DNA of 64,000 bases from Anaeromassilibacillus sp. An250. Its GTDB lineage: Bacteria > Bacillota > Clostridia > Oscillospirales > Acutalibacteraceae. The stretch lies in assembly GCF_002159845.1 (NCBI RefSeq), contig NZ_NFJK01000004.1, positions 62,001 through 126,000 on the forward strand, read 5' to 3'. The notes beneath the pieces are model-generated. The model worked only from the letters and a program-made list of their open reading frames with translations, was not told the origin of the DNA and did not search any database. Within the stretch, counting starts at the first letter, position 1. Each line of letters starts with the position of its first letter. Made by a program: the position numbers and the translations under genes. Shown here piece after piece: positions 1-64,000 of the stretch.

Positions 1-237
1 TTCGACGCGATCCCGGGCCAGGAGGAGGACAACGCCCAGTTTTTGCAGGCGCACGGGATGGGCGTCCGCCTCAAGAGCGGGGCGAGCTGTGCGTTTATGG
101 TGCGGTCCCTCTTGCAGGACCCGCGCCGCTTGGCGGATATGCGCGCCGCGTGCAAAGCGTTCGATAAATCGGATTGCTGTCAAAACATCCTGTCTTTGCT
201 ACAGGAATTAACGAATGGGAAGAGGGAGTCAACTTGA
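1..237 (+). CDS. Glycosyltransferase C-terminal fragment (MurG/MGDG synthase type)
   Basis: The reading frame is open from base 1, so the gene begins before the window; only its last 78 residues are visible. They begin with the block PGQEEDNAQFL followed by a G-x-G-V stretch. That block is typical of the UDP-sugar binding C-terminal half of GT28-family enzymes such as processive diacylglycerol glucosyltransferases (UgtP type) and monogalactosyldiacylglycerol synthases, where the GQE-x2-N segment contacts the nucleotide sugar. The likely role is glycolipid synthesis at the inner face of the membrane. MurG itself is a less likely alternative. The stop codon overlaps the TTG start of the next gene by 4 bases, so the two are translated together. 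The exact acceptor cannot be told from this fragment. Confidence 0.75.
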   Translation, partial: FDAIPGQEEDNAQFLQAHGMGVRLKSGASCAFMVRSLLQDPRRLADMRAACKAFDKSDCCQNILSLLQELTNGKREST

Positions 238-428
238 AACCAAAATTTCGAATCGGCCTGTTGGGCTACTGCATCTTAGGGATCGCCGTCCTGGTGCTGA
301 TGGTGTTTGAGATCATGGACGGGAATGGCCCGATGATCGGCCTGGACGCGGTATTGCTGGCCTTTATTGCCTACATGATCTATAAAAGCGTCCGCGCTAC
401 AGGGAACGATACATCCACAAAACGATAG
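234..428 (+). CDS. Small two-helix membrane protein
   Basis: A 64-residue protein of unknown function. The TTG start at 234 overlaps the upstream stop (TTGA) and has a GGGAAGAGGG ribosome binding site just upstream. An in-frame start at 174 would give a longer protein but has no better signal. The chain is two hydrophobic helices (about residues 8-25 and 35-50) joined by a short loop holding a Met-Asp-Gly-Asn turn, with a polar Lys/Arg-rich C terminus, so it is expected in the cytoplasmic membrane. Coupling to the glycosyltransferase gene suggests a helper role in the same lipid pathway, but that is inference only. A terminator follows about 105 bases downstream. Confidence 0.6.
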   Translation: MKPKFRIGLLGYCILGIAVLVLMVFEIMDGNGPMIGLDAVLLAFIAYMIYKSVRATGNDTSTKR

Positions 429-534
429 GGAACGGGTTGGAACGCCATCCGGCGTGGCTTGCCCGCTCGGGCGTACCTCTTGCCAGCGGCGTCTGGCACG
501 GCATTGTAGGGACGTTCATAACGCAACAGAAAGC

Positions 535-587
535 AACGGCTGCTGTTTTGGGGGAATCCTCCGGACAGCAGCCGTTTGATTTTTTCT
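535..587 (+). terminator. Intrinsic terminator
   Basis: A 12-bp perfect stem AACGGCTGCTGT/ACAGCAGCCGTT (535-546 with 565-576), with an 18-base loop that can fold further, is followed by a T-rich tract. It is the likely end of the transcript of the two preceding plus-strand genes. Confidence 0.8.
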
Positions 588-746
588 TCATTCCAGTTTG
601 TGTTCCTGGGGACTAAAATCCATACCCAAGTATAGATGGATTTATTTGGTGCGGTCAAACGGCGCTCCATCTTTATCGCAAAGTCAATTTCTCACAGGCT
701 TTCTCCCTTGGCCCTGGAAAGCCGCGCCTTTCTGCCTATGCGCATA

Positions 747-779
747 GAAAAAGGGAAGGCGAATATGCTTCGGCCTCCC
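747..779 (-). terminator. Intrinsic terminator for the small ORF
   Basis: Imperfect 11-bp stem (753-763 with 769-779) and, in the minus direction, a run of five T. It lies 52 bases past the stop of the small minus-strand ORF at 831-944 and would end its transcript. Confidence 0.55.
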
Positions 780-830
780 TTCCGCGTCGTGATGGATTTT
801 CACGGTGTACGCTTGGTCATGGAAATCCAC

Positions 831-944
831 CTATTTTTTTCTGCGTTTCCATTTTTTATTCATCTTATCCACCCAAGGCGTTGCCAGCCATTCGATCAGA
901 CTCGCTATAAACTCTGCGATAAAATCAATCATAAAATCGACCAT
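831..944 (-). CDS. 37-residue amphipathic small protein with basic tail
   Basis: A short ORF on the minus strand, too short for usual gene finders. The start ATG at 944 has a perfect GGGGAG ribosome binding site 10 bases upstream; upstream in-frame ATGs at 968 and 965 lack one. The product begins MVDFMIDFIAEF, continues as a helix with alternating acidic and hydrophobic residues, has a TPW turn at about residues 22-24, and ends in a strongly basic tail WKRRKK. This pattern fits a membrane-surface binding small protein. It has its own downstream terminator at 747-779. No family is recognised. It lies upstream of, and convergent with, nothing obvious, so no function is proposed. Confidence 0.5.
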   Translation of the reverse strand: MVDFMIDFIAEFIASLIEWLATPWVDKMNKKWKRRKK

Positions 945-1016
945 ACGATGTTTTCTCCCCGCCATCATAAAAATCCGATTTGCCGCTCTGCCTTAAAAAT
1001 ATTACAAAACCTGTGA

Positions 1017-1041
1017 GCAGGCTGACCTCATTTCAGCCTGC
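1017..1041 (-). terminator. Hairpin over the end of the GNAT gene
   Basis: Perfect 9-bp stem GCAGGCTGA/TCAGCCTGC with a 7-base loop, spanning the stop codon at 1028. In the minus direction it is followed by a moderately T-rich stretch. It probably ends the fur-GNAT transcript, though the T tract is poor. Confidence 0.4.
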
Positions 1042-1597
1042 CGGAAGCATGCTCTTCCCGGTCGGTCCGGTCTGGATCATGCGCGGGTCCGTCTTGGCTC
1101 GTCCGCGCATATAAATAGGAATCGTAGAGCATGCCGCGCTTGTAGACGCTGTTCCGCATAAGACCTTCCTGTTGGAATCCTGCCTTTTCCAAGACGCGGC
1201 GGGAGGCGAGGTTATAGGCGAACGGCACGGCGAAGATGCGCGCAAGGCCATAGGTTTGGAAGGCAAAGCCGCAGATCTGCCGGACTGCCTCCGGCATAAT
1301 CCCCTGCCCCCAGTACGGCTCCGCCAGCCAGTAGCCGAGCTCCGCCGATTTAGAGGAAATATCCTCTCCGATGGAAAGGCTGATGCTGCCAACCGTCTCC
1401 CCATTCACCGCGATCGCGCGGAAGCAGCACCGGGCGGGGTCCGCGTCCAGGCAGCTTTGGATAAACGCCGCCGCATCCCGCTGGGTATAGGGGTGGGGGA
1501 AGGCGTCGCGCAGGTTGGCGGCGACTTTGGGGTTGTTGGCGTAGCGGGCGATCGTTTCGGCGTCCTCCATCCGCCAGGGGCGCAGTTCAAATTCCAT
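1028..1597 (-). CDS. GNAT N-acetyltransferase (RimJ/RimL type)
   Basis: 189 residues. It transfers acetyl from acetyl-CoA to an unknown amine, possibly a protein N terminus or small molecule. The sequence opens MEFELRPWRMEDAE, as RimJ-like GNATs do, with the acetyl-CoA loop region at about YWGQGIMPEAV and the closing block NLASRRVLEKAGF at about residues 130-145, both standard in this family. The start at 1597 was chosen because AGGAGGG lies just upstream and the protein then starts at the domain; 17 more in-frame residues upstream are possible. It overlaps the end of the Fur-family gene by 11 bases and is therefore in one operon with it. The substrate is not predictable. Confidence 0.85.
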   Translation of the reverse strand: MEFELRPWRMEDAETIARYANNPKVAANLRDAFPHPYTQRDAAAFIQSCLDADPARCCFRAIAVNGETVGSISLSIGEDISSKSAELGYWLAEPYWGQGIMPEAVRQICGFAFQTYGLARIFAVPFAYNLASRRVLEKAGFQQEGLMRNSVYKRGMLYDSYLYARTSQDGPAHDPDRTDREEHASGRLK

Positions 1598-1997
1598 GGG
1601 ACGTCCCTCCTGTCTCCGGCTTTTTGGCGCATTTCGGGCATTTGCCATAGATCGTCAATGTGTGGCTTTCCACAGTGAAGCCGGTCTCCTCCGCGATGGT
1701 CCGCTCCATGCCGGAGAGCGGGCAGTCGCAGAGCTTGATTTTGGCATGGCACCCAGTACAGACCAGGTAATGGCCGTGCTGCTCCCGCGCCAGCGAATAC
1801 CGCACCACACCGTCGCCAAAGTCGCTGCGTTCGACCAGCGCGTCCGCGGCGAAGCGCTCCAGGTTGCGGTAGATGGTGGACAGCGCCAGGGATGGGAACG
1901 CCGCCTTCATCTGTGCAAAGATGTCTTCCGCACTCAGCGGGTCGGTGCTCTGGCGCAGGACGCACAGCATGGCTTCGCGCTGTTTGGTGTTTTTCAT
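1587..1997 (-). CDS. Fur-family metalloregulator
   Basis: 136 residues, normal length for the Fur/Zur/PerR family of metal- or peroxide-sensing repressors. The N-terminal winged helix holds LSTIYRNLERFA, the DNA-recognition helix signature. The C-terminal dimer domain has HGHYLVCTGC for the regulatory metal, and two Cys pairs (C-x2-C after HYLV and C-P-K-C near the end) that would hold structural zinc. The start ATG at 1997 has AAAGGAG upstream. Sequence alone cannot tell Fur from PerR or Zur. It is divergent from the cysteine desulfurase gene, with a cloverleaf-forming element (2034-2116) immediately upstream of its ribosome binding site. It is followed by an overlapping GNAT gene. Confidence 0.9.
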   Translation of the reverse strand: MKNTKQREAMLCVLRQSTDPLSAEDIFAQMKAAFPSLALSTIYRNLERFAADALVERSDFGDGVVRYSLAREQHGHYLVCTGCHAKIKLCDCPLSGMERTIAEETGFTVESHTLTIYGKCPKCAKKPETGGTSHGI

Positions 1998-2033
1998 AGC
2001 GGCGCTCCTTTCAAGATTGGATGGAACGGGAGG

Positions 2034-2116
2034 GCGGGGACGCAGCTGGCGCGTTGCCGCGCCAGCGTTTCGGCGTGCGCCGGAACCCCCGGCAAAAGGC
2101 CGGGGGGCGTCCCCGC
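2034..2116. other. Cloverleaf-forming element A
   Basis: 83 bases fold into a four-way junction with almost no unpaired joints. The outer stem is 10 bp (GCGGGGACGC 2034-2043 with 2107-2116). Hairpin 1 is 9 bp with a TTGC loop (2045-2066). Hairpin 2 is 7 bp with a GTGC loop and one G-T pair (2068-2085). Hairpin 3 is 8 bp with an AAAAG loop (2086-2106). Only bases 2044 and 2067 are unpaired at the junction. Being palindromic overall, it could act as DNA or as RNA of either strand; it lies 37 bases upstream of the fur start. It matches no RNA family I recognise and may be a REP or miniature mobile element. Confidence 0.6.
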
Positions 2117-2176
2117 TTGTCCCGGATTCGCTGCTTCTTATTATAAACAGAAAATCCAAAATTGCAATGGCGCGCG

Positions 2177-2205
2177 TTGCCCAGACTGCCGGGATGGTGT
2201 ATAAT
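2177..2205 (+). promoter_or_regulatory. SigA-type promoter of the desulfurase-thiI operon
   Basis: TTGCCC, 17-base spacer, TATAAT, followed about 38 bases later by the TTG start with CGGAGG ribosome binding site. Confidence 0.75.
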
Positions 2206-2242
2206 AGGGACTTATGAATAGACATATCGGAGGTCCTGCCCC

Positions 2243-3379
2243 TTGAACGAAGTGTATCTCGACAATTCCTCCACCACCCGCGTATGCGAGACGGCGGCCG
2301 CCAAGGTGATGGAGCTGATGACGGAAAATTACGGAAACCCTTCCTCCCTGCACGCGTTGGGCTTTCGCGCGGAACAAGCGTTGACCCAGGCGCGCCGGAG
2401 CGTGGCTGCGGCGCTGGGCGCGAAGGAGGAAGAGGTGTTCTTTACCTCCGGCGGGACGGAGAGCAACAACCTGGCCATTTTTGGCGCCGCATATGCCCGG
2501 AAGCGCATGGGGATGCATATCGTCACCACGCAGATCGAGCACCCGTCCGTGGCGAACGCCGTGCGCCAGCTGGAAAAGGAGGGCTGGGAGGTCACTTGGC
2601 TCCAGCCCGACCGGGAGGGCCATATCGCGCCGGAGGCTGTCCTGGAGGCGGTCCGGCCCGACACCACGCTGGTCAGCATGATGGCGGTCAACAATGAGGT
2701 GGGGACCATCCTGCCCATTGAGGCGGCGGCGCGCGCCATCGCGCTGAAGAAAGCGCCGGCCCTGCTCCATGTGGATGCGGTGCAGGCGTTTGGCAAGCTC
2801 GATACCAAACCGGAGCGGAAAAAGATCGACCTGATGAGCATCAGCGCGCACAAGATCCACGGGCCCAAGGGCGTGGGCGCGTTGTATGTGCGCAAGGGCA
2901 TCCGGATTCAGCCACACTCCTTTGGGGGCGGGCAGGAGCGCGGGATACGGCCCGGCACGGAGGCGCTGCCCGCCATCGGCGGTTTTGGCGCGGCGGTGGA
3001 GGCGCTCCCGGCGGTGGGCGAGAGCTTGAAGCACGCGCAGGAGCTTGCCGCGGCCTGCCGGGAAAAATTGCGCGCGCTGCCCGGCGTGGCGCTCAATTCG
3101 CCGGAGGACGCGCTGCCCTATATCGTCAATTTCAGCGCGGGCGCGGTCCGCGCGGAGACCATGCTCCATTTCCTGGCGGCGCGGGGCGTCTACGTGTCGT
3201 CCGGGTCCGCCTGCTCCAAGGGGAAGCAGAGCCCGGTGTTGGAGGCCATGCAGCTGCCCAAAGAGCGGATTCAATCGGCCCTGCGGGTCAGCTTTTCCCG
3301 GTTTAATACGCTGGAAGACGTGGACGCCCTCATCGAAGGGGTGCGCGAGGGCATGGCCAGTTTGGCTGTCAAAAAATAA
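2243..3379 (+). CDS. Cysteine desulfurase (NifS/IscS family)
   Basis: 378 residues. A PLP enzyme that takes sulfur from cysteine as a protein persulfide. The PLP lysine is K204 in SAHKIHGPKG, the cofactor region has TSGGTESNN (residues 68-76), and the active-site cysteine is C324 in SSGSACSKG. The start is TTG at 2243 with CGGAGG 9 bases before it; the protein begins NEVYLDNSSTT, the normal family start. It lies 17 bases before thiI. In Bacillus subtilis the NifZ-ThiI pair has the same arrangement and makes 4-thiouridine in tRNA, so that is the most likely role here. Supply of sulfur to other thiolation pathways cannot be excluded. Confidence 0.93.
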   Translation: MNEVYLDNSSTTRVCETAAAKVMELMTENYGNPSSLHALGFRAEQALTQARRSVAAALGAKEEEVFFTSGGTESNNLAIFGAAYARKRMGMHIVTTQIEHPSVANAVRQLEKEGWEVTWLQPDREGHIAPEAVLEAVRPDTTLVSMMAVNNEVGTILPIEAAARAIALKKAPALLHVDAVQAFGKLDTKPERKKIDLMSISAHKIHGPKGVGALYVRKGIRIQPHSFGGGQERGIRPGTEALPAIGGFGAAVEALPAVGESLKHAQELAAACREKLRALPGVALNSPEDALPYIVNFSAGAVRAETMLHFLAARGVYVSSGSACSKGKQSPVLEAMQLPKERIQSALRVSFSRFNTLEDVDALIEGVREGMASLAVKK

Positions 3380-3396
3380 AAGTAAGGATTTGTAAG

Positions 3397-4575
3397 ATGA
3401 AAGAGATTATTTTGATCAAATTGGGTGAAATTGTATTAAAGGGGCTGAACCGCCAGAGCTTTGAGTTCGCCCTGATCCGTAACCTGCGCCGGCGTTTGGA
3501 ACCGTTGGGGAAATTTGATATCCGCGAGGCGCAGTCCACCATCTATGTGGAGCCCCTGGAGGATGGCATCGACTTGGAAGCTGCGGCGGAGCGCGTGGGG
3601 AAGGTGTTCGGCGTGATCGCGTTCTCCCGCGCGTGCATGGCGGAGAAGAACATGGACAGCATCCTGAAGACCGCGGCGGACTACCTGCGCGACCAGTTGA
3701 GCACCATCTCCAGCTTTAAAGTGGAGAGCAAACGCTCCGATAAACATTTCCCGCTGAAATCGCCCGAGATCTCCGCGGCGGTGGGCGAATACCTGTTGCA
3801 GCAGTTCCCCAACCTGCACGTCGACGTGCACAACCCCGACCTGGAGGTGCGGGTGGAGGTCCGCGACTTCGGCGCGTATATCCATGGGAAGGCGCTGCCC
3901 GGCGCGGGCGGCATCCCGGTGGGGACGGGCGGCAAGGCGGCGATCCTCATCAGCGGCGGCATCGACAGCCCTGTGGCTGCCTGGCAGATGGCCCGGCGCG
4001 GCCTGGAATTGACGGCTGTCCACTTCGCCAGCCCGCCCTACACCAGTGAGCGCGCGGAGCAGAAGGTGGTCGACCTGCTGCAAAAGGTCAGCGAATATGC
4101 GGGCCGGATGTTTATGTTTACGGTGCCGTTTACGAGGATTCAGGAGGAGATCCGGGACAAATGCCCCGAGGAGTACTTCACCTTGATTATGCGGCGCTTT
4201 ATGATGCGCGCGGCGGAACGCATTGCGCGCAAGGAGGGCTGTTCCGCGCTGATTACCGGCGAGAGCCTGGGGCAGGTGGCCAGCCAGACGCTGCAGGCGA
4301 TCGTCTGCACGGACGCGGCCGCGATGATGCCGGTGTTCCGCCCGCTGATCGGCACGGACAAGAGCGAAATCGTCGCAATGGCGCGCAAAATCGACACATA
4401 CGACCTCTCCATCCAGCCATATGAGGATTGCTGCACGGTCTTTACGCCGAAGCATCCGCGCACCCGCCCGGAGATGGAAAAGCTCTTGGAGGCGGAATCC
4501 GCATTGGACAGCGAAGCGCTTTTGGAGGACTGCGTGAACCGCACGACCTTCCGGAAGATTACGGCGTATCGTTGA
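3397..4575 (+). CDS. thiI: tRNA 4-thiouridine synthase ThiI
   Basis: 392 residues, the length of Firmicute ThiI proteins that lack the C-terminal rhodanese domain. Order: N-terminal ferredoxin-like part, THUMP RNA-binding domain (about residues 60-165), then a PP-loop ATPase with SGGIDS at 186-191 that adenylates uridine 8 of tRNA before sulfur insertion. Without rhodanese domain, sulfur must come directly from the partner desulfurase encoded just upstream. The conserved cysteine pair in YEDCCTVF and the KHPRTRP stretch are present. In the absence of a thiamine operon nearby, tRNA modification rather than thiazole synthesis is inferred. Confidence 0.95.
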   Translation: MKEIILIKLGEIVLKGLNRQSFEFALIRNLRRRLEPLGKFDIREAQSTIYVEPLEDGIDLEAAAERVGKVFGVIAFSRACMAEKNMDSILKTAADYLRDQLSTISSFKVESKRSDKHFPLKSPEISAAVGEYLLQQFPNLHVDVHNPDLEVRVEVRDFGAYIHGKALPGAGGIPVGTGGKAAILISGGIDSPVAAWQMARRGLELTAVHFASPPYTSERAEQKVVDLLQKVSEYAGRMFMFTVPFTRIQEEIRDKCPEEYFTLIMRRFMMRAAERIARKEGCSALITGESLGQVASQTLQAIVCTDAAAMMPVFRPLIGTDKSEIVAMARKIDTYDLSIQPYEDCCTVFTPKHPRTRPEMEKLLEAESALDSEALLEDCVNRTTFRKITAYR

Positions 4576-4692
4576 GAAAATCGAGGGGCTGCCGCGGCGC
4601 ACCTTGCCTGCGGATGAGCCGGAAAAGATATCTGGAATTTTGCATACACATTTGGAAATTGTGAAGCGTTACCGCGAGGAGGTTACATCGGA

Positions 4693-5952
4693 ATGAATGC
4701 GGAAATTATCTCTGTGGGCACCGAATTGCTTTTGGGCCATACGGTCAATACGGACACCACCATCATTGCACGCGAGCTTTCCGCGCTGGGGATCGACCTG
4801 CTCTTTTCCTGCACGGTGGGCGACAACGCAGAGCGCCTGCGCGCCGCATTGCGCGAAGCGCTCTCGCGCAGCGACGTCGTGATCACCACCGGCGGGCTTG
4901 GCCCCACGGGGGACGACCTGACCAAGGAGACCATCGCGGAGGCGGCGGGCGTGGAGCTCGTTTTGCATGAGGAGAGCCGCCAGCGCATCGAGACCTATTT
5001 TAAAGGGCGCTACTGCGGGGAAAACCAATACAAACAGGCCATGCTGCCCAAGGGGTGCACGGTCTTCCCGAACGATGCGGGCACGGCGCCGGGCTGCGGC
5101 TTGGAGACGGACACGGGCAAGGTGGTCATCATGCTGCCCGGCCCGCCGTCCGAGATGGAGCTGATGCTCAAGCGCTATGCGGTGCCGTATCTGGCGCAGC
5201 GGGAACAGGCGGTCATCGTCTCCCGGATGGTGCGCGTGTTTGGCATCGGGGAGGGCGCGGCAGAGGAAAAGATCCGCGATCTGACCGAAGGGGCCAACCC
5301 GACCGCGGCGACGTATGCCAAAGAGAACGAGATGTTTGTCCGCATAACGGCCAAGGCCGCGACAGAGCAGGAGGCCGCCGCTCTATGCGAACCGGTGGTG
5401 CGGGAGGTCTGTGTGCGCCTAGGCGAATTCGTTTACGGCGTGGACGTGGAGAGCCTGGAGGAAGTGGTGGTGCATGGCCTGCAAGAAAAGGGGCTGCACT
5501 TGGCCACTGCCGAATCCTGCACCGGCGGCCTGGTCGCCAAGCGCCTGACGGACGTGCCAGGCGCATCCGAGGTGTTTGAGATGGGCGCGGTGACCTATTC
5601 CAACGACGTCAAGAGCATGTTGCTGGGCGTGCCGGAGGAGCTGTTCCCCGCGTATGGCGCGGTGAGCGAGCCGGTGGCGCGCGCCATGGCCGAAGGCGTG
5701 CGGAAAAAAGCCGGGGCCAGCTTGGGGCTTGGGATTACGGGCCTCGCCGGGCCCGGCGGCGGTACACCGGAAAAGCCGGTCGGCCTGGTCTATATGGCAT
5801 TGAGCGATGGGACGCACACCTGGGTGCGGCGGATGGACCCGCCGGGCCGCGTCAAGAACCGCACGTGGGTGCGCGACCGCGCGGCGCACTATGCGCTCGA
5901 TATGGTGCGGCGGTACCTGGCGGGGCTGCCGGTGGAAGGACACGCGGTGTAA
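4693..5952 (+). CDS. cinA: CinA: competence/damage-inducible protein, NMN amidohydrolase
   Basis: 419 residues, the normal two-domain CinA. The N-terminal MoaB/MogA-like domain carries ITTGGLGPTGDDLT (about residues 64-77). The C-terminal PncC-like domain carries ATAESCTGGLVAKRL and GITGLAGPGGG, which hydrolyse nicotinamide mononucleotide to nicotinate mononucleotide, while the N-terminal domain has ADP-ribose pyrophosphatase activity in characterised members. The start at 4693 follows GAGGAGG by 11 bases and the protein begins MNAEIISVGTELL, as expected. It lies 117 bases after thiI, with no terminator seen, so likely in the same operon. Confidence 0.95.
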   Translation: MNAEIISVGTELLLGHTVNTDTTIIARELSALGIDLLFSCTVGDNAERLRAALREALSRSDVVITTGGLGPTGDDLTKETIAEAAGVELVLHEESRQRIETYFKGRYCGENQYKQAMLPKGCTVFPNDAGTAPGCGLETDTGKVVIMLPGPPSEMELMLKRYAVPYLAQREQAVIVSRMVRVFGIGEGAAEEKIRDLTEGANPTAATYAKENEMFVRITAKAATEQEAAALCEPVVREVCVRLGEFVYGVDVESLEEVVVHGLQEKGLHLATAESCTGGLVAKRLTDVPGASEVFEMGAVTYSNDVKSMLLGVPEELFPAYGAVSEPVARAMAEGVRKKAGASLGLGITGLAGPGGGTPEKPVGLVYMALSDGTHTWVRRMDPPGRVKNRTWVRDRAAHYALDMVRRYLAGLPVEGHAV

Positions 5953-5993
5953 GCCGCGTCCCGATTTACTTCAAAGAAACGGAGGGAAAAACG

Positions 5994-6473
5994 ATGGATG
6001 CTGGACTGCTGTTTTTTCAGGCGCGCCGGACATCCCTGTGTGAGCAGGAGGTGCGCAAAGCGGCGGCAAACCTGCGGGTTGCCCTGCAGGGCGTCAATGC
6101 GAGCGCACGCAGGGAGGGCTTGTGCCGCGCATTGGCCTCTTTCCTGAAAAAGTACCCCTTGATTTATCTGGTGAGCGCGGTGGAAGGCGGGCGGCTGCTC
6201 TGCGCGGACACCGTGTTCCAGGCGCTGCATGTGCCGCTGGACGAACAGGGCGAACCCAAACATGTGCGCCGCCTGACGGGTTTCGACGCCTGCGGCTATC
6301 TGCTGGAGAGCCAGACGCAGACGATTGTCCTTTTGCCGGACCTGCCGGAAGAGCTGCGGATTCAACTGCCCGGCACCCAGCGGCGTCTGGTGGAAAAATT
6401 TGGCCTGACGCCGGTCCCTCCCCCGAAGGAGGTCGACTACGAGGCGTTGATCGAGCCCTTCTTTACGAGGTGA
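5994..6473 (+). CDS. Unrecognised 159-residue protein
   Basis: A cytoplasmic-looking protein of unknown function with no signal peptide or membrane segment. ATG at 5994 follows GGAGGG by 7 bases. The N-terminal half is rich in Arg and Lys with a helical pattern (QARRTSLCEQEVRKA). The C-terminal half alternates hydrophobic strands and turns, including TIVLLPDLPEEL, and ends in a Pro-rich link and EPFFTR. It lies 41 bases after cinA and 6 bases before the serine hydrolase gene, so all three are probably co-transcribed. Confidence 0.75.
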   Translation: MDAGLLFFQARRTSLCEQEVRKAAANLRVALQGVNASARREGLCRALASFLKKYPLIYLVSAVEGGRLLCADTVFQALHVPLDEQGEPKHVRRLTGFDACGYLLESQTQTIVLLPDLPEELRIQLPGTQRRLVEKFGLTPVPPPKEVDYEALIEPFFTR

Positions 6474-6479
6474 TGTCCT

Positions 6480-8297
6480 ATGATGGATTTGCGTTCCCAG
6501 ATGAAGGTCGTAGACCTGTTGCTAAAGCTGTTCCGCGGCGACTTGCAGCACATCAACCCGTATCCGTTTGTGCCGCAGAAGCACAAAAATATCCCCAACG
6601 CCGATTCGGGCGGCCTGATGCGTTCCATCCCGGAACACGAGGGCATACCAAGCGCCCATCTCCAGCACTTTTTTGAAGAGCTGGATGCCTGCCCATCCAT
6701 CCATGTGCACAGCGCGATGGTGCTCCGCCATGGGAAGATCGTCGCGGAGGGGAGCTGGAAGCCGTATTCCGGCAGCTATCCGCATATGATGTTCTCGCTC
6801 TCCAAGAGCGTGGTGAGCATGGCGGTAGGGTTTGCCGTCCAGGAAGGGCTGCTCACCCTCGACGACAAAGCGGCCGGATATTTCCCGGATAAAAATGTGC
6901 TGTTCCGCAGCCCGCGCATCAACAACATCACGGTGCGCCATCTGCTCAATATGACCTCCGGCTTAAAATTCAACGAGATCCATTCCGTGGTGGAGAAGGA
7001 TTGGGTCCGCGCCATTTTGCAGTCGGATTGCTCGTTTGAGCCGGGGACGGAATTCAGTTACAACAGCTTAAATACGTATTTGCTCAGCGCCATCCTCTGC
7101 AAGAAAACGGGGATGGGCCTGGTGGAATACCTGACGCCGCGCCTGTTTGACCCCTTGGGGATTCACAATGTGAGTTGGGACGTGTGCCCCATGGGGATTG
7201 AAAAAGGCGGCTGGGGGCTCTGGCTGCGCACCGTGGACATGGCCAAGCTGGGGCAATTTTATTTGCAGCGCGGCCGGTGGATGGTGGACGGCGAAGAAAA
7301 GCAGCTTTTGCCGGAGGGCTGGGTGATCGAATCCACCAAAATGGACACGCCCACCCGCGAGGGCGACTACTCCAAGGGATACGGCTACCAGATTTGGAGC
7401 TTTGGGGCCAAGGGCGCCTATCAGTTCAACGGCATGTTGGGGCAATATGTGGTCGTCCTGCCGGAGCGTGATATGGTCATTGCGATGACGGGGGGCAGCC
7501 CAAGCCTCTTTGCGGACGAGACCTGCCTGATCGTGGAGAAATACTTTGGCGATGCGGCAAAGGGGCTCTCGGACGATCCGCTGCCAAACGACATCTGTGC
7601 CCTGCGTTCGCTGCGCAATGCCCTGGGGAACCTCTATGCCATCCGGGAAACCGCCCCAAAGCCAAAGCGCCTTTCCACTTGGGCCCGTGTGTGGCGGCGT
7701 GTGTTCCCGGAGAAGCAGATCGTGCCGACGGTCCCGCCGGAGCTGCGCAAGCTCAACGGCCGTCAATATCAGTTGGAAAGCAGCTCCGCCGCCCTGATGC
7801 CCTTGATCTTGCAGGGGACCACCAACAATTTCGGCGCCAACATTTCCAAAATCAGCATGGAATTTTCCCCCGGCGAATGCCGGCTGATCGTGGAGGATGG
7901 CGCGGAGACCAACCTCATTGTGGCGGGGATGGACGGGACCCCGCGCAAGGGCTGCGTGACCCTGAACGGCGAGATCTATGCGGTCGGCAGCACGGCGCGC
8001 CTGACGACGGACGAGGACGATCGCCCGGTGTTGAAGGTCTTTATCTGTTTCACAGAGACCCCGAGCGTCCGGATTATGAAATTCATCCTGTACAGCCCGG
8101 AGCGGATGCTGATCCGCTTTGACGAGCTGCCGAGTGTGGAAGCTTCGCTTGAGGTGCTCTTTTCCCTGGTGGGCGGCAGGGAGAACCAGAACAGCCTGAA
8201 TAAACTCTTTATGGATACTGTGGGACAACAGCGCTTGGACGAACGCGTCGCGCAGGTTTCGCGCCCACGGGTGAAGGCCACGCGGGTGAGGCCGTGA
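6480..8297 (+). CDS. Beta-lactamase-family serine hydrolase with C-terminal extension
   Basis: 605 residues. The catalytic domain of the penicillin-binding protein/class C beta-lactamase/esterase family covers about residues 60-370. The nucleophile motif is S-x-x-K at S106-K109 (FSLSKS), and the second motif reads Y194-N-S rather than the more usual Y-S-N. A C-terminal region of about 230 residues, mostly beta by its pattern, is of unknown role. No signal peptide is visible, so a cytoplasmic esterase or peptidase is more likely than a cell-wall enzyme. Two ATG codons stand together at 6480 and 6483 after AGGTGA; either may be used. The substrate is unknown. It is the last gene of the thiI-cinA run. 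Confidence 0.85.
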   Translation: MMDLRSQMKVVDLLLKLFRGDLQHINPYPFVPQKHKNIPNADSGGLMRSIPEHEGIPSAHLQHFFEELDACPSIHVHSAMVLRHGKIVAEGSWKPYSGSYPHMMFSLSKSVVSMAVGFAVQEGLLTLDDKAAGYFPDKNVLFRSPRINNITVRHLLNMTSGLKFNEIHSVVEKDWVRAILQSDCSFEPGTEFSYNSLNTYLLSAILCKKTGMGLVEYLTPRLFDPLGIHNVSWDVCPMGIEKGGWGLWLRTVDMAKLGQFYLQRGRWMVDGEEKQLLPEGWVIESTKMDTPTREGDYSKGYGYQIWSFGAKGAYQFNGMLGQYVVVLPERDMVIAMTGGSPSLFADETCLIVEKYFGDAAKGLSDDPLPNDICALRSLRNALGNLYAIRETAPKPKRLSTWARVWRRVFPEKQIVPTVPPELRKLNGRQYQLESSSAALMPLILQGTTNNFGANISKISMEFSPGECRLIVEDGAETNLIVAGMDGTPRKGCVTLNGEIYAVGSTARLTTDEDDRPVLKVFICFTETPSVRIMKFILYSPERMLIRFDELPSVEASLEVLFSLVGGRENQNSLNKLFMDTVGQQRLDERVAQVSRPRVKATRVRP

Positions 8298-8301
8298 GCG
8301 G

Positions 8302-8383
8302 CCGCCCGCCAAACGCATGGAATGCGTTTTTGCCGGAGAGGATCTCCGGCAGGAGCGCGCCACAGTGCGCGCCCGGCGGGCGG
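8302..8383. other. Cloverleaf-forming element B
   Basis: 82 bases directly after the serine hydrolase gene. A perfect 9-bp outer stem (CCGCCCGCC 8302-8310 with GGCGGGCGG 8375-8383) encloses three perfect hairpins: AAACGCA/TGCGTTT with a 5-base loop (8311-8329), a 9-bp stem starting TGCCGGAGA with a 3-base loop (8331-8351), and GCGCGC/GCGCGC with a 6-base loop (8355-8372). Size and layout equal element A at 2034-2116 but the sequence is unrelated. It could be a 3-prime UTR structure or a REP-like mobile unit. Confidence 0.6.
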
Positions 8384-8703
8384 GAACAGCAGAGCATGCA
8401 AAGAGGGGCGCGTTTGCCAAACGGAAGCAATGCGGCGAATGACACGGGCAGCCCCTAAAAAGAAAAGACAACGGCATCCAAGCGGGAAGAAATCCCATGG
8501 ACGCCGTCTTTTTCTTTATTCTTTATATATAGATTTTTTCCAGCTGCTATTTACAGCGGCCGCGGCTTCGTTCGCATGGCGTGGCCCAAAGATCGGGAAT
8601 GGGAAAAATGCGTTGAAAGAGTCTGCTTTTTGCGAAAAACCAAAGCCTGGACGCAATACGTCGCATGACAGAAGAAAAACCGCTCGATGCATCACGCCAG
8701 AGC
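8384..8703. other. Intergenic remainder
   Basis: After cloverleaf B there is a further open stem AGGGGC/GCCCCT (8404-8409 with 8451-8456) enclosing CGTTT/AAACG (8411-8415 with 8419-8423), then the terminator at 8471-8518. From 8520 to 8703 nothing is recognised. Confidence 0.35.
8471..8518 (+). terminator. Intrinsic terminator
   Basis: Stem ACGGCATCCA/TGGACGCCGT with one mismatch (8471-8480 with 8498-8507), an inner GGGA/TCCC pair, then CTTTTTCTTTA. It is the likely end of the thiI-cinA-serine hydrolase transcript. Confidence 0.7.
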
Positions 8704-9378
8704 TTATTCGGAAAATGGTTTTAACCGCGCGGTGAGATAAGCCTCCGCCTGTTCAAAGGTACAGTTGGGGCTCAGGGTGGCGTACGTTTCGCGATTAAAG
8801 AGAAGGCCGTCGTCCGTCTCGAGGAAAACGCCATAGTTGCCCCCGCCAAGGCTGTAGTTGGCCAGGTCCGAATAATACAACGTCAGGCCGTTTTTGGTAT
8901 ATGTATCGTCCGCTTTGTACTGCCGGACAGGGATGAAATAGCCGCGCATACCCGCCCGCATGGCAGAGACGATTTCGGTCCCTTCGACCCATGTATGCAG
9001 ATAGATCGGCCGGGGGAGCAAAACCGTCACCGTTTCCCCGGCGTCGAGGTCTCCCCGATAGACCTTGTCCACATGGATTTTTGCAATGGCATAGTAGTTG
9101 GTGTGTTCCCCAAAATGAATGGCAATATCACGAATCGCGCGGATCGTCCCCTGAAAGGCCGGGGTATGGTATGTTTGGAACGCCTCCTTTTCCGATAAAA
9201 ACGCCATTTCACTTTGATGTTCTGGGAGAACAACGGAGGTCCGGAGAGGGACCGCGCGTATTTGCGGCGAGGAACGCGCCAGAGGGAGTTCATTGTGCGC
9301 CGTTAGCCAGAACATCGTGAGGAAGGACACCAAAAAACTGAATAAGCCGATCGCAATCCATACAATCTTTTTTCTCAT
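8704..9378 (-). CDS. Membrane-anchored extracytoplasmic protein, unknown function
   Basis: 224 residues with an N-terminal signal anchor (MRKKIVWIAIGLFSFLVSFL), so the bulk of the chain lies outside the membrane. The extracellular part has beta-strand-like segments, including IAKIHVDKVYRGDL and ETVTVLLPRP, reminiscent of small OB- or SH3-like domains in other Firmicute exported proteins, but no family is recognised. The gene has no ribosome binding site before ATG 9378; a near-consensus promoter ends 6 bases before it, so the mRNA is predicted to be leaderless. It stands alone, downstream of spoVAD on the same strand. Confidence 0.75.
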   Translation of the reverse strand: MRKKIVWIAIGLFSFLVSFLTMFWLTAHNELPLARSSPQIRAVPLRTSVVLPEHQSEMAFLSEKEAFQTYHTPAFQGTIRAIRDIAIHFGEHTNYYAIAKIHVDKVYRGDLDAGETVTVLLPRPIYLHTWVEGTEIVSAMRAGMRGYFIPVRQYKADDTYTKNGLTLYYSDLANYSLGGGNYGVFLETDDGLLFNRETYATLSPNCTFEQAEAYLTARLKPFSE

Positions 9379-9384
9379 AAGATA

Positions 9385-9413
9385 ATTTTAGCGAAACACA
9401 ACGGTTTTGTCAA
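9385..9413 (-). promoter_or_regulatory. Promoter predicting a leaderless mRNA
   Basis: In the minus direction: TTGACA, 17-base spacer, TAAAAT, then TATCTT and the ATG. By the normal spacing, transcription would start at the A of the ATG at 9378. Confidence 0.7.
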
Positions 9414-9426
9414 TCTTTCAACGCGA

Positions 9427-9476
9427 AAGCGTCCCCACAGGTAGGGAATAGTTCCCACCCGTGAGGACGCTTTTTT
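9427..9476. terminator. Hairpin downstream of spoVAD
   Basis: AAGCGTCC/GGACGCTT stem (9427-9434 with 9465-9472) with an inner GGGAA/TTCCC pair. The six-T run is on the plus-strand side; in the minus direction the tract is weaker (TTTCGCG). It most likely separates spoVAD from the next minus-strand gene, whose promoter follows at once. Confidence 0.5.
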
Positions 9477-9487
9477 CAAAGGGATGG

Positions 9488-10507
9488 CTATTTTGCCTGG
9501 GACTCGAGGAACACCAAGTGCGCGATGCCGGGGATGCTCTCGCCCTGCTGCGAGGATGTGGTGGACATCAATGCGCCGGTGCCGATGAAGAGCACCTTTT
9601 TGAGCTCCCCGGAGGAAAGCTGCCGCAGGATGATCGAGCACAGCACCGCGGCGGAGCACCCGCAGCCGGAACCGCCGGCGTGGACGTCCTGCGCCTGGCG
9701 TTCGTAGATCATCAGGCCGCAATCGTTGTGAATTTCCCGGATGTCGATGCCGTCCTTTTCCAGAATCTCGTCCATCAGCTCGCAGCCGACCGCGCCGAGG
9801 TCGCCGGTGAGGATCAGGTCGTAGTCCGAGGGGGAGGCGCCGGTGTCGGTCAAATAGTCGTGCAGTGTCTGCGCGGCGGCGGGGGCCATCGCTGCGCCCA
9901 TGTTGTTGGCGTCCTTGATGCCAAGGTCTGCGATGCGCCCAAAGGTTACGGCGTTGATTTTCACCTCCCCGCGCCCGTGCGCCCCGACGACGACAGAACC
10001 GGCCGCGGTCGCGGTCCACTGGGCGGTCGGGGTGCGCTGCCCGCCGTATTCCAGCGGGAAACGGAACTGCCGCTCTGCGGAGCAGAAATGCGAGGAGGTC
10101 ACGGCTACGGCCCGCCGCGCGATCCCGGTTTCCACAAACAGGGACGCCAGGCCCAAGGTTTGGGCCATTGTGGAGCAGGCCCCATATTGGCCAAGAAAGG
10201 GAATTCCCAGGCTGCGCAGGCCGAAGGTCGAGGAAATGCACTGGTTTAGCAGGTCGCCTGCGAGGATGTAATCCACGTCTTTGCCCTCCAGCGCGGCCTT
10301 TTTGAGCGCTGTCTGCACCGCTTCGGTTTGCAGCTGGCTTTCCGCTTTTTCCCAGCTCACGTCCCCCAGGGTGTTGTCGGTGTGACTTACATCAAAGAAG
10401 GCGCCCAGCGGCCCCTCCTTCTCCTTCTTGCCCGCAACAGAGGCGAATCCCAAAATGCCGGGGGCTTTGTCCAATTGCAGCGTGTATTTTCCGATTCTGG
10501 TCGGCAT
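9488..10507 (-). CDS. spoVAD: Stage V sporulation protein AD
   Basis: 339 residues, full length. SpoVAD is a thiolase-fold protein of the SpoVA complex that binds dipicolinic acid and takes part in its uptake into the forespore and release on germination. Family blocks are visible: GKYTLQLDKAPGI near the start, GDLLNQCISSTFGLR at about residues 85-100, the YGACSTMAQTL block with the thiolase-like cysteine, and the C-terminal HAGGSGCGCSA. The start ATG has GAAAGGGG upstream. It follows spoVAC by 13 bases. Confidence 0.96.
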   Translation of the reverse strand: MPTRIGKYTLQLDKAPGILGFASVAGKKEKEGPLGAFFDVSHTDNTLGDVSWEKAESQLQTEAVQTALKKAALEGKDVDYILAGDLLNQCISSTFGLRSLGIPFLGQYGACSTMAQTLGLASLFVETGIARRAVAVTSSHFCSAERQFRFPLEYGGQRTPTAQWTATAAGSVVVGAHGRGEVKINAVTFGRIADLGIKDANNMGAAMAPAAAQTLHDYLTDTGASPSDYDLILTGDLGAVGCELMDEILEKDGIDIREIHNDCGLMIYERQAQDVHAGGSGCGCSAAVLCSIILRQLSSGELKKVLFIGTGALMSTTSSQQGESIPGIAHLVFLESQAK

Positions 10508-10520
10508 GGAAGCACCCCTT

Positions 10521-10970
10521 TCAGTACATCTTAAAGAGGAAAAGGATCAGCCCATAGATGATGGAGGCGCATGTGCCGTAGACCAGCACCGGCCCGGCGA
10601 TGGAAAACATCTTTGCGCCGATGCCCATGATATAGCCTTCGCTTTTGAACTCCATCGCAGGGGAGACAATCGAATTCGCAAAGCCGGTGATCGGCACCAG
10701 CGTGCCCGCGCCGGCGTGCTTTGCAATCTTGTCGTAGACTTTTAGGCCGGTCATAATGGCGCTCAAGGCGATCAGGGAGATGGAGACAAACGCCTTGGCT
10801 GTCTTTTCCGGCAGATCAAACGACAAAAACAGCGTGGTAAGCGCCTGCCCCAGGGCACAGATCGCCCCGCCGACCAGAAAGGCCATCACGCAATTGCGCA
10901 GTACCTTTGACTTCGGCGAAACAGTTTCGGCCATTTGCTGGTATTCGGTTCTGGTGACTTTGATGTCCAA
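10521..10970 (-). CDS. spoVAC: Stage V sporulation protein AC
   Basis: 149 residues. SpoVAC is the inner-membrane, mechanosensitive-channel-like component of the SpoVA dipicolinic acid system. Four hydrophobic segments are visible, with the family block HAGAGTLVPITGFANSIV in the second half. The start used is TTG at 10970, since ATG is absent in frame near the N-terminal boundary; the upstream AAAGGATGTGAG is a weak ribosome binding site. A stronger AGGAGG at about 10998-11003 has no start codon at suitable distance. The third usual partner, spoVAE, is not present downstream. Confidence 0.94.
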   Translation of the reverse strand: MDIKVTRTEYQQMAETVSPKSKVLRNCVMAFLVGGAICALGQALTTLFLSFDLPEKTAKAFVSISLIALSAIMTGLKVYDKIAKHAGAGTLVPITGFANSIVSPAMEFKSEGYIMGIGAKMFSIAGPVLVYGTCASIIYGLILFLFKMY

Positions 10971-11148
10971 ATCCGCTCACATCCTTTTTGTTCTATTTAC
11001 CTCCTATTTTGGCCTTTTGGCGCGGTTTTATACCGCATTCCCTGTGGGCGTGGGTTTTCATGGACCGAAAGGGATGCGCTGGTTCGGCGGCGGGAGCGAA
11101 AGTTGTTTGAACGATCCTGTTGCTTTTATTTTGCATATAAATAAACAT

Positions 11149-11181
11149 GCGCCTCTTTCGGCTTTTCACCGGAAGAGGCGC
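11149..11181 (-). terminator. Terminator of the 75-residue ORF
   Basis: 13-bp stem with one G-T pair (11149-11161 with 11169-11181), followed in the minus direction by ATGTTTATTTAT. It ends transcription of the gene at 11228-11455. Confidence 0.6.
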
Positions 11182-11227
11182 GTCTATAGTTTGATCTATT
11201 TGCAGCAGGATTTAGCAGCTGTCTTGA

Positions 11228-11455
11228 TTATAGGTATGAATGGTCTTTCCCATCCCCGCACAAATAATCAACGTGTTCATCTTCTAAAAGGGAAATCCGC
11301 AGGCGAAGGGCCTCCTTTTGTACATGCCCCAGCTCCCGCCAAACATGCAGGGCATGGAAAGAATCAATATAGGATGGCTGGCGGGCGACGTAGCGGTCCA
11401 GCCGCGCCATTTGCAGATAAAGGTCATGGATTCCTTGTTTGTCGCATCGAATCAT
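11228..11455 (-). CDS. Unrecognised 75-residue protein
   Basis: A small soluble protein of unknown function, predicted to be mainly helical (IHDLYLQMARLDRYVAR, then LRLRISLLEDEHVDYL). The start ATG at 11455 was chosen because AAAAGGGG lies 9 bases upstream; another ATG at 11464 sits too close to that site. The gene is divergent from the XRE regulator at 11573, with only about 115 bases between, and has its own terminator. Shared control by that regulator is plausible but not shown. Confidence 0.6.
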   Translation of the reverse strand: MIRCDKQGIHDLYLQMARLDRYVARQPSYIDSFHALHVWRELGHVQKEALRLRISLLEDEHVDYLCGDGKDHSYL

Positions 11456-11535
11456 CCAAACCATCCCCTTTTAGCTGTTATATCCATAATACAACACTAA
11501 AAGTAAAATATCAAGCATAAAAATCTCCTTTAAGG

Positions 11536-11552
11536 GTATAAAAATCCTATAC
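11536..11552. promoter_or_regulatory. Candidate operator, GTATA inverted repeat
   Basis: GTATA and TATAC halves separated by 7 bases, about 20 bases upstream of the XRE regulator gene, in the divergent promoter region. A site for autorepression is inferred. Confidence 0.4.
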
Positions 11553-11572
11553 AGTTAATTTGGGTGATGTAT

Positions 11573-11866
11573 ATGGGAGAGTTTTATGATTTTGGGCTGC
11601 GGTTGAAAGAATTGCGCCAAACAAAACGAATGACACAAAAACAAGTTGCCGAGCGGTTGAAATTAGGAGTTTCAACCGTTAGTGGTTATGAGAATAATAC
11701 AAAGACTCCCTCCCTTGAGACACTGATCGACCTTGCACGCTTATATAATGTTTCCACCGATTACCTTTTGGGTGTGGATAACCGACCGATGTTGTATTTG
11801 GATGGGTTTACTCCCAAACAAGCCCGGTTGATTCGGGAGTTGCTGGATTCGTTCCGGGAAAGATAA
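11573..11866 (+). CDS. XRE-family transcriptional regulator
   Basis: 97 residues. A Cro/CI-type helix-turn-helix covers about residues 8-62, with MTQKQVAERLKLGVSTVSGYE as helices 2 and 3 and the typical YNVSTDYLLG close. The C-terminal 30 residues form an extra helix (QARLIRELLDSF), probably for dimerisation. ATG at 11573 fits the GGGTGA site 5 bases before it; ATG at 11567 is possible but too close. It is divergent from a small unknown gene and has a strong terminator, so it is a single-gene unit, possibly autoregulated through the inverted repeat at 11536-11552. Confidence 0.85.
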   Translation: MGEFYDFGLRLKELRQTKRMTQKQVAERLKLGVSTVSGYENNTKTPSLETLIDLARLYNVSTDYLLGVDNRPMLYLDGFTPKQARLIRELLDSFRER

Positions 11867-11885
11867 TCTTCAATGGGAATGCGAC

Positions 11886-11924
11886 CGCCTGTTGCCATGT
11901 ATGCAGCAGGCGTTTTTTGTTTTA
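11886..11924 (+). terminator. Intrinsic terminator
   Basis: Stem CGCCTGTTGC/GCAGCAGGCG with one G-T pair and a 7-base loop, followed by seven T. End of the XRE regulator transcript. Confidence 0.85.
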
Positions 11925-11948
11925 ACATGCTTGCTAAAAACCTTTGTC

Positions 11949-11999
11949 AAAAGAAAAAAGCCAGCCCATCGGAGCATTTTGCACTCCCGTGAGCTGGCT
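11949..11999 (-). terminator. Terminator of the phosphohexomutase gene
   Basis: Minus direction: AGCCAGC/GCTGGCT outer stem (11993-11999 with 11959-11965) with an inner CGGGAG/CTCCG pair, followed by TTTTTTCTTTT. It faces the preceding plus-strand terminator. Confidence 0.8.
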
Positions 12000-12031
12000 T
12001 ATCGTCTATTTCGCAATCAAACAACCGGCCG

Positions 12032-13555
12032 TTATTGGGCCAAGAAATTATCCATTACCTCGTGGCCCAGCCACTGGCACTCCATCAGGAAATCGTTGAG
12101 CTGCTCGGCAATCAGCTTCGTGCCGCCAACGGTGTCGCTCTCGATATTCAGCGGCATGATCGGATCGTGTACGCTCAACCGCAGCAGGAACCAGCCGTCC
12201 CCTTTGTCCTTGCCAAACGAAACGCGGATGCCTTCGCGGTTATCCGGCGCAACATTCCAGGCATGCGTCTTTGCATAGGCGCTCACACCGGCAATCACGG
12301 ACTCCCCATAGGAACGGAAATCCTCTTTGAGAATCGGGAACCGCAGTTCTGCCGTCTCCACCGGCTCTTTGAGCGATTCCAACATCGAGTCCAGGGTCTT
12401 GCCCTCTGCGCGCAGGCGCGCCATCTGGATGATGATTTTTGTCACCAAATAGGCGCCGTCGTCCAGGAAGTAATTTTCCCGCATGGCCGCATGGCCGGAC
12501 GTTTCAATCGCCAACGGGCAGTTGACGCCCTCCTGATTCAGACGCAGCGCCTCGTTGATGACGTTTTTGTAGCCACGCTTAAAGCGATGGTGGACGCCGC
12601 CCAAAGTCCCTTCGATGTATTCCTTTAGGCCGCTGGACGTGATGGAGTCGGTCACGATCGTGCCGCCGGGATTGCCCTCCAACGCAATCGCGGATGCAAT
12701 CGCTACCAGGCGGTTGCGGTTGATCTCTTCGCCGCGCGCGTCCACCGCACCGCCGCGGTCCACGTCGGTGTCGAAGATCACGCCCATGTCCGCCTTTGCA
12801 TCCAAGACCGCTTTGCAGATGGACTGCATCGCCTCTTCGTTCTCCGGGTTGGGGATATGGTTCGGGAACATGCCGTCGGGCTCCAAGAATTGGCTTCCTG
12901 TGACGTCCGCGCCCAGCGGCGCCAGCACATCGCTCGCGTAGAACCCGCCTGCGCCGTTGCCGGCGTCCACCACAATATGGAAGCCCTTGAGCGGATGTTC
13001 ATAGTCCGCCGCATTGACGCCCTTCTGGATCATCTCGCGCAGACGCTTGGCGTAGTCCGCCATGTAGTTGACCGCCTCCACATGGCCCTCGCCTGCGGGC
13101 GGCGTCTGGCCCTCCTGCGCAAACAGAAGGATCTGCTCGATGTCCGGGCCGTCCAAACCGCCGTTTTTGGTGAAGAATTTCAAGCCGTTGCGGTTGAACG
13201 GATGGTGGCTTGCGGTGATCTGAACCGAACCGTCGCACGCCAGGTCGATGGTTGTCATGAACATGGAAGGAGTGGAAGCCAGGCCGCAGTCCAGCACCCG
13301 CACGCCCGCTCCCACCAGGACGCGCGTGACGGCATCCTGGATGCGCTGCGCAGAAATGCGGGAATCGTGCCCAACAGCGATGGTCAGAGCGGACGGTTCT
13401 TTTTCAACCGCTTGGGACAACCACAAGACAAATCCCGCCGCCATTTTTTCAATGGCTTCGTCGGTCAAGTTGACCTCCTGTCCCGCAACCCCCTCGCTGG
13501 CCACTCCGCGGATATCCGTGCCACTCTTAAATTGTTTCCAATAGGTATTCAGCAT
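12032..13555 (-). CDS. Alpha-D-phosphohexomutase (phosphomannomutase/phosphoglucomutase)
   Basis: 507 residues. It interconverts hexose 1- and 6-phosphates for cell-wall or capsule precursor supply. All four family motifs are present: catalytic phosphoserine in QITASHHP (about residue 115), metal site FDTDVDRGG (about 262-270), sugar specificity loop ETSGHAAMRENYF (about 350), and the C-terminal phosphate-binding loop region VSFGKDKGDGWFLLR. The start ATG follows AAAGGAGAACGAAC. The N-terminal KSGTDIRGVA is the usual opening. Whether glucose or mannose is the main substrate cannot be decided. Confidence 0.93.
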   Translation of the reverse strand: MLNTYWKQFKSGTDIRGVASEGVAGQEVNLTDEAIEKMAAGFVLWLSQAVEKEPSALTIAVGHDSRISAQRIQDAVTRVLVGAGVRVLDCGLASTPSMFMTTIDLACDGSVQITASHHPFNRNGLKFFTKNGGLDGPDIEQILLFAQEGQTPPAGEGHVEAVNYMADYAKRLREMIQKGVNAADYEHPLKGFHIVVDAGNGAGGFYASDVLAPLGADVTGSQFLEPDGMFPNHIPNPENEEAMQSICKAVLDAKADMGVIFDTDVDRGGAVDARGEEINRNRLVAIASAIALEGNPGGTIVTDSITSSGLKEYIEGTLGGVHHRFKRGYKNVINEALRLNQEGVNCPLAIETSGHAAMRENYFLDDGAYLVTKIIIQMARLRAEGKTLDSMLESLKEPVETAELRFPILKEDFRSYGESVIAGVSAYAKTHAWNVAPDNREGIRVSFGKDKGDGWFLLRLSVHDPIMPLNIESDTVGGTKLIAEQLNDFLMECQWLGHEVMDNFLAQ

Positions 13556-13910
13556 TGTTCGTTCTCCTTTAATTTATTAAAAATCCTTGGCTTATTAAAC
13601 TTTCGTGAGATTTCGTAAAAGCAGAGATTGTGGAATCCTATTGCGGTTTGCCTCTATTGAACGTATTGCCATCTATTCGTATGCCATGGATTTTATCCCC
13701 TCACGATCGATCCAAGGCGGGACCACTCCATCCTATAGAGTATAAAACCCAAGTAGGGCCAATTCCCCCATGTCTTTCAATCGCACTGATTCGCCTGAAA
13801 GGAAAAACACCCTTCTTATCTTTATTATACCGGATTCTGGCACATTTGTAAAAGCTTTTGCTGCCAGTATCTTTGCAATATTGCTGGGTATGATATTGCG
13901 GGGTGAAAAG
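13556..13910. other. Divergent intergenic region
   Basis: 355 bases between the mutase gene (minus) and the ABC ATPase gene (plus). It must hold both promoters; no strong consensus pair could be assigned. No gene is seen. Confidence 0.4.
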
Positions 13911-14606
13911 ATGGAACCAATTATGATCGTACGCAATCTTTATAAAATCTATCATCAAGGGGAAAATGAGGTCCGCGCATTGGATGGCGTTTCCCTCACG
14001 GTGGACAAGGGGGAGTTTGTCGCCATTGTAGGGCGGTCGGGCTCCGGAAAGTCCACGCTGATGAATGTGTTGGGCTGTTTGGATACGCCAACCTCCGGGG
14101 AATACATCCTTGACGGGGAAAATGTCGGCGCGCTTTCCGAAGACCAGCTCTCCAGCATCCGGAACCGGGAAATTGGGTTCATTTTTCAGGGGTTCAATTT
14201 GGTGCCGGGGTTGACCGCTCTGGAAAATGTGGAATTGCCGCTTTCCTACCGGGGAATCCCGCGGGAGGAACGGCACGCTTTGGCTGAAGACGCCTTGTTC
14301 CGGGTTGGATTGAAAGAACGGATGCGCCACCGGCCCAGCCAAATGAGCGGCGGGCAACAACAAAGGGTGGCCATTGCGCGCGCGATTGCGGCAAGGCCAC
14401 CCATCATTTTGGCGGACGAACCCACCGGCAACCTCGATACGAAATCAGGCGCGGCGGTCATGGATATCTTACATGGATTGCATGAAGAGGGCCGGACGGT
14501 CCTCTTAATTACGCACGACGAACGGATTGCACAACGGGCGCAGCGGCGTGTTGCAATACGGGACGGCGTGTTGGAAGAAGCCGTTCGTCCAAGATTGTTG
14601 GTTTGA
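13911..14606 (+). CDS. ABC transporter ATP-binding protein (MacB/LolD type), orphan
   Basis: 231 residues, one nucleotide-binding domain. Walker A is GRSGSGKST at about residues 42-50, the Q-loop is GFIFQGFNLVPGLTALENV, the signature is MSGGQQQRVAIARA, Walker B is ILADEPTGNLD and the switch histidine is in ITHDE. The EPTGNLD form places it in the MacB/FtsE/LolD group that works with FtsX-fold permeases. No permease gene lies beside it, so its partner is elsewhere. The start is ATG 13911 after GGGGTGAAAAG. Its last 98 bases overlap the end of the minus-strand GNAT gene. Confidence 0.9.
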   Translation: MEPIMIVRNLYKIYHQGENEVRALDGVSLTVDKGEFVAIVGRSGSGKSTLMNVLGCLDTPTSGEYILDGENVGALSEDQLSSIRNREIGFIFQGFNLVPGLTALENVELPLSYRGIPREERHALAEDALFRVGLKERMRHRPSQMSGGQQQRVAIARAIAARPPIILADEPTGNLDTKSGAAVMDILHGLHEEGRTVLLITHDERIAQRAQRRVAIRDGVLEEAVRPRLLV

Positions 14607-15210
14607 AATGGGCGAGCAGCTCTTTGTTGTGTGCAAAATGGTAAAAACAGTATTCATAAATTTGGCGGATCGCCTGAAGCTGCACGGTGCGGCTGATGGC
14701 GCACAATCCACGGCGAGGCTTGAAATATAGATACATGGGAAGCGCGCCGTTTTCGCATGGGAGTTGGAAATCGGCATGCAGCCGGTAGGCCCCTACTTTT
14801 TCATAGAACTGAATGCGGAGCTCTTGGCGTTTTGCCAAGCTGGGGTTGTTCTTGCTGATGTGCTCCAGAGAGAACAAAATGCCGTCGTACGGCCCGCAAT
14901 ATTTGTGCCACAGAGCGTTGAACAGCTGGGCGCCGTAGCCATGGGTTTGATGCTCCTTTAAAATGGCGATGTAGTCCAGCCAAAGGATGTTGCAATTTTC
15001 TACGGTATAAACCAATGCATAGCCGAGCAGCTCTCCATCGGAATTCCGCTTGTACAATAAGATTTTGTATTTGTCCCCGTGCAAAAGATGCAAGAGGTTC
15101 TTATACTTGTACATTTCGTCGGGTGGGAACTGCTTCTCCATATCCGCATAGATTTGCGGAAGATCATCCACCGTGCCGAGTGTAATACTGGCCGGCTCTA
15201 ATGTACGCAT
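14509..15210 (-). CDS. GNAT-family acetyltransferase with C-terminal extension
   Basis: 233 residues. The GNAT core lies at about residues 10-160: YKILLYKRNSDGELLGYALVY for strands 2-4, LDYIAILKEHQTHGYGAQLF for the acetyl-CoA binding strand and loop, and a late strand before residue 155. The sequence after about residue 170 is less conserved in type and is encoded where it overlaps the ABC ATPase gene. The start at 15210 has GGGAGA upstream, within a structured leader of about 110 bases. The substrate is unknown. Confidence 0.75.
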   Translation of the reverse strand: MRTLEPASITLGTVDDLPQIYADMEKQFPPDEMYKYKNLLHLLHGDKYKILLYKRNSDGELLGYALVYTVENCNILWLDYIAILKEHQTHGYGAQLFNALWHKYCGPYDGILFSLEHISKNNPSLAKRQELRIQFYEKVGAYRLHADFQLPCENGALPMYLYFKPRRGLCAISRTVQLQAIRQIYEYCFYHFAHNKELLAHFKPTILDERLLPTRRPVLQHAAAPVVQSVRRA

Positions 15211-15320
15211 GATTCAAATTCTCCCATCTCAAAAATTTTGCCCGGAGTTCGCTCCGGGAGCCTGCGCAACAAAGAGCAGACGCCAATCTGCACTGCCCTC
15301 CCGAGGAGGTATGTTTGCGC
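15211..15320 (-). promoter_or_regulatory. Structured mRNA leader of the GNAT gene
   Basis: The predicted transcript starts near 15320 with GCGCAA, which pairs with TTGCGC (15264-15269) and encloses two hairpins: CCTCC/GGAGG (15297-15309) and GCAGA/TCTGC (15276-15291). A third hairpin, CCCGGAG/CTCCGGG with a 4-base loop (15241-15258), sits just before the ribosome binding site. The arrangement suggests leader control, but it matches no riboswitch class I recognise. Confidence 0.4.
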
Positions 15321-15326
15321 GCCTAC

Positions 15327-15355
15327 ATTATAGCGCGTTCCCCTGGCATCCGCAA
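15327..15355 (-). promoter_or_regulatory. Promoter of the GNAT gene
   Basis: Minus direction: TTGCGG, 17-base spacer, TATAAT. Confidence 0.65.
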
Positions 15356-15427
15356 GCATTTCCATGCGGATTTTTAGGAATCTTTTTCTGGAAAAAGCAC
15401 CCTCATAAAAGAACAGCGCCTTTGGAT

Positions 15428-15462
15428 ATACAATTTGTATTTTTTAAATAAATTATACAAAT
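15428..15462. promoter_or_regulatory. Candidate operator, ATACAA/TTGTAT repeats
   Basis: A perfect 13-base palindrome ATACAATTTGTAT (15428-15440) is followed by another ATACAAAT half (15455-15462), which also pairs with 15433-15440 as an 8-bp inverted repeat. It lies between divergent genes. A regulator site is inferred. Confidence 0.35.
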
Positions 15463-15605
15463 AGTGTACCTGGCGTGGGCGTTGGCCCCTTGTCGGCATA
15501 TACCGTTTTACATAATTATTGTATGAATCGGGACACGGCTTGGGCACAACCAGTTTGCCCGCCGCCCCGGCGGGATTCTTTTCTCACGGGCCGTCGATTT
15601 ACCAG

Positions 15606-15635
15606 TTGTATTTTTAGGTCCGTTTGTGATATGAT
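15606..15635 (+). promoter_or_regulatory. Promoter of the surface-protein gene
   Basis: TTGTAT, 18-base spacer, TATGAT; the ATG follows 73 bases later. Confidence 0.55.
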
Positions 15636-15708
15636 GGTAAGGAAAATGCGGCGATTTCCTTTTGGGGTTCGTACGCCTGATTTTAGACAGGAGAGCGAAT
15701 TAATCAAT

Positions 15709-16977
15709 ATGAAACGATCGAAATGCAATAGATTGCTGCACCGGGCAGCCCTCCTATTTACCGTTCTTGTCTTTGCAGCCTCTACATTTGCTGCATCGGC
15801 ATCCGCAACGGAGATCACGCCGGTCCCAGACCCAACGACGCCGGTAGAGTCTACGGCGGACCCGGGTGTGCCAGGGGATTCAACGGTCAACCCCATTATT
15901 CCAAACACGGACCCCAATACGCCGGCCGATCCAACGGTCCCGTCTGGCACCGATCCCAATGCAGAGACGCCTGTGGACCCAAACAACCCAACGACCCCGA
16001 CGGACCCGGGGATTTCCCCGCCGTTTGATCCCAATGCGCCTGTCACTTCGCCGGGAGTGGAGACACCGCCAACGACGGAGCCTCCCACAGACCCGAACGC
16101 GCCGGTAAATCCCGATGGGACGACCCCGTCTGATGGGACGGAGAGCCTGCCGGAAGGAACAGAATCCTCCGATACGGAGGCATCGGAGCCTGTGGAAGAG
16201 GAACCCGTGGAGGAAGAGCCCTATCAACCGCCGGTCAGCCAGAGACCGTCGGTCATCGTTGACACGGACAACGATGAGATCAACGAGAACGCTTCCCGTG
16301 CAGCCGAAGCGACGGATGACCCGGATCTGCTTTCCTCCCAGGATTGGAGCGAGCTGCTCACAAGCGGGGAGGTCAGCCAGTCGCCCGATGCAAAGCCCTT
16401 TGAGAACATCCAGCAGCAGGAAAACCAGAGCGGCTCGAATACAAGCCAAGGATCGTTCTCCTGGATTTTACCGGTGGGAATCCTCTTGATTGTGCTTGGT
16501 TTAGGCGGCATCGCGTTCTTTGTATACGCCCAGTTCTTTGCGCCGCGGAGACGCGCGGCCTTTGATGATACGGGGGAAATCCAGGAATTTACGGACATCA
16601 GCTCCGACAGCAGCGGCGTCCAGCAGCGCGAGGACTATCTGTTTGGAGGGGAATCGGAGCCGGAAGACCTGGCGGAACCCGAGGAAGAGGAGCAGATCCC
16701 CACGGAAGAGCCGCAGGACGAAGCGGTTACGGAAGAGGGAGCGCCCCCGGTGGGTGCGCTGACAGAAGAGGCGCCCATACAAAAGAATGTTGAGATTGCC
16801 GAGCCGGAAGTGCGGTTTATTCCGGATGCAAAGCCGGGGGAGATGCCGCGTGAGGAATCCAAGGATGCGGCGGCCAATCCTTATGGATTTAAAGTCGAGA
16901 TCATGAAGGATCAAAAGGACGAAAACGGGAACTTTGATTGGGACGCTTTCTTTGACAACGGGCCAAACGACAAATAA
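15709..16977 (+). CDS. Exported Pro/Asp-rich membrane-anchored protein
   Basis: 422 residues. A signal peptide ends near ASASA at about residues 30-34. It is followed by about 120 residues of low-complexity D-P-N-x-P and P-T-D-P repeats, a Glu-rich stretch, a linker, one transmembrane helix (about residues 250-275, WILPVGILLIVLGLGGIAFF), then a stop-transfer RRR and an acidic cytoplasmic tail of about 150 residues. The topology is a wall-spanning Pro-rich stalk outside and an acidic tail inside. ATG 15709 was chosen as the start of the signal peptide, with AGGAGAG 13 bases before it. No enzymatic domain is seen; a structural or sensor role is possible but unproven. Confidence 0.75.
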   Translation: MKRSKCNRLLHRAALLFTVLVFAASTFAASASATEITPVPDPTTPVESTADPGVPGDSTVNPIIPNTDPNTPADPTVPSGTDPNAETPVDPNNPTTPTDPGISPPFDPNAPVTSPGVETPPTTEPPTDPNAPVNPDGTTPSDGTESLPEGTESSDTEASEPVEEEPVEEEPYQPPVSQRPSVIVDTDNDEINENASRAAEATDDPDLLSSQDWSELLTSGEVSQSPDAKPFENIQQQENQSGSNTSQGSFSWILPVGILLIVLGLGGIAFFVYAQFFAPRRRAAFDDTGEIQEFTDISSDSSGVQQREDYLFGGESEPEDLAEPEEEEQIPTEEPQDEAVTEEGAPPVGALTEEAPIQKNVEIAEPEVRFIPDAKPGEMPREESKDAAANPYGFKVEIMKDQKDENGNFDWDAFFDNGPNDK

Positions 16978-16982
16978 ACCGG

Positions 16983-17028
16983 AAGGCCGTGGGCTGCAAC
17001 AATGCCCACGGCCTTTTGTGGCTTTTTC
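16983..17028 (+). terminator. Intrinsic terminator
   Basis: Perfect 12-bp stem AAGGCCGTGGGC/GCCCACGGCCTT with a 9-base loop, then TTGTGGCTTTTT. Confidence 0.75.
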
Positions 17029-17093
17029 CCGCAGTTGCCCATCTGGGAAGGGCCCGCCCCCCTTGCAGGAAAAACCAGCGCCGGACGCTTCCC

Positions 17094-17122
17094 TTGCGTG
17101 TTTCCCGCCTATTTGTTATAAT
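17094..17122 (+). promoter_or_regulatory. Promoter of the MATE exporter gene
   Basis: TTGCGT, 17-base spacer, TATAAT. It gives a leader of about 175 bases before the GTG start. The 325-base interval 16978-17302 holds this promoter, the attenuator and no gene. Confidence 0.7.
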
Positions 17123-17157
17123 GGTTTCCAGAATCAAGCCGTTCGGGTAAGCATCTG

Positions 17158-17195
17158 CCGTATTCAAGGCGAAACTTGGATACGGTTTTTCTTTT
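17158..17195 (+). terminator. Leader attenuator before the MATE gene
   Basis: Stem CCGTATTCAAG/CTTGGATACGG (17158-17168 with 17175-17185, one G-T pair), loop GCGAAA, then TTTTTCTTTT. A full intrinsic terminator about 30 bases after the predicted transcription start and over 100 bases before the gene. Conditional read-through (attenuation, riboswitch or protein) is inferred. Confidence 0.65.
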
Positions 17196-17302
17196 GGAGG
17201 CGGCTACTCACCCCAACAGAGCTGGGGGATTTATGACAGGGATGATTCCATTTTGCAGGGTTCCGGGATTCGGAGAATGGGATCTTTAGGAGGGGATGGC
17301 CG

Positions 17303-18649
17303 GTGGTTGAATCAAAAGGGCCAAGCGGATTTAAAAGCATCGCATATGGATTGATTACGTTCAGCTTGCCGCTCATTTTGAGCGGGATCTTGCAGCAGCT
17401 CTATAACTGGGCAGACGCCTTCATCGTGGGAAATGTGGAGGGCGAGCGGGCGTTGGCGGCGGTCGGGGCGACCACCACCGTTATCAACTTTTATCTTATG
17501 GCGATCACCGGGTTTACCCTGGGGCTTTCGATCTTGGTCGGGCAAAGATTCGGAGGGGGCCGTACGGATTCCGTGCCCCAAGTGCTGTCAACATTTTCCG
17601 TGACGCTTGGCGTGTTTTTTGCGATCCTCGCCGCGATGGGGATTTGGTTGACTTCCCCGATTTTGCACCTTCTCCATACCACGCCGGATACGGTGCTGCT
17701 GGCGGAAGCGTATTTGCGGATCATTTTTCTGGGCATTCCCTTTTTGGCGGTTTACAATGTCTATTCCGCTGCGCTCCGTGGAATGGGGGACAGCCGCGCC
17801 CCCTTTCTGGCAGTTCTGATTTCCTCCGTTGTGAATGTAATTTTAGATCTCTATTTTGTCGCCGTTCTGCATTGGGGCGTGTCGGGGGCTGCCATTGCAA
17901 CGGTTGTTTCCCAGGCGGCCATGACGGTGTTCATCATCCTTTACGCCGTCAAAAAGTATCCCGTGCTGCGGTTCCGCCTGCGGCGTGGGATTGTGGACCG
18001 GCAGACCCTGGCCGGTGGGCTGCGCTTTGGCATTCCGCCGATGATCCAGTCCAGCGTCAGTGCTTTTGGAAGCCTGCTGCTGCAAAACTTTATGAATGGC
18101 TTTGGAACGCAAACAGTGGCGGCGATCACAACGGCATACCGGATCGATTCGATCGCACTGCTTCCCATTATCAATTTGGGTTCCGGGATCTCCACGATTG
18201 TCGCCCAGAGCTACGGCGCGGGGGAAGAAAAGAAAACCCGGAAGATTTATATGGTCGGTACGGTGCTGATGGCCGTTGTGTCGGTGTTGATGACGGTGCT
18301 GGTTGTCCCCGTTGGAGGCCCGCTGATCGCGTTGTTCGGCGCCGGGCCAGAAGCGGTGGAAATCGGGCGCGGTTTCTTCCAGCGATTGGCTAGTTTCTAT
18401 GTGGTCTATGGCCTCGCGACCGCGACGCGCGGGTATCTGGAGGGGATCGGCGACGTGGTCTATTCCAGTGTCGCAGGAATCGTATCGTTGGCGTGCCGGA
18501 TTATCGCATCGTATGCCTTTGCAAGCGTTTTTGGAAACAGCATCATCGCCTATGCGGAGGCGTTTTCGTGGGGGATTCTGCTGTTGTTGTATGTTGCCCG
18601 TATGCTCTGGAAGCGGGCCCAAGCGCGCCCGTCGGCCTCCAATGCCTAA
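17303..18649 (+). CDS. MATE-family efflux transporter
   Basis: 448 residues, 12 predicted transmembrane helices in two bundles of six. A cation-coupled antiporter for drugs or metabolites. Family marks include the first helix region LPLILSGILQQLYNWADAFI, typical of the DinF/NorM-like Firmicute subgroup, and the second-bundle repeat FGIPPMIQSSVSAFGSLLLQ. GTG at 17303 is the start, with AGGAGG 9 bases upstream; the ATG at 17296 runs into a stop. It is a single-gene unit with its own promoter, a terminator in the leader and a strong terminator after it, so expression is likely conditional. Confidence 0.92.
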   Translation: MVESKGPSGFKSIAYGLITFSLPLILSGILQQLYNWADAFIVGNVEGERALAAVGATTTVINFYLMAITGFTLGLSILVGQRFGGGRTDSVPQVLSTFSVTLGVFFAILAAMGIWLTSPILHLLHTTPDTVLLAEAYLRIIFLGIPFLAVYNVYSAALRGMGDSRAPFLAVLISSVVNVILDLYFVAVLHWGVSGAAIATVVSQAAMTVFIILYAVKKYPVLRFRLRRGIVDRQTLAGGLRFGIPPMIQSSVSAFGSLLLQNFMNGFGTQTVAAITTAYRIDSIALLPIINLGSGISTIVAQSYGAGEEKKTRKIYMVGTVLMAVVSVLMTVLVVPVGGPLIALFGAGPEAVEIGRGFFQRLASFYVVYGLATATRGYLEGIGDVVYSSVAGIVSLACRIIASYAFASVFGNSIIAYAEAFSWGILLLLYVARMLWKRAQARPSASNA

Positions 18650-18756
18650 CGGATTCGCAGGCGGCAAGGGAAAGCCAGAGGAAGGGGCACGGCTGGCAGA
18701 TGGAAACTACTTCGTCGTTTTGGGAATTCCCGGATAGCGATATTTGAAACGAAACC

Positions 18757-18796
18757 AAAAAACGCATGACAGAATTTGTTCTGTCATGCGTTTTTT
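18757..18796. terminator. Bidirectional terminator
   Basis: Perfect 18-bp stem with a TTTG loop, six A on the left and six T on the right. It serves both the MATE gene (plus) and the gene at 18866 (minus). Confidence 0.9.
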
Positions 18797-18865
18797 GCAG
18801 GGATATGCCTGTGGCGCATCTGCGGAAGAATCCTTTGCAGGCGGGCTGCCCACGGGCGGAGAGAT

Positions 18866-19756
18866 TTATTTGGCGAGCGAAATGCTCACATTCTTGTTGA
18901 ACTTTTGTGCGAACGCCTCCGCCTCGGGGCGGTTTTCCGGCTTGACCGGGACAAAGAAGGATTCCCCAGAGACGCACGGGAAACAGAGGGAGAGCTCGCC
19001 TTGCGCAGAGGATACCACGGACGCCTCCCCGACGGCGCTGCGGAAGAGATAGGCGACGTCGATGGCGTTTTCTGCGATCTTCTCCAAAGCGAGGCCCCGG
19101 CCCATGAGCGCAGCGAGATATTCCGTATCCTCTATGCGCTTCAGGCTCTTTGCGTTGCGCTTCTGCTGCTCCGGCGTGATGTTTTTATCCCAGTAATACG
19201 CCAGGATGGTATCGTCAAAGCGGTAAACGAAATCCAGATAGCTGCACATCTTGAAGGTCTTTTCCTGGAGGGAAACGATGGTATCCGCTTGGTTTTTGCT
19301 GCGCGCTTCGCTCGGCTGTGTAAAGGGGTTCCGCAGAAGAAGCTCGAATACCGGGTAGAAGAGTTCTTCCGTGGCCGCGTTGAAGTGCAGCATGATGGTT
19401 TGCGGCTCGTTGCTTGCCGAATAACCGATCGTCATGCGGTTGTCCAGAAGGCGATGGGAATATAGGGCATAGAAAATGGTATCGGCCTCGATCACCGTGG
19501 GGGCCACGCCGCCCAGGGGCTGCTTTTGAATATAGAGGAGGCGGCGCCCCATCCAGGCGAGCACATACTCCGGCTTTTCCGTGACCCAGTGGTTGGTCTG
19601 CCGGACAAAAATGACCTGCGAGATGGGCATCCCCTGCTCCATCCACTCCGCCACATGCGGGCGGTACGGCGCGGGGAGTTCCTCCAACGTGTTGACGTGG
19701 CGCGGCCAAAATTCCCGCGCACGCGAGGTGTCGATTTTAAAATTTTTCAGAAACAT
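18866..19756 (-). CDS. Unrecognised 296-residue cytoplasmic protein
   Basis: No signal peptide, membrane segment or known motif. Strand-rich N-terminal half (VIFVRQTNHWVTEKPEY, then RRLLYIQKQPLGG) followed by a more helical part. The region about residues 95-140 (YSHRLLDNRMTIGYSAS and TIMLHFNAATEELFYPV) recalls PH-like or sensor domains used by uncharacterised Clostridia proteins, but this is only impression. The start ATG has AAAGGAG upstream. It follows the ComEC-like hydrolase by 12 bases, so it is part of the dusB operon. Confidence 0.75.
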   Translation of the reverse strand: MFLKNFKIDTSRAREFWPRHVNTLEELPAPYRPHVAEWMEQGMPISQVIFVRQTNHWVTEKPEYVLAWMGRRLLYIQKQPLGGVAPTVIEADTIFYALYSHRLLDNRMTIGYSASNEPQTIMLHFNAATEELFYPVFELLLRNPFTQPSEARSKNQADTIVSLQEKTFKMCSYLDFVYRFDDTILAYYWDKNITPEQQKRNAKSLKRIEDTEYLAALMGRGLALEKIAENAIDVAYLFRSAVGEASVVSSAQGELSLCFPCVSGESFFVPVKPENRPEAEAFAQKFNKNVSISLAK

Positions 19757-19768
19757 GGCTGTGCTCCT

Positions 19769-20704
19769 TTACTTGACAAGAGATCCGAGGCCGGTCTGGA
19801 AGGTGACGTCCGTCCCGTCGCACACAGCCAGGATGGTGTCCTGTTCGTCGGTGCGGTAAATTTGGACGCCAGCGTCGTTGAGTTTATCCAGCGTTTCACG
19901 GTGCGGATGGCCGTAGTCGTTGTCCACCCCGCAGGAGATCACCGCGTATGTGGGCTGGACGGCCTGCAAGAACGCCGCGCTGGTGGAGGTGGAACTCCCG
20001 TGGTGGCCGCATTTCAGGACGTCGCTGCGCAGGTCGTAGCCTGCGTGGAGCATTTCCTCCTCGCTGTCCGCCTCCGCGTCGCCGGTGAACAAGAAGCTCT
20101 TCTGCCCACAGGTGAGCTTTGCTACAATGGAATAGCTGTTTAGGTCCGCATAGGAGTCGGCGTTCGGGGCGAGAAATTCCAATTTGATGCCATCGTCGTC
20201 CAGGATGGTCATCCCGCCGCGGCCGGGTGTGATCGAAAGGCCTTTGTCCGCGATCGCTTCCAAAAGGCGCTCGTAGGTGCGCGTGGTGGGCGTTTGGCTG
20301 TCCGCCACCTTTGGCAGGTAGACGTCGCCAATGGGAAATGCGTTGACCACCTCATCCATCCCGCCGATGTGGTCCTCGTGCGGGTGCGTGGCGATCAGGG
20401 TGTCGATCTGCTCCACACCGAGCTGTTCCAGGTATTGGACCAACTTGTCTCCCGTTGCGTTTGTCCCCGCGTCGATCAGGATGTTCTGCCCGTCCGGCGT
20501 GCGGATCAGTTCGCAATCCCCCTGCCCGACGTCGATAAAATAGACCGAGGTGGAGCCTTCCGGGATGACCGCGGCGTCTGTTGCGTTGGACAGGATATCG
20601 TTCCAATGCAGGCGGATGCCGCTGACCGATGCAATGATTAAGATGGCTGCTACCACCAGCCAGGATGAAACACGGCGTACCGTGCGGCTTGGCCGTTTAC
20701 TCAT
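19769..20704 (-). CDS. Exported metallo-beta-lactamase-fold hydrolase (ComEC C-terminal type)
   Basis: 311 residues. N-terminal membrane anchor (about residues 12-32), then a metallo-hydrolase domain with STSVYFIDVGQGDCELI, the zinc motif THPHEDHIGGMD, TGDAE and GHHGSSTSTSAAFL. These are marks of the MBL domain found at the C terminus of the DNA-uptake channel protein ComEC and of stand-alone relatives. No ComEC channel part is present. The start ATG 20704 overlaps the dusB stop by 4 bases (ATGA) and has GGGGAGGG upstream. Members have been proposed to be nucleases or phosphodiesterases acting outside the cell; the substrate here is unknown. Confidence 0.88.
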   Translation of the reverse strand: MSKRPSRTVRRVSSWLVVAAILIIASVSGIRLHWNDILSNATDAAVIPEGSTSVYFIDVGQGDCELIRTPDGQNILIDAGTNATGDKLVQYLEQLGVEQIDTLIATHPHEDHIGGMDEVVNAFPIGDVYLPKVADSQTPTTRTYERLLEAIADKGLSITPGRGGMTILDDDGIKLEFLAPNADSYADLNSYSIVAKLTCGQKSFLFTGDAEADSEEEMLHAGYDLRSDVLKCGHHGSSTSTSAAFLQAVQPTYAVISCGVDNDYGHPHRETLDKLNDAGVQIYRTDEQDTILAVCDGTDVTFQTGLGSLVK

Positions 20705-21693
20705 ACAGATCCCTCCCCATGATTTAGATTGGCTTCTAAAACGCATTTGACCAGCTCTTTCAGGTCTTCGCGGGTCGCCAAGGTGCCCGCGCGCCGGCGG
20801 AATTCCGCCGCGCCGCGCATGCCCTTGAGATACCAGCCGACGTGCTTGCGGGCCTCGCGCATGGCGTGCGCCTCGCCCTTATATTGGCACATCTGCTCGA
20901 TGTGCTTCACCATCACCGTCAGGCGCTCAAAAAGGCCCGGCCCAGGGATGATGCAGCAGGAGTCCGTCAGATATGCGTTGATCTGCTGGAAGATCCAAGG
21001 GTTCCCCAGCGCCCCGCGGCCCACCATCACCAGGTCGCAGCCGGTCTGCTGCAAGAGCTTTGCGGCGTCCTGCGCGCTGGTCACGTCGCCGTTGCCCATG
21101 ACCGGGACTTTCACAGCTTCTTTGACCTGCCGGATGATGTCCCAGTCGGCGGAGGGTTCATACATCTGGTCGCGCGTGCGCCCATGGACCGCGATGGCGT
21201 CCGCGCCCGCTTCCTCGCAGATTTTTGCGACCTCCACGGCATTGACCGAGTTGCGGTCCCAGCCCTTGCGGATTTTCACCGTGACGGGCACGGGGACCGC
21301 CCGTTTGACCGCTGCGACGATCTCCCCGCACAGGGGCGGGTTTTTCATCAGCGCGCTGCCGGAACCGTTCCCGGCGACCTTTGGCACCGGGCATCCCATG
21401 TTGATGTCGATCACGTCCGGATGGTACGCCATGGCCTTTTTTGCAGCCAACGCCAGGACCGCGGGTTCGTCGCCAAAGAGCTGAATGCCCGCGGGCCGCT
21501 CCGCGCCGCCCAGCTCCATGAGGCGGCCGGTGTTTTTGTCGTTGTATTGCAGGCCCTTGGAGCTGACCATTTCGCTTACCACATAGGACGCGCCAAAGCG
21601 TGTGCAGAGCTCGCGGAAGGCACGGTCGGTGACGCCGGCCATGGGGGCCAGCACGGCGCGCCCTTCCAATTCCAAATTCCCAATCTTTACCAT
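20701..21693 (-). CDS. dusB: tRNA-dihydrouridine synthase (DusB type)
   Basis: 330 residues. FMN enzyme that reduces uridine to dihydrouridine in the tRNA D-loop. The N-terminal TIM barrel starts APMAGVTDRAFR; DINMGCPVPKV and the catalytic-cysteine block follow, then the FMN phosphate site NGDV (about residue 190) and VMVGRGALGNPW. The start ATG 21693 was chosen because the protein then begins directly with the barrel and GGAG lies upstream; a 56-residue in-frame extension lacks homology. It is the first gene of an operon with the MBL hydrolase and an unknown gene. Confidence 0.93.
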   Translation of the reverse strand: MVKIGNLELEGRAVLAPMAGVTDRAFRELCTRFGASYVVSEMVSSKGLQYNDKNTGRLMELGGAERPAGIQLFGDEPAVLALAAKKAMAYHPDVIDINMGCPVPKVAGNGSGSALMKNPPLCGEIVAAVKRAVPVPVTVKIRKGWDRNSVNAVEVAKICEEAGADAIAVHGRTRDQMYEPSADWDIIRQVKEAVKVPVMGNGDVTSAQDAAKLLQQTGCDLVMVGRGALGNPWIFQQINAYLTDSCCIIPGPGLFERLTVMVKHIEQMCQYKGEAHAMREARKHVGWYLKGMRGAAEFRRRAGTLATREDLKELVKCVLEANLNHGEGSV

Positions 21694-21867
21694 TCGAATA
21701 CTCCGTATTTCTTTAATATTGTTGGAAAGCCGGTTCCCGGGGAGGGTTCCCCGCCCGTATCGGGCGAAAAACCGGCTGCCTGTTCTTTTCGCAAATACCC
21801 ATTGCAAACGCGGAATATAAGAAGTCAGAGGGATTCTCTGAAAGATAGTGGCAAATGACACTTTTTA

Positions 21868-21895
21868 TTATATTCCAAAACGTTGGCTTGTCAAT
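21868..21895 (-). promoter_or_regulatory. Promoter of the dusB operon
   Basis: Minus direction: TTGACA, 16-base spacer, TATAAT. It gives a leader of about 170 bases before the ATG. Confidence 0.75.
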
Positions 21896-21901
21896 AGATA
21901 G

Positions 21902-21930
21902 TTGCTTTTGCCACGATTTTTCGCTATAAT
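21902..21930 (+). promoter_or_regulatory. Promoter of the marR gene
   Basis: TTGCTT, 17-base spacer, TATAAT, set back to back with the dusB promoter. Confidence 0.75.
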
Positions 21931-21962
21931 CGAAACACAACAAACGAAAAAAGGTGAAGGAC

Positions 21963-22385
21963 ATGCGATTGCCAGATCGAAATATTGCCGCCTTGTTGAT
22001 GATTTACCGCAAAATCAACGCCTGGCGAAGCGAACACGCTGCGCCACTGGGTCTTTCCTCCTCGCAGGTTACCATTATCATTGAGACCTGCAAAAATAGC
22101 GGCATTTCCCAGACCGAGCTTGTGAAACGGCTTTCCCACGAAAAAAGCGTCGTGGCAAAAGCCATTGCAAAGCTGATTGCAGCCGGATATATCACCAGGG
22201 AGCAGAATCCCAAGGACAAGCGGGCGTTTAACCTGTTCCCAACGGAAAAGGCCCAGGAGGTCTACCCCATGTTGGTCGGACAGGGGGACCAGTGTATGGA
22301 ACGGCTGACCGCAGGATTGACGCCGGAGGAAAAGGAGGAGCTGGGCGTCCTGCTGGAAAAAATGGTGGAGAACACACAGCTTTAA
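21963..22385 (+). CDS. MarR-family transcriptional regulator
   Basis: 140 residues, normal length. A winged helix-turn-helix is centred on SQTELVKRLSHEKSVVAKAI (about residues 45-65), with the wing ITREQNPKDKRAFNLFPT, typical of MarR repressors of drug or stress genes. The start ATG 21963 has AAGGTGAAGG directly upstream. No obvious target gene is adjacent; polA follows on the same strand from its own promoter. Divergent from dusB, whose promoter lies within 40 bases. Confidence 0.9.
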   Translation: MRLPDRNIAALLMIYRKINAWRSEHAAPLGLSSSQVTIIIETCKNSGISQTELVKRLSHEKSVVAKAIAKLIAAGYITREQNPKDKRAFNLFPTEKAQEVYPMLVGQGDQCMERLTAGLTPEEKEELGVLLEKMVENTQL

Positions 22386-22495
22386 GGCGTTCGGAAAACC
22401 AAAGAGGGCGGGCCCCACGGCCGCCGGTTTCTCCCTTTTGCGGTGTGGTTGCCCCAGCAGGCGGAAATAATAAAGGATAGATGCTATTATAGCAC

Positions 22496-22524
22496 TTAAA
22501 ATTCCCTTCGGAAAGTGATATAAT
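22496..22524 (+). promoter_or_regulatory. Promoter of polA
   Basis: TTAAAA, 17-base spacer, TATAAT. The -10 box is consensus and the -35 weak. Confidence 0.55.
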
Positions 22525-22557
22525 AAAACAATTGACTGATAAGACGGGAGAGACATC

Positions 22558-25170
22558 ATGAAACTGCTTGTTTTGGACGGAAACAGCATCCTGAACCGCG
22601 CCTTTTATGGCATCCGCCTGCTGAGCACCAAGGAGGGGCTGTATACAAACGGCATTTACGGCTTTATGACCATGCTGGAAAAGCTGAAGCATGAGACGGA
22701 GCCGGATGCGGTGGCGATTGCCTTCGACATGCGCGCCCCGACGTTCCGGCATAAAGAGTATGCAGGTTATAAGGCGCAGCGCAAGGGGATGCCGGAGGAG
22801 CTGGCGCAACAGCTGCCGAACCTCAAAGAGCTATTGCGGCTGCTGGGCTACCGCCTGGTGGAATGCGAGGGCTTTGAGGCGGACGACATCCTTGGGACGT
22901 TGGCCGCGAAATGTACGGAGACCGGGGACACCTGTGTGATTGCCACCGGGGACCGCGACAGTCTCCAGCTTGTCAATGCGCAAGTGACGGTGCGCCTGGC
23001 GGCCACCAAAATGGGACAGCCGCAGGTGACCTTTTACGATGAGGCGAAAATTTTGGAAGACTACGGCGTTACGCCGCCGCAGTTGATCGATATCAAGGCC
23101 ATCCAGGGCGACAGCTCGGACAACATCCCCGGCGTGGCGGGCATCGGCCCTAAGGGGGCGGGCGAGCTGATCCAGAAATACCATGACCTCGATCATATTT
23201 ATTCAAATATCGATACGCTGGACATCAAAGAGGGGATGCGCCAGAAGCTGATCCGCGACAAGGACAGCGCTTACCTGAGCCGCTACCTGGGCACCATCCG
23301 GCGGGATGCGCCGGTCGACACGGAGTTGGCCGACTATATCCCCACCGAAGGCGACCGGGAGGGTGCGGCGCGCCTGCTCGTCAAGCTGGAGATGTTCTCC
23401 CTAATCGAAAAATTGGGGCTGAACGTCCCCACCGCGGCGCCGGAAACGAATGTCCAGGAACCCGCCCATGAGGTGGTGCAGGGTGCGCCGGACACGCTGT
23501 TTGACCAGCTTCGCGCAGCAGGGCGCGCGGATTGCCTGGTCTGGTATGAGGATGGCCAGGTGTATCGCGTATACATCGGCCGGGAGGCCCGTGTATATGA
23601 GTTGGAAGGGATGGATTTCCTGCGCAAGCTGTGTGCGTGCAGCGAGATCCGCATCAACACCCACGACGTCAAGCCGCTGTATGCGGCGCTCGGCGGCGAA
23701 GAAATCCCGGGCGGGGCGTTTGACACCATGTTGGCAGCCTACCTGCTGAACCCGTCCGCGTCGTCCTACGATGTGACGCGGTTGGCGCAGGAATACAACC
23801 TCCCGTTGGAGCTGCCGGAGCAGGAGGCGCTCAAGCGCGGCGATGTGGAGGGGAAACGGCGGCAGACGGAGGCGCTGTTCCGCGCGCAGGCGGCGGTTTT
23901 CCCCGCGCTGGTGGACAAGCTGGCGGAACAGATCGCCCGGAACAACCAGACGGAGCTTTTGGAAACGATTGAATTGCCGCTGGCGCGCGTACTGGCACAT
24001 ATGGAGGCGATCGGCTTTTTGGTGGACGCCAAGGGCATTGCGCAGTACGGCGAGATGCTCCAGGCGGAGATCGACCGCATTCAGGGGGAGATTTACCAGT
24101 CCGTGGGCTATGAGTTCAACATCAACAGCCCGCGGCAGCTCGGCGACGCCCTCTTTGAGAAGCTCGGATTGCCGCATGGAAAAAAGACTAAGACGGGCTA
24201 TTCCACCAAGGCGGAGATTTTGGAAAACCTGCGCTATGAGCATCCAGCGGTCGAAATGATTTTGAATTACCGCAGCTTGACGAAACTGAAATCGACCTAC
24301 TGCGACGGCCTGACCAAGGTGATCGCCGCGGACGGGCGGATTCATTCCAATTTCAACCAGACCGAGACGCGCACAGGGCGCATCAGCTCCACGGAGCCCA
24401 ATTTGCAGAATATCCCGGTGCGCACGGATCTGGGACGCGAGATGCGCCGCTTCTTTGTGGCAAAAGAGGGATGTGTGCTGGTGGATGCGGACTATTCCCA
24501 GATTGAGCTGCGCGTGTTGGCGCATGTGGCGAACGACCAGAATATGATCGATGCCTTTTTGCACGACGACGACATCCACAGGATCACAGCCGCACAGGTG
24601 TTCCACATGCCGGAGCAGATGGTCACCCCGATGATGCGCAGCCGGGCCAAGGCGGTCAATTTTGGCATTGTGTACGGCATCGGCGCGTTCTCCCTGGCGA
24701 AGAACATCGGCGTTACCCGCAAGGAGGCGGAGCAATATATCCACGATTATCTGGCGCATTACAGCGGCGTGGACGATTATATGAAGCGAGTGGTGGAGCA
24801 GGCCAAGGAGCAGGGGTATGTAGAGACCATGTTTGGGCGCAGGCGCTACCTGCCGGAACTGGCGTCCTCCAATTTCAACATGCGCGCATTCGGGGAGCGT
24901 GTGGCGCGGAACATGCCCATCCAGGGCACGGCTGCGGATATCATCAAGATCGCGATGATCCGCGTGGAGGACCGGCTTCGCAAAGAAGGCATGAAGTCCC
25001 GGCTGATCTTGCAGGTACACGACGAGCTGATTGTAGAAGCGCCCGAGGACGAGGCGGAGAAGGCCGCCGCCGTCCTGACCGAGGAGATGCGCAGCGCGGC
25101 GCAGCTATCCGTTCCGCTGATCGCTGACGCCGGGATCGGCAAATCCTGGTTCGACGCCAAAGCAGGCTGA
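22558..25170 (+). CDS. polA: DNA polymerase I
   Basis: 870 residues, three domains. The 5-prime to 3-prime exonuclease (about 1-290) has the expected FEADDILGTLA and GDSSDNIPGVAGIGPKGA. The middle 3-prime to 5-prime exonuclease fold (about 310-470) shows no DxE motif in its first strand (DCLVWYEDGQVYR), so proofreading is probably lost, as in many Firmicute and thermophile PolA proteins. The polymerase (about 500-870) has DYSQIELRVLAHVA (motif A), RSRAKAVNFGIVYG (motif B, O helix) and VHDELIVEAP (motif C). ATG 22558 has GGGAGAG upstream. The stop codon is directly joined to the first unit of the tandem repeat array. Confidence 0.97.
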   Translation: MKLLVLDGNSILNRAFYGIRLLSTKEGLYTNGIYGFMTMLEKLKHETEPDAVAIAFDMRAPTFRHKEYAGYKAQRKGMPEELAQQLPNLKELLRLLGYRLVECEGFEADDILGTLAAKCTETGDTCVIATGDRDSLQLVNAQVTVRLAATKMGQPQVTFYDEAKILEDYGVTPPQLIDIKAIQGDSSDNIPGVAGIGPKGAGELIQKYHDLDHIYSNIDTLDIKEGMRQKLIRDKDSAYLSRYLGTIRRDAPVDTELADYIPTEGDREGAARLLVKLEMFSLIEKLGLNVPTAAPETNVQEPAHEVVQGAPDTLFDQLRAAGRADCLVWYEDGQVYRVYIGREARVYELEGMDFLRKLCACSEIRINTHDVKPLYAALGGEEIPGGAFDTMLAAYLLNPSASSYDVTRLAQEYNLPLELPEQEALKRGDVEGKRRQTEALFRAQAAVFPALVDKLAEQIARNNQTELLETIELPLARVLAHMEAIGFLVDAKGIAQYGEMLQAEIDRIQGEIYQSVGYEFNINSPRQLGDALFEKLGLPHGKKTKTGYSTKAEILENLRYEHPAVEMILNYRSLTKLKSTYCDGLTKVIAADGRIHSNFNQTETRTGRISSTEPNLQNIPVRTDLGREMRRFFVAKEGCVLVDADYSQIELRVLAHVANDQNMIDAFLHDDDIHRITAAQVFHMPEQMVTPMMRSRAKAVNFGIVYGIGAFSLAKNIGVTRKEAEQYIHDYLAHYSGVDDYMKRVVEQAKEQGYVETMFGRRRYLPELASSNFNMRAFGERVARNMPIQGTAADIIKIAMIRVEDRLRKEGMKSRLILQVHDELIVEAPEDEAEKAAAVLTEEMRSAAQLSVPLIADAGIGKSWFDAKAG

Positions 25171-25171
25171 G

Positions 25172-26206
25172 CAGGCTGAGCCTGCACGCACGGCCGGCGC
25201 AGGGCTTTCTGCGAAGAGCAAGCGAAGTGACGCCGGACAGAAAGGACAAGCTCCCGTCAGGCTGAGCCTGCACGCACGGCCGGCGCAGGGCTTTCTGCGA
25301 AGAGCAAGCGAAGTGACGCCGGACAGAAAGGACAAGCTCCCGTCAGGCTGAGCCTGCACGCACGGCCGGCGCGGAGCTCTCTGCGGGGAGCAAGCGAAGT
25401 GACGCCGGACAGAAAGGACAAGCTCCCGTCAGGCTGAGCCTGCACGCACGGCCGGCGCAGGGCTTTCTGCGAAGAGCAAGCGAAGTGACGCCGGACAGAA
25501 AGGGGAAGCTTCCGCCAGGCTGAGCCTGCACGCACGGCCGGCGCAGGGCTTTCTGCGGAGAGCAAGCGAAGTGTACGCCGGACAGAAAGGGGAAGCTCCC
25601 GTCAGGCTGAGCCTGAATGCACAGCCGGCGCAGGGCTCTCTGCGAAGAGCAAGCGAAGTGACGCCGGACAGAAAGGGGAAGCTCCCGTCAGGCTGAGCCT
25701 GCACGCACGGCCGGCGCAGGGCTCTCTGCGAAGAGCAAGCGAAGTGTACGCCGGACAGAAAGGATAAGCTCCCGTCAGGCTGAGCCTGCACGCACAGCCG
25801 GCGCGGGGCTTTCTGCGGGGAGCAAGCGAAGTGTACGCCGGACAGAAAGGGGAAGCTCCCGTCAGGCTGAGCCTGCACGCACGGCCGGCGCGGGGCTCTC
25901 TGCGGAGAGCAAGCGAAGTGACGCCGGACAGAAAGGACAAGCTCCCGTCAGGCTGAGCCTGCACGCACGGCCGGCGCGGGGCTCTCTGCGGAGAGCAAGC
26001 GAAGTGTACGCCGGACAGAAAGGACAAGCTCCCGTCAGGCTGAGCCTGCACGCACGGCCGGCGCGGGGCTTTCTGCGGGGAGCAAGCGAAGTGACGCCGG
26101 ACAGAAAGGACAAGCTCCCGTCAGGCTGAGCCTGAATGCACGGCCGGCGCGGGGCTCTCTGCGGGGAGCAAGCGAAGTGACGCCGGACAGAAAGGACAAG
26201 CTCCCG
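25172..26206. repeat. Tandem array, 12 copies of an 86/87-bp unit
   Basis: Units begin CAGGCTGAGCCTG at 25172, 25258, 25344, 25430, 25516, 25603, 25689, 25776, 25863, 25949, 26036 and 26122; the last ends near 26206. Length is 86, or 87 where GTGACGCC reads GTGTACGCC (copies 5, 7, 8, 10). Inside each unit: the palindrome CAGGC-TGA-GCCTG, a CCGGCG/CGCCGG pair, CTTTCTG/CAGAAAG in some copies, and a hairpin GCTYTC-TGCG-RRGAGC. The unit is not a multiple of 3, so long frames on the minus strand through it are not taken as genes. It begins 2 bases after the polA stop and fills the interval to rlmA. No family is recognised. Confidence 0.95.
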
Positions 26207-26243
26207 AAGAGCAAATGATAATGAAAAGAAGGGAGGGGGAAAC

Positions 26244-27062
26244 GTGTTTATCTGCCCTGTCTGCGGAAATCTGTTGCAGAAAGAGGAAAAAGCCTATACG
26301 TGTCCGAAGGGGCACAACTACGATTTGGCGAAGGAGGGATACGTTTATCTCCTTCCGCCCAATAAAAAGCATTCAAAGGACCCCGGCGACAACAAACAGA
26401 TGGTGGCCGCACGGCGTGCGTTCCTGGAGACGGGCCTATATCAGCCCTTTAGCGATGAGCTGAACCGGCTGGCGCTGGAGTATCTTGGGGAAAACAGGTC
26501 GCCAGTTGTGCTGGACGCAGGATGCGGAGAAGGCTATTACACCGGCCGGTTGGCGCTGGCGCTCGGGGAACGGGCGCGGGTGTTTGGGTTTGATATATCC
26601 AAATGCGCGGTGCGCGCTGCGGCAAAGCGGTACCGGGAGATCGCGTTTGCGGTGGGAAGCAGCTTCGGGATCCCTTTTGCGGATGCTGCGGCCGACCTGG
26701 TGGTGAACGTCTTCGCGCCGATTGTCCCCGAAGAGCTGGCGCGCGTGGTCAAACCGGGCGGCCACTTGATTTTGGCGGTGCCGGGGGAAAGGCATCTCTA
26801 TGGATTGAAAGAGATTTTGTATGAACATCCGTATGAGAACCCCTATAAGGAGACGGAGTATCCTGGATTCACCTTTTTGCAGCGCACTGCGGTTGCAAGG
26901 GAAATCACGATCACCGATCCGCAGACCATGCTCAATTTGTTTGCAATGACCCCATATTATTGGAAAACCGGCGTTGAGGGCGGGGAAAACCTGCGCCAAA
27001 CGCAGCGGTTGGAGACACATATTGAATTTCATTTTCTGGTCTACCAAAGAAATCTTACATAA
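26244..27062 (+). CDS. rlmA: 23S rRNA (guanine-N1)-methyltransferase RlmA type
   Basis: 272 residues. SAM-dependent methylation of G745 or G748 of 23S rRNA is the family role. An N-terminal zinc ribbon (CPVC at residues 4-7, then C and H in YTCPKGHNYDLAKEGY) is followed by a Rossmann methyltransferase with VLDAGCGEGYYTG as SAM site and FGFDISKCAVRAA. The GTG start at 26244 has GGGAGG 7 bases upstream. It lies directly behind the repeat array, so array length sets its distance from polA. Methylation in this group affects macrolide or tylosin binding in some bacteria. Confidence 0.92.
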   Translation: MFICPVCGNLLQKEEKAYTCPKGHNYDLAKEGYVYLLPPNKKHSKDPGDNKQMVAARRAFLETGLYQPFSDELNRLALEYLGENRSPVVLDAGCGEGYYTGRLALALGERARVFGFDISKCAVRAAAKRYREIAFAVGSSFGIPFADAAADLVVNVFAPIVPEELARVVKPGGHLILAVPGERHLYGLKEILYEHPYENPYKETEYPGFTFLQRTAVAREITITDPQTMLNLFAMTPYYWKTGVEGGENLRQTQRLETHIEFHFLVYQRNLT

Positions 27063-27085
27063 ATTTCCGAAAGGGGCGGGCACGC

Positions 27086-28258
27086 TTGGAAACGACAAAA
27101 CGCGCGCGTGAGGAAGTCCGATGGGAGGACATGCTGTTTCTCCTTTTGATTTCCGGCGCCGCGCTGCTGACGCGGTTTTACTTATTTCCGATTGAGTCGA
27201 ACGACTATCAACAATTCTTACAGAACTGGTTTGCGACCTTGAAGGAGAACGGCGGGCTGGCGGCCATCGGGATGAACATCGGCGATTATATGCCGCCGTA
27301 CTTTTATATTTTAGCGTTGCTGACCTATCTGCCGTTCAACGATTTGTATTTGATCAAATTGGTCTCCTGTACGGCGGATTTTGTATTGGCCTATTATGTG
27401 ATGCGGGCGGTTAGCCTGCGGTATCCCGGAAGGCCCCAGGGCTTTATGGCCTATGCGGTGGTGCTCTTTTTGCCCTCGGTGGTGTTGAATTCCGCGGCAT
27501 GGGCACAGTGCGACGCGATGTATACTGCGGCGTTGCTCGCATGCCTGTATTATCTGTTGGTCAACCGCCCCAACCGGGCGGTGCTGGCGTTTTCCATTGC
27601 GTTTGTCTTGAAATTGCAGGCGATTTTCTTTGCGCCGTTTTTGCTTTTGTTGGTTTTGAAGCGGAAGATCAAATTGCGCAGTTTGGTGCTAATCCCAGCA
27701 GTATATATTCTATCGATTATACCAGCTGCAATCATGGGCAGGAGCCTATGGGACCTGCTCACCGTGTATGTCTCGCAGTCAAAGCTCTACACGAGCCTTT
27801 GCATGTCCATCCCGAATTTGTATGCGTTTCTCGGGAATGTCGCCTCCGAACCGTTGGGGGATGCGGGCGTCATCTTCGCGGGCGGCGCGGTGCTGATGCT
27901 GCTCTATGCGCTGTACCGGAAGGAATACACCATCACGCCGGACATTCTGGTGACCATCGGGCTGCTGTTTGCCATCTTAATGCCGTTTATCCTGCCGCAC
28001 ATGCATGAACGGTACTATTTCTTGGCGGACATCGTCAGCGTGGTGTTCGCGTTCTATTTCCCGAAAAAGCTCTATGCGGCGGTGATTATGTGCGTTTCGT
28101 CCGCCTGTGCGACCGCGAATTATCTGTTTGGGCTGGTATATTACCCGCAGCAGCTTTTGGCCGTTGCAATCCTGATCAACCTGGTATTGCTGATGAAGCA
28201 TCTGTGGGAGCTGCTTTCGCAGAACCCCATCCAGCGGCGCGTGGAGGCGGCGGTATGA
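27086..28258 (+). CDS. Multipass membrane glycosyltransferase (GT-C fold, GT39/GT87-like)
   Basis: 390 residues with about 9-10 transmembrane helices. The first extracytoplasmic loop after helix 1 starts ESNDYQQFLQNW, the position of the catalytic acidic residue in GT-C enzymes that use lipid-linked sugar donors. HMHERYYFL in the distal half is a typical loop in this group. A role in decorating a surface glycan or lipid is inferred. The TTG start at 27086 has AAAGGGG 9 bases upstream. It overlaps rimI by 4 bases (ATGA) and lies 23 bases after rlmA. Confidence 0.8.
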   Translation: METTKRAREEVRWEDMLFLLLISGAALLTRFYLFPIESNDYQQFLQNWFATLKENGGLAAIGMNIGDYMPPYFYILALLTYLPFNDLYLIKLVSCTADFVLAYYVMRAVSLRYPGRPQGFMAYAVVLFLPSVVLNSAAWAQCDAMYTAALLACLYYLLVNRPNRAVLAFSIAFVLKLQAIFFAPFLLLLVLKRKIKLRSLVLIPAVYILSIIPAAIMGRSLWDLLTVYVSQSKLYTSLCMSIPNLYAFLGNVASEPLGDAGVIFAGGAVLMLLYALYRKEYTITPDILVTIGLLFAILMPFILPHMHERYYFLADIVSVVFAFYFPKKLYAAVIMCVSSACATANYLFGLVYYPQQLLAVAILINLVLLMKHLWELLSQNPIQRRVEAAV

Positions 28259-28707
28259 GCCTTGCGATCGTTCCCATGGAGGGGCGGCATCTGGACGAAC
28301 TGGCGGAGATCAGCCGGTTGTGCTTTTCCATGCCGTGGAGCCGGGACGGGCTGGCGGCGGAGCTCTCCAGCGATACGGCCCATTTTTGGGTGGCGGAAGA
28401 GGCGGGCCGCTGCCTTGGGTTTGCCGGGATGCACGCGGTGTGCGGGGAGTGCTATGTGGACCTGGTCGCCGTGCATCCGGCGGAACGCCGCCGGGGGATT
28501 GGCGAACAGCTGGTCCGGCAGATGATCGCATGGATGGAGGAACAGCACGGGGAATTCATCACCCTGGAGGTGCGGGTGTCGAATGCGCCCGCGATTGCCC
28601 TGTATGAAAAGCTGGGCTTTGAGCAGGCCGGCGTGCGCAAGGGGTTTTATGAGGACAACCACGAGGATGCCTTGCTCCTGACCCGGCCCGCAAAGGGGAT
28701 TCAATAA
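28255..28707 (+). CDS. rimI: Ribosomal protein bS18 alanine N-acetyltransferase RimI
   Basis: 150 residues, GNAT fold. Family marks: FSMPWSRDGLAAEL near the start, YVDLVAVHPAERRRGIGEQLV as acetyl-CoA site, and LEVRVSNAPAIALYEKLGFEQAGVRKGFY, the RimI closing block. It acetylates the N terminus of protein S18 in E. coli; in Firmicutes targets are less clear. ATG 28255 overlaps the upstream stop by 4 bases, so it is translationally coupled. rimI-tsaD adjacency is common in Bacillota, usually with tsaB and tsaE, which are not in this window. Confidence 0.93.
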   Translation: MSLAIVPMEGRHLDELAEISRLCFSMPWSRDGLAAELSSDTAHFWVAEEAGRCLGFAGMHAVCGECYVDLVAVHPAERRRGIGEQLVRQMIAWMEEQHGEFITLEVRVSNAPAIALYEKLGFEQAGVRKGFYEDNHEDALLLTRPAKGIQ

Positions 28708-28719
28708 AGGGGGAAGCTT

Positions 28720-29736
28720 ATGAAGATATTGGCATTGGAGAGTTCCTGCGACGAGACCGCTGCGGCGGTTGTGGAGGATGGGCGGCTGGTCCGTTCGTCC
28801 GTCATTGCGTCGCAGGTGGAGGAACATAAATTGTACGGGGGCGTGGTGCCGGAGATCGCCTCGCGTAGGCATTCGGAGGCCATTGTCCCGGTTACGCAGA
28901 AGGCCCTGGACGACGCTGGTGTGACGCTCGACGAAATCGATGCCATCGCCGTGACATACGCCCCCGGTCTAATCGGGGCGCTGTTGGTGGGGGTCAATTT
29001 TGCAAAGGGGTTGTCGCTCTCCGCGAAAAAGCCGCTGATCCCCGTCCATCATCTGCGCTCCCATATCGCGGCAAACTATATCACCGCGCCGGAACTGGAG
29101 CCGCCCTTTTTGTGCCTGGTGGTGTCCGGAGGCCATACGCACATTGTGGAGGTCAACGGGTATACGGACCTCCGTGTGATCGGCTGCACAAGGGACGACG
29201 CGGCGGGCGAAGCCTTTGACAAGGCGGCGCGCGCCATGGGGATGCCGTATCCGGGCGGCGTGGAGATGGACCGGGTTGCAGAGAACGGGGACCCGATGGC
29301 GTTCCGCCTGCCCCATCCCAAGGTGGACGGCGCGCCCTACGATTTCAGCTTTTCCGGCTTGAAGACGGCGGTGATCAACCTGATCCACAACGCCAAACAG
29401 AAGGGCGAGGAGCTGCCGGTCCCGGATCTGGCCGCTTCCTTCCGCAAAGCGGTGGTGGACTGCCTGGTGCAGAATTTTGTAAAAGCGGCGGAAGCGTCTG
29501 GAAGCAAGAAGCTTGTGATTGCGGGCGGCGTATCGGCAAATTCCCTGCTGCGGCGCCGTCTGGACGAAGAGTGCAGAAAGCACGGATGGAAGCTGTATAT
29601 GCCGGCGTTAAACCTCTGCGGCGACAATGCGGCGATGGTGGGCGCGCAGGGATATTACGAATTCTTGGCGGGGAATACCGCGGGGCTGGACTTAAACGCC
29701 TGCGCGGAAATGCCCATACAGGGCCCACAGGGATGA
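28720..29736 (+). CDS. tsaD: tRNA threonylcarbamoyladenosine synthase subunit TsaD
   Basis: 338 residues. With TsaB and TsaE it transfers threonylcarbamoyl to A37 of ANN-decoding tRNAs. ASKHA fold with ALESSCDETAAAV at the start, the metal-binding H-x-E-like SRRHSEAIVP at about residues 49-58, HHLRSHIAAN (about 108-117), SGGHTHIVEV and the C-terminal CGDNAAMVGAQG with the third metal ligand. ATG 28720 has AAGGGGGAA upstream, 12 bases after rimI. Confidence 0.97.
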   Translation: MKILALESSCDETAAAVVEDGRLVRSSVIASQVEEHKLYGGVVPEIASRRHSEAIVPVTQKALDDAGVTLDEIDAIAVTYAPGLIGALLVGVNFAKGLSLSAKKPLIPVHHLRSHIAANYITAPELEPPFLCLVVSGGHTHIVEVNGYTDLRVIGCTRDDAAGEAFDKAARAMGMPYPGGVEMDRVAENGDPMAFRLPHPKVDGAPYDFSFSGLKTAVINLIHNAKQKGEELPVPDLAASFRKAVVDCLVQNFVKAAEASGSKKLVIAGGVSANSLLRRRLDEECRKHGWKLYMPALNLCGDNAAMVGAQGYYEFLAGNTAGLDLNACAEMPIQGPQG

Positions 29737-29798
29737 AAGAGAGGTTCCAAAAACCTGCACGAATTTGGAAAATAGGCTAGGTATTCACAAATTTTTAA

Positions 29799-29827
29799 TT
29801 GCTATTTTTGCGACAATGTACTATACT
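29799..29827 (+). promoter_or_regulatory. Promoter of pckG
   Basis: TTGCTA, 17-base spacer, TATACT; leader of about 40 bases with GGAAGGAG site. Confidence 0.65.
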
Positions 29828-29874
29828 TAAACCAGTAATGTGAATTTGGCCATTGGGCCGGAAGGAGAACACTT

Positions 29875-31641
29875 ATGACAAAAAATGAATCCGTTTTGAA
29901 TTGGATTGAAAACATGAAAAAGCTTGTCAATCCGGACAATGTGATGTGGATTGACGGCTCTGAGGAACAGCTCAACCAGCTGCGCGCAGAGGCTTGCTCC
30001 ACGGGCGAAATGATTAAGTTGAACGAGGAGAAGCTCCCGGGCTGCTACCTGCACCGCACGGCGGTCAACGACGTGGCTCGCGTGGAGGGCAGAACCTACA
30101 TTTGCTCCCGCAAGGAAGAGGATGCAGGCCCCACCAACAACTGGATGGAGCCGCAGGCAGCGTATAAGATGCTGTTCGATATTGCGAAGGATAGCTATAA
30201 GGGCCGCACGATGTATGTCATCCCGTATTCCATGGGCCCGATCGGTTCCCCGTTTGCGAAGATCGGCGTGGAGCTGACCGACTCCATCTACGTTGTCATG
30301 AACATGAGCATCATGACCCGCGTAGGCGAGAAGGTTTGGGACGTTCTCGGCGACAGCAACGACTGGGTGCGCGGCCTGCACTGCAAGTGCAACATCGATG
30401 AAGAGAAGCGCTATATCTGCCACTTCCCGGAGGACAACACCATCATCTCCGTGAACTCCGGTTACGGCGGGAACGTGCTGCTGGGTAAGAAGTGCTTTGC
30501 ACTGCGCATCGCTTCCTACCAGGGCAAGACCGAAGGCTGGATGGCAGAGCATATGCTGATCCTCGGCCTCGAGAACCCGAAGGGCGAAGTGAAATATATC
30601 ACCGCTGCATTCCCGTCCGCGTGCGGCAAGACCAACCTGGCCATGCTGATCCCGCCGGAGGGCTACAGAGCGAAGGGCTACAAGGTTTGGACCGTCGGCG
30701 ACGACATCGCTTGGATGCGCATTGGTCCGGACGGCCGCCTGTGGGCGATCAACCCGGAGAACGGCTTCTTCGGCGTAGCACCGGGCACGAACGAAAAGTC
30801 CAACCCGAATGCACTGCACACCACTGGCAAAGGCACGATCTTCACCAACGTTGTGCATAACCTCGACGACAACACCGTGTGGTGGGAAGGCCTCGATAAG
30901 AATCCGCCGGAGCATGCGGAAAACTGGAAGGGCGAGCCGTGGAACGGCAAGACCTCCACTGAGAAGGGCGCGCATCCGAACAGCCGCTTCACGGCGCCTG
31001 CAAAGAACTGCCCGTGCATCAGCTCCGAGTTTGAGAACGGCGCTGGCGTGCCGATCTCTGCAATCGTGTTCGGCGGCCGCCGTGCACAGACCACCCCGCT
31101 GGTGTATCAGTCCCGCGATTGGAACAACGGCGTGTTCGTTGGCTCCATCATGGCTTCCGAGACCACCGCTGCTGCGACCGGTGCGGTCGGCGTAGTGCGC
31201 CGCGACCCGATGGCAATGCTGCCGTTCTGCGGTTATCATATGGGCGACTACTTCAAGCATTGGATCGAGATGGGCGAGAAGCTGGGCGACAAGGCTCCGA
31301 AGATCTTCAACGTCAACTGGTTCCGTCTGGACGACGAGGGCAACTTCATTTGGCCGGGCTTCGGCGACAACCTCCGCGTCCTCGAATGGATCATCAACCG
31401 TTGCGAAGGAAAGGTGGATGCCCAGGAGACCGCAATCGGCTATGTACCGTATGCGGAGGACATCAACCTGGAAGGCCTGGACTTCAGCGTCGATACGTTG
31501 AAGAGCATCCTGGCGGTCGACAAGGACCAGTGGACCAAGGAAGCCGAGGGCATCGAGGAGTTCTACAAGAAGTTTGGCGACAAGCTGCCGCAGGAGCTCC
31601 GCGATCAGCTGAATACCCTCAAGGCGAACCTCGCAAAATAA
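29875..31641 (+). CDS. pckG: Phosphoenolpyruvate carboxykinase, GTP-type
   Basis: 588 residues, the length of GTP-dependent PEPCK. It interconverts oxaloacetate and PEP; in anaerobes it often runs toward oxaloacetate. Marks of the GTP class: the P-loop AAFPSACGKTNLAML (about residues 240-254) with the mobile cysteine, the metal site TVGDDIAWMR, and SGYGGNVLLGKK at about 193-204. Codon use is more regular than in neighbours, with few rare codons, as in highly expressed genes. A promoter and a strong terminator make it a single-gene unit. Confidence 0.97.
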   Translation: MTKNESVLNWIENMKKLVNPDNVMWIDGSEEQLNQLRAEACSTGEMIKLNEEKLPGCYLHRTAVNDVARVEGRTYICSRKEEDAGPTNNWMEPQAAYKMLFDIAKDSYKGRTMYVIPYSMGPIGSPFAKIGVELTDSIYVVMNMSIMTRVGEKVWDVLGDSNDWVRGLHCKCNIDEEKRYICHFPEDNTIISVNSGYGGNVLLGKKCFALRIASYQGKTEGWMAEHMLILGLENPKGEVKYITAAFPSACGKTNLAMLIPPEGYRAKGYKVWTVGDDIAWMRIGPDGRLWAINPENGFFGVAPGTNEKSNPNALHTTGKGTIFTNVVHNLDDNTVWWEGLDKNPPEHAENWKGEPWNGKTSTEKGAHPNSRFTAPAKNCPCISSEFENGAGVPISAIVFGGRRAQTTPLVYQSRDWNNGVFVGSIMASETTAAATGAVGVVRRDPMAMLPFCGYHMGDYFKHWIEMGEKLGDKAPKIFNVNWFRLDDEGNFIWPGFGDNLRVLEWIINRCEGKVDAQETAIGYVPYAEDINLEGLDFSVDTLKSILAVDKDQWTKEAEGIEEFYKKFGDKLPQELRDQLNTLKANLAK

Positions 31642-31665
31642 GGAAATTGACCCGCAGGGGTTTGG

Positions 31666-31698
31666 GAGCGTTCCGGGAGACCGGAACGCTCTTTTTGT
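31666..31698 (+). terminator. Intrinsic terminator of pckG
   Basis: Perfect 11-bp stem GAGCGTTCCGG/CCGGAACGCTC with a GAGA loop, followed by TTTTTGTTT. Confidence 0.92.
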
Positions 31699-31806
31699 TT
31701 GGAACCGGCCTGCCCGGTGGGATGTTTCCGGAGGGGAACGGCGGCGGTTGGCGAAGGGGATGGAACGATGCCCTGAAAATTGGAAACAGTTGCCGGGTCG
31801 GTTCCG

Positions 31807-31836
31807 TTGACATGGCTTTTCTTCCCGTGGTATGAT
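31807..31836 (+). promoter_or_regulatory. Promoter of the TM2 protein gene
   Basis: TTGACA, 18-base spacer, TATGAT. Confidence 0.65.
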
Positions 31837-31877
31837 GAGGGCATTGATTGAGCATCTTGGGAATAGGAGTTTTGAAT

Positions 31878-32312
31878 ATGAAATGTACAAGGTGTGGATT
31901 TGACAATCCATATGACGCCCATTACTGCAAGCAATGCGGCACCCCGTTGGAGGCCGCTGCTCCGCAGGGGCAAGCGGGCCCGGAAGGCCCCGAGGCTGGC
32001 CAGCAGCACGCGGCGCCGCCTCCCTATACGTACCGGGAAGGGCAGTGGAACCCGCCGCCCCCGACGTATTATGCCCCGCCGAACTATCCGCCTTATATGG
32101 AGGTTGTTTCCGCATCGAGCAGATGGGTCGCGCTGCTTCTGTGCATTTTTTTGGGCGGGTTGGGCGTCCACCGCTTTTATGTAGGCAAGATCGGCACGGG
32201 TGTGATCTACCTGTTGACCGGCGGCGTCTTTGGCATCGGCTGGCTGGTGGACGTGATTCTAATCGCCTGCGGGAGTTTCACGGATTCTGCGGGCGCGCCT
32301 TTGAAGCGATAG
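31878..32312 (+). CDS. Zinc-ribbon TM2-domain membrane protein
   Basis: 144 residues. N-terminal zinc ribbon (CTRCGFDN at residues 3-10 and CKQCG at about 17-21), a flexible linker rich in Pro, Gln and Tyr (about 25-75), then a TM2 domain: two transmembrane helices joined by the conserved turn [16 protein letters not shown], with a C-terminal [10 protein letters not shown]. Function is unknown in bacteria. ATG 31878 has TAGGAG upstream. It is a single gene between pckG and tRNA-Pro, with own promoter. Confidence 0.85.
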
Positions 32313-32342
32313 GAATTTCGAAATATGGAGAAACGTTCAGAT

Positions 32343-32400
32343 GGGGAGAGGCCTTTTCATTGTAAATGGAGGGGCCTTCCCTGTTTTTTCTTCAGAGGGC
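32343..32400 (+). terminator. Probable terminator of the TM2 protein gene
   Basis: Imperfect stem GGGGAGAGGCC with GGCCTTCCC and a run of six T (TGTTTTTTC). Confidence 0.5.
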
Positions 32401-32478
32401 GTGGGACTTCGAAATACATCCGTCGTATATTTTGCGGCAAGAAAAACTCGAAAAACGGCCGGGGATGTAAGTTCGCTC

Positions 32479-32507
32479 TTGATTTTTTTGGGAATCTATG
32501 CTATCAT
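32479..32507 (+). promoter_or_regulatory. Promoter of tRNA-Pro
   Basis: TTGATT, 17-base spacer, TATCAT, 19 bases before the mature tRNA. Confidence 0.65.
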
Positions 32508-32525
32508 AAATAGCGTTCTAAAAAT

Positions 32526-32603
32526 CCGGGTGTAGCGCAGTTTTGGTAGCGCGCTTGAATGGGGTTCAAGAGGCCGCAGGTTCAACTCCTGTCACTCGGA
32601 CCA
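32526..32603 (+). tRNA. tRNA-Pro (anticodon GGG)
   Basis: A full cloverleaf: acceptor CCGGGTG with CACTCGG, discriminator A and encoded CCA; D-stem GCGC/GCGC; anticodon stem CTTGA/TCAAG with loop ATGGGGT, so T33 is followed by GGG; T-stem GCAGG/CCTGT with loop TTCAACT. C1-G72 with A73 is the usual identity set of bacterial proline tRNA. A single tRNA gene with own promoter and terminator. GGG reads CCC and CCU codons. Confidence 0.95.
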
Positions 32604-32604
32604 G

Positions 32605-32650
32605 GCTGAGCCTGGACGCAAGTCGCGTTCCAGGTTCGGCTTTTTCTTTT
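32605..32650 (+). terminator. Terminator of tRNA-Pro
   Basis: Long stem GCTGAGCCTGG-ACGC with GCGT-TCCAGGTTCGGC, closed by AAGTC, then TTTTTCTTTTT. Its left arm resembles the first 21 bases of the tandem repeat unit after polA. Confidence 0.8.
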
Positions 32651-32871
32651 TATGGATCGCTCGCGTTTGGGGCGGGGATCTAGGTTGCTATTTTTACAGT
32701 AAATGTTCATAAATGCATACGTGGGGACAATCCATCGGACGATTGTCCTCATTTTTATATCCAAACCGGTCTGTTGTGCATGGAATTGTGGTGAAAGGGT
32801 TGATCGGTGCCCCCAAAGGGTGTATGGTAATAGCGCGAATAAAATGCTTGCAGCGGAATGGAGGAAAAAGA

Positions 32872-33750
32872 ATGTTTCGGTTGTATCCAGGCGATCAAGT
32901 TGGGATTGTGGCATGTTCGGATGCATTGCCGCGCCAGGAAGAGGGACGCATACGGGAATTGTCCCGTATATTGACACGGCTGGGGCTGGTTCCGGTGTTC
33001 AGTGACCACATTTTTGAGCCCAGCGGCACGCACTTGATAGAAGCTGGGCTGCGCGCGGACGCACTGATGCGGTTTTATGCAGACCCTTCCATCAAAGCCA
33101 TCTTTGACATTTCGGGCGGCAACCTGGCGAATGAGCTATTGCCCCTCTTGGATTATCCGCTTATAAAAGGCAGTCAAAAGCCTTTTTGGGGGTACAGCGA
33201 TTTGTCAACAATCATCAATGCCATCTACACCATGACGGGGAACACTTCCTATTTGTTCCAGGTCAAAACCCTCACCTGGGAGCATGGCGGGCAGCAGGAG
33301 CTGCTTTTTCAGCAGTCTTTGCTGGAGGGCAAGGACGCCCTTTACCGGGTGGACTGGGATTTCGTCCAGGGCGAGCATATGGAGGGCGTGGTGATCGGCG
33401 GAAATACCCGCTGTTTTCTGAAGCTTGCGGGCACGCCCTATATGCCGGATTTTTCGGATAAGATTCTGTTCCTGGAAAGCCTTGGAGGTGGCAAGCCGGA
33501 GCTGATTACCTATTTGAATCAGCTGAAGCAGATGGGAGCTTTTCAAAAAATCTCCGGGCTGCTTTTGGGGACGTTTACGAAATTCGAAGAGAAAGAAAGC
33601 CCGTCGGACCTCACCAAGTTGGTTCAGGCGGCCGTCGGCGACCCGGCGCTCCCGATTGCCAAGACGCAGCAAATCGGGCATGGCAGCCAATCGAGATGTT
33701 TCATCATCGGGACGCATTACGATCTTTACAAAACGAAGCCTATGGAATGA
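32872..33750 (+). CDS. S66-family peptidase (LD-carboxypeptidase/MccF-like)
   Basis: 292 residues. Serine peptidase of the family that removes the last D-alanine from murein tetrapeptides (LdcA) or cleaves microcin C (MccF). The nucleophile elbow is GYSDLSTI (about residues 105-112), the catalytic Glu is in LFLESLGGG and the His is in IGHGSQSRC. Cytoplasmic: no signal peptide. The GxSD elbow and lack of long insert fit both subgroups, so peptidoglycan recycling or peptide-nucleotide detoxification are both open. ATG 32872 has GGAGGAAAAAG upstream; an upstream in-frame extension has no homology. Confidence 0.88.
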   Translation: MFRLYPGDQVGIVACSDALPRQEEGRIRELSRILTRLGLVPVFSDHIFEPSGTHLIEAGLRADALMRFYADPSIKAIFDISGGNLANELLPLLDYPLIKGSQKPFWGYSDLSTIINAIYTMTGNTSYLFQVKTLTWEHGGQQELLFQQSLLEGKDALYRVDWDFVQGEHMEGVVIGGNTRCFLKLAGTPYMPDFSDKILFLESLGGGKPELITYLNQLKQMGAFQKISGLLLGTFTKFEEKESPSDLTKLVQAAVGDPALPIAKTQQIGHGSQSRCFIIGTHYDLYKTKPME

Positions 33751-33895
33751 AGAACCCGCAGCTTGGCATGGCGGTCTGCGGCCGGAAGTCCTTGGCAGGT
33801 TGCCGGCTTTCCTGTTGGGAAATCTATGTTAGGAAGATTCCCTCTTTGGCAGGGCTTTTGTACAAAGGGATTTTTCCCCAGCGGCCCGGCAAGTG

Positions 33896-33924
33896 TTGAC
33901 ACGGGGCGGCGGCATCATTATAAT
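33896..33924 (+). promoter_or_regulatory. Consensus promoter of greA
   Basis: TTGACA, 17-base spacer, TATAAT: both hexamers perfect. The strongest promoter seen in the window. Confidence 0.9.
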
Positions 33925-33995
33925 AAAAAGAAATGTACGCATTTTTCAAAACGCCGCGCCGCGGGCGGGGCGATCATAAAAGGTGGTAAGAGTAT

Positions 33996-34484
33996 ATGGC
34001 AGGAAAACAGGTGATCTTGACCCAGGAGGGCCTGGAAAAGCTGGAGCAGGAGCTGGAAGAGCTCAAAAGTGTCAAACGAAAAGAAATTGCAGAAAAAATT
34101 AAAGTGGCCCTGTCCTTCGGCGACCTGTCCGAGAACAGCGAATACGACGAGGCAAAGAACGAACAGGCCATCATGGAAGCGCGCATTGCGGACATTGAAG
34201 TTACACTCAAAAATGTGAAGGTCATTGACGAGAGCGAACTCAGCAACGAGAATATTCACATTGGTTCCAAGGTCGAAGTGCGCGTCAACAATCCGCGCAC
34301 GGGCAAGACGGACGTTTACAATTATAAAATTGTCGGTTCCAACGAAGCGGACCCGCTTTCCGGCAATATCTCCGATGAGTCCGCCGTGGGCAAGGCCCTG
34401 TTGGGCCACGGCATCGGCGACAAGATCGAAGTGGAGGTTCCGGCAGGGATGATGGAGTACGAGGTGCTCGCCATCTCCAAATAA
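33996..34484 (+). CDS. greA: Transcription elongation factor GreA
   Basis: 162 residues, normal length. It enters the RNA polymerase secondary channel and stimulates cleavage of backtracked RNA. The N-terminal coiled coil (about 1-75) holds the tip LSFGDLSENSEYDEAKNEQ with the acidic catalytic residues; the C-terminal FKBP-like domain has DPLSGNISDESAVGKALLG. ATG 33996 has AAAGGTGG upstream. It is 115 bases before lysS with a terminator between, a common gene order in Bacillota. Confidence 0.97.
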   Translation: MAGKQVILTQEGLEKLEQELEELKSVKRKEIAEKIKVALSFGDLSENSEYDEAKNEQAIMEARIADIEVTLKNVKVIDESELSNENIHIGSKVEVRVNNPRTGKTDVYNYKIVGSNEADPLSGNISDESAVGKALLGHGIGDKIEVEVPAGMMEYEVLAISK

Positions 34485-34506
34485 GAAACAAGGCGGCGTG
34501 TGGATG

Positions 34507-34540
34507 GCGGCGAAGCGCGTCCCGGCCGCTTTTTCTTTTT
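34507..34540 (+). terminator. Terminator after greA
   Basis: GCGGC/GCCGC stem with a 13-base loop, then TTTTTCTTTTT. Confidence 0.6.
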
Positions 34541-34587
34541 CTAAGGGAAACAAGGAAGCCTGCGCCCCGAGCGCCGGCAAAAGATAG

Positions 34588-36108
<1,521 letters not shown>

Positions 36109-36173
36109 AATTCCACAATATATAGTGTCTGACGAAACATGACGGCACAAGATGTAGTAAATAGGGCTTACAA

Positions 36174-36231
36174 CTACAACTTTTCTACAACTTTTGCTTG
36201 AAATCAGACGGCATCAGACGGGCCAAAATGA
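36174..36231. repeat. Direct repeats next to the integrase gene
   Basis: CTACAACTTTT occurs twice in tandem (36174-36184, 36185-36195), with a third TACAAC at 36169; ATCAGACGG occurs twice 10 bases apart (36213-36221, 36223-36231). Paired direct repeats between the element end and its integrase gene are typical of arm-type integrase binding sites in Tn916-like elements. Confidence 0.5.
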
Positions 36232-36232
36232 A

Positions 36233-36272
36233 GGGCAAATCCGTGTTTTTTATGCGGATTTGCCCTTTTTTG
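36233..36272 (+). terminator. Intrinsic terminator at the element edge
   Basis: Perfect 11-bp stem GGGCAAATCCG/CGGATTTGCCC with an 11-base loop, followed by six T. It stops lysS read-through into the integrase gene; in the minus direction it could also end the integrase transcript. Confidence 0.8.
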
Positions 36273-36278
36273 CAATTT

Positions 36279-37508
36279 TCACATTAGCACCAAATTACCC
36301 TTGATTGCCTCTGCTTTTTCCCTCATGTTTTCTTGCGTAATATGCGTGTAAATATCCATAGTTGTGGAAAAATCAGCGTGGCCCATCACTTGCTGGATAA
36401 ACTTGATGTCGTTGGTGCTTTCACAGAGCCGCGTGCAGAATGTGTGTCTCATGTTATGTACGCTAAAATGCGGCAGCAGTTCCGGCTCACGATCTTCCAG
36501 TTCAGCCTGATCCATTTCTTCGGCGTTGTAGGCGATGGAGATACGCTGGATGGCCCGATTGATATTGTGGGCACTGAGAAAATAACCTTCCCGATTCCTA
36601 AAAAGGAAACCGTGATACCCATTCATCACAAGGTCTTCCGGATAGAGGGTGTCCATGACTTCAATCAATGTGCGGAGCTGTTCAGCAACCTGCGGATACA
36701 GGATAGGGATGGTGCGGGTGCCGCTGGCTGTTTTAGGGGTGGTGATATGAAAACCTGCTTTCCCATCAATCACGCGATAGATCAAGTTGTGATTGACAGA
36801 GATGGTGTTGTTCTCCAGGTCCACATCATTTTTAGTTAAGCCGGTACATTCCGCAACACGCATTCCCGTACCGAGCAGTACGACCATGACAGGCAGCCAG
36901 TGGCTATACATCGGTGACTTGGAAATGAACCGAAGGAAGTTCTTCTGCTGTGTCATGGTCAGCGCGATTCTTTTCTTCGGGGGCGCCCCGGCTCCCTCTG
37001 TTTTGAGAGAGCGGTAGACGCCTTTGCTTGGATTTTTTCGGATGTAGTCATCATCGACCGCCAATTCAAGCGTGGGGTGAATCAGGTTATTGATGCTTTC
37101 CAAGGAATTGACCGCAAAGCCTTTTTTCAAAAGCTTCGTGTAAAATGTCAGGATGTCGCTCTTTCGGATGTTGGGCAGGGGAATGTTGGCAAACGGCTCA
37201 TCCTTCACATAGTTGCTCCAAAGATATTCGTAATTCGCCCGTGTAGAAGCCTTTAACTGGATCTTCGTATCCATGAGGACTTTGAACATATCATTTAGGG
37301 TGATTTTCATAGCCTCCTGGGTGCGAATACCGTCTTCGCTGTCACGGTTGAGCACTTTTTCTTTGGCCCGCAGGCTGGCAAGGTCAAAATCATAAATGTA
37401 CTTTTTCTTCTTACCCAGCTTATAGACAAACATATAGCTGCCGTCTGAGCGTTGTGTTTCTCCTGGCCGCAGGTTGCGGCCTTTGTTGTCTTTTCTAACT
37501 TTTGGCAT
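36279..37508 (-). CDS. int: Tyrosine recombinase/integrase (Tn916 type)
   Basis: 409 residues. It catalyses integration and excision of the element. An N-terminal arm-binding domain (about 1-65) is followed by a core-binding domain (about 70-165) and the catalytic domain with the full set R217 (GTGMRVAE), K259, H351-x2-R354 (VHNMRHTF), H377 (MGHAD) and nucleophile Y387 (DIYTHI). ATG 37508 has GGGAGG upstream. The gene points toward the lysS junction, with the excisionase gene 57 bases upstream in the same operon. The target appears to be the region just 3-prime of lysS. Confidence 0.95.
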   Translation of the reverse strand: MPKVRKDNKGRNLRPGETQRSDGSYMFVYKLGKKKKYIYDFDLASLRAKEKVLNRDSEDGIRTQEAMKITLNDMFKVLMDTKIQLKASTRANYEYLWSNYVKDEPFANIPLPNIRKSDILTFYTKLLKKGFAVNSLESINNLIHPTLELAVDDDYIRKNPSKGVYRSLKTEGAGAPPKKRIALTMTQQKNFLRFISKSPMYSHWLPVMVVLLGTGMRVAECTGLTKNDVDLENNTISVNHNLIYRVIDGKAGFHITTPKTASGTRTIPILYPQVAEQLRTLIEVMDTLYPEDLVMNGYHGFLFRNREGYFLSAHNINRAIQRISIAYNAEEMDQAELEDREPELLPHFSVHNMRHTFCTRLCESTNDIKFIQQVMGHADFSTTMDIYTHITQENMREKAEAIKGNLVLM

Positions 37509-37565
37509 AGGCTGATACCTCCCGATGTTTTGTGTGTTGCTGTGCCCGGAATGGGCAAGGTTCTG

Positions 37566-37766
37566 TTAGCATGAGATCTCGTACAAATATTCCTTCACGC
37601 GCTGAACGCTCCAAAGGACACGAGAATTCATGGTAATGCGGGCGTGGGCCAGGTCGCCGATCTGGACGGCCGTGTGCCGCCCGCAGTCGAGCAGTTTGCA
37701 AAGCGATTCCGTATCGACCGCCAAGCACTGATCCGGTGAAAGGTCATTGGGTTTTCTTTTTTCCAT
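37566..37766 (-). CDS. Excisionase-like small DNA-binding protein
   Basis: 66 residues. A short helix-turn-helix protein with LCKLLDCGRHTAVQI as helix pair and a C-terminal RVLWSVQRVKEYLYE, comparable in size, position and pattern to Tn916 Xis, which directs recombination toward excision. AAAGGAGGG lies upstream of ATG 37766. It is co-transcribed with int. The assignment rests mainly on position and on the wing-like end; similarity is weak. Confidence 0.7.
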   Translation of the reverse strand: MEKRKPNDLSPDQCLAVDTESLCKLLDCGRHTAVQIGDLAHARITMNSRVLWSVQRVKEYLYEISC

Positions 37767-38194
37767 AATTGCCCTCCTTTATTTGCAATTACATATATCC
37801 TTTACTGTTTGTAGAAGAAGGTTTTCAACAAAAACAATGAAGTCATTCAAATTCATCGGGAAGTGTAGGGTCTCTTCCAAAGGCCATTTCCTGCGCCGGG
37901 GCTTTCCGCCGCGTATTGCCAGGGCCCGCTGTGCGGTATTTCAATCGTGGGCGGGCTCCATGTGGTCATCGCACACTGTCCGCGATCCCTGTATAACTCC
38001 AATGGAAAAGGTTATGGGGCTTGTCAAGGTACAAAAAGAGCGTGCAGACTGACTATGGAATCCCATGCCATGTCTGTACGCCCTATATATAGGAGATGGC
38101 GGCCAAATTTCTGCAAATCCTGTGCCTTTAGATAAATTTATTTGCATATTGCCATTTTCAGTAACAGAAATATACTATATATAGACTATATATC

Positions 38195-38223
38195 TTGACT
38201 AACGCAAGATGTTGTGCTACACT
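38195..38223 (+). promoter_or_regulatory. Promoter of the element operon
   Basis: TTGACT, 17-base spacer, TACACT, directly downstream of the ACTATATAT repeats, which probably bind a regulator on the same helix face. Confidence 0.7.
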
Positions 38224-38329
38224 GTTTCTGTAATTGATTTTTGTGCGCTCCCCTTGTGGGATACAGACTTAGTTTCTGTACCGCGGATTGAAAAATCTGC
38301 ATTGCACACGCAGTCAAGATTGTACTTGT

Positions 38330-38385
38330 GCCAGTAGTATTACTGCGCCCCTCTGGGCCAGTATATTACTGGCTTTTTTATTTTT
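38330..38385 (+). terminator. First leader terminator
   Basis: A long stem with small bulges, GCCAGTAGTATTACTG with CAGTATATTACTGGC (38330-38345 with 38359-38373), followed by TTTTTTATTTTT. About 100 bases after the transcription start and 149 before the first gene. Confidence 0.75.
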
Positions 38386-38405
38386 CCGGGACTTTTGTTC
38401 CCATC

Positions 38406-38478
38406 AGCGAGGATGACTTTGGTTCATAGGCAGCTATGGACATCAGGCGTTACGGCCTTTGTCACCCTCGCTTTTTTT
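38406..38478 (+). terminator. Second leader terminator
   Basis: Stem AGCGAGGATGAC with GTCACCCTCGCT (one mismatch) around a 43-base loop, followed by seven T. Lies 56 bases before the first small gene. Confidence 0.7.
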
Positions 38479-38533
38479 CTGCCCAAATGCCGGAAACGGC
38501 TTTGAGGATATATCAAAATTACAGAAGGCAGGT

Positions 38534-38695
38534 ATGAACATGAATGTAAAAAAGCGAAGTCAGGAGTCTCTGACGAGTAAGAGGAAACCGATGGAGAGCT
38601 GGCGGCAGTATCAGAAACTGAACCAGTCCGCACAGAAGCATTGCCCGGTGATTCGGGCGCCCGTCATTCCCCGCAGGACGCGGAGGGGGTGTTGA
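38534..38695 (+). CDS. Small basic protein at the head of the element operon
   Basis: 53 residues, strongly basic (KKRSQ, TSKRKP, IPRRTRRGC) and without a recognised domain. ATG 38534 has AAGG 5 bases upstream; a second ATG at 38540 is possible. It ends 2 bases before the exonuclease start, so it is coupled to it. Basic charge suggests nucleic acid binding, but this is inference. It could also be a leader peptide that sets translation of the exonuclease. Confidence 0.55.
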   Translation: MNMNVKKRSQESLTSKRKPMESWRQYQKLNQSAQKHCPVIRAPVIPRRTRRGC

Positions 38696-38697
38696 GT

Positions 38698-39762
38698 ATG
38701 CCGGCAGGCAGTGTGGCTGTCAAAGAGCGGCATCAGCCCATGGTGCTGGTGGATACGGCAGGCTTGTCCGAAGAAGAATGGCTTGCCTACCGCCGGAAAG
38801 GTATTGGAGGCAGCGATGTTGCAGCTCTGCTGGGCATTTCACCGTGGCGGACGGCCCGGGATCTGTTTTATGACAAGCTGAACATTGCCGTGGTCGAGGA
38901 CCATGAGGACAACTGGGTGGCCCTGGAGATGGGACACCTGTTGGAACCGCTGGTGGCGAAGATCTTCCAGCACCGGACCGGCTACAAGGTCTATCAGATC
39001 AAAAAGATGTTCCAGCACCCGAAGTATCCCTGGATGCTGGCGGATGTGGACTACTTTGTAGAACTGCCGGACGGCACCACCGCTATTCTGGAGATCAAGA
39101 CCACAAACTACAACGCCAAAGATAACTGGTGGCTGGATGGTGAGGAAACCATTCCGGCCTACTATGAGTCCCAGGGGCGGCATTACATGGCCGTCATGGA
39201 TGTGGACCGCTGTTTCTTCTGCTGCCTGTATGGCAACAACGAGCAGGAAAGTATTATCCGTGATATGCAGAGGGATCTGGCCTATGAGGATGAGATGATT
39301 TTCCTGGAGCAGAATTTCTGGGAAAATCATGTGCTTACCAGAACGCCGCCGCCTTACACCGAAGATGGAGACCTCGTGATCGAGAGCGTGCGCCGGTACA
39401 CTGGCCCCGCTGACAAGGAGGCCCCCGCTGTGTCACTCGATTTATCTCTGACGGCCAAGCTGATGCGTTTTCTCCAGCTTCAGGAGCAGAAAAAAGGCGC
39501 AGAAGCCGGCAAAAAGGAAATCGAGGAAGATATGAAGCGACTGAAGGCTGCCATCATTGCCAAAATGGGGAAAAGCTGCAAAGCCATTTGCCAGCAGGAT
39601 GGGGTGAACTATACCGTCACTTACAATCCGATACGAACCCCTGGTATCGACAAGGATAATCTGAAACGGTTGAAGCTGGACCACCCGGACATTTACGAAC
39701 AATATGTGACTGTCTCAGTGTCACGCCGGTTCGTAGTCAAGTGTGACGGCGAGGCGGCATAA
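38698..39762 (+). CDS. YqaJ-type (lambda exonuclease fold) recombination nuclease
   Basis: 354 residues. Restriction-endonuclease-fold 5-prime to 3-prime exonuclease that resects DNA for single-strand annealing recombination. Marks: RRKGIGGSDVAALLG at about residues 38-52, MGHLLEP, the catalytic D in LADVDYFV and the E-x-K in AILEIKTT (about 137-144), then YYESQGRHYMAVMDV. A C-terminal helical part (about 255-300) resembles a coiled coil. ATG 38698 has GGAGGGGG upstream. First large gene of the operon, followed by the helicase gene 17 bases later. Confidence 0.92.
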   Translation: MPAGSVAVKERHQPMVLVDTAGLSEEEWLAYRRKGIGGSDVAALLGISPWRTARDLFYDKLNIAVVEDHEDNWVALEMGHLLEPLVAKIFQHRTGYKVYQIKKMFQHPKYPWMLADVDYFVELPDGTTAILEIKTTNYNAKDNWWLDGEETIPAYYESQGRHYMAVMDVDRCFFCCLYGNNEQESIIRDMQRDLAYEDEMIFLEQNFWENHVLTRTPPPYTEDGDLVIESVRRYTGPADKEAPAVSLDLSLTAKLMRFLQLQEQKKGAEAGKKEIEEDMKRLKAAIIAKMGKSCKAICQQDGVNYTVTYNPIRTPGIDKDNLKRLKLDHPDIYEQYVTVSVSRRFVVKCDGEAA

Positions 39763-39779
39763 AAGGAGGGAAAAAAGAA

Positions 39780-42050
39780 GTGATCCATAGAGGAACTTAT
39801 GACGGGACGATCTACCACAACCCCGTAAACAGGTTCTGCATCATCAGCGTAAAAACCGCTGATAAGGAGGTGCCCCAGGAGGCTCGTTCCACCCGCCGGT
39901 ACAAGGACCACCTGATCCGCTTTGTTGCGACGGGCTATGAACTGCCCCGCACGGACGCGGTAGAGCTGGAACTGGACGGCGAATGGACAAAGGGCAAATA
40001 TGGTGTGCAGCTTCAGGTGGAACAGTGGCGTGAGATCGTTCCCAAGACCAGGGACGGTGTGGAGGGCTATCTGGCCTCCGGCCTCATCAAAGGCATCGGG
40101 CCGGCAACTGCCGCGCAGATCGTTTCCCGGTTTGGCGTGGAAACGCTGGATATTCTGCAAAATCACCCCGAGCGGCTGCTGGAGGTCAAGGGCATTACGG
40201 AAAGCAAGCTGGAGGACATCAAAACCTCGTATGCGGAGAGCCGGATGCTCCAAGACCTGATGACGCTGCTCTCCCCATTCAAGATCACGCCGAAAACGGC
40301 CCTAAAGATTTACCAGCACTTTGGGCCCGCCAGTGTGGATATTTTGAAAAAGAGTCCCTTTGAGTTGTGCCAGGTATCCGGTTTTGGATTTCTCCGGGTA
40401 GATGCCATCGTTCAGAAAAACGGCGGCGACCTGCATGACCCCATGCGGGTCAAGGGCGCACTGTTCTGGGCGCTGGAGGACAGCAAGGGCGGCAAAGGAC
40501 ATTTGTTCCTGCCTGGTGAAACTTTGCGGAAGGAGGCTCTTCGGCTTCTCAACGCAAAGATCCCCGTCCCGTCTCTCCGGCTTCATGAACAGGAGGTCGC
40601 GGATGTGCTTCAGGACATGATTCTTCATGGCGAGGTGGTATCCGTCAAAGATAACATCTACCTGCCCCGCACATTCGCACAGGAAGATGAAACGGCCCGG
40701 CGTATTGCCATGCGGCTGATAGAGCCGTCTGCGCCGGAGCGCATTGAGCAGGCGCTGGAGCAGGTCAAGCGTGAAATGGGGCTTGTGCTGTCTCCCAAAC
40801 AGGAGGCAGCGGTCTACGCGGCTTACCGCCACAGCCTGTCCATTATCACAGGTTCTCCCGGCACCGGCAAGACAACGGTGCTCAAGACCATTTTGGAAGT
40901 CTACCGCCGCCTGCATCCGAAAGGCGAAATCGTTCTGATGGCGCCGACCGGCCGTGCCAGCCGTCGCATGGCGGAAAGCACTGGCTTTGACAAGGCGCGG
41001 ACGCTCCACAGCGGCCTGGGCCTTGGCAGTGAAGAAGATGACGCCAACCGCAGCAGACAGCAGGAGCCGTTGTCGGCGGACCTGATCATCGTGGACGAGT
41101 TTTCTATGGTGGATATGTGGCTGGCAGACAAATTTTTTTCCCGCATCAAGGATGGGGCCCGTGTCGTTCTTGTGGGCGACCCCGACCAGCTCCCCAGTGT
41201 GGGCGCCGGGACTGTGTTCCGCGAACTGATCGACTGCGGCCTGATTCCCGTCACAGTGCTGGACCAGATCTTCCGCCAGTCCAAGGACAGCCTGATCGCT
41301 TATAACGCCAAATTCATCAACGAGGGCAACACCAAGCTATATTTTGGGCCGGACTTTGTATTTATGGCAAGCGATAACCAGGCAGAGGCCGCGGAGCGGA
41401 TCATCGCCCGTTACTGCCGGGAAATCGCGGAAAGCGGCATTGACCGGGTGCAGATTTTGTCCCCCTTCCGTTCGGAAGGCGCCGCATCGGCGGAACAACT
41501 CAACGAGGCCATCCGCGAGGTGGTCAACCCGTTCCGCTCTGCCGAGGAAGAAATCAAAATCGGCGTCAAAGTGTTCCGGGTAAACGACCGGATCATGCAG
41601 ACCAAAAACACCGCCAAGGTGTCCAACGGCGACCTGGGATTTATCCGCTATATCAAAGACGATGAAAACGGCAAGCGTGTCGGCCTTGATTTTGGTGTGG
41701 GCCGAGAACTGGAATACAGCGTAGAGGATATGGTCAATCTGGACCTTGCCTACGCCACCACCATCCACAAGGCAATGGGCTCTGAGTATGAAACGGTCAT
41801 CATGCCGCTTTTGAAAGCGCACACCGTCATGCTCTACCGCAACCTGCTCTATACCGGCATCACCCGTGCGAAAAAGCGTGTGGTACTGATCGGCCAAAAG
41901 CAGGTGCTGTTTATGGCGATCCATCGGAATGAAATCGTCAAGCGGAATACGCTTCTGGGTGCGCGCATCGGCATGTACTATAAGGCCTATGCCAAACGGG
42001 CCGGAATCACGGTCCCGGCAGCTCCGGAAGAATTGAAATATGCTGGTTAA
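39780..42050 (+). CDS. RecD2-like 5-prime to 3-prime DNA helicase
   Basis: 756 residues. SF1B helicase of the RecD2 family without RecBC. An N-terminal OB-like part and helix-hairpin-helix repeats (GLIKGIGPATAAQIV at about 101-115) are followed by the motor: Walker A TGSPGTGKTT (357-366), DEAD-like VDEFSMVD, GDPDQLPSVGAG (motif III), and the C-terminal YATTIHKAMGSEYE and YTGITRAKKRVVLIG. The GTG start at 39780 has GGAGGG 9 bases upstream. It probably works with the upstream exonuclease during element replication or recombination. Confidence 0.94.
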   Translation: MIHRGTYDGTIYHNPVNRFCIISVKTADKEVPQEARSTRRYKDHLIRFVATGYELPRTDAVELELDGEWTKGKYGVQLQVEQWREIVPKTRDGVEGYLASGLIKGIGPATAAQIVSRFGVETLDILQNHPERLLEVKGITESKLEDIKTSYAESRMLQDLMTLLSPFKITPKTALKIYQHFGPASVDILKKSPFELCQVSGFGFLRVDAIVQKNGGDLHDPMRVKGALFWALEDSKGGKGHLFLPGETLRKEALRLLNAKIPVPSLRLHEQEVADVLQDMILHGEVVSVKDNIYLPRTFAQEDETARRIAMRLIEPSAPERIEQALEQVKREMGLVLSPKQEAAVYAAYRHSLSIITGSPGTGKTTVLKTILEVYRRLHPKGEIVLMAPTGRASRRMAESTGFDKARTLHSGLGLGSEEDDANRSRQQEPLSADLIIVDEFSMVDMWLADKFFSRIKDGARVVLVGDPDQLPSVGAGTVFRELIDCGLIPVTVLDQIFRQSKDSLIAYNAKFINEGNTKLYFGPDFVFMASDNQAEAAERIIARYCREIAESGIDRVQILSPFRSEGAASAEQLNEAIREVVNPFRSAEEEIKIGVKVFRVNDRIMQTKNTAKVSNGDLGFIRYIKDDENGKRVGLDFGVGRELEYSVEDMVNLDLAYATTIHKAMGSEYETVIMPLLKAHTVMLYRNLLYTGITRAKKRVVLIGQKQVLFMAIHRNEIVKRNTLLGARIGMYYKAYAKRAGITVPAAPEELKYAG

Positions 42051-42118
42051 AAAAGAGGCGCAAGGTGCAGAAAATTGCCCGGCGTCTCCTATTTATTACA
42101 CAGGAAGGAGTATATAAC

Positions 42119-43204
42119 ATGAACGAAAACAATGCGAAAACGATGTACGAAACTGTGCCTGCGGCCGCTGAACTGAACAAGGTGCCGGGCTTTGACCCGC
42201 TCAAGTTCCTCCGCCGCACCAAAGACACCTTGAAGCTGGATCTGCCTTATCAGAAACTCTGGTTCCGCATGGCCCATCCCAATGGCCGTATGCGTCTGAC
42301 GGCGCTGCGGATCACAGAGCAAATGGCAATTTTTGAGGCCAAGGTGTTTCTGGACCGCAGTGACGCGGAGCCGTTCAGTATGAGCACGGCCCAGCAGACT
42401 ACTCAGGACAGCCGCGATTTCGTAAAAGCCGCCCAGAATGAGGCGCTGAGTCAGGCCCTTACGGACGCCGGTTTTGGCATCCAGCTGATAAGCGCCGACG
42501 CCCAGGCCGGTCCGATGGAAAAGAGGAGCGAAGCACCCGTAAAAAGGGCTGTAGAACCGCCCGCCAGTACGGTAGTGTGTGCGGCGCCCCAGCAGGAGCC
42601 CCACAGCGCCCCTCAGAAGGGCGATACGCCTGCCGAGGGGAAATCCCCTGCCAGACCGATTGAAGCGCCGCAAGGGGCGTTTGAGGCCGCAAGAACGGCA
42701 ACCGTGACAACTGCCCCGCCGGAGGAAAACGCTGTTTCGGAAACGGTGGAGCAGCACCTGCCGGTGGAGCCCGAGAAAAAATTTGATAGGCTTCCGGTTG
42801 AGGTTTCGCCAAAAGCGGAACAGCCGGCGGCGGAGGATGAACAGGCGGATGAATTGCCTGTCCACGGCAATGTGACGGAGCTGCCAGTTCAGCACATGGA
42901 GAAGCCTGAACCTGCCGCCGAGCCGGTGCAGACCGAAGATGGCACTGCCGCGGCGGATACCGTAGCAGAGGCTCCCTCTTACACACAGGATACGCCTGTG
43001 GAGGATATCCTGAAGGTCATGACACTGGAGCAGGCCCAGCAGGTTGTTGTAGATGATGGCATCTGCCGGGGCATGACGATTGCTCAGGTGGCTGAGAAGC
43101 GCCCGGTCAATCTGCGGTATTACTTGATCCCAGGCAAAAGCAAAAACAACATGGTCCGCGCTGCCGCCCAGCTGGTTTTGAATTCGCTTCAAAAGGCCGG
43201 CTGA
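42119..43204 (+). CDS. Possible ssDNA-binding/annealing protein with long disordered part
   Basis: 361 residues. The N-terminal 110 residues contain LDLPYQKLWFRMAHPNGRM and an Ala/Gln-rich helical stretch, ARTAT excluded; this opening resembles N-terminal regions of phage and element ssDNA-annealing proteins of the Rad52-like group. The middle (about 130-300) is Ala/Pro/Glu-rich and predicted disordered. The C-terminal 65 residues are compact (EDILKVMTLEQAQQVVVDD and RPVNLRYYLIP). ATG 42119 has AAGGAG upstream. The position after exonuclease and helicase genes supports a recombination role, but the family assignment is tentative. Confidence 0.5.
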   Translation: MNENNAKTMYETVPAAAELNKVPGFDPLKFLRRTKDTLKLDLPYQKLWFRMAHPNGRMRLTALRITEQMAIFEAKVFLDRSDAEPFSMSTAQQTTQDSRDFVKAAQNEALSQALTDAGFGIQLISADAQAGPMEKRSEAPVKRAVEPPASTVVCAAPQQEPHSAPQKGDTPAEGKSPARPIEAPQGAFEAARTATVTTAPPEENAVSETVEQHLPVEPEKKFDRLPVEVSPKAEQPAAEDEQADELPVHGNVTELPVQHMEKPEPAAEPVQTEDGTAAADTVAEAPSYTQDTPVEDILKVMTLEQAQQVVVDDGICRGMTIAQVAEKRPVNLRYYLIPGKSKNNMVRAAAQLVLNSLQKAG

Positions 43205-43242
43205 TATGGCCCCCGGCGAGGGCATGAAGGGAGGAATGACAG

Positions 43243-45021
43243 ATGGGCTCGTACCCGGATGAATTTCCCTTCGGTATCATGGAAGTTGTGGAACTGCTGC
43301 ACCTGCGGGTCAGGCGCCAGCAGGCAAACAGCGTCTATGTGGACTGCCCGTTCTGCGGTGACCGCCGCGGGCGGATGAATGTCAATTTCGTCAAAAATGT
43401 CTGGCGGTGCAATCACTGCGACGAACATGGCGGAATGCTGGCGCTGTATGCAAAACTCAATCACACAACAACCTCTGACGCTTATTGGGAGATTGCAGAA
43501 GCTCTGTGTGACAATACCCATGAGGAACACGCACGCTCCGGGAATGAAGCTCAACCGCAGCCGGCCAGCACCGGGTCCCCATCTTCGGGGGCCCGGGCGG
43601 CCGCTGCAGGTCATTCTTCTTCCGAGCGAAAGATTGTGCCGCAGTCGGATAAAGCCAGCCCGGCCGAGATCCATCAGACACTATCCCTGCTTCTGGCCCA
43701 GCTTACGCTGCGGCCGGCACATCGGGAACATCTGCGCTCACCAAAGCGCGGGCTGTCTGATGAACAAATCGAGTCGCTGGGCTTTAAGAGTACCCCGCCG
43801 CCCTTCTTATGCCGCTCTATCACGGATCGGCTGATCAAACAGGGATGCAGGGTACAGGGCGTACCCGGATTTTACCGGGACGACAGCGGCCATTGGACAA
43901 TGGCATTTTATAAGAAGACCTCCGGCATCCTGATTCCCGCCATAGGCTTTGACGGCCGGCTTCAGGGATTTCAGATCATGCTGGATGTACCGCTGAAACA
44001 CAAGGATGACCCGCCGGAGAAACCGGGGGCCAAGTACATCTGGTTTTCCTCTTCCTCAAAGACAGACGGGACAGGCTCCGGCAGCCCGGTACATCTGATC
44101 GGTGACCCATCCGCCCGGGTGGTCTATGTGATCGAGGGGCTGCTGAAAGCAGATATTTCCCATTGTCTGACCGGGCGCACCTTTGCCGCGATTGCCGGGG
44201 CCAACAACACCAGCCCGCTGGACCCGTTGTTTGCCCTTTTGGCGCAGAACGGCACGGAGGAAATCATTGAAGCCCACGATATGGACAAGTACAACAATCA
44301 AATGACGATGGCCGGGGCGTCGAAAATTTATCTGACGGCCCGGAAGTATGGCATGAACTGCCGGAGGCTGACCTGGAATCCCAACTATAAGGGATTTGAC
44401 GATTGGCAGCTGGCACTTCGCCGGGAAAATCAACGGAGAAAGGAGATCGATAGACTTAGTTTTAAGGCGCAGTACCTCCGCGGTTTGTGTGAACTGGCGC
44501 ATATTGAGGACTGCATCGAACTATGGCAGCACTTGGCTGAAAACAAAACCTGCCTGACGGAGTATCTTGGTTTGACCAGAGAGGAACATGAAACTTTCCT
44601 GCGGCAAGGCAGGGATGCCCTCGGCACCCTGCTGGAACCCCAGCGGCGGAAACAGAGATTTGTGCTCTATCAGTTGGAACTGGACGAGCAAAAAGCGATC
44701 CCATTTGCTTTCAAGGAACTTGCGGCGCTGCAAAAGGCCGGCTATGAACAGCCGCCCGCCGCCATGTACCGCATGGCCGGGTCTGGCGAAGTCTACTGCC
44801 CGGTGGAACAGAGCGACGCAGAGATTTTGAAGCGCCTGTTTGCTGACTGCCGGGAGGAACTGCCGGAGGGCTGCCACGGGCGGCCAATGGCGCTCTCTGA
44901 TGTGGTAGAACTGGACCATTCTCCACGAAGGATCTACTACTATGTCAATGGGGAGCATGAATTTCCGCAGGTCAAGTTTTCCCCCATGCTTGCCAAAAAG
45001 GACATCAAAGAAGGGACATAA
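43243..45021 (+). CDS. Zinc-finger primase-like protein (CHC2-type, DUF3854-like)
   Basis: 592 residues. N-terminal zinc finger with C35, C38, C56 and C59 (CPFCGD, then CNHCDEHGG), a variant of the primase zinc-binding domain. The middle part has VVYVIEGLLKADI and AGANNTSPLDPL, followed by EIIEAHDMD, fitting a TOPRIM-like DUF3854 core. The C-terminal 130 residues (starting about FVLYQLELDEQ) resemble a small YodL-like domain. It may prime element replication after transfer. ATG 43243 follows GGGAGGAA. Four Cys replace the C-H-C-C of classical primases. Confidence 0.75.
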   Translation: MGSYPDEFPFGIMEVVELLHLRVRRQQANSVYVDCPFCGDRRGRMNVNFVKNVWRCNHCDEHGGMLALYAKLNHTTTSDAYWEIAEALCDNTHEEHARSGNEAQPQPASTGSPSSGARAAAAGHSSSERKIVPQSDKASPAEIHQTLSLLLAQLTLRPAHREHLRSPKRGLSDEQIESLGFKSTPPPFLCRSITDRLIKQGCRVQGVPGFYRDDSGHWTMAFYKKTSGILIPAIGFDGRLQGFQIMLDVPLKHKDDPPEKPGAKYIWFSSSSKTDGTGSGSPVHLIGDPSARVVYVIEGLLKADISHCLTGRTFAAIAGANNTSPLDPLFALLAQNGTEEIIEAHDMDKYNNQMTMAGASKIYLTARKYGMNCRRLTWNPNYKGFDDWQLALRRENQRRKEIDRLSFKAQYLRGLCELAHIEDCIELWQHLAENKTCLTEYLGLTREEHETFLRQGRDALGTLLEPQRRKQRFVLYQLELDEQKAIPFAFKELAALQKAGYEQPPAAMYRMAGSGEVYCPVEQSDAEILKRLFADCREELPEGCHGRPMALSDVVELDHSPRRIYYYVNGEHEFPQVKFSPMLAKKDIKEGT

Positions 45022-45031
45022 AGAGGCTTCA

Positions 45032-45283
45032 ATGGTTGTTGTAAATGAGACGAAGAGAGGGCAACTTCTGGCGCTTCTGGAGCAATGCGCCCATCTGAAC
45101 GCTGATGTGCGGCCCCGCACGGATAAGGGATATTTTACGGTGACGGTCCCGCCGCCGTGGAATGGCCCGGCCCAGCGGAAAGCCCAGGAGGTGCAGGACA
45201 GGATCAAAAAGTGGTCGGAGCAGTATCCCAATGTGATATGTTACTGTTTCGACAGCTTCAGCACACTACTCTATGTGCTGTGA
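45032..45283 (+). CDS. Unrecognised 83-residue element protein
   Basis: A small soluble protein. ATG 45032 has AGAGG 6 bases upstream and lies 10 bases after the primase-like gene. The chain starts MVVVNETKRGQLLALLEQC and has TVPPPWNGPAQRKAQEVQ in the middle, then IKKWSEQYPNVICYCFDSF. No family is recognised. A terminator (45296-45336) follows. Confidence 0.6.
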   Translation: MVVVNETKRGQLLALLEQCAHLNADVRPRTDKGYFTVTVPPPWNGPAQRKAQEVQDRIKKWSEQYPNVICYCFDSFSTLLYVL

Positions 45284-45295
45284 CACAGGTAAACG

Positions 45296-45336
45296 ATGGC
45301 ATGGAACAGGTTTTATCCTGATCCATGCCATTTTTG
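45296..45336 (+). terminator. Intrinsic terminator inside the element operon
   Basis: Stem ATGGCATGGA-CAGG with CCTG-TCCATGCCAT (one bulged A on each side) and TTTTA loop, followed by TTTTTG. It lies 20 bases before the pcfK-like gene, so it may act as a polar attenuator. Confidence 0.7.
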
Positions 45337-45356
45337 TCAACGGAAAGGAGTTTATT

Positions 45357-46331
45357 ATGGGATATTTTTCGGAAATGTCGCTGGATATGCAGGAAGGCCG
45401 CAAACCGTCTGCCGCCTCGCTCACCCGCGAGTGCGCTTTTGAGGACAGGGAGAACTTTGACGAGCTGCCGGTGCCGCCGGCTGACCGTCAGCCCGTACCG
45501 CCTGCCGCAGAGCCGGCGCCGCAGCCTGCTTTTGAGGACGACGGAGATTTGGATGAGGCCCCGGAAGAGCTGGAACAGCCTGACGAGGCTGAGTCTCCCG
45601 CAGAAAAAACCGATGAGGAGGACAATGCCGATGAGGGTCAGGCGGAGCCTGCCAAGGCCGATGCCTCCAATGCGGACGCTGACGAGGAACAGCGACGTGC
45701 CGAGCATGAGGCCGCCGAAGCCAAACGGAAGGCTGAGTGGGAGGCGAAACAGGCGGAAAAGAAGAAGGCCCTGCAGGAGCAGATGGACCGCTTGGCCGCC
45801 ATGAGCGACGATGAGGTGGTGGCTGCTTCCATGCAGCGGGTCAGCGGCGATGTGGAAAAGCTGACCCGGCGCAATATGAAGGAGTGCGTGTCAGAGTATA
45901 TCCAGACCAAGTGCCTGGAAGATCCGGCCTTTGCCCGCCTCACCATGCACCCGAAGAAAACGATGGTTCACTGCTTCCAGTACATCAGCCGCAAGGCATG
46001 GGAGTACATCCAGGACGAATTGAAAGCAAACGGCATCCAGCCGGGCCAGGGCAGCCAGGGGTATGGCTGCGATATTCCGGATGACCTGTGCTATCAGTGG
46101 TCGGAGGACTATTTCCGCGATCCGGACGCCAAAGAGGACCAGGAGCAGGAAGAAAAGTTTGTCCCCCGCCCCTACTATGGCAAGTCTTCCGTGAAATCCT
46201 CCAAGAAAAAGAAAGCCGAGAAAAAGCCTGCCGAGAAGAAAAAGCCTGAGCCCAAGCCGGCGCCGGAAAAGAAGCCTGCTGCTGACGGCCAGATGTCCCT
46301 GATGGATTTTGGCATGGCAAAGGCCGGCTGA
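45357..46331 (+). CDS. PcfK-like protein (AcrIIA9-type family)
   Basis: 324 residues. Only the central 110 residues look folded: NMKECVSEYIQTKC, then PKKTMVHCFQYISRKAWEYI and YGCDIPDDLCYQWSEDYF. These belong to the PcfK-like family of conjugative elements. The N-terminal 150 residues are acidic and low in complexity with a coiled coil, and the C terminus is a Lys/Pro-rich tail ending in MSLMDFG. A PcfK-like protein was described as a Cas9 inhibitor (AcrIIA9); whether this protein has that activity is unknown. ATG 45357 has AAAGGAG upstream. It is followed by a DUF7666-like gene and pcfJ. Confidence 0.8.
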   Translation: MGYFSEMSLDMQEGRKPSAASLTRECAFEDRENFDELPVPPADRQPVPPAAEPAPQPAFEDDGDLDEAPEELEQPDEAESPAEKTDEEDNADEGQAEPAKADASNADADEEQRRAEHEAAEAKRKAEWEAKQAEKKKALQEQMDRLAAMSDDEVVAASMQRVSGDVEKLTRRNMKECVSEYIQTKCLEDPAFARLTMHPKKTMVHCFQYISRKAWEYIQDELKANGIQPGQGSQGYGCDIPDDLCYQWSEDYFRDPDAKEDQEQEEKFVPRPYYGKSSVKSSKKKKAEKKPAEKKKPEPKPAPEKKPAADGQMSLMDFGMAKAG

Positions 46332-46342
46332 GGAGGCAGCGT

Positions 46343-46888
46343 ATGATTGCGTATAAAGGTTTTCGGCCCGGCATGATCTGCATTGACTATCAGTTTCAGA
46401 TGGGCCTCAATGTAACGGAAAAGGCCAACTGCCGCCAAAATGGATTCCATTGTGCGGAGGACCCGTTAGACTGCCTGAGCTATTACGGCGATGTAGACCA
46501 TTCGGAATATTACATCGTCAACGCCGGCGGGGACATCGACGAGGACGAGGTGGATTCCAAGATCTCCTGCACCGAACTGACGGTCCTCAAGCGGCTGACG
46601 AAAGAAGAACTGTTTCTCCACGGCCTCGCCTTTATGGCAGACCACCCCAAGCGGAAGTGGAACAAGCATGTTCGGAAGGACAGGGCTGAAGCGCGGGGTG
46701 GCTATGCGGTCGTCCGCGGCGCCGACCCCATAGCCAAGGGCTGCCGGAAGGGTGATGTATTGGCCTTTGCCAAGGAGGACCCGGCCACCGGCAGCATCCA
46801 GCAGATCGTGGTGGCTACCATTGATGGAAAGACGCTCCTGCCGGATGTCTGGTATGGAGCGAATCTTGAGAAAAGGACGGTGAGTTAA
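46343..46888 (+). CDS. DUF7666-like element protein
   Basis: 181 residues of unknown function. The opening YKGFRPGMICIDYQFQMG followed by NGFHCAEDPLDCLSYYG and YYIVNAGGDIDED fits small element and phage proteins with a G-F-H-x-C-x2-P-L block, and it is likely a beta-rich fold. The C-terminal half (PIAKGCRKGDVLAFAKED) is another beta segment. ATG 46343 follows GAGGCAG. It sits between the PcfK-like and PcfJ-like genes. Confidence 0.65.
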   Translation: MIAYKGFRPGMICIDYQFQMGLNVTEKANCRQNGFHCAEDPLDCLSYYGDVDHSEYYIVNAGGDIDEDEVDSKISCTELTVLKRLTKEELFLHGLAFMADHPKRKWNKHVRKDRAEARGGYAVVRGADPIAKGCRKGDVLAFAKEDPATGSIQQIVVATIDGKTLLPDVWYGANLEKRTVS

Positions 46889-46889
46889 T

Positions 46890-49082
46890 TTGAAGAAATC
46901 CATGCTTCTGGCGATGCCGATGCTGACGGCATCGCCGGAGATGAAACAAGCAGCGATGGCGGACGAGCCCAAAAAGGAGACGACTTATTACGGCCATACC
47001 TATACTACCCGCACCTATTTCGCATATATGAATTGTCTGGTGCAGGATGGCATTCTGAAAGCCGCTTTTTTCCTGCCGGATCATCTGCGGCTGGATGGAA
47101 ACAACCCTGTCTATGAGGTGTTTCTCGACAAGGAAAACCGCCAGTTTCTGACCTACGATCACTTGGAGAAAAAATGGCGGGACGCCAAATTAGACCGTTT
47201 GGAATGGCATGGCAGGAACTACTACGCTACCTGTTGGGTCAGCGAGGAAGATGCGGCCCTGGTTCAAGACTATTTTTCCGGCGAGCGCGGTGGCGCCCTC
47301 GGCATTCTCGATTTTCAACGGAATGTGCGGGATGAGCAGCTGGAGCGGCGCCAAAAACGGATTACCGACCCGTGGGACCAGGATCTTGCCCAGGTGCCGG
47401 AGCTGCCCAAGGATTGGGCGCACTGGGCCGACAAGGTGGCCGTGCGCGAAAACTTTATCTTTTACCACTACAAACGCGGCGGAGCCAAAACCGGTTACTG
47501 CACCTTCTGCGGGAAGGAGGTGCCCATTTCCGGGCACCCCTACCACAACAAAGAGGGACGCTGTACCCGCTGCCGGCATCCTGTGGTGTTCAAGGCATTG
47601 GGACGCGCAGGCTATTTCCAAACAGATAAGTATTATGCCTATCTGATCCAGCGGTGCAGGGATGGTTTTGTTATCCGGGAATTCTGGGCGAACAGGACCT
47701 ACCGAAAGGACAGGCTGCCACACAGCGAGCCTTATTGGCATGAGTTCCGGCGTTCGATTTATGACCACAGCGGCGAGGTTCGTTCCTATTACTGGGGAAT
47801 GTACTGCCAGCGGGAAACACGGTGGATCGCGGGAAGTCCCTGCTATTACGCTTATTACGGTGATCAATCCGGCCGGGTATATGGAAAGACATTGCCCAGC
47901 CTGGAGAAAAAAGAACTTCGCCAAACCGGCTTGGCCGAGTGGATACGAAGTCATCCGATCACCGACCCCGAAAAATATCTGGCGGTTTGGAAACGGCTTC
48001 CCCAAATGGAGCAGATCTGGAAGGCTGGACTGCAGCGGCTGACAAAAGAGTGTTTCAATAACTGCGACAGCGTGCGGAAACTGGTGTTGTGTCCCAGTGA
48101 GCCGGGATTGATCCGCGCTCTGGGTCTGGATGCCTCAAAATTCCGCCGCCTGCGCCAGTTGGACGGAGACACAGAGACCTTGGCCTGGCTGCAGCTTGAA
48201 AAAAAGACAGGCCAGCGCATACCCGATGAAATGCTGCATTGGTTCCAAAAGGAACGGATCAGCGCAAAAGATCTGCTGTTTATTGCAGACCGCATGAGCC
48301 TAGTCCAAATCAAAAATTATTTGCAGCGGCAAAAACAGTATTTTGATGGCAGCTGCCGGCAGGCGCTGACCACCTGGCAGGACTATCTGGCTATGGCAGA
48401 ACGGCTGCACTATGACACCAGTGATGAGATCGTCTACCGCGTGCACAAACTGCGTCAGCGGCACGATGAGCTGGTTCTCCAGGGTGAAGCTGGGAGTCTG
48501 GAGGAACAGGCAGAGAAAATGGCGGCGAAATATCCCCATGTCGATGCTATCTGCATGGAGCTGCAGAACAAATATGCCTACACCGATGAAGAATACACGG
48601 TGATCGCGCCCCAAAACATCTTCGAGATCATCAAAGAGGGGCGGATGCTTCATCACTGTGTCGGCAATGATGGCGCCGGTGAACGGTACTATGACCGTAT
48701 AGAACGCCGGGAGAGCTTCATTCTGTTCCTGCGCCGGACGGATGAACCTAACGATCCCTACTACACTCTGGAGATTGAACCGGATGGAACAGTGCGTCAG
48801 AAGCGCACCCTGTTTGACCGCCAACATGAGGACATCGAACAGGCGACGGAATTTCTGCTCAAATGGCAGAAGGTCATAGCGGCCCGTCTTACCGGTAGCG
48901 ACCTGAAGCTGGCTGAGCGGAGCCGTGAGCTGCGGAAGGAGGAATTCATCCAGATGCAGAAAGACCGTGTGATCATTCACACCGGGCATCTTGCCGGCCG
49001 TCTGCTGGCAGAGGTGCTGCTGGCCGATTTGATGGAAAATACGGAAGTCATGCAGCCGCAGGCACTCCCTGCTGCCGCGTGA
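46890..49082 (+). CDS. PcfJ-like protein
   Basis: 730 residues. PcfJ proteins are large conserved proteins of conjugative elements with no proven activity. Marks: a zinc ribbon CTFCGKEV-x-CTRC at about residues 203-230, long helical middle, and the C-terminal signature MLHHCVG (about 585-591) followed by ESFILFLRR and YYTLEIEPDGTVRQK. The start is TTG at 46890 with AAAGGA-GGTGAG upstream; no ATG fits the same position. It is one base after the upstream stop. Its C-terminal domain is compared below with that of the 824-residue protein. Confidence 0.85.
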   Translation: MKKSMLLAMPMLTASPEMKQAAMADEPKKETTYYGHTYTTRTYFAYMNCLVQDGILKAAFFLPDHLRLDGNNPVYEVFLDKENRQFLTYDHLEKKWRDAKLDRLEWHGRNYYATCWVSEEDAALVQDYFSGERGGALGILDFQRNVRDEQLERRQKRITDPWDQDLAQVPELPKDWAHWADKVAVRENFIFYHYKRGGAKTGYCTFCGKEVPISGHPYHNKEGRCTRCRHPVVFKALGRAGYFQTDKYYAYLIQRCRDGFVIREFWANRTYRKDRLPHSEPYWHEFRRSIYDHSGEVRSYYWGMYCQRETRWIAGSPCYYAYYGDQSGRVYGKTLPSLEKKELRQTGLAEWIRSHPITDPEKYLAVWKRLPQMEQIWKAGLQRLTKECFNNCDSVRKLVLCPSEPGLIRALGLDASKFRRLRQLDGDTETLAWLQLEKKTGQRIPDEMLHWFQKERISAKDLLFIADRMSLVQIKNYLQRQKQYFDGSCRQALTTWQDYLAMAERLHYDTSDEIVYRVHKLRQRHDELVLQGEAGSLEEQAEKMAAKYPHVDAICMELQNKYAYTDEEYTVIAPQNIFEIIKEGRMLHHCVGNDGAGERYYDRIERRESFILFLRRTDEPNDPYYTLEIEPDGTVRQKRTLFDRQHEDIEQATEFLLKWQKVIAARLTGSDLKLAERSRELRKEEFIQMQKDRVIIHTGHLAGRLLAEVLLADLMENTEVMQPQALPAAA

Positions 49083-49147
49083 GACAGGTTCAACGGGCGG
49101 GCGTCTTTCGGGGCGTCCGGCCCACTTTTATAGAATGGAGGTCCCTG

Positions 49148-49630
49148 ATGGGGAAAAAAGGATTTGAGTATGAGATACGCGGTTACAGATATGCGCCTGA
49201 GAGTTTCCGTGCTTTTAAAGGGCTGCCGGGACAGAAAATGGAGCAGATCCCACTGTCAGGTGAACAGCGCCGGAAAATGGGCTATCTCTGTATGACCCAA
49301 GGCGGTAAGGCTGGTGTAGCTTATGTAAAACATATCGAACGGGAGCGGGAACGCAAGTGCCGTCTGTATATGACCTATGGCTTTCTGATCAAGGGAAATC
49401 CACACAGATATGTGTACTGTGCGGAGCTGCGATGCAGGGAAAGCGACCCGCTGGCGGTGCGTCTGGATACCCTGCGTGCGTTCCGGGAATGTTTGGCCCA
49501 GCACGGAGGCTGTATTGAACAGAGTGTGGAATGCGAACTGGATGGGAATTACCGCCCCGTCAAAGTGCGAAAGAATTATGAGACTGCCGATTTGAGCCGG
49601 CCGGTAGTGGTCTGGCGTTATACGGCATGA
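49148..49630 (+). CDS. Unrecognised 160-residue element protein
   Basis: A soluble protein beginning MGKKGFEYEIRGYRYAPES, with a basic middle (HIERERERKCRLYMTYGF) and predicted alpha/beta fold. ATG 49148 has TGGAGG 7 bases upstream. It lies 65 bases after pcfJ. No function proposed. Confidence 0.65.
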   Translation: MGKKGFEYEIRGYRYAPESFRAFKGLPGQKMEQIPLSGEQRRKMGYLCMTQGGKAGVAYVKHIERERERKCRLYMTYGFLIKGNPHRYVYCAELRCRESDPLAVRLDTLRAFRECLAQHGGCIEQSVECELDGNYRPVKVRKNYETADLSRPVVVWRYTA

Positions 49631-49642
49631 AAGGAGAACTCC

Positions 49643-49861
49643 ATGAAACAGCTTGGAAATCTGGCCGTGGTCTGCGCCCAGCGCCCCGATGTGCTGATGC
49701 AGATTTATGGCAGCGAGGTAAGCGTACACACAGGAGAGGGGCCGGAACGGGCCGTCCTCACTGCAAAATGGGATGATGATGAGACGATCCAGAGCATCAT
49801 CCGGGAATTGAATTTTGGCCGGTATGCCCCGGACAGGGAAAGGATGGTGCGGCATGATTAA
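49643..49861 (+). CDS. Unrecognised 72-residue element protein
   Basis: Small protein, beta-strand-like first half (LAVVCAQRPDVLMQIYGSE) and helical second half (ETIQSIIRELNFG). ATG 49643 has AAAGGAG upstream. Its end overlaps the next gene by 8 bases. Confidence 0.6.
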   Translation: MKQLGNLAVVCAQRPDVLMQIYGSEVSVHTGEGPERAVLTAKWDDDETIQSIIRELNFGRYAPDRERMVRHD

Positions 49862-50174
49862 AAACCTGAACCAGCTCAAACGCGCTCTTCGGCCTGGTAT
49901 GCGTCTGGAAGTTATCGGCCACTGCCGGCCGGGGTGCATTGGGCAGCTGCGGGAGGTCACTTGGGTCAATACCCAGGGCTTTTATACCAAAACGCTCAAT
50001 CCGCCCGATCCGAAGCTCAATGCGGCAAACGAGGGGCGCGGCGCCATCCTCTGGTGGGGAACCGCGCGCACCTGGGAATTTGAAGATGGGGTGTGTAAGT
50101 CGTACACCCGTAGCGAACATACGGCGGAGACGCTGATTATGGCGTTCCGTGTTTTAGAAAAGGAGGCGGTCTGA
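49854..50174 (+). CDS. Unrecognised 106-residue element protein
   Basis: Soluble, with a compact basic beta-rich N-terminal half (LKRALRPGMRLEVIGHC) and a C-terminal helix. ATG 49854 overlaps the upstream stop by 8 bases and its stop shares one base with the ligase start, so the three genes are coupled. No family is recognised. Confidence 0.6.
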   Translation: MIKNLNQLKRALRPGMRLEVIGHCRPGCIGQLREVTWVNTQGFYTKTLNPPDPKLNAANEGRGAILWWGTARTWEFEDGVCKSYTRSEHTAETLIMAFRVLEKEAV

Positions 50175-52195
50175 TGGACCAGAATTTGTTGATGAAGCAG
50201 CGGGAGCTGAACGACCGGCTCAACCGCTACCGGAATGAGTATTACAATCTCAACAGCCCAAGCGTCAGCGATGCGGTCTATGACCGATTGTTTGAGGAAC
50301 TGCAGGACCTGGAAAGTGCAACGGGCGTCCAGATGTCAAATTCGCCCACCAATACCGTAGGATACCCGGCGGTCAGCAAACTGGAAAAAACAAATCACTC
50401 GATTCCGCTGCTGTCTCTGGAAAAAGTGAAGAATGCGGAGGATTTGTGCCGCTTTATGGGAGAGCATCAGGTGATGTTCATGCTCAAGTTGGACGGCCTT
50501 ACCATCAAACTGACCTATGAAGGGGGCAAATTGGTGGAGGCAGCTACCCGGGGCGACGGTGATGTGGGCGAAATCGTGACCCACAACACCCGCGCTATTG
50601 GCGGCATCCCCGAGAATATCCAATATGAAGACCGCCTGGTGGTCACCGGCGAGGCGTTCATCCGCCCCAGCGATTTTGAACAGCTGAAGACCACTCTGGT
50701 GGACAGCGATGGGAAACCTTACAAGAACGGCCGCAATCTGGCGGCCGGCTCAGTGCGCCTGTTTGACGCCGGGACCTGCCTGGGACGGCGACTGATGTTC
50801 ATGCCGTTCAATGTGCTGGAGGGCATGGAGGAATTGCCTCGCAAGTCGGAGCGCCTCAAGGCGCTGCGGCCGCTGGGCTTTCTGCCCTGCAAGTACATGG
50901 TCACCAAGCGCCCTTTGACGCAGAAGGAAACCGAGGACGGTATCCGTCAGCTCAAGGAGTATGCGGCGGACGCTGATATTCCCATTGACGGTATCGTTAT
51001 TACTTACAACGACATCGCGCTGTCCAAAAGCTGCGGGCGCACGGGCCATCACTACAAGGACGGCCTTGCCTTCAAATTTGAGGATGATTTGTTCCAGACA
51101 AAGCTCCAGACGATTGAATGGACGCCCGGCCGCACCGGCGAGATTGCCCCGGTTGCCATTTTTGAGCCGGTGGAGATCGACGGATGCGAAGTGTCCAGAG
51201 CCAGCCTGCACAACCTGTCCTTCATTGAGGATCTGGAATTGGCGCCGGGCTGCCGTATCCTGGTGAGCAAGCGAAACATGATCATTCCCCATGTGGAGGA
51301 AAACCTGGACCGGGGCAATTTTTCTATGGATGCCGTGATCCCGCACCAGTGCCCCTGCTGCGGAGAGCCGACCAGAATCCACGAAACCAGTGGCCGCGGT
51401 GAAAACGGCGAGGAACGGGTCATCAAGACCCTGTTCTGCGACAACGCCGCCTGCGAGACCCGGCGCCTTAAACAGTTCGTCCATTTTGTGAGCAAAAAGG
51501 CCATGAACATTGAGGGACTGTCGGAAGGAACGCTGGAAAAGCTGATTGGCCGCGGCTGGATACACAGCTATCTGGACATTTACCGCCTGGATCAACATAG
51601 GAATGAGATCATCCGGATGGACGGTTTCGGTGAAAAGTCCTGGCAGCGTCTTTGGGACGCCATCCAGCAGAGCCGCAGCACGACATTCGAGCGGTATGTT
51701 ATCGCCATGGACATCCCGATGGTCGGCAATACCGCCAGCAAGGTCCTTTGCCGGGAATTTCACGGCAGTCTGGACGAATTCCGGGATGCCGTCTATGGGG
51801 GCTATGACTTCCGACAGCTCCCGGACTTTGGAGAGACGCTGCACAACAACATTCAAGAATGGTTTAACAAGGAAGAAAATTTCTGTATTTGGGAGGAATT
51901 GCAGATGATGATGAACATTCAGAAACCGGTGGAGGCCGACAACCAGACCATCAACAGGGACAATTCTTTTTCCGGAAAGACCATTGTGGTCACGGGAAAG
52001 GTCGAGCCTTACACCCGCGACGAGATGAACAGCCTGATCGCCTCATTGGGGGCAGTGGCCGGCAGTTCGGTGACCCGCAAGACCGATTATCTGGTCTGCG
52101 GCGAGAAAGCCGGCAGCAAGCTGTCCAAGGCGCGGGAACTGGATATCCCGGTGCTGACGCCGGAGGAATTTTTCCGCATGGCCGGTGTGGCTTAA
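50174..52195 (+). CDS. ligA: NAD-dependent DNA ligase (element-borne)
   Basis: 673 residues, a complete LigA. Order: Ia domain and adenylation domain with the AMP lysine K105 in MLKLDGLTIKL, RGDGDVGE after it, OB fold, a four-Cys zinc finger (CPCC and CDNAAC), helix-hairpin-helix repeats (LSEGTLEKLIGRGW) and a C-terminal BRCT domain (about 595-673, FSGKTIVVTGKVEPYTRDEM). The host must carry its own ligA, so this is a second copy. It starts one base before the upstream stop ends. A full NAD ligase on an integrative element is unusual and suggests an independent replication or gap-sealing stage. Confidence 0.95.
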   Translation: MDQNLLMKQRELNDRLNRYRNEYYNLNSPSVSDAVYDRLFEELQDLESATGVQMSNSPTNTVGYPAVSKLEKTNHSIPLLSLEKVKNAEDLCRFMGEHQVMFMLKLDGLTIKLTYEGGKLVEAATRGDGDVGEIVTHNTRAIGGIPENIQYEDRLVVTGEAFIRPSDFEQLKTTLVDSDGKPYKNGRNLAAGSVRLFDAGTCLGRRLMFMPFNVLEGMEELPRKSERLKALRPLGFLPCKYMVTKRPLTQKETEDGIRQLKEYAADADIPIDGIVITYNDIALSKSCGRTGHHYKDGLAFKFEDDLFQTKLQTIEWTPGRTGEIAPVAIFEPVEIDGCEVSRASLHNLSFIEDLELAPGCRILVSKRNMIIPHVEENLDRGNFSMDAVIPHQCPCCGEPTRIHETSGRGENGEERVIKTLFCDNAACETRRLKQFVHFVSKKAMNIEGLSEGTLEKLIGRGWIHSYLDIYRLDQHRNEIIRMDGFGEKSWQRLWDAIQQSRSTTFERYVIAMDIPMVGNTASKVLCREFHGSLDEFRDAVYGGYDFRQLPDFGETLHNNIQEWFNKEENFCIWEELQMMMNIQKPVEADNQTINRDNSFSGKTIVVTGKVEPYTRDEMNSLIASLGAVAGSSVTRKTDYLVCGEKAGSKLSKARELDIPVLTPEEFFRMAGVA

Positions 52196-52223
52196 CCAGT
52201 CGGTTCATCAGAGTTTGACAATG

Positions 52224-52260
52224 GGGAGAGGGCGGTCTGCGCCCTCTCCCTATATTTTTA
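52224..52260 (+). terminator. Terminator after ligA
   Basis: Perfect 11-bp stem GGGAGAGGGCG/CGCCCTCTCCC with a GTCTG loop and a TATATTTTTA tail, 15 bases before the next start. It may act as an attenuator for the downstream genes. Confidence 0.8.
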
Positions 52261-52274
52261 TGGAGGAACACCAT

Positions 52275-52499
52275 ATGGAAAGAAAGTATTTCATCCCTGT
52301 TGTCAATCGCGTTTATACCAACCGCAATAATAAACAGTACCGCTGTACCGGCTTTGTGGAGGGCAGCTGCCCGTGGGAAACGGTAGCCTATTTCACAAGG
52401 CTGTCCGACGGCTGGAGCCTGACTGCGCACGGACCGCAAATCTACGAAGATGGGACGATTGAATGGAACTATTCTACCGGCGGGCATTGGCCGCAGTGA
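52275..52499 (+). CDS. Unrecognised 74-residue element protein
   Basis: A small beta-rich protein (FIPVVNRVYTNRNNKQYRC, WSLTAHGPQIYEDGT). ATG 52275 is chosen over 52260 because GGAGG lies 8 bases upstream of it. It is the first of four tightly packed genes that lead into the unknown module. No function proposed. Confidence 0.6.
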   Translation: MERKYFIPVVNRVYTNRNNKQYRCTGFVEGSCPWETVAYFTRLSDGWSLTAHGPQIYEDGTIEWNYSTGGHWPQ

Positions 52500-52515
52500 A
52501 AAGGAGGGAAATATT

Positions 52516-54633
52516 GTGACCCAAGAAATTATACCTGCATACAGCACCTTCCAGAAGGACATAGATCTTACGCTGTATCACGCCTTTGCTGAATTGGTTG
52601 TACAGACAGCCCAGGACGGTGAGGCGAGAATCCTTTACCGTCAGCTGGAAGCGAGACAAATCTGGCAGGAAGATCAGAATGTTTCCGGCTATTTTGAAAC
52701 CTACAGCCTGCGTTATCCCGGTGAAGTATTGGAGCGGTTCGAGGAAAAGCTGGGCGCGGATATGCGCATTCTTCGCGCGCTTGCGCTGGCCCTGGGCTAC
52801 ACCCGCCGATGCCAGGCCGACACGATGTTTGTGGGCAATCAGCGGAACGATTTTATTCAAAAACTTCGCAGGACCGCCGGGACGGATGTTTACCTGCAAG
52901 GCGCGCTCTATCTGCTGGAAACCGACGCTCTCCGGCGCCGCACGCGGCTGGATGAACTGGCCTCCAGGGAATACGCCAGGACGGAGGAGGCTCTGTTTGT
53001 GCTCTCCCTGTTTGATGATCCGGAGACCGGCTATCAGGCCATGCGGCCGCAGCTGACGCGGCTGTTTGGACCAGAAAGGACGATTTCTATGGCACGGGAT
53101 TTTGGCGTGCTGGAATGGTTCATTCGTTTCTACGCTGAAGAGGCAAAATGCTATCGGGGAAAAAACGATCTGGTATTGCGGACGCTGATGAAGCTGCCCT
53201 ACATGAACATGAAGCCGGACAGCCGGGAATTTTCGGTTTTGCATACTGCCGGGTACAGCATGGAAGAGATTACAATGGCAAATTCCCTGGCGGTGTGGGC
53301 CGACCGGATACCGGACCGGCTCTCATCCAAAGGCATTGTGGCGGAAAAGATCGCGGTGGCCTGCGTCCGAATGCTGCTGAACGGCCCGGATGGACAGCCG
53401 GAAGAGATCTATGCGTACATCAGCTGGCTGTTCCAGGTTTACAAGAAATTTGAGGTCAGGTACGAGGGATATCAGGATCTCTGGGCAGCCATCCAGACGG
53501 GGCTTGCACCCACAGCCCCCCAGACTATCCTCTGGATGAATCAAACAATTAAAAGACAGTTCCCTTATCGCTTCGATGTATTCGACCCGCGATACGACAT
53601 TCTGGCAAACGAGCTGAGTAATGAGGAATATGCGGAACTGTTTACCATGCAGATGCTCCGTTCCCGTGCGGCGATCCCGCTGCGGCGCTGGCTTACGCGG
53701 TATCAGGCCCTGACTGGTGTGGAGTATATTGAGTATTTTAACAAGCGCCATTGGCTTACGCTTCGCAGCTTTGTTTTGCTGGTGGAGCGAAAGGAGATCA
53801 ATTTGTGGCAGTTTTTTGAGCAGCACAAGGGGGACGGGGCTCGTGCCCATCCTCTGGAGCTTTTAGAGGAATATGCGCTGAAAATCTCCAGCTGGCGGTG
53901 CTTTCGGTTCGCGCAAAAGCTGTTCAGCCAGTACACCTTCTCCCAGCTACAGGAAATTTTCGGAGATAACTTTTATTTCCACCAGAAGTTTGTCAAGAAG
54001 GAAAGCTATTATAACAAAAAAGTCCAATCGTTCTCTATGGTCCGGCCGTTCCTGACAGCGGAGCAGCACCGCCAGCTTTATGACTGGATCGATGCCTCGC
54101 TCTTTCAGACAGAGCCGGAATACTATGAATCGTTTGTCCTCTGTGCCCTGAAGGCCCCGGTGATCCAGCGCATCTATGACAAACCGCTGCTGGCGTCTGT
54201 GCTGCGGCAGCTTCTGACACACGATGCCTGCAGTGGCTACGAAGTAAATCAGTTAAAGGAGCGGTTCTATTCCAAGGAAGAAATGGAGGCCGACCGAAAA
54301 GCCACCGCTGAACAGGAAGAACAGGAAAAGGAACGCCAGTGGCAGCAGCAGGTCATGAAATGTCAGGAGAAACTGGCAAGTTGCTATAATGGCAGCGCGG
54401 AATCCCTGATCCAGTTCATGCACGGATATCATTTTGGTGAGATCAGGAAAGCTGCGCTGGGTATGGTCTATGAAAAATTGCTGGAATGGCCGGCAGGCTG
54501 CGCTCAGACCCTTGAGGCGGCGGAAATGTGGAAATTTTTTGAGCTGTGCGGGAGTCTTGTGATGTATGAGCCTCGGCCGCGCAGAGAGATATTGACAATG
54601 GTGCAAACCATCGTAGGAGGTGAAGCAGCATGA
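52516..54633 (+). CDS. Module protein 1: unrecognised 705-residue protein
   Basis: A large, mostly helical protein without signal peptide, membrane segment or known motif. Helical repeats of about 35-45 residues are suggested by regular Leu spacing through residues 100-480, but they are too divergent to name a repeat class. A Glu/Gln/Lys-rich coiled coil lies at about residues 590-625. The C-terminal 80 residues form a compact helical end (SLIQFMHGYHFGEIRKAAL). The GTG start at 52516 has GGAGGG 7 bases upstream. Its stop overlaps the start of the 824-residue gene by 4 bases. Same length and layout suggest a complex with that protein. Confidence 0.7.
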   Translation: MTQEIIPAYSTFQKDIDLTLYHAFAELVVQTAQDGEARILYRQLEARQIWQEDQNVSGYFETYSLRYPGEVLERFEEKLGADMRILRALALALGYTRRCQADTMFVGNQRNDFIQKLRRTAGTDVYLQGALYLLETDALRRRTRLDELASREYARTEEALFVLSLFDDPETGYQAMRPQLTRLFGPERTISMARDFGVLEWFIRFYAEEAKCYRGKNDLVLRTLMKLPYMNMKPDSREFSVLHTAGYSMEEITMANSLAVWADRIPDRLSSKGIVAEKIAVACVRMLLNGPDGQPEEIYAYISWLFQVYKKFEVRYEGYQDLWAAIQTGLAPTAPQTILWMNQTIKRQFPYRFDVFDPRYDILANELSNEEYAELFTMQMLRSRAAIPLRRWLTRYQALTGVEYIEYFNKRHWLTLRSFVLLVERKEINLWQFFEQHKGDGARAHPLELLEEYALKISSWRCFRFAQKLFSQYTFSQLQEIFGDNFYFHQKFVKKESYYNKKVQSFSMVRPFLTAEQHRQLYDWIDASLFQTEPEYYESFVLCALKAPVIQRIYDKPLLASVLRQLLTHDACSGYEVNQLKERFYSKEEMEADRKATAEQEEQEKERQWQQQVMKCQEKLASCYNGSAESLIQFMHGYHFGEIRKAALGMVYEKLLEWPAGCAQTLEAAEMWKFFELCGSLVMYEPRPRREILTMVQTIVGGEAA

Positions 54634-57104
54634 CAAACACATTGAAGCATTTAGCCCTGCTCGCCCGCATGGAGAGCAGCGGCCTGAAACTGGGATTGAC
54701 GGGAAAATTCCCGGAGGATGCCCTGGACCAGACCTGCGAGCGGGTGGAAACTTTTCAATTACAGAACAGGCTCCGCACCGGAAATGACAATACGCAAATT
54801 CAAAAGGAACTTGTACGGACGCCGGAATTTGCGGCGCTCTACCATGCGCTGTGCAATGATGGGGTGGATGACCGGTCGATCACAAGTATGCTCCAGTCGG
54901 CTGTAGCCTGCGATGAGCAGTTGACGCAGTATCCCAAAGAACAGGTGCTGGCGGCAGCGGGAACGGATATCCCTTTGTCCCTGCGATTTTATTACATGAA
55001 ATTCTACCTGCCGTTTATCAAGTATGAGGAAGAAGGAGAGGCCATCATTGACAACATCAATGCCTTCCCGGCCACAGAACGGGAGGAATTATCCGCATTG
55101 ACGGACGCACAGAAGAACATGATGCGGCAGCCGTTTCTCGGCCCGTACCTGTTCAACTGGAACAACAATGCGCGCGAGGCGCTGGAGCTGCTGGAACAGA
55201 ACCAGCCCCTTCAGCGGGTCCTGACACTGCTCTACCGGCAGGGGGTGGCGCTTGATCTGAACGCGGCACGGCTCAAAGACCTTTGCAGGGTAGAGACGGC
55301 CGATGTGATGAAATTCCGCCGCCTGCTGGCCGCCTTTGAATATGATACCGAAGACCTCGATGCCTTTTTTGAGCGGTGGCTGGAAAATCACGCGGGGCAA
55401 TATGACCTTAACTGGTTTATCTCGCACACAGCGCCGCTGGACAAAGGACAGCGGCAGGAGATCCTGCGAAATGACCTGAGCTATCTCAATGCCCTGTACT
55501 CCGGGAGGCTCCATCTGGATTTCAGCTCTATCCGGCGCCATCAATTCCCTATCCTCACTTATGCAGTGCGGCATGGGAAGAAGCATTTTCTGGATTTGGT
55601 GAGCGAGCACAGCGAGCTGTTCCTTTCGCTGGGACGGTATGCGCTGCTGTTTGAGGATAAGTTCTGTGAACACTGCAACCTCAACAGCCTCACAGCCAGG
55701 AACCTGCAGGCGTGCGATACAGTAGAACGCGGCTGCAGCCATTTTGACCTGCTGGAAGACGGCAGGCAGTACACCTTTGAAGAGATGTGGCTGCTGTGGC
55801 AGCAGGATGAAATCTATGTCCGGCTCTATGCCATGCTGACGCCCCTTTCCGTGGACAGACGGCTGCTCACTTTGCGCCAGCTATTGAAGCATGGGCTGGT
55901 CAGCCACCACATGGAAGACCAGGAACTGGAACAGCTTGCCCGGTGTCTGCTGGAAAAGCCGTTCAGTGAGTGGTATCGAGGCGCTTTTGGACACATCCGC
56001 GGCCTGACCCGGAGGACGGCCATGTGGCTGCTGCGGAAATATGAGCAGCTGCGGGTATTTATCCCGGAGATGCAGTCCGAGGCGGACGCGATCTTTGCGC
56101 TCAACAACGGGGCGGTGATTGCCGGACAGAAAAACTGGACGCAGGTTCGTGCCGCTGTTTTGGCGATGGACCAGGACTGGCTCGATCTGAAACAGAGATT
56201 TTCCTTTACAGATGAATTTGTGGAGCAGCACAGGGAGTCGGTCACCAATTTCCTGCTGCGCGGCGGCAGTGCGATGGTGCGCTCTCTGTACGGCTACCTG
56301 CAAGGCAACGACAAGGCTATCGAGGCCCTGAGAAGGATCGTACAGGCCGAACTGATGGGCCAATTCTATGCGTTGAAATATTTTGCCGACGACCTGCAGC
56401 GGGAGATCCGCTATCCCATCAGCGAAGTACAGGAGGCCGCATGGAAACGCAATCTCACGCTGGAGCGGGGGCCGTTCTCTGCGGAAGAAGCGGACGATTT
56501 CTACTTTACGATGCGGCTGGGCGAACTGCCCCACAGCACCTGCCTTTCCTGCTGGACCGGGAGCCAGAGGGACTGCCTGCTGGCAGCCTTCGACTCCAAC
56601 AAGAAGATGATTTTGATTCGGAAAGGCGAAGACATTGTGGCCCGCGCCTGCATCCGGCTGACGAAAGGGGCGTTCCAAAGGCCCGCGGACTTTGATTTTT
56701 CCTTTGCCGATCTGGCACAGGAGCAGCCGGCGGGCAAAATGGGAGCCAGCGATGAAATGTTGATCCTGTTTTTGGAGCGCATCTACACTTCCGGCTTAAA
56801 CGATGAAGAAGCGGAAACCGCAATGAAGATGGCCGTTTCCCTGGTGACGCAGAAAGCGGCGGCCATCGGCGCCGTCGCCGTGCTGGCGAGGCGTTATCAG
56901 GATTGCTATGACCGCGATCAGTATATCGGCAGCCAGTTCTATGTGTATATCTCCAAGTCCAAGAATGGACAGCAGTATCTGGATTCTATGGGAGGCGCCG
57001 CAGTGACTTCCCATAAAGAGCAATATACGGGGACTGTTTTCCTCGTAGAACAGGCGGCGATGCGCACGGCAGCGCCGCAAAAGGAGGATAAATCTTATGA
57101 ATGA
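54630..57104 (+). CDS. Module protein 2: 824-residue protein with PcfJ-like C-terminal region
   Basis: A large helical protein: residues about 1-560 show the same kind of irregular helical repeats as module protein 1. From about residue 600 the pattern changes to mixed alpha/beta with LPHSTCLSCWTG (about 633-644), NKKMILIRKGE and VARACIRLTKG, in the same order and spacing as the PcfJ C-terminal signature (LHHCVG, ESFILFLRR, TLEI). Cysteines at the first block could be catalytic or metal-binding. ATG 54630 has TAGGAGGTG upstream. It overlaps the genes on either side by 4 and 8 bases. No named family is recognised for the whole chain. Confidence 0.7.
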   Translation: MTNTLKHLALLARMESSGLKLGLTGKFPEDALDQTCERVETFQLQNRLRTGNDNTQIQKELVRTPEFAALYHALCNDGVDDRSITSMLQSAVACDEQLTQYPKEQVLAAAGTDIPLSLRFYYMKFYLPFIKYEEEGEAIIDNINAFPATEREELSALTDAQKNMMRQPFLGPYLFNWNNNAREALELLEQNQPLQRVLTLLYRQGVALDLNAARLKDLCRVETADVMKFRRLLAAFEYDTEDLDAFFERWLENHAGQYDLNWFISHTAPLDKGQRQEILRNDLSYLNALYSGRLHLDFSSIRRHQFPILTYAVRHGKKHFLDLVSEHSELFLSLGRYALLFEDKFCEHCNLNSLTARNLQACDTVERGCSHFDLLEDGRQYTFEEMWLLWQQDEIYVRLYAMLTPLSVDRRLLTLRQLLKHGLVSHHMEDQELEQLARCLLEKPFSEWYRGAFGHIRGLTRRTAMWLLRKYEQLRVFIPEMQSEADAIFALNNGAVIAGQKNWTQVRAAVLAMDQDWLDLKQRFSFTDEFVEQHRESVTNFLLRGGSAMVRSLYGYLQGNDKAIEALRRIVQAELMGQFYALKYFADDLQREIRYPISEVQEAAWKRNLTLERGPFSAEEADDFYFTMRLGELPHSTCLSCWTGSQRDCLLAAFDSNKKMILIRKGEDIVARACIRLTKGAFQRPADFDFSFADLAQEQPAGKMGASDEMLILFLERIYTSGLNDEEAETAMKMAVSLVTQKAAAIGAVAVLARRYQDCYDRDQYIGSQFYVYISKSKNGQQYLDSMGGAAVTSHKEQYTGTVFLVEQAAMRTAAPQKEDKSYE

Positions 57105-57729
57105 CCGTACACTGGTAAAATTACAATGCAATAAGGAAATTTTGGATATTCGGACCGTATCCTGGACCCGAAAATCTCCCCGCAGCTTTTCCATTCTGCG
57201 CAGCGAACTCCAGCAGTTGGAGCAGCGGCCCAAAAACCGGCTGATTTCCAGTGACTGCGGTTCCTTTGCCGTCCTGCAGCTGACGCAAGGACCGGATGGC
57301 GTGAAGATGCTGGAGATCCGGTTCACCTGGCTCCAGGAGATCGGTGCCGGCAAAGTACACGGCTGGCAGAAGAGTATTCGGCTGCCCTATGAGCCGCTCC
57401 ATGTCTTCGTGGAAAATGGAGAGGATATGGATGGCGCAGAATGGCGCCACCTCTCCGTCCCGGAGATGGCCACGCCCCGTTATGAGTTCCACAGCCGGAA
57501 AAATCTCCATGAGGTTGCCCGGCGGCCCGTTCTGCGACGCAAGCTGGGAAGGGTCCTGGAGCAACATTTCCAGTGGCGTGGCACAGAAAAGATTGTCATT
57601 TATGATGACAGCCAGCCTTACAGCTTCTTTTTTGAAGAATACACGCCTTACGGCAGAGGGATCTGCGGCGGCATCATCCTGGATGGCGCCGAGAATTTGG
57701 CAAAGGCCAAGTACAGCGTTAATACCTAA
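57097..57729 (+). CDS. Module protein 3: unrecognised 210-residue protein
   Basis: A soluble alpha/beta protein that overlaps module protein 2 by 8 bases. Blocks: ILDIRTVSWTRKSPRSFS, MLEIRFTWLQEIG, then a C-terminal RRPVLRRKLGRVLEQHFQW and VIYDDSQPYSFFFEEYTP. No motif is assigned. AAGGAGG lies 6 bases before ATG 57097. A terminator follows at 57763. It closes the coupled set of genes after ligA. Confidence 0.65.
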   Translation: MNDRTLVKLQCNKEILDIRTVSWTRKSPRSFSILRSELQQLEQRPKNRLISSDCGSFAVLQLTQGPDGVKMLEIRFTWLQEIGAGKVHGWQKSIRLPYEPLHVFVENGEDMDGAEWRHLSVPEMATPRYEFHSRKNLHEVARRPVLRRKLGRVLEQHFQWRGTEKIVIYDDSQPYSFFFEEYTPYGRGICGGIILDGAENLAKAKYSVNT

Positions 57730-57762
57730 ATTACGCGCTGACTTCGTGTAACAAACGCAACG

Positions 57763-57808
57763 CCGCCGGACAGAGGGATTTTCCTTCTGCCCGGCGGTAT
57801 TTTTACTT
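57763..57808 (+). terminator. Intrinsic terminator of the element operon
   Basis: Stem CCGCCGG-ACAGAGGGA with CCTTCTGCCCGGCGG around a TTTT loop (small mismatches), followed by TATTTTTACTTTATTT. The end of the module transcript. 57809-57954 holds no gene. Confidence 0.75.
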
Positions 57809-57954
57809 TATTTAGTATAGTACGGGGCGGCAGCATTTCTTGCTGTCACCCCTGGATTGCCTACCAGCAAAGGCGAGCGGGACTATCAACGGCAGTTCAC
57901 CGTTCATCTTGACCGTTGACTGGCTCGACTGGCTTTGCTATTTCAACTTATGAC

Positions 57955-58152
57955 TTAATCCTCAACGTTAAAAATATCCTCGATTGAAACATTGAATACT
58001 TTTGCTATGTTCCACGCTAATACCAGTGATGGATTATATCTGCCTTTTTCTAAATTCCCTATGGTTTCTCTGCGAACGCCCACTAACTTTGCCAAATCTT
58101 CCTGTTTCATATCATACTTGGCTCGATACTCCTTAATTCTATTCTTTATCAT
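57955..58152 (-). CDS. Small XRE-family regulator
   Basis: 65 residues, a single helix-turn-helix of the Cro/CI type: MKQEDLAKLVGVRRETIGNLE as helices 2 and 3, then the typical YNPSLVLAWNIAKVF and SIEDIF. Small orphan HTH proteins of this form are often paired with a membrane protein, as here. ATG 58152 lies inside the end of the DUF3796 gene (14-base overlap), with GGAG 4 bases upstream. It probably represses its own operon through the inverted repeat at 58529-58567. Confidence 0.85.
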   Translation of the reverse strand: MIKNRIKEYRAKYDMKQEDLAKLVGVRRETIGNLEKGRYNPSLVLAWNIAKVFNVSIEDIFNVED

Positions 58153-58510
58153 TCTCCAGCCCCCATTTTTCTTTGAAGCCGTAGTAAGCAGTAGATAAAG
58201 CATAGATTGCGACGGATACCGCCCAACCAGAAGCAAGACCTGTTATCAGTGCTTCTTTTTCTTCCTTTAGCCCAGCAAAGAAACAAACAAAAGAAACGAG
58301 TGCCACGGAAATCATTCCGCAGTAAAATGCGCGTGAAGCTGACTTATTCATGTATTCCTCCAACATTTCATCCGATTTGATGAAGAAATATTCAAAATCA
58401 ACTGCAAAGGCAAAGAAGGCAAGAAAAGACTTCGCTTCTGTGAAAATACCAATAAACCCTAATAGAGAGAGCAAGCCCATAAGCCCATATAAATAGCGTT
58501 TTGATTTCAT
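58139..58510 (-). CDS. DUF3796-type membrane protein
   Basis: 123 residues with four predicted transmembrane helices (about 8-24, 26-44, 66-82, 90-108). The opening LYGLMGLLSLLGFIGIFTE fits DUF3796 proteins, which are often encoded next to small HTH regulators in Bacillota. ATG 58510 has AGGAGG upstream. Function unknown; an immunity, stress or sensing role is suggested for the pair by gene pairing only. Confidence 0.75.
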   Translation of the reverse strand: MKSKRYLYGLMGLLSLLGFIGIFTEAKSFLAFFAFAVDFEYFFIKSDEMLEEYMNKSASRAFYCGMISVALVSFVCFFAGLKEEKEALITGLASGWAVSVAIYALSTAYYGFKEKWGLENDKE

Positions 58511-58528
58511 AAACCTATCCTCCTATTA

Positions 58529-58585
58529 TGTGGTATATTTCGCTCTTTATGATATAAATATACCACAAACATTGATGATAGTCAA
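58529..58585 (-). promoter_or_regulatory. Promoter with inverted-repeat operator of the HTH-DUF3796 operon
   Basis: Minus direction: TTGACT, 17-base spacer, TATATT. A perfect 12-base inverted repeat TGTGGTATATTT/AAATATACCACA (58529-58540 with 58556-58567) overlaps the -10 box and the transcription start: a site for repression by the 65-residue HTH protein. Confidence 0.75.
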
Positions 58586-58834
58586 GTCACTTCATACCAG
58601 CGCATAAATTATTTTTACGGAATAGCAGACTGCTGTCTATCAAATTCTTGTGTTACTTTATGGCACATGAGCATTTGTGGGAGAAATGTCAGAAGACTTC
58701 CCGATGGCGAGAAGATAAAGCTGTTGCCAAGCTCTGCCTGTTTCGACTTCCTGCTCTTGCGTTTTGACATTCTATATGGTACTCTTTCATCATAAGCCAA
58801 CCCAGTTTATACACAAAGGAAAGGTGATCTTAAA

Positions 58835-59167
58835 ATGGCAGAGTCCGAGAATAAACGCACGCGCCGTACCCCGCAGGAGAGAGCGGCTGAGATGGACGAA
58901 AAAATCGCAAAGATAGATCAGTCCATCAAAGAGCTGGAATCAAAAAAAGAGTCTGTTGTGGCAGAGTATGATGCGAAGATCACCGCAGCCAGAGAACGCA
59001 TAAAATCTCTGGAGGCCAAGAAGCAGGAGATCCTGGCCCCCAAGCCGCCCCGCAAGCCTCGTAAGACGAAAAAGCAGAAGATCCAAGAGATCGTTAAGCT
59101 GGCAATGAAAAATGGAATGTCGGTAGAAGAAATTGCTGGTCAGCTCCATGTAGAAGTTGAGGACTAA
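58835..59167 (+). CDS. Coiled-coil element protein with C-terminal HTH-like end
   Basis: 110 residues. A basic N terminus (NKRTRRTPQERAAEMDE), a long coiled coil (about 20-70, KIDQSIKELESKKESVVAEY), a Lys/Pro link and a short helical end (VKLAMKNGMSVEEIAGQLH) that could be half of a helix-turn-helix. Such small proteins occur often in Clostridia integrative elements; role unknown. AAAGGTGATC lies before ATG 58835. Divergent from the HTH-DUF3796 pair. Confidence 0.7.
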   Translation: MAESENKRTRRTPQERAAEMDEKIAKIDQSIKELESKKESVVAEYDAKITAARERIKSLEAKKQEILAPKPPRKPRKTKKQKIQEIVKLAMKNGMSVEEIAGQLHVEVED

Positions 59168-59177
59168 ATCCTTTGCA

Positions 59178-59231
59178 AAATAACAGCAGCGCCGCCCACG
59201 GTAGAGCCGGGACGGCGCTGTTCTGTTATTT
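59178..59231. terminator. Bidirectional terminator
   Basis: CAGCGCCGCCC/GGGACGGCGCTG stem with one bulge, flanked by AAAATAACAG on the left and CTGTTATTTT on the right, so it works in both directions between convergent genes. It overlaps the last bases of the winged-helix gene. Confidence 0.8.
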
Positions 59232-59567
59232 TGGTGTGAAGCGGTAGCCGTGGCCCCGAACGGTTTCGATGATGTGAACCCCCAGCTTGCGGCGGAGCTT
59301 ATAGACCATGCTGGAGATCCCTGTCCAACTGGCATCATAGGAGTCCGCTGCGACAGCCTCGTAGATCTGTCGGGCAGAGAACACCTGCCCTGGCCAACGG
59401 GCCAGCAGGAGCAGAATTTCAAACTCCATCGGCGTCAGGGCCACCATCTGGCCGGACTGCCACACAAGCCTGCGCTGCGGGTCAATTTGCAGGGAGCCAA
59501 AGAGCAGTGGTGCATCTGCGGTGGCGGCCACCGTGGAGAAGTCTGCGACAGAAGCAAGGGCCGTCAC
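59226..59567 (-). CDS. OmpR-type winged-helix DNA-binding protein, start frameshifted
   Basis: 113 residues from a GTG at 59567. The chain is a stand-alone effector domain of response-regulator type (FGSLQIDPQRRLVWQSGQ, LTPMEFEILLLLARWPGQVF, ETVRGHGYRFTP) without a receiver domain. The open frame continues upstream as GKFIILSFSDGEDAIFANT but has no start in frame. A near-perfect GGAGGTGAT and ATG lie at 59624-59639 in the next frame: ATG GGA AGT TTA TAA. Adding one A in that codon would join the ATG to the frame (59226-59626, 133 residues). So either the gene is frameshifted near codon 3, the sequence has an error, or the shift is regulated. Confidence 0.65.
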   Translation of the reverse strand: MTALASVADFSTVAATADAPLLFGSLQIDPQRRLVWQSGQMVALTPMEFEILLLLARWPGQVFSARQIYEAVAADSYDASWTGISSMVYKLRRKLGVHIIETVRGHGYRFTPK

Positions 59568-59690
59568 AGTATTCGCAAAGATGGCGTCCTCGCCGTCGCT
59601 GAAGGATAGAATTATAAACTTCCCATGTGGATCACCTCCAATTACTTCCGAATTCTATCAGTGAAGTCAAATACATCTTCAATTTTCATC

Positions 59691-60461
59691 TCAAAGCTGT
59701 CTCTTGTTTATAATCGGAATACTTACAGCAACGCATACTATACACAAGGAAGCAGCAATAACAATAGCTTTTATATAAGCGTCTATTTCCGCCTCCCCCA
59801 TCAAAAGCGAGTTGGTATTCATTAAGGCAATGGGAGAATATGCCTTTACTTTCGGTATGACACTCAATAAATATGCCAACAGCACTGTCCCTCCAATACA
59901 CAGGGCAACACCTGTGTTATTTTGTAACAGCGATGAAAAAAGTACAATAAGGCATATAACCCATGCACCAAACAGCCACCATATAGCTACTGAGAAAAAT
60001 AGGTTATTCGCAATACCATTATCCCAAAAATAAGCATTATATCCATAGGTAATGGCAAAGTAAATTCCATAGCCAACTGTCCAAAGCGACAACAGCAGCG
60101 CAGTCTTTGCAAGCACAACTTTATATCTTGACAAACCTTTTGTCAGTACAAGCAGCAATGTCCCTGATTTGTATTCTTTGGTAAATATATCACTGAAAAT
60201 CAGTACAAAGGCGATAAGTGCCACAGGAAGGTTTTTGAAAAACTGTGTCCATGAGGTCAGTGCGTCCACTTGAATATCTGTGAAAATCAAGCCGTCCTCG
60301 GCCAATGTATCGGACAGCATTTCCATTATCCACGGCGTCATCTTCGCAATCGCAGGGTTCAAAATTCCGAACAGCGCAAACAATAGTGCGAGGATCGTGA
60401 TTTTACCTGTTCGTGCAGCTTCAAGATACTCTTTTTTTATAAAAGCAAGGAGTGGTTTCAT
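59691..60461 (-). CDS. ABC-2 type permease
   Basis: 256 residues with six transmembrane helices. The membrane half of an exporter; partner ATPase encoded just upstream with a 4-base overlap. IFTKEYKSGTLLLVLTKGLSRYK is the cytoplasmic coupling loop typical of ABC-2 permeases. ATG 60461 has GGAGGTGAC upstream. With the two upstream genes it matches the YxlE-YxlF-YxlG arrangement of the Bacillus subtilis sigY operon, but no sigma factor gene is present here. Confidence 0.85.
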   Translation of the reverse strand: MKPLLAFIKKEYLEAARTGKITILALLFALFGILNPAIAKMTPWIMEMLSDTLAEDGLIFTDIQVDALTSWTQFFKNLPVALIAFVLIFSDIFTKEYKSGTLLLVLTKGLSRYKVVLAKTALLLSLWTVGYGIYFAITYGYNAYFWDNGIANNLFFSVAIWWLFGAWVICLIVLFSSLLQNNTGVALCIGGTVLLAYLLSVIPKVKAYSPIALMNTNSLLMGEAEIDAYIKAIVIAASLCIVCVAVSIPIINKRQL

Positions 60462-61354
60462 TTTGTCACCTCCAAAAACAGAGATTCAAGCGTTGGCTCT
60501 ATTCGTTCAATTCTCTGTATGGGTATTCTGTTTTCGGCGATATACTTCATAATATCAAAGAAACGATCCTCACTGCCATGAAAAACAAGAGAGTTTTTCT
60601 CTGTGTATTGGAAATCACCAAATACATTGATAAGCACATCAGCAACTTCCTTTTGTTCTATTTCAATGATAAATCCGTCAGATACCCTCTTGTTTCGCAG
60701 TTCTGCAATAGTTCCTTGCATAGCAATTTTACCATCGTGCAAAAAGGCAACTTCGGTACAGATACGCTCCACATCCGAAAGGATGTGGGTAGAAAAAAGC
60801 ACTGTGGTTTGTTCCTTTGCCGCAAGAAGTATATCCAAAATCTCCTTGCGTCCTGCGGGGTCAAGTGCTGATGTTGGCTCGTCACAGATCAGAAGTTTGG
60901 GGCGGTTTAGAAGTGCTTGTGCAATTCCTAAACGTTGCTTCATTCCCCGTGAGAATCCTTTGATGCGGTGATACTCTTTCCCAAGACCAACCAGCTCCAA
61001 GAGTTCTTTGCTTCTCGTTACAATGTCAGTTTTGTCCATCCCGCAGACTTCTCCGCAAAGCGATAAATATTCCATCGGTGTCATGTAGGAATAAAATTCT
61101 GGCACATCGGGCAGATAGCCGATGTGCCTATTGGTGTTGGTTTGTCCAAAATGCACCTTTTCACCCATGACATAGATTTCGCCGCTGTCCGCTTTAAGAA
61201 GCCCAAGGATTGCTTTCATCGTTGTTGTTTTTCCAGCGCCGTTTTTACCAATAAAACCGAAAATGCTGTGTTCAGGCACAGATAAATCAATTCCACAAAG
61301 CACTTCTTTGCTGCCAAAATGCTTTTTTAGGTTTTGTATCGCCAGTACATCCAT
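60458..61354 (-). CDS. ABC transporter ATP-binding protein (YxlF-like)
   Basis: 298 residues. Walker A GKNGAGKTTT, signature FSRGMKQRLGIAQAL, Walker B LLICDEPTSALDPAGR and switch THILSDVERI. The C-terminal 85 residues form the regulatory tail of CcmA/DrrA-type exporters. ATG 61354 has AAGGAGG upstream. It overlaps the permease start by 4 bases and starts 1 base after the PLDc_N gene ends. Substrate unknown; peptide or lipid export is usual in this group. Confidence 0.92.
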   Translation of the reverse strand: MDVLAIQNLKKHFGSKEVLCGIDLSVPEHSIFGFIGKNGAGKTTTMKAILGLLKADSGEIYVMGEKVHFGQTNTNRHIGYLPDVPEFYSYMTPMEYLSLCGEVCGMDKTDIVTRSKELLELVGLGKEYHRIKGFSRGMKQRLGIAQALLNRPKLLICDEPTSALDPAGRKEILDILLAAKEQTTVLFSTHILSDVERICTEVAFLHDGKIAMQGTIAELRNKRVSDGFIIEIEQKEVADVLINVFGDFQYTEKNSLVFHGSEDRFFDIMKYIAENRIPIQRIERIEPTLESLFLEVTK

Positions 61355-61355
61355 G

Positions 61356-61556
61356 TTAATCCTCCTTGCCAAGCAGGAAGTACAAGATCGGGCCGATAAA
61401 CTCCATGCCGATAATTGCAATAACAAGCCACAAAGTACGATTGCCTCTTTTATAATTTTTATGGGTCAGAATGTGATAAAGGGTGTAACCCAATAGAATA
61501 AACTGAACGATTGCCAGTGGGATCAAAAACGGCAGAAATTCCATAATCTTATCCAT
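61356..61556 (-). CDS. PLDc_N-domain small membrane protein (YxlE-like)
   Basis: 66 residues, two transmembrane helices. FLPFLIPLAIVQFILLGYTLYHI and LWLVIAIIGMEFIGPILYFLLG, the latter with the conserved P-x-x-Y-F-x-x-G end, are typical of PLDc_N proteins such as the YxlE anti-sigma helper. ATG 61556 is chosen by AAGG 8 bases upstream; ATG 61562 is possible. It overlaps the merR stop by 8 bases. Confidence 0.8.
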   Translation of the reverse strand: MDKIMEFLPFLIPLAIVQFILLGYTLYHILTHKNYKRGNRTLWLVIAIIGMEFIGPILYFLLGKED

Positions 61557-62283
61557 TCTCATTTTCCTTCTTTCTGTAAGTTTCTACACAAAAACCTTTA
61601 TGCCCACAACAGGGACAAGTCAGTTTTCTAAGTGTCGGGGTATGCCTTGCCAAGAGTGCTTCTTTGAAATTAGGGTTAAATACTTCATGGCACTGTGGAC
61701 AGATATACGCAACTCTTTTGAAATAAAATTTTGTAACCCAAATTGCATATAAAACGGCTACCAGAACACAGAGAGCAAAAGGCCACCATATTCCTGCAAC
61801 AATCCAGAAAATGATAGATGTCCACTGAATTATGCCAATAGGAATCGCTGTAATCAGTAGGATCGCGTGTAGCTGTCTCATCCTCTTTTTGTTTTCCATC
61901 ACATAAGCTATATCACCAATAGATTCGATGGAGAAATTTTCTACGCCCTTCAGCTCTCGCTTAATGCCATCGAGCATATCAAGTTTTGCTTGCCGTTCGC
62001 ATACTTCCTCACGAAGAAGCTGCTCCTGTTGTTCAAGCAAAACAGAAATAACACTGCTGGGATCATCCTCGGACAACAATTCTCCGATGTTGTTGATTGA
62101 AATACCAGCGTCACGAAGGAAGCAGATAATCTTCATCCGCTTCAAGTCATCCTCTGAATAAAGCCGTCTGCCGCCCTCTGTGAGTTCACTGGGGGTAAGA
62201 ATACCACGGGTATCATAATACTGCACTGTCCTAACGGATACGCCGCAGAGCTTTGCAATTTCTCCAGTCGTGTATTTTGACAT
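61549..62283 (-). CDS. MerR-family regulator with transmembrane and zinc-ribbon domains
   Basis: 244 residues. N-terminal MerR winged helix (YTTGEIAKLCGVSVRTVQYYD, then LTEGGRRLYSEDDL), a coiled coil (about 78-115), two transmembrane helices (about 142-185), then a C-terminal zinc ribbon with CPQC and CPCCGHKG. The DNA-binding part is therefore tethered to the membrane, so the protein can sense an envelope signal directly. ATG 62283 has AAAGGAGGTGA upstream. It is the first gene of its operon, whose promoter has a 19-base spacer as MerR-activated promoters do. The C-terminal domain could sense a metal or thiol stress; unproven. Confidence 0.85.
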   Translation of the reverse strand: MSKYTTGEIAKLCGVSVRTVQYYDTRGILTPSELTEGGRRLYSEDDLKRMKIICFLRDAGISINNIGELLSEDDPSSVISVLLEQQEQLLREEVCERQAKLDMLDGIKRELKGVENFSIESIGDIAYVMENKKRMRQLHAILLITAIPIGIIQWTSIIFWIVAGIWWPFALCVLVAVLYAIWVTKFYFKRVAYICPQCHEVFNPNFKEALLARHTPTLRKLTCPCCGHKGFCVETYRKKENENG

Positions 62284-62306
62284 AGCCTTCACCTCCTTTC
62301 GCCCTT

Positions 62307-62337
62307 ATTTTACTTCATTACGCAGCGTCACAAGCAA
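62307..62337 (-). promoter_or_regulatory. MerR-type promoter with 19-base spacer
   Basis: Minus direction: TTGCTT, 19-base spacer, TAAAAT. The spacer holds the palindrome ACGCAGCGT (62320-62328). CATTACGCAG also recurs at 62316-62325 and 62340-62349. Long spacers with a central palindrome are the hallmark of MerR-controlled promoters. Confidence 0.7.
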
Positions 62338-62441
62338 TACATTACGCAGGGTGATTTTTTGAAAATTTGAAAAGTTGATCAATTTCATCTGCTCCATTCC
62401 GTTTTTTATTTGGTTTCGACCATCCTATAATCTTTTTCACA

Positions 62442-62582
62442 TCATTTGCTTTGTTTTGAGCAAGTCAAGAAGTTCGTCAGAAGTAGCGTTAGCGCAGAAT
62501 CCACTTCATGGTCTACAGCGGACAGGTTATAGCAAAGGGTATTATTCAAAAGACGGTTATCCTCAACCATTAAAATTCTCAT
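62442..62582 (-). pseudogene. Response-regulator N-terminal remnant
   Basis: 46 codons that begin MRILMVEDNRLLNNTL and reach HEVDSALT, the usual start of an OmpR-type receiver domain up to strand 2, then change to an unrelated end and stop. AAAAAGGATGTGAG lies upstream of ATG 62582. The conserved aspartate and everything after is missing: a truncated remnant, likely left by a rearrangement. The rest of 62584-62786 shows no gene. Confidence 0.6.
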
Positions 62583-62786
62583 TCACTCACATCCTTTTTC
62601 CTTATAAATTATCAACCAAATGTCACAGAAACCTCACAAAGAAATAAATTTACAAAAGCATTGTACTTCATATCTGAAGTCGAAACAAGCATTGTGAGTT
62701 GATTAAAAGATACTACGCTGGCTAATCCTGATTTCTTCGATGAAAATGGAAAGCAGTGAGCAAACACACCTCATGGGTAAGCAGAT

Positions 62787-62836
62787 AGGGATACGGCGCC
62801 AAAGTCATAACTTCGGTGCCGTATCCCTTAATTTTT
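62787..62836 (+). terminator. Intrinsic terminator
   Basis: Stem AGGGATACGGCGCC with GGTGCCGTATCCCT (one G-T pair, small asymmetry) and a TAATTTTT tail. No plus-strand gene ends just before it; it may end a remnant transcript upstream of the parM gene. Confidence 0.6.
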
Positions 62837-62962
62837 ATTCTTATCCAGTAGCCATGCAACACGGCAAACATAGGCTTCAAAAAAATATGCTTTCGCCTGT
62901 TGAGAAAGGCGTCATCCAGGCGTAAAGGATATGTATAAAGCAAAAAAAGGAGGCATTCACCT

Positions 62963-63874
62963 ATGTTAATTGGTGTCGATCATGGTAATAAACAAATCAA
63001 GACGGTTCACTGCGTCCCGTTCGTTTCCGGCCTGCAGCAGAGCATGACCCGGCCGTTCGGGCCGAGCCTGCAATACGGCGGCAACTACTATACGCTCTCC
63101 AACGAGCGCATTCCCTACCGCAAGGACAAGACTGGGGATGACCGCTTCTTTATCCTCACCCTGATTGCGATTGCGGAGGAATTGACGGCCCGCGGCGTTG
63201 ACGAGAAAGAACTGTACCACATCCAGCTGCCGGTGGGGCTGCCGCCGGCCCACTTCGGCGCCCAGGCAGAAAAGTTCACTGCCTATTTCCAGAAGAAAGG
63301 GATCGTAGAATTCCAGTACCGGGACAAGCACTATGCCATCAGCATTGATGATGTGGCCTGCTATCCCCAGGCATACGCGGCGGCGGCCACCATGCTCCAT
63401 ACGCTGATGAATGAGGCCAAGGCGGTAGTGGTGGACATTGGCGGCTTCACGGCAGACTACCTGCTGATGAAAAATGGAAAAGCCGACCTCAGCTCCTGTG
63501 ATTCGCTGGAAAACGGCGTAATCCTGCTTTACAATAAGATCAGGTCCAGGGGCAATGCGGAATTGGATCTGCTGCTGGATGAGGGGGATGTGGACGCCAT
63601 TCTCACCGGCAAGCAGACGCAGTACCCGCCGTCGGTGGTCCGGCTGGTGGAGCAGCTGGCACAGGAGTTCGTCAACGACCTGTTCAGCACCTTGCGGGAG
63701 CGGATGCTGGACTTGCGCTACTGCACGGTGGTCTTTGTGGGCGGCGGCGCCATCCTGCTGCGTCGGCAGATTGAGGCATCCGGAAAAGTGGGAAAGCCGT
63801 TGTTCGTCTCGAATATCAATGCCAATGCAGCCGGCTATGAGTATCTGTACCGCCTTGAGGCTGTGGGCAGGTGA
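62963..63874 (+). CDS. ParM/StbA-like actin-type segregation protein
   Basis: 303 residues. An ATPase filament protein for segregation of plasmids or excised elements. Marks: LIGVDHGNKQIKTV at the start (phosphate 1), VVDIGGFTADYLL (phosphate 2, about residues 155-167) and VVFVGGGAILLRRQI (adenosine loop, about 252-266). AAAAAGGAGG lies 9 bases before ATG 62963. It is followed 5 bases after its stop by a small gene of ParR-like opening. Its presence suggests an extrachromosomal stage of the element. Confidence 0.9.
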   Translation: MLIGVDHGNKQIKTVHCVPFVSGLQQSMTRPFGPSLQYGGNYYTLSNERIPYRKDKTGDDRFFILTLIAIAEELTARGVDEKELYHIQLPVGLPPAHFGAQAEKFTAYFQKKGIVEFQYRDKHYAISIDDVACYPQAYAAAATMLHTLMNEAKAVVVDIGGFTADYLLMKNGKADLSSCDSLENGVILLYNKIRSRGNAELDLLLDEGDVDAILTGKQTQYPPSVVRLVEQLAQEFVNDLFSTLRERMLDLRYCTVVFVGGGAILLRRQIEASGKVGKPLFVSNINANAAGYEYLYRLEAVGR

Positions 63875-63879
63875 CGGCT

Positions 63880-64000
63880 ATGGCTGTTAAGAAAGAACGA
63901 GGGCGGTTTTCCCTGCGGTTCAATATCAGTGACCCGATCCATCTGGCAACTGTCGAACTGCTGGAAAAGCAGCCTGACCACGGGAAAGCACAGTATATCG
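63880..64000 (+). CDS. Partner protein of ParM-like gene, cut by window end
   Basis: Only the first 40 residues are visible: a basic start MAVKKERGRFSLRFNISD, then a helix HLATVELLEKQP. This matches small ribbon-helix-helix-like ParR adaptors encoded after ParM-type genes in Clostridia elements. It most likely binds the centromere-like site and links it to the filament. The rest is outside the window. Confidence 0.7.
   Translation, partial: MAVKKERGRFSLRFNISDPIHLATVELLEKQPDHGKAQYI

Follow-up and report, generated by a model that had tools for sequence, protein, structure and literature searches.

MIRUs (mycobacterial interspersed repetitive units; Supply 1997, 2000) are inserted in the sense orientation at overlapping stop and start codons. 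As described in PMC2734929 their units are 40–100 bp long and occupy 41 places, 12 of which are polymorphic in copy number, and PMC4213456 describes several copies between two genes of an operon. The BOX, RUP, and SPRITE repeats of pneumococcus are presented in PMC3049150 as short, folded, and modular sequences with repeatable parts that occur in clusters and as nested insertions, and the authors read them as slow-moving parasites. Here we describe a 12-copy array in a 64,000-nucleotide stretch of the Anaeromassilibacillus sp. An250 genome (the window), the unit of which is probably a non-autonomous structured interspersed repeat of ~87 bp, belonging to a clade-wide family, that was inserted at the polA stop codon and amplified in tandem. 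Such an element would place a MIRU/BOX-like lifestyle, small folded repeats at gene ends that multiply in tandem, in gut Clostridia.

The array is genuine and lies directly behind the stop codon of polA (22558..25170, plus strand), an ORF encoding a DNA polymerase I of 870 residues that ends in FDAKAG (Pfam DNA_pol_A, 2.2e-164). TRF reported 12.0 copies with a period of 86 at 25172-26206 (score 1761), and splitting at CAGGCTGAGCCTG gave units of 86, 86, 86, 86, 87, 86, 87, 87, 86, 87, 86, and 85 bp, in agreement with the initial annotation, which had placed 12 units here beginning 2 bases past the polA stop. All on the plus strand, these units occupy 25172..25257, 25258..25343, 25344..25429, 25430..25515, 25516..25602, 25603..25688, 25689..25775, 25776..25862, 25863..25948, 25949..26035, 26036..26121, and 26122..26206; in the register of the first hairpin the array spans 25171..26206, where covariance model (CM) R1 likewise has 12 matches. 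Seven units are 86 bp long, four are 87 bp, and the final copy of 85 bp lacks the junction T. The single T said to separate the two main length classes was indeed the difference between them (GTGACGCC or GTGTACGCC).

Each unit has the plan seen in copy 1, in which fold and family covariation define two plus-strand hairpins followed by a conserved tail. P1 (25171..25185) is GCAGGC TGA GCCTGC with the stop triplet as its loop, P2 (25194..25236) is CCGGCG ... CGCCGG around a variable loop, and the tail (25237..25256) reads ACAGAAAGGACAAGCTCCCG in alignments A2 and A4. The polA stop TGA (25168-25170) ends the half-P1 sequence GCAGGCTGA (25162..25170, plus strand), which comprises the last two codons of polA plus the stop and matches the element head over its first nine bases. 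The stop thus does lie within a duplicated stretch, as had been proposed, since this sequence repeats the 5' half of the first hairpin of the unit.

The units are less uniform than the near-perfect identity originally claimed for them. Mean pairwise identity was about 94%, 13 of the 87 aligned columns were variable, and only copies 1 and 2 were fully identical. Adjacent copies showed no significant extra likeness compared with shuffled order (fraction 0.119). Recent expansion had been proposed; the array of tandem copies was confirmed, whereas 94% identity without significant likeness between neighbors gives no pointer to a very recent burst. None of the 13 variable columns fell in P2 or in the five inner pairs of P1 (0/22 versus 13/65, p 0.016). 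However, the outermost P1 pair, which spans the unit junction, holds two of them, and counting it (2/24 versus 11/63, p 0.24) removes the constraint effect within the array, from which we therefore draw no claim. Two candidate roles were rejected: minus-strand frames cross several units, yet with unit lengths of 86 and 87 bp the reading frame changes along the array, so no shared protein results, and the region 24900-26500 contains one terminator-like site, on the minus strand, where 2.1 are expected, which does not support an intrinsic terminator. The copy count comes from a single assembly of 76 contigs; an assembly artefact is unlikely as the source of the array, because arrays of related elements are also present in other assemblies.

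The element would work much as MIRU and BOX repeats do, although we assign it to neither group. Like a MIRU, it has a unit length within 40–100 bp and is found between genes, both as scattered copies and as head-to-tail arrays. Placement at stop and start codons of the MIRU type would fit at polA/rlmA (the only junction checked for overlap) and in the stop proximity described below. This likeness is one of description rather than of sequence comparison, and unlike a MIRU the element keeps two covarying hairpins. MIRUs are not known to have conserved dyad symmetry or palindromes. Inverted repeats at the ends and duplicated target sites mark BOX and RUP; none emerged for the element from a comparison of the two related genomes G002 and G003, which gave no clean empty site. 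The element resembles BOX, RUP, and SPRITE in being short, folded, modular, and clustered, and placement at stop codons is a feature of the element that the account of those repeats in PMC3049150 does not describe. Small size, palindromic structure, and location outside genes are also shared with the REP/BIME repeats of REP/RAYT systems (PMC2817692).

Two known systems were rejected on the sequence of the array itself or on the enzymes expected. Integron attC sites have the core motifs GTTRRRY and RYYYAAC, and the array has 0 such core sites on either strand. The hallmark of REP/RAYT systems is a GTAG tetranucleotide beside the hairpin; the array, the only region scanned for it, has 0 GTAG and 0 CTAC on both strands, and the Y1 transposase PF01797 (E<=0.001), the sole enzyme family searched for, had 0 matches in the element-bearing genomes G000, G002, and G003. 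G001, which belongs to the genus of the window, has 6 PF01797 matches, though only 2 weak elements.

The exact array unit has 12 matches in the host genome, all of them inside the array. The initial annotation had suggested a search for dispersed copies, and this was positive in the form of diverged relatives in the genus of the window and four further genera. These relatives share the plan with different letters: P1, the sequence ACGGC, P2 with a loop that varies, and, at the end, a tail near GACAGAAAGGACAAGCTCCCG. The P1 hairpin has six pairs and a loop of 3 nt (GCAGGC TGA GCCTGC, CCAAAC TGA GTTTGG, and others), some heads being shorter, and P2 is of the type CCGGCG/CGCCGG, of the type CCCGCC/GGCGGG, or of a third type that begins CGCGGGC. 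Across 70 elements P1 and P2 covary, with 93.5% of pair cells standard versus 70.1% after shuffling and no more than 41.5% in slid controls, and 10 of the 12 pairs changed on both sides; note that the fitting of alignment A4 to the structure makes these pairing statistics lean in its favor. G001 and G003 carry P1 at the same place in the 16S-23S spacer, one genome as CGAGGT-TGA-ACCTCG and the other as TAAGGC-TGA-GCCTTA, with three double changes that keep the pairing. Single-sequence folding energy was weak evidence (z above -2 in 11 of the 13 elements), and the two elements with lower z-scores (L019 and L021a) adopt folds that differ from the consensus P2. A search of 22000-29000 against Rfam 15 gave no match at the gathering score, the single match up to E 1 being a sub-gathering Gut-1 hit outside the array, and five related loci gave rRNA and tRNA matches only. 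Among the literature titles listed, none dealt with such a repeat in this bacterial group.

An initial search of 60 genomes, the host genome included, found matches in four, all of the genus of the window and weak in the three others. CM R1, built from 14 sequences and used at E<=0.1, gave 19 matches in the host genome (12 of which are the array), 2 weak matches in G001, 33 in G002, and 46 in G003. Scans with CM R2 across the family found matches in at least 11 of 250 genomes and at least 5 of 135 genera (that of the window and four others), and scans with the same model across the order found them in at least 3 of 197 genomes, all of the genus of the window; these counts are lower bounds, as 17 and 22 candidates, respectively, were scored per genome, and the covariance model E-values are rough. 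For a PolA tree 29 genomes were searched, of which one gave no match and two were omitted (G004, with an inner stop, and G037, in two pieces). On the resulting 26 chosen rows, which are a deliberate rather than random sample of bearers, cover a minority of the genera of the family, and include G001 as a bearer on its two weak matches, possession of the element requires 2 changes versus 8.9 in shuffles. All bearers fall within a 13-row fork (support 86/86) in which only G028 lacks matches, which fits a single origin in the sampled clade with later loss. No element was matched on a phage or plasmid, and one exact 26-base pattern was absent from viral contigs.

The elements were seen to cluster in G002 (C33:4041-125425 and C41) and in G003 (C9:402666-493780 and C12:1138264-1221066; loci L085-L100). 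One element-dense region holds dnaA and dnaN, and two G003 stretches of <100 kb carry 15 and 13 of the 46 matches.

Behind the array, rlmA encodes a 23S rRNA methyltransferase and has a GTG start behind an GGGAGGGGG stretch (26244..27062, plus strand; ORF with Pfam Zn_ribbon_RlmA, 3.9e-18). The polA stop and the GTG at 26244 are 1073 nt apart, and the array does add the more than 1 kb that had been noted. Outside the genus, rlmA starts at most about 20 nt from the end of polA in eight of nine sampled clade genomes, and the ninth (G141) had no rlmA within the polA flank examined. Among eight named loci outside the genus, six have rlmA adjoining polA, one (L110) has a gap of ~120 nt with no element, and one (L118) gave no rlmA match. 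In all four genomes of the genus rlmA is still behind polA, but separated from it by 75 to 1073 nt. The gap is 75 nt in G001, the nearest sampled relative (PolA 91% identical); G003 has ~730 nt and G002 ~910 nt. At the polA stop G002 and G003 have one element of a different type from that in the window, plus further repeat material. A remnant of the element at the G001 site was rejected, the best of three similar scores in a search of 501 bases being 7.7 bits (E 0.019); without a convincing element in G001 the polA site differs within the genus. These gap compositions indicate that the junction opened within the genus with contents that vary between species, and the L110 and G001 gaps indicate that it can open without a repeat. 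The PolA C-terminus is AKS in G002 and G003, AKLG in G001, and AKA in six of the nine clade genomes outside the genus. Because the two genes are adjacent in related genera, the proposal that the array forms the polA 3' UTR is plausible.

These comparisons point to the following course of events. Within the genus the element would have inserted between polA and rlmA, precisely at the polA stop, either once in an ancestor or repeatedly, and so have separated two genes that lie side by side or overlap in related genera. PolA would have gained only about one residue, because the head of the element carries a stop triplet in its hairpin loop. In the lineage of the window, slippage or unequal recombination would most likely then have expanded the element into 12 head-to-tail copies. 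The main effect of the array would be passive, that of a folded spacer of ~1 kb by which rlmA is uncoupled from polA, and it would have no selected function. The family itself would have been inherited down the clade, with heads and bodies exchanged between copies and occasional tandem growth, and its spread would presumably be driven in trans by an enzyme. This account builds on the anatomy, covariation, and relatives described above, on the comparison with unopened junctions at the level of the genus, and on the sense enrichment at stops described below.

Tandem growth and exchange are seen at other sites. G238 has a 6-copy array of 87 bp units behind spoIIP, two copies follow argJ in G002 and likewise in G003, and a second array in the host genome has a period of 156 made up of element plus spacer. 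At the dnaA site G002 and G003 have the same body of the element with a different P1, and swapped heads or whole elements are found at the orthologous dnaA, argJ, and polA sites. Many sites are common to the two genomes (polA, dnaA, dnaN, gpr, and argJ), in keeping with old insertions that have stayed in place. Several results stand against the account above, among them these shared sites and the junctions opened without the repeat: no mobilizing enzyme was found in the search for the Y1 transposase family, no target-site duplication was found, and the comparison of G002 with G003 gave no clean single-element empty site, the differing sites holding other repeat material in the other species. 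Moreover, the compensatory P1 changes in the rRNA spacer suggest selection on the fold, something that a purely passive repeat could do without.

For placement, the set analyzed consisted of listed model matches and fetched loci rather than every copy and comprised 167 distinct elements, of which 145 do not lie behind another copy and 22 were omitted. A same-strand stop (ORFs of at least 100 codons) lay wholly upstream within 15 nt in 28 of the 145, versus 5.2% of random intergenic positions, and the antisense mirror of this arrangement was found in 5. The enrichment was 26/145 versus 3.0% when ORFs had to span 200 codons or more; orthologous G002/G003 pairs were counted separately, so these tests are not independent. 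Earlier counts (27/82 versus 4.9%, with 4 of 86 distinct rows omitted as <70 nt, and 49/145 versus 10.2%) were inflated, because the stop in the P1 loop itself ends chance frames. A count with a stricter gene call was 31/145 versus 9.3%. Among 57 listed upstream frames the commonest offsets were a stop just before P1 (13) and a stop that is the P1 loop (12), the latter being partly trivial since a chance frame ends there too. Genes with an element at the stop include polA, dnaA, dnaN, argJ, gpr, and spoIIP (Pfam, one member each), and the gpr stop carries one in G002, G003, G238, and G129, which together represent three genera.

The main rival explanation is that the element is an RNA module selected for transcript ends, its sense-oriented hairpin pair acting against exonucleases at the 5' end where transcription starts or at a cistron border marked by the stop codon, with the array as a multiplied module. 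We consider this unlikely but serious. It would account for the sense bias at stops (28 versus 5) and for the three pair-keeping double changes at the orthologous rRNA spacer place. It would also account for an element whose first base is the base right after a tRNA-Ala gene and for G104, in which 8 of 17 elements have a -10 box 3-12 nt ahead of their first base (control 2.3%), 7 of these 8 boxes being exactly TATAAT and 6 lying at exactly 8 nt; three of these eight elements have a same-strand ORF start 87-221 nt downstream. However, a simple gene call found no such start in the other five. Most elements are at neither kind of site (stop, 28/145; -10 box, 9/145, with 1/128 outside G104). The swaps at orthologous dnaA, argJ, and polA sites and the range of 2 to 46 matches per genome within the genus also argue against a selected module. 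The abutment on stops, on a tRNA end, and on the -10 boxes of one genome, with sense far exceeding antisense, makes site choice and use of the fold testable.

Elements beside tRNA-Ala were seen at L053:1501-1587, L064:184-271, and L057:1501-1587; in G001 and G003 the location is the 16S-23S spacer of the rRNA operon, whereas in G002 the element follows tRNA-Ala directly. At the G104 loci L191, L217, L219-L222, and L227 the near-fixed -10 spacing is followed by further small hairpin-like modules.

A conceivable variant, which we regard as quite unlikely, would combine mobility with function. The element would be a portable transcript-end module, a sense double hairpin with its own stop in the first loop, that lands harmlessly on gene ends and sits at transcription starts in another genus. 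It would spread by a transcription-coupled, perhaps RNA-mediated, route, with a fold that protects or defines mRNA ends.

Another explanation, in our judgment very improbable, assigns the array to rlmA as a regulatory spacer that provides its own promoter after uncoupling from polA. The plus-strand match at 26193..26222, which runs over the right end of the array, combines a -35-like AGGACA in the tail of unit 12 with GATAAT outside the array at a spacing of 18 nt, and may serve rlmA. Such sites averaged 0.0 in 50 shuffles, the adjacency to polA has been lost, and MIRU repeats between senX3 and regX3 are reported in PMC4213456 to drive regX3. The site is a consensus match of 9 of 12 letters, however, and one copy of the unit would be enough, twelve not being needed. 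The last alternative, a neutral minisatellite that is purely local and has no relatives, or else an artefact of assembly, would agree with the single genomic place of the exact unit and with the 76 contigs of the assembly but is barely credible given the related elements and arrays in separately assembled genomes and the distinct variants of all copies except 1 and 2.

We therefore retain the interspersed repeat amplified in tandem as the probable origin of the array, which could serve as a strain-typing marker if its copy number proves variable. Two further observations concern dispersed elements. Pairs in opposite orientation flank mosaic repeats of ~1 kb (L090:6620-7729, L096:1495-2577, and L093:14460-15706), parts of which recur at many places. 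In the host genome a weak element (L084:5325-5395; 20.2 bits, E 0.065) overlaps the stop codon of a gene that looks by eye like rpmJ.
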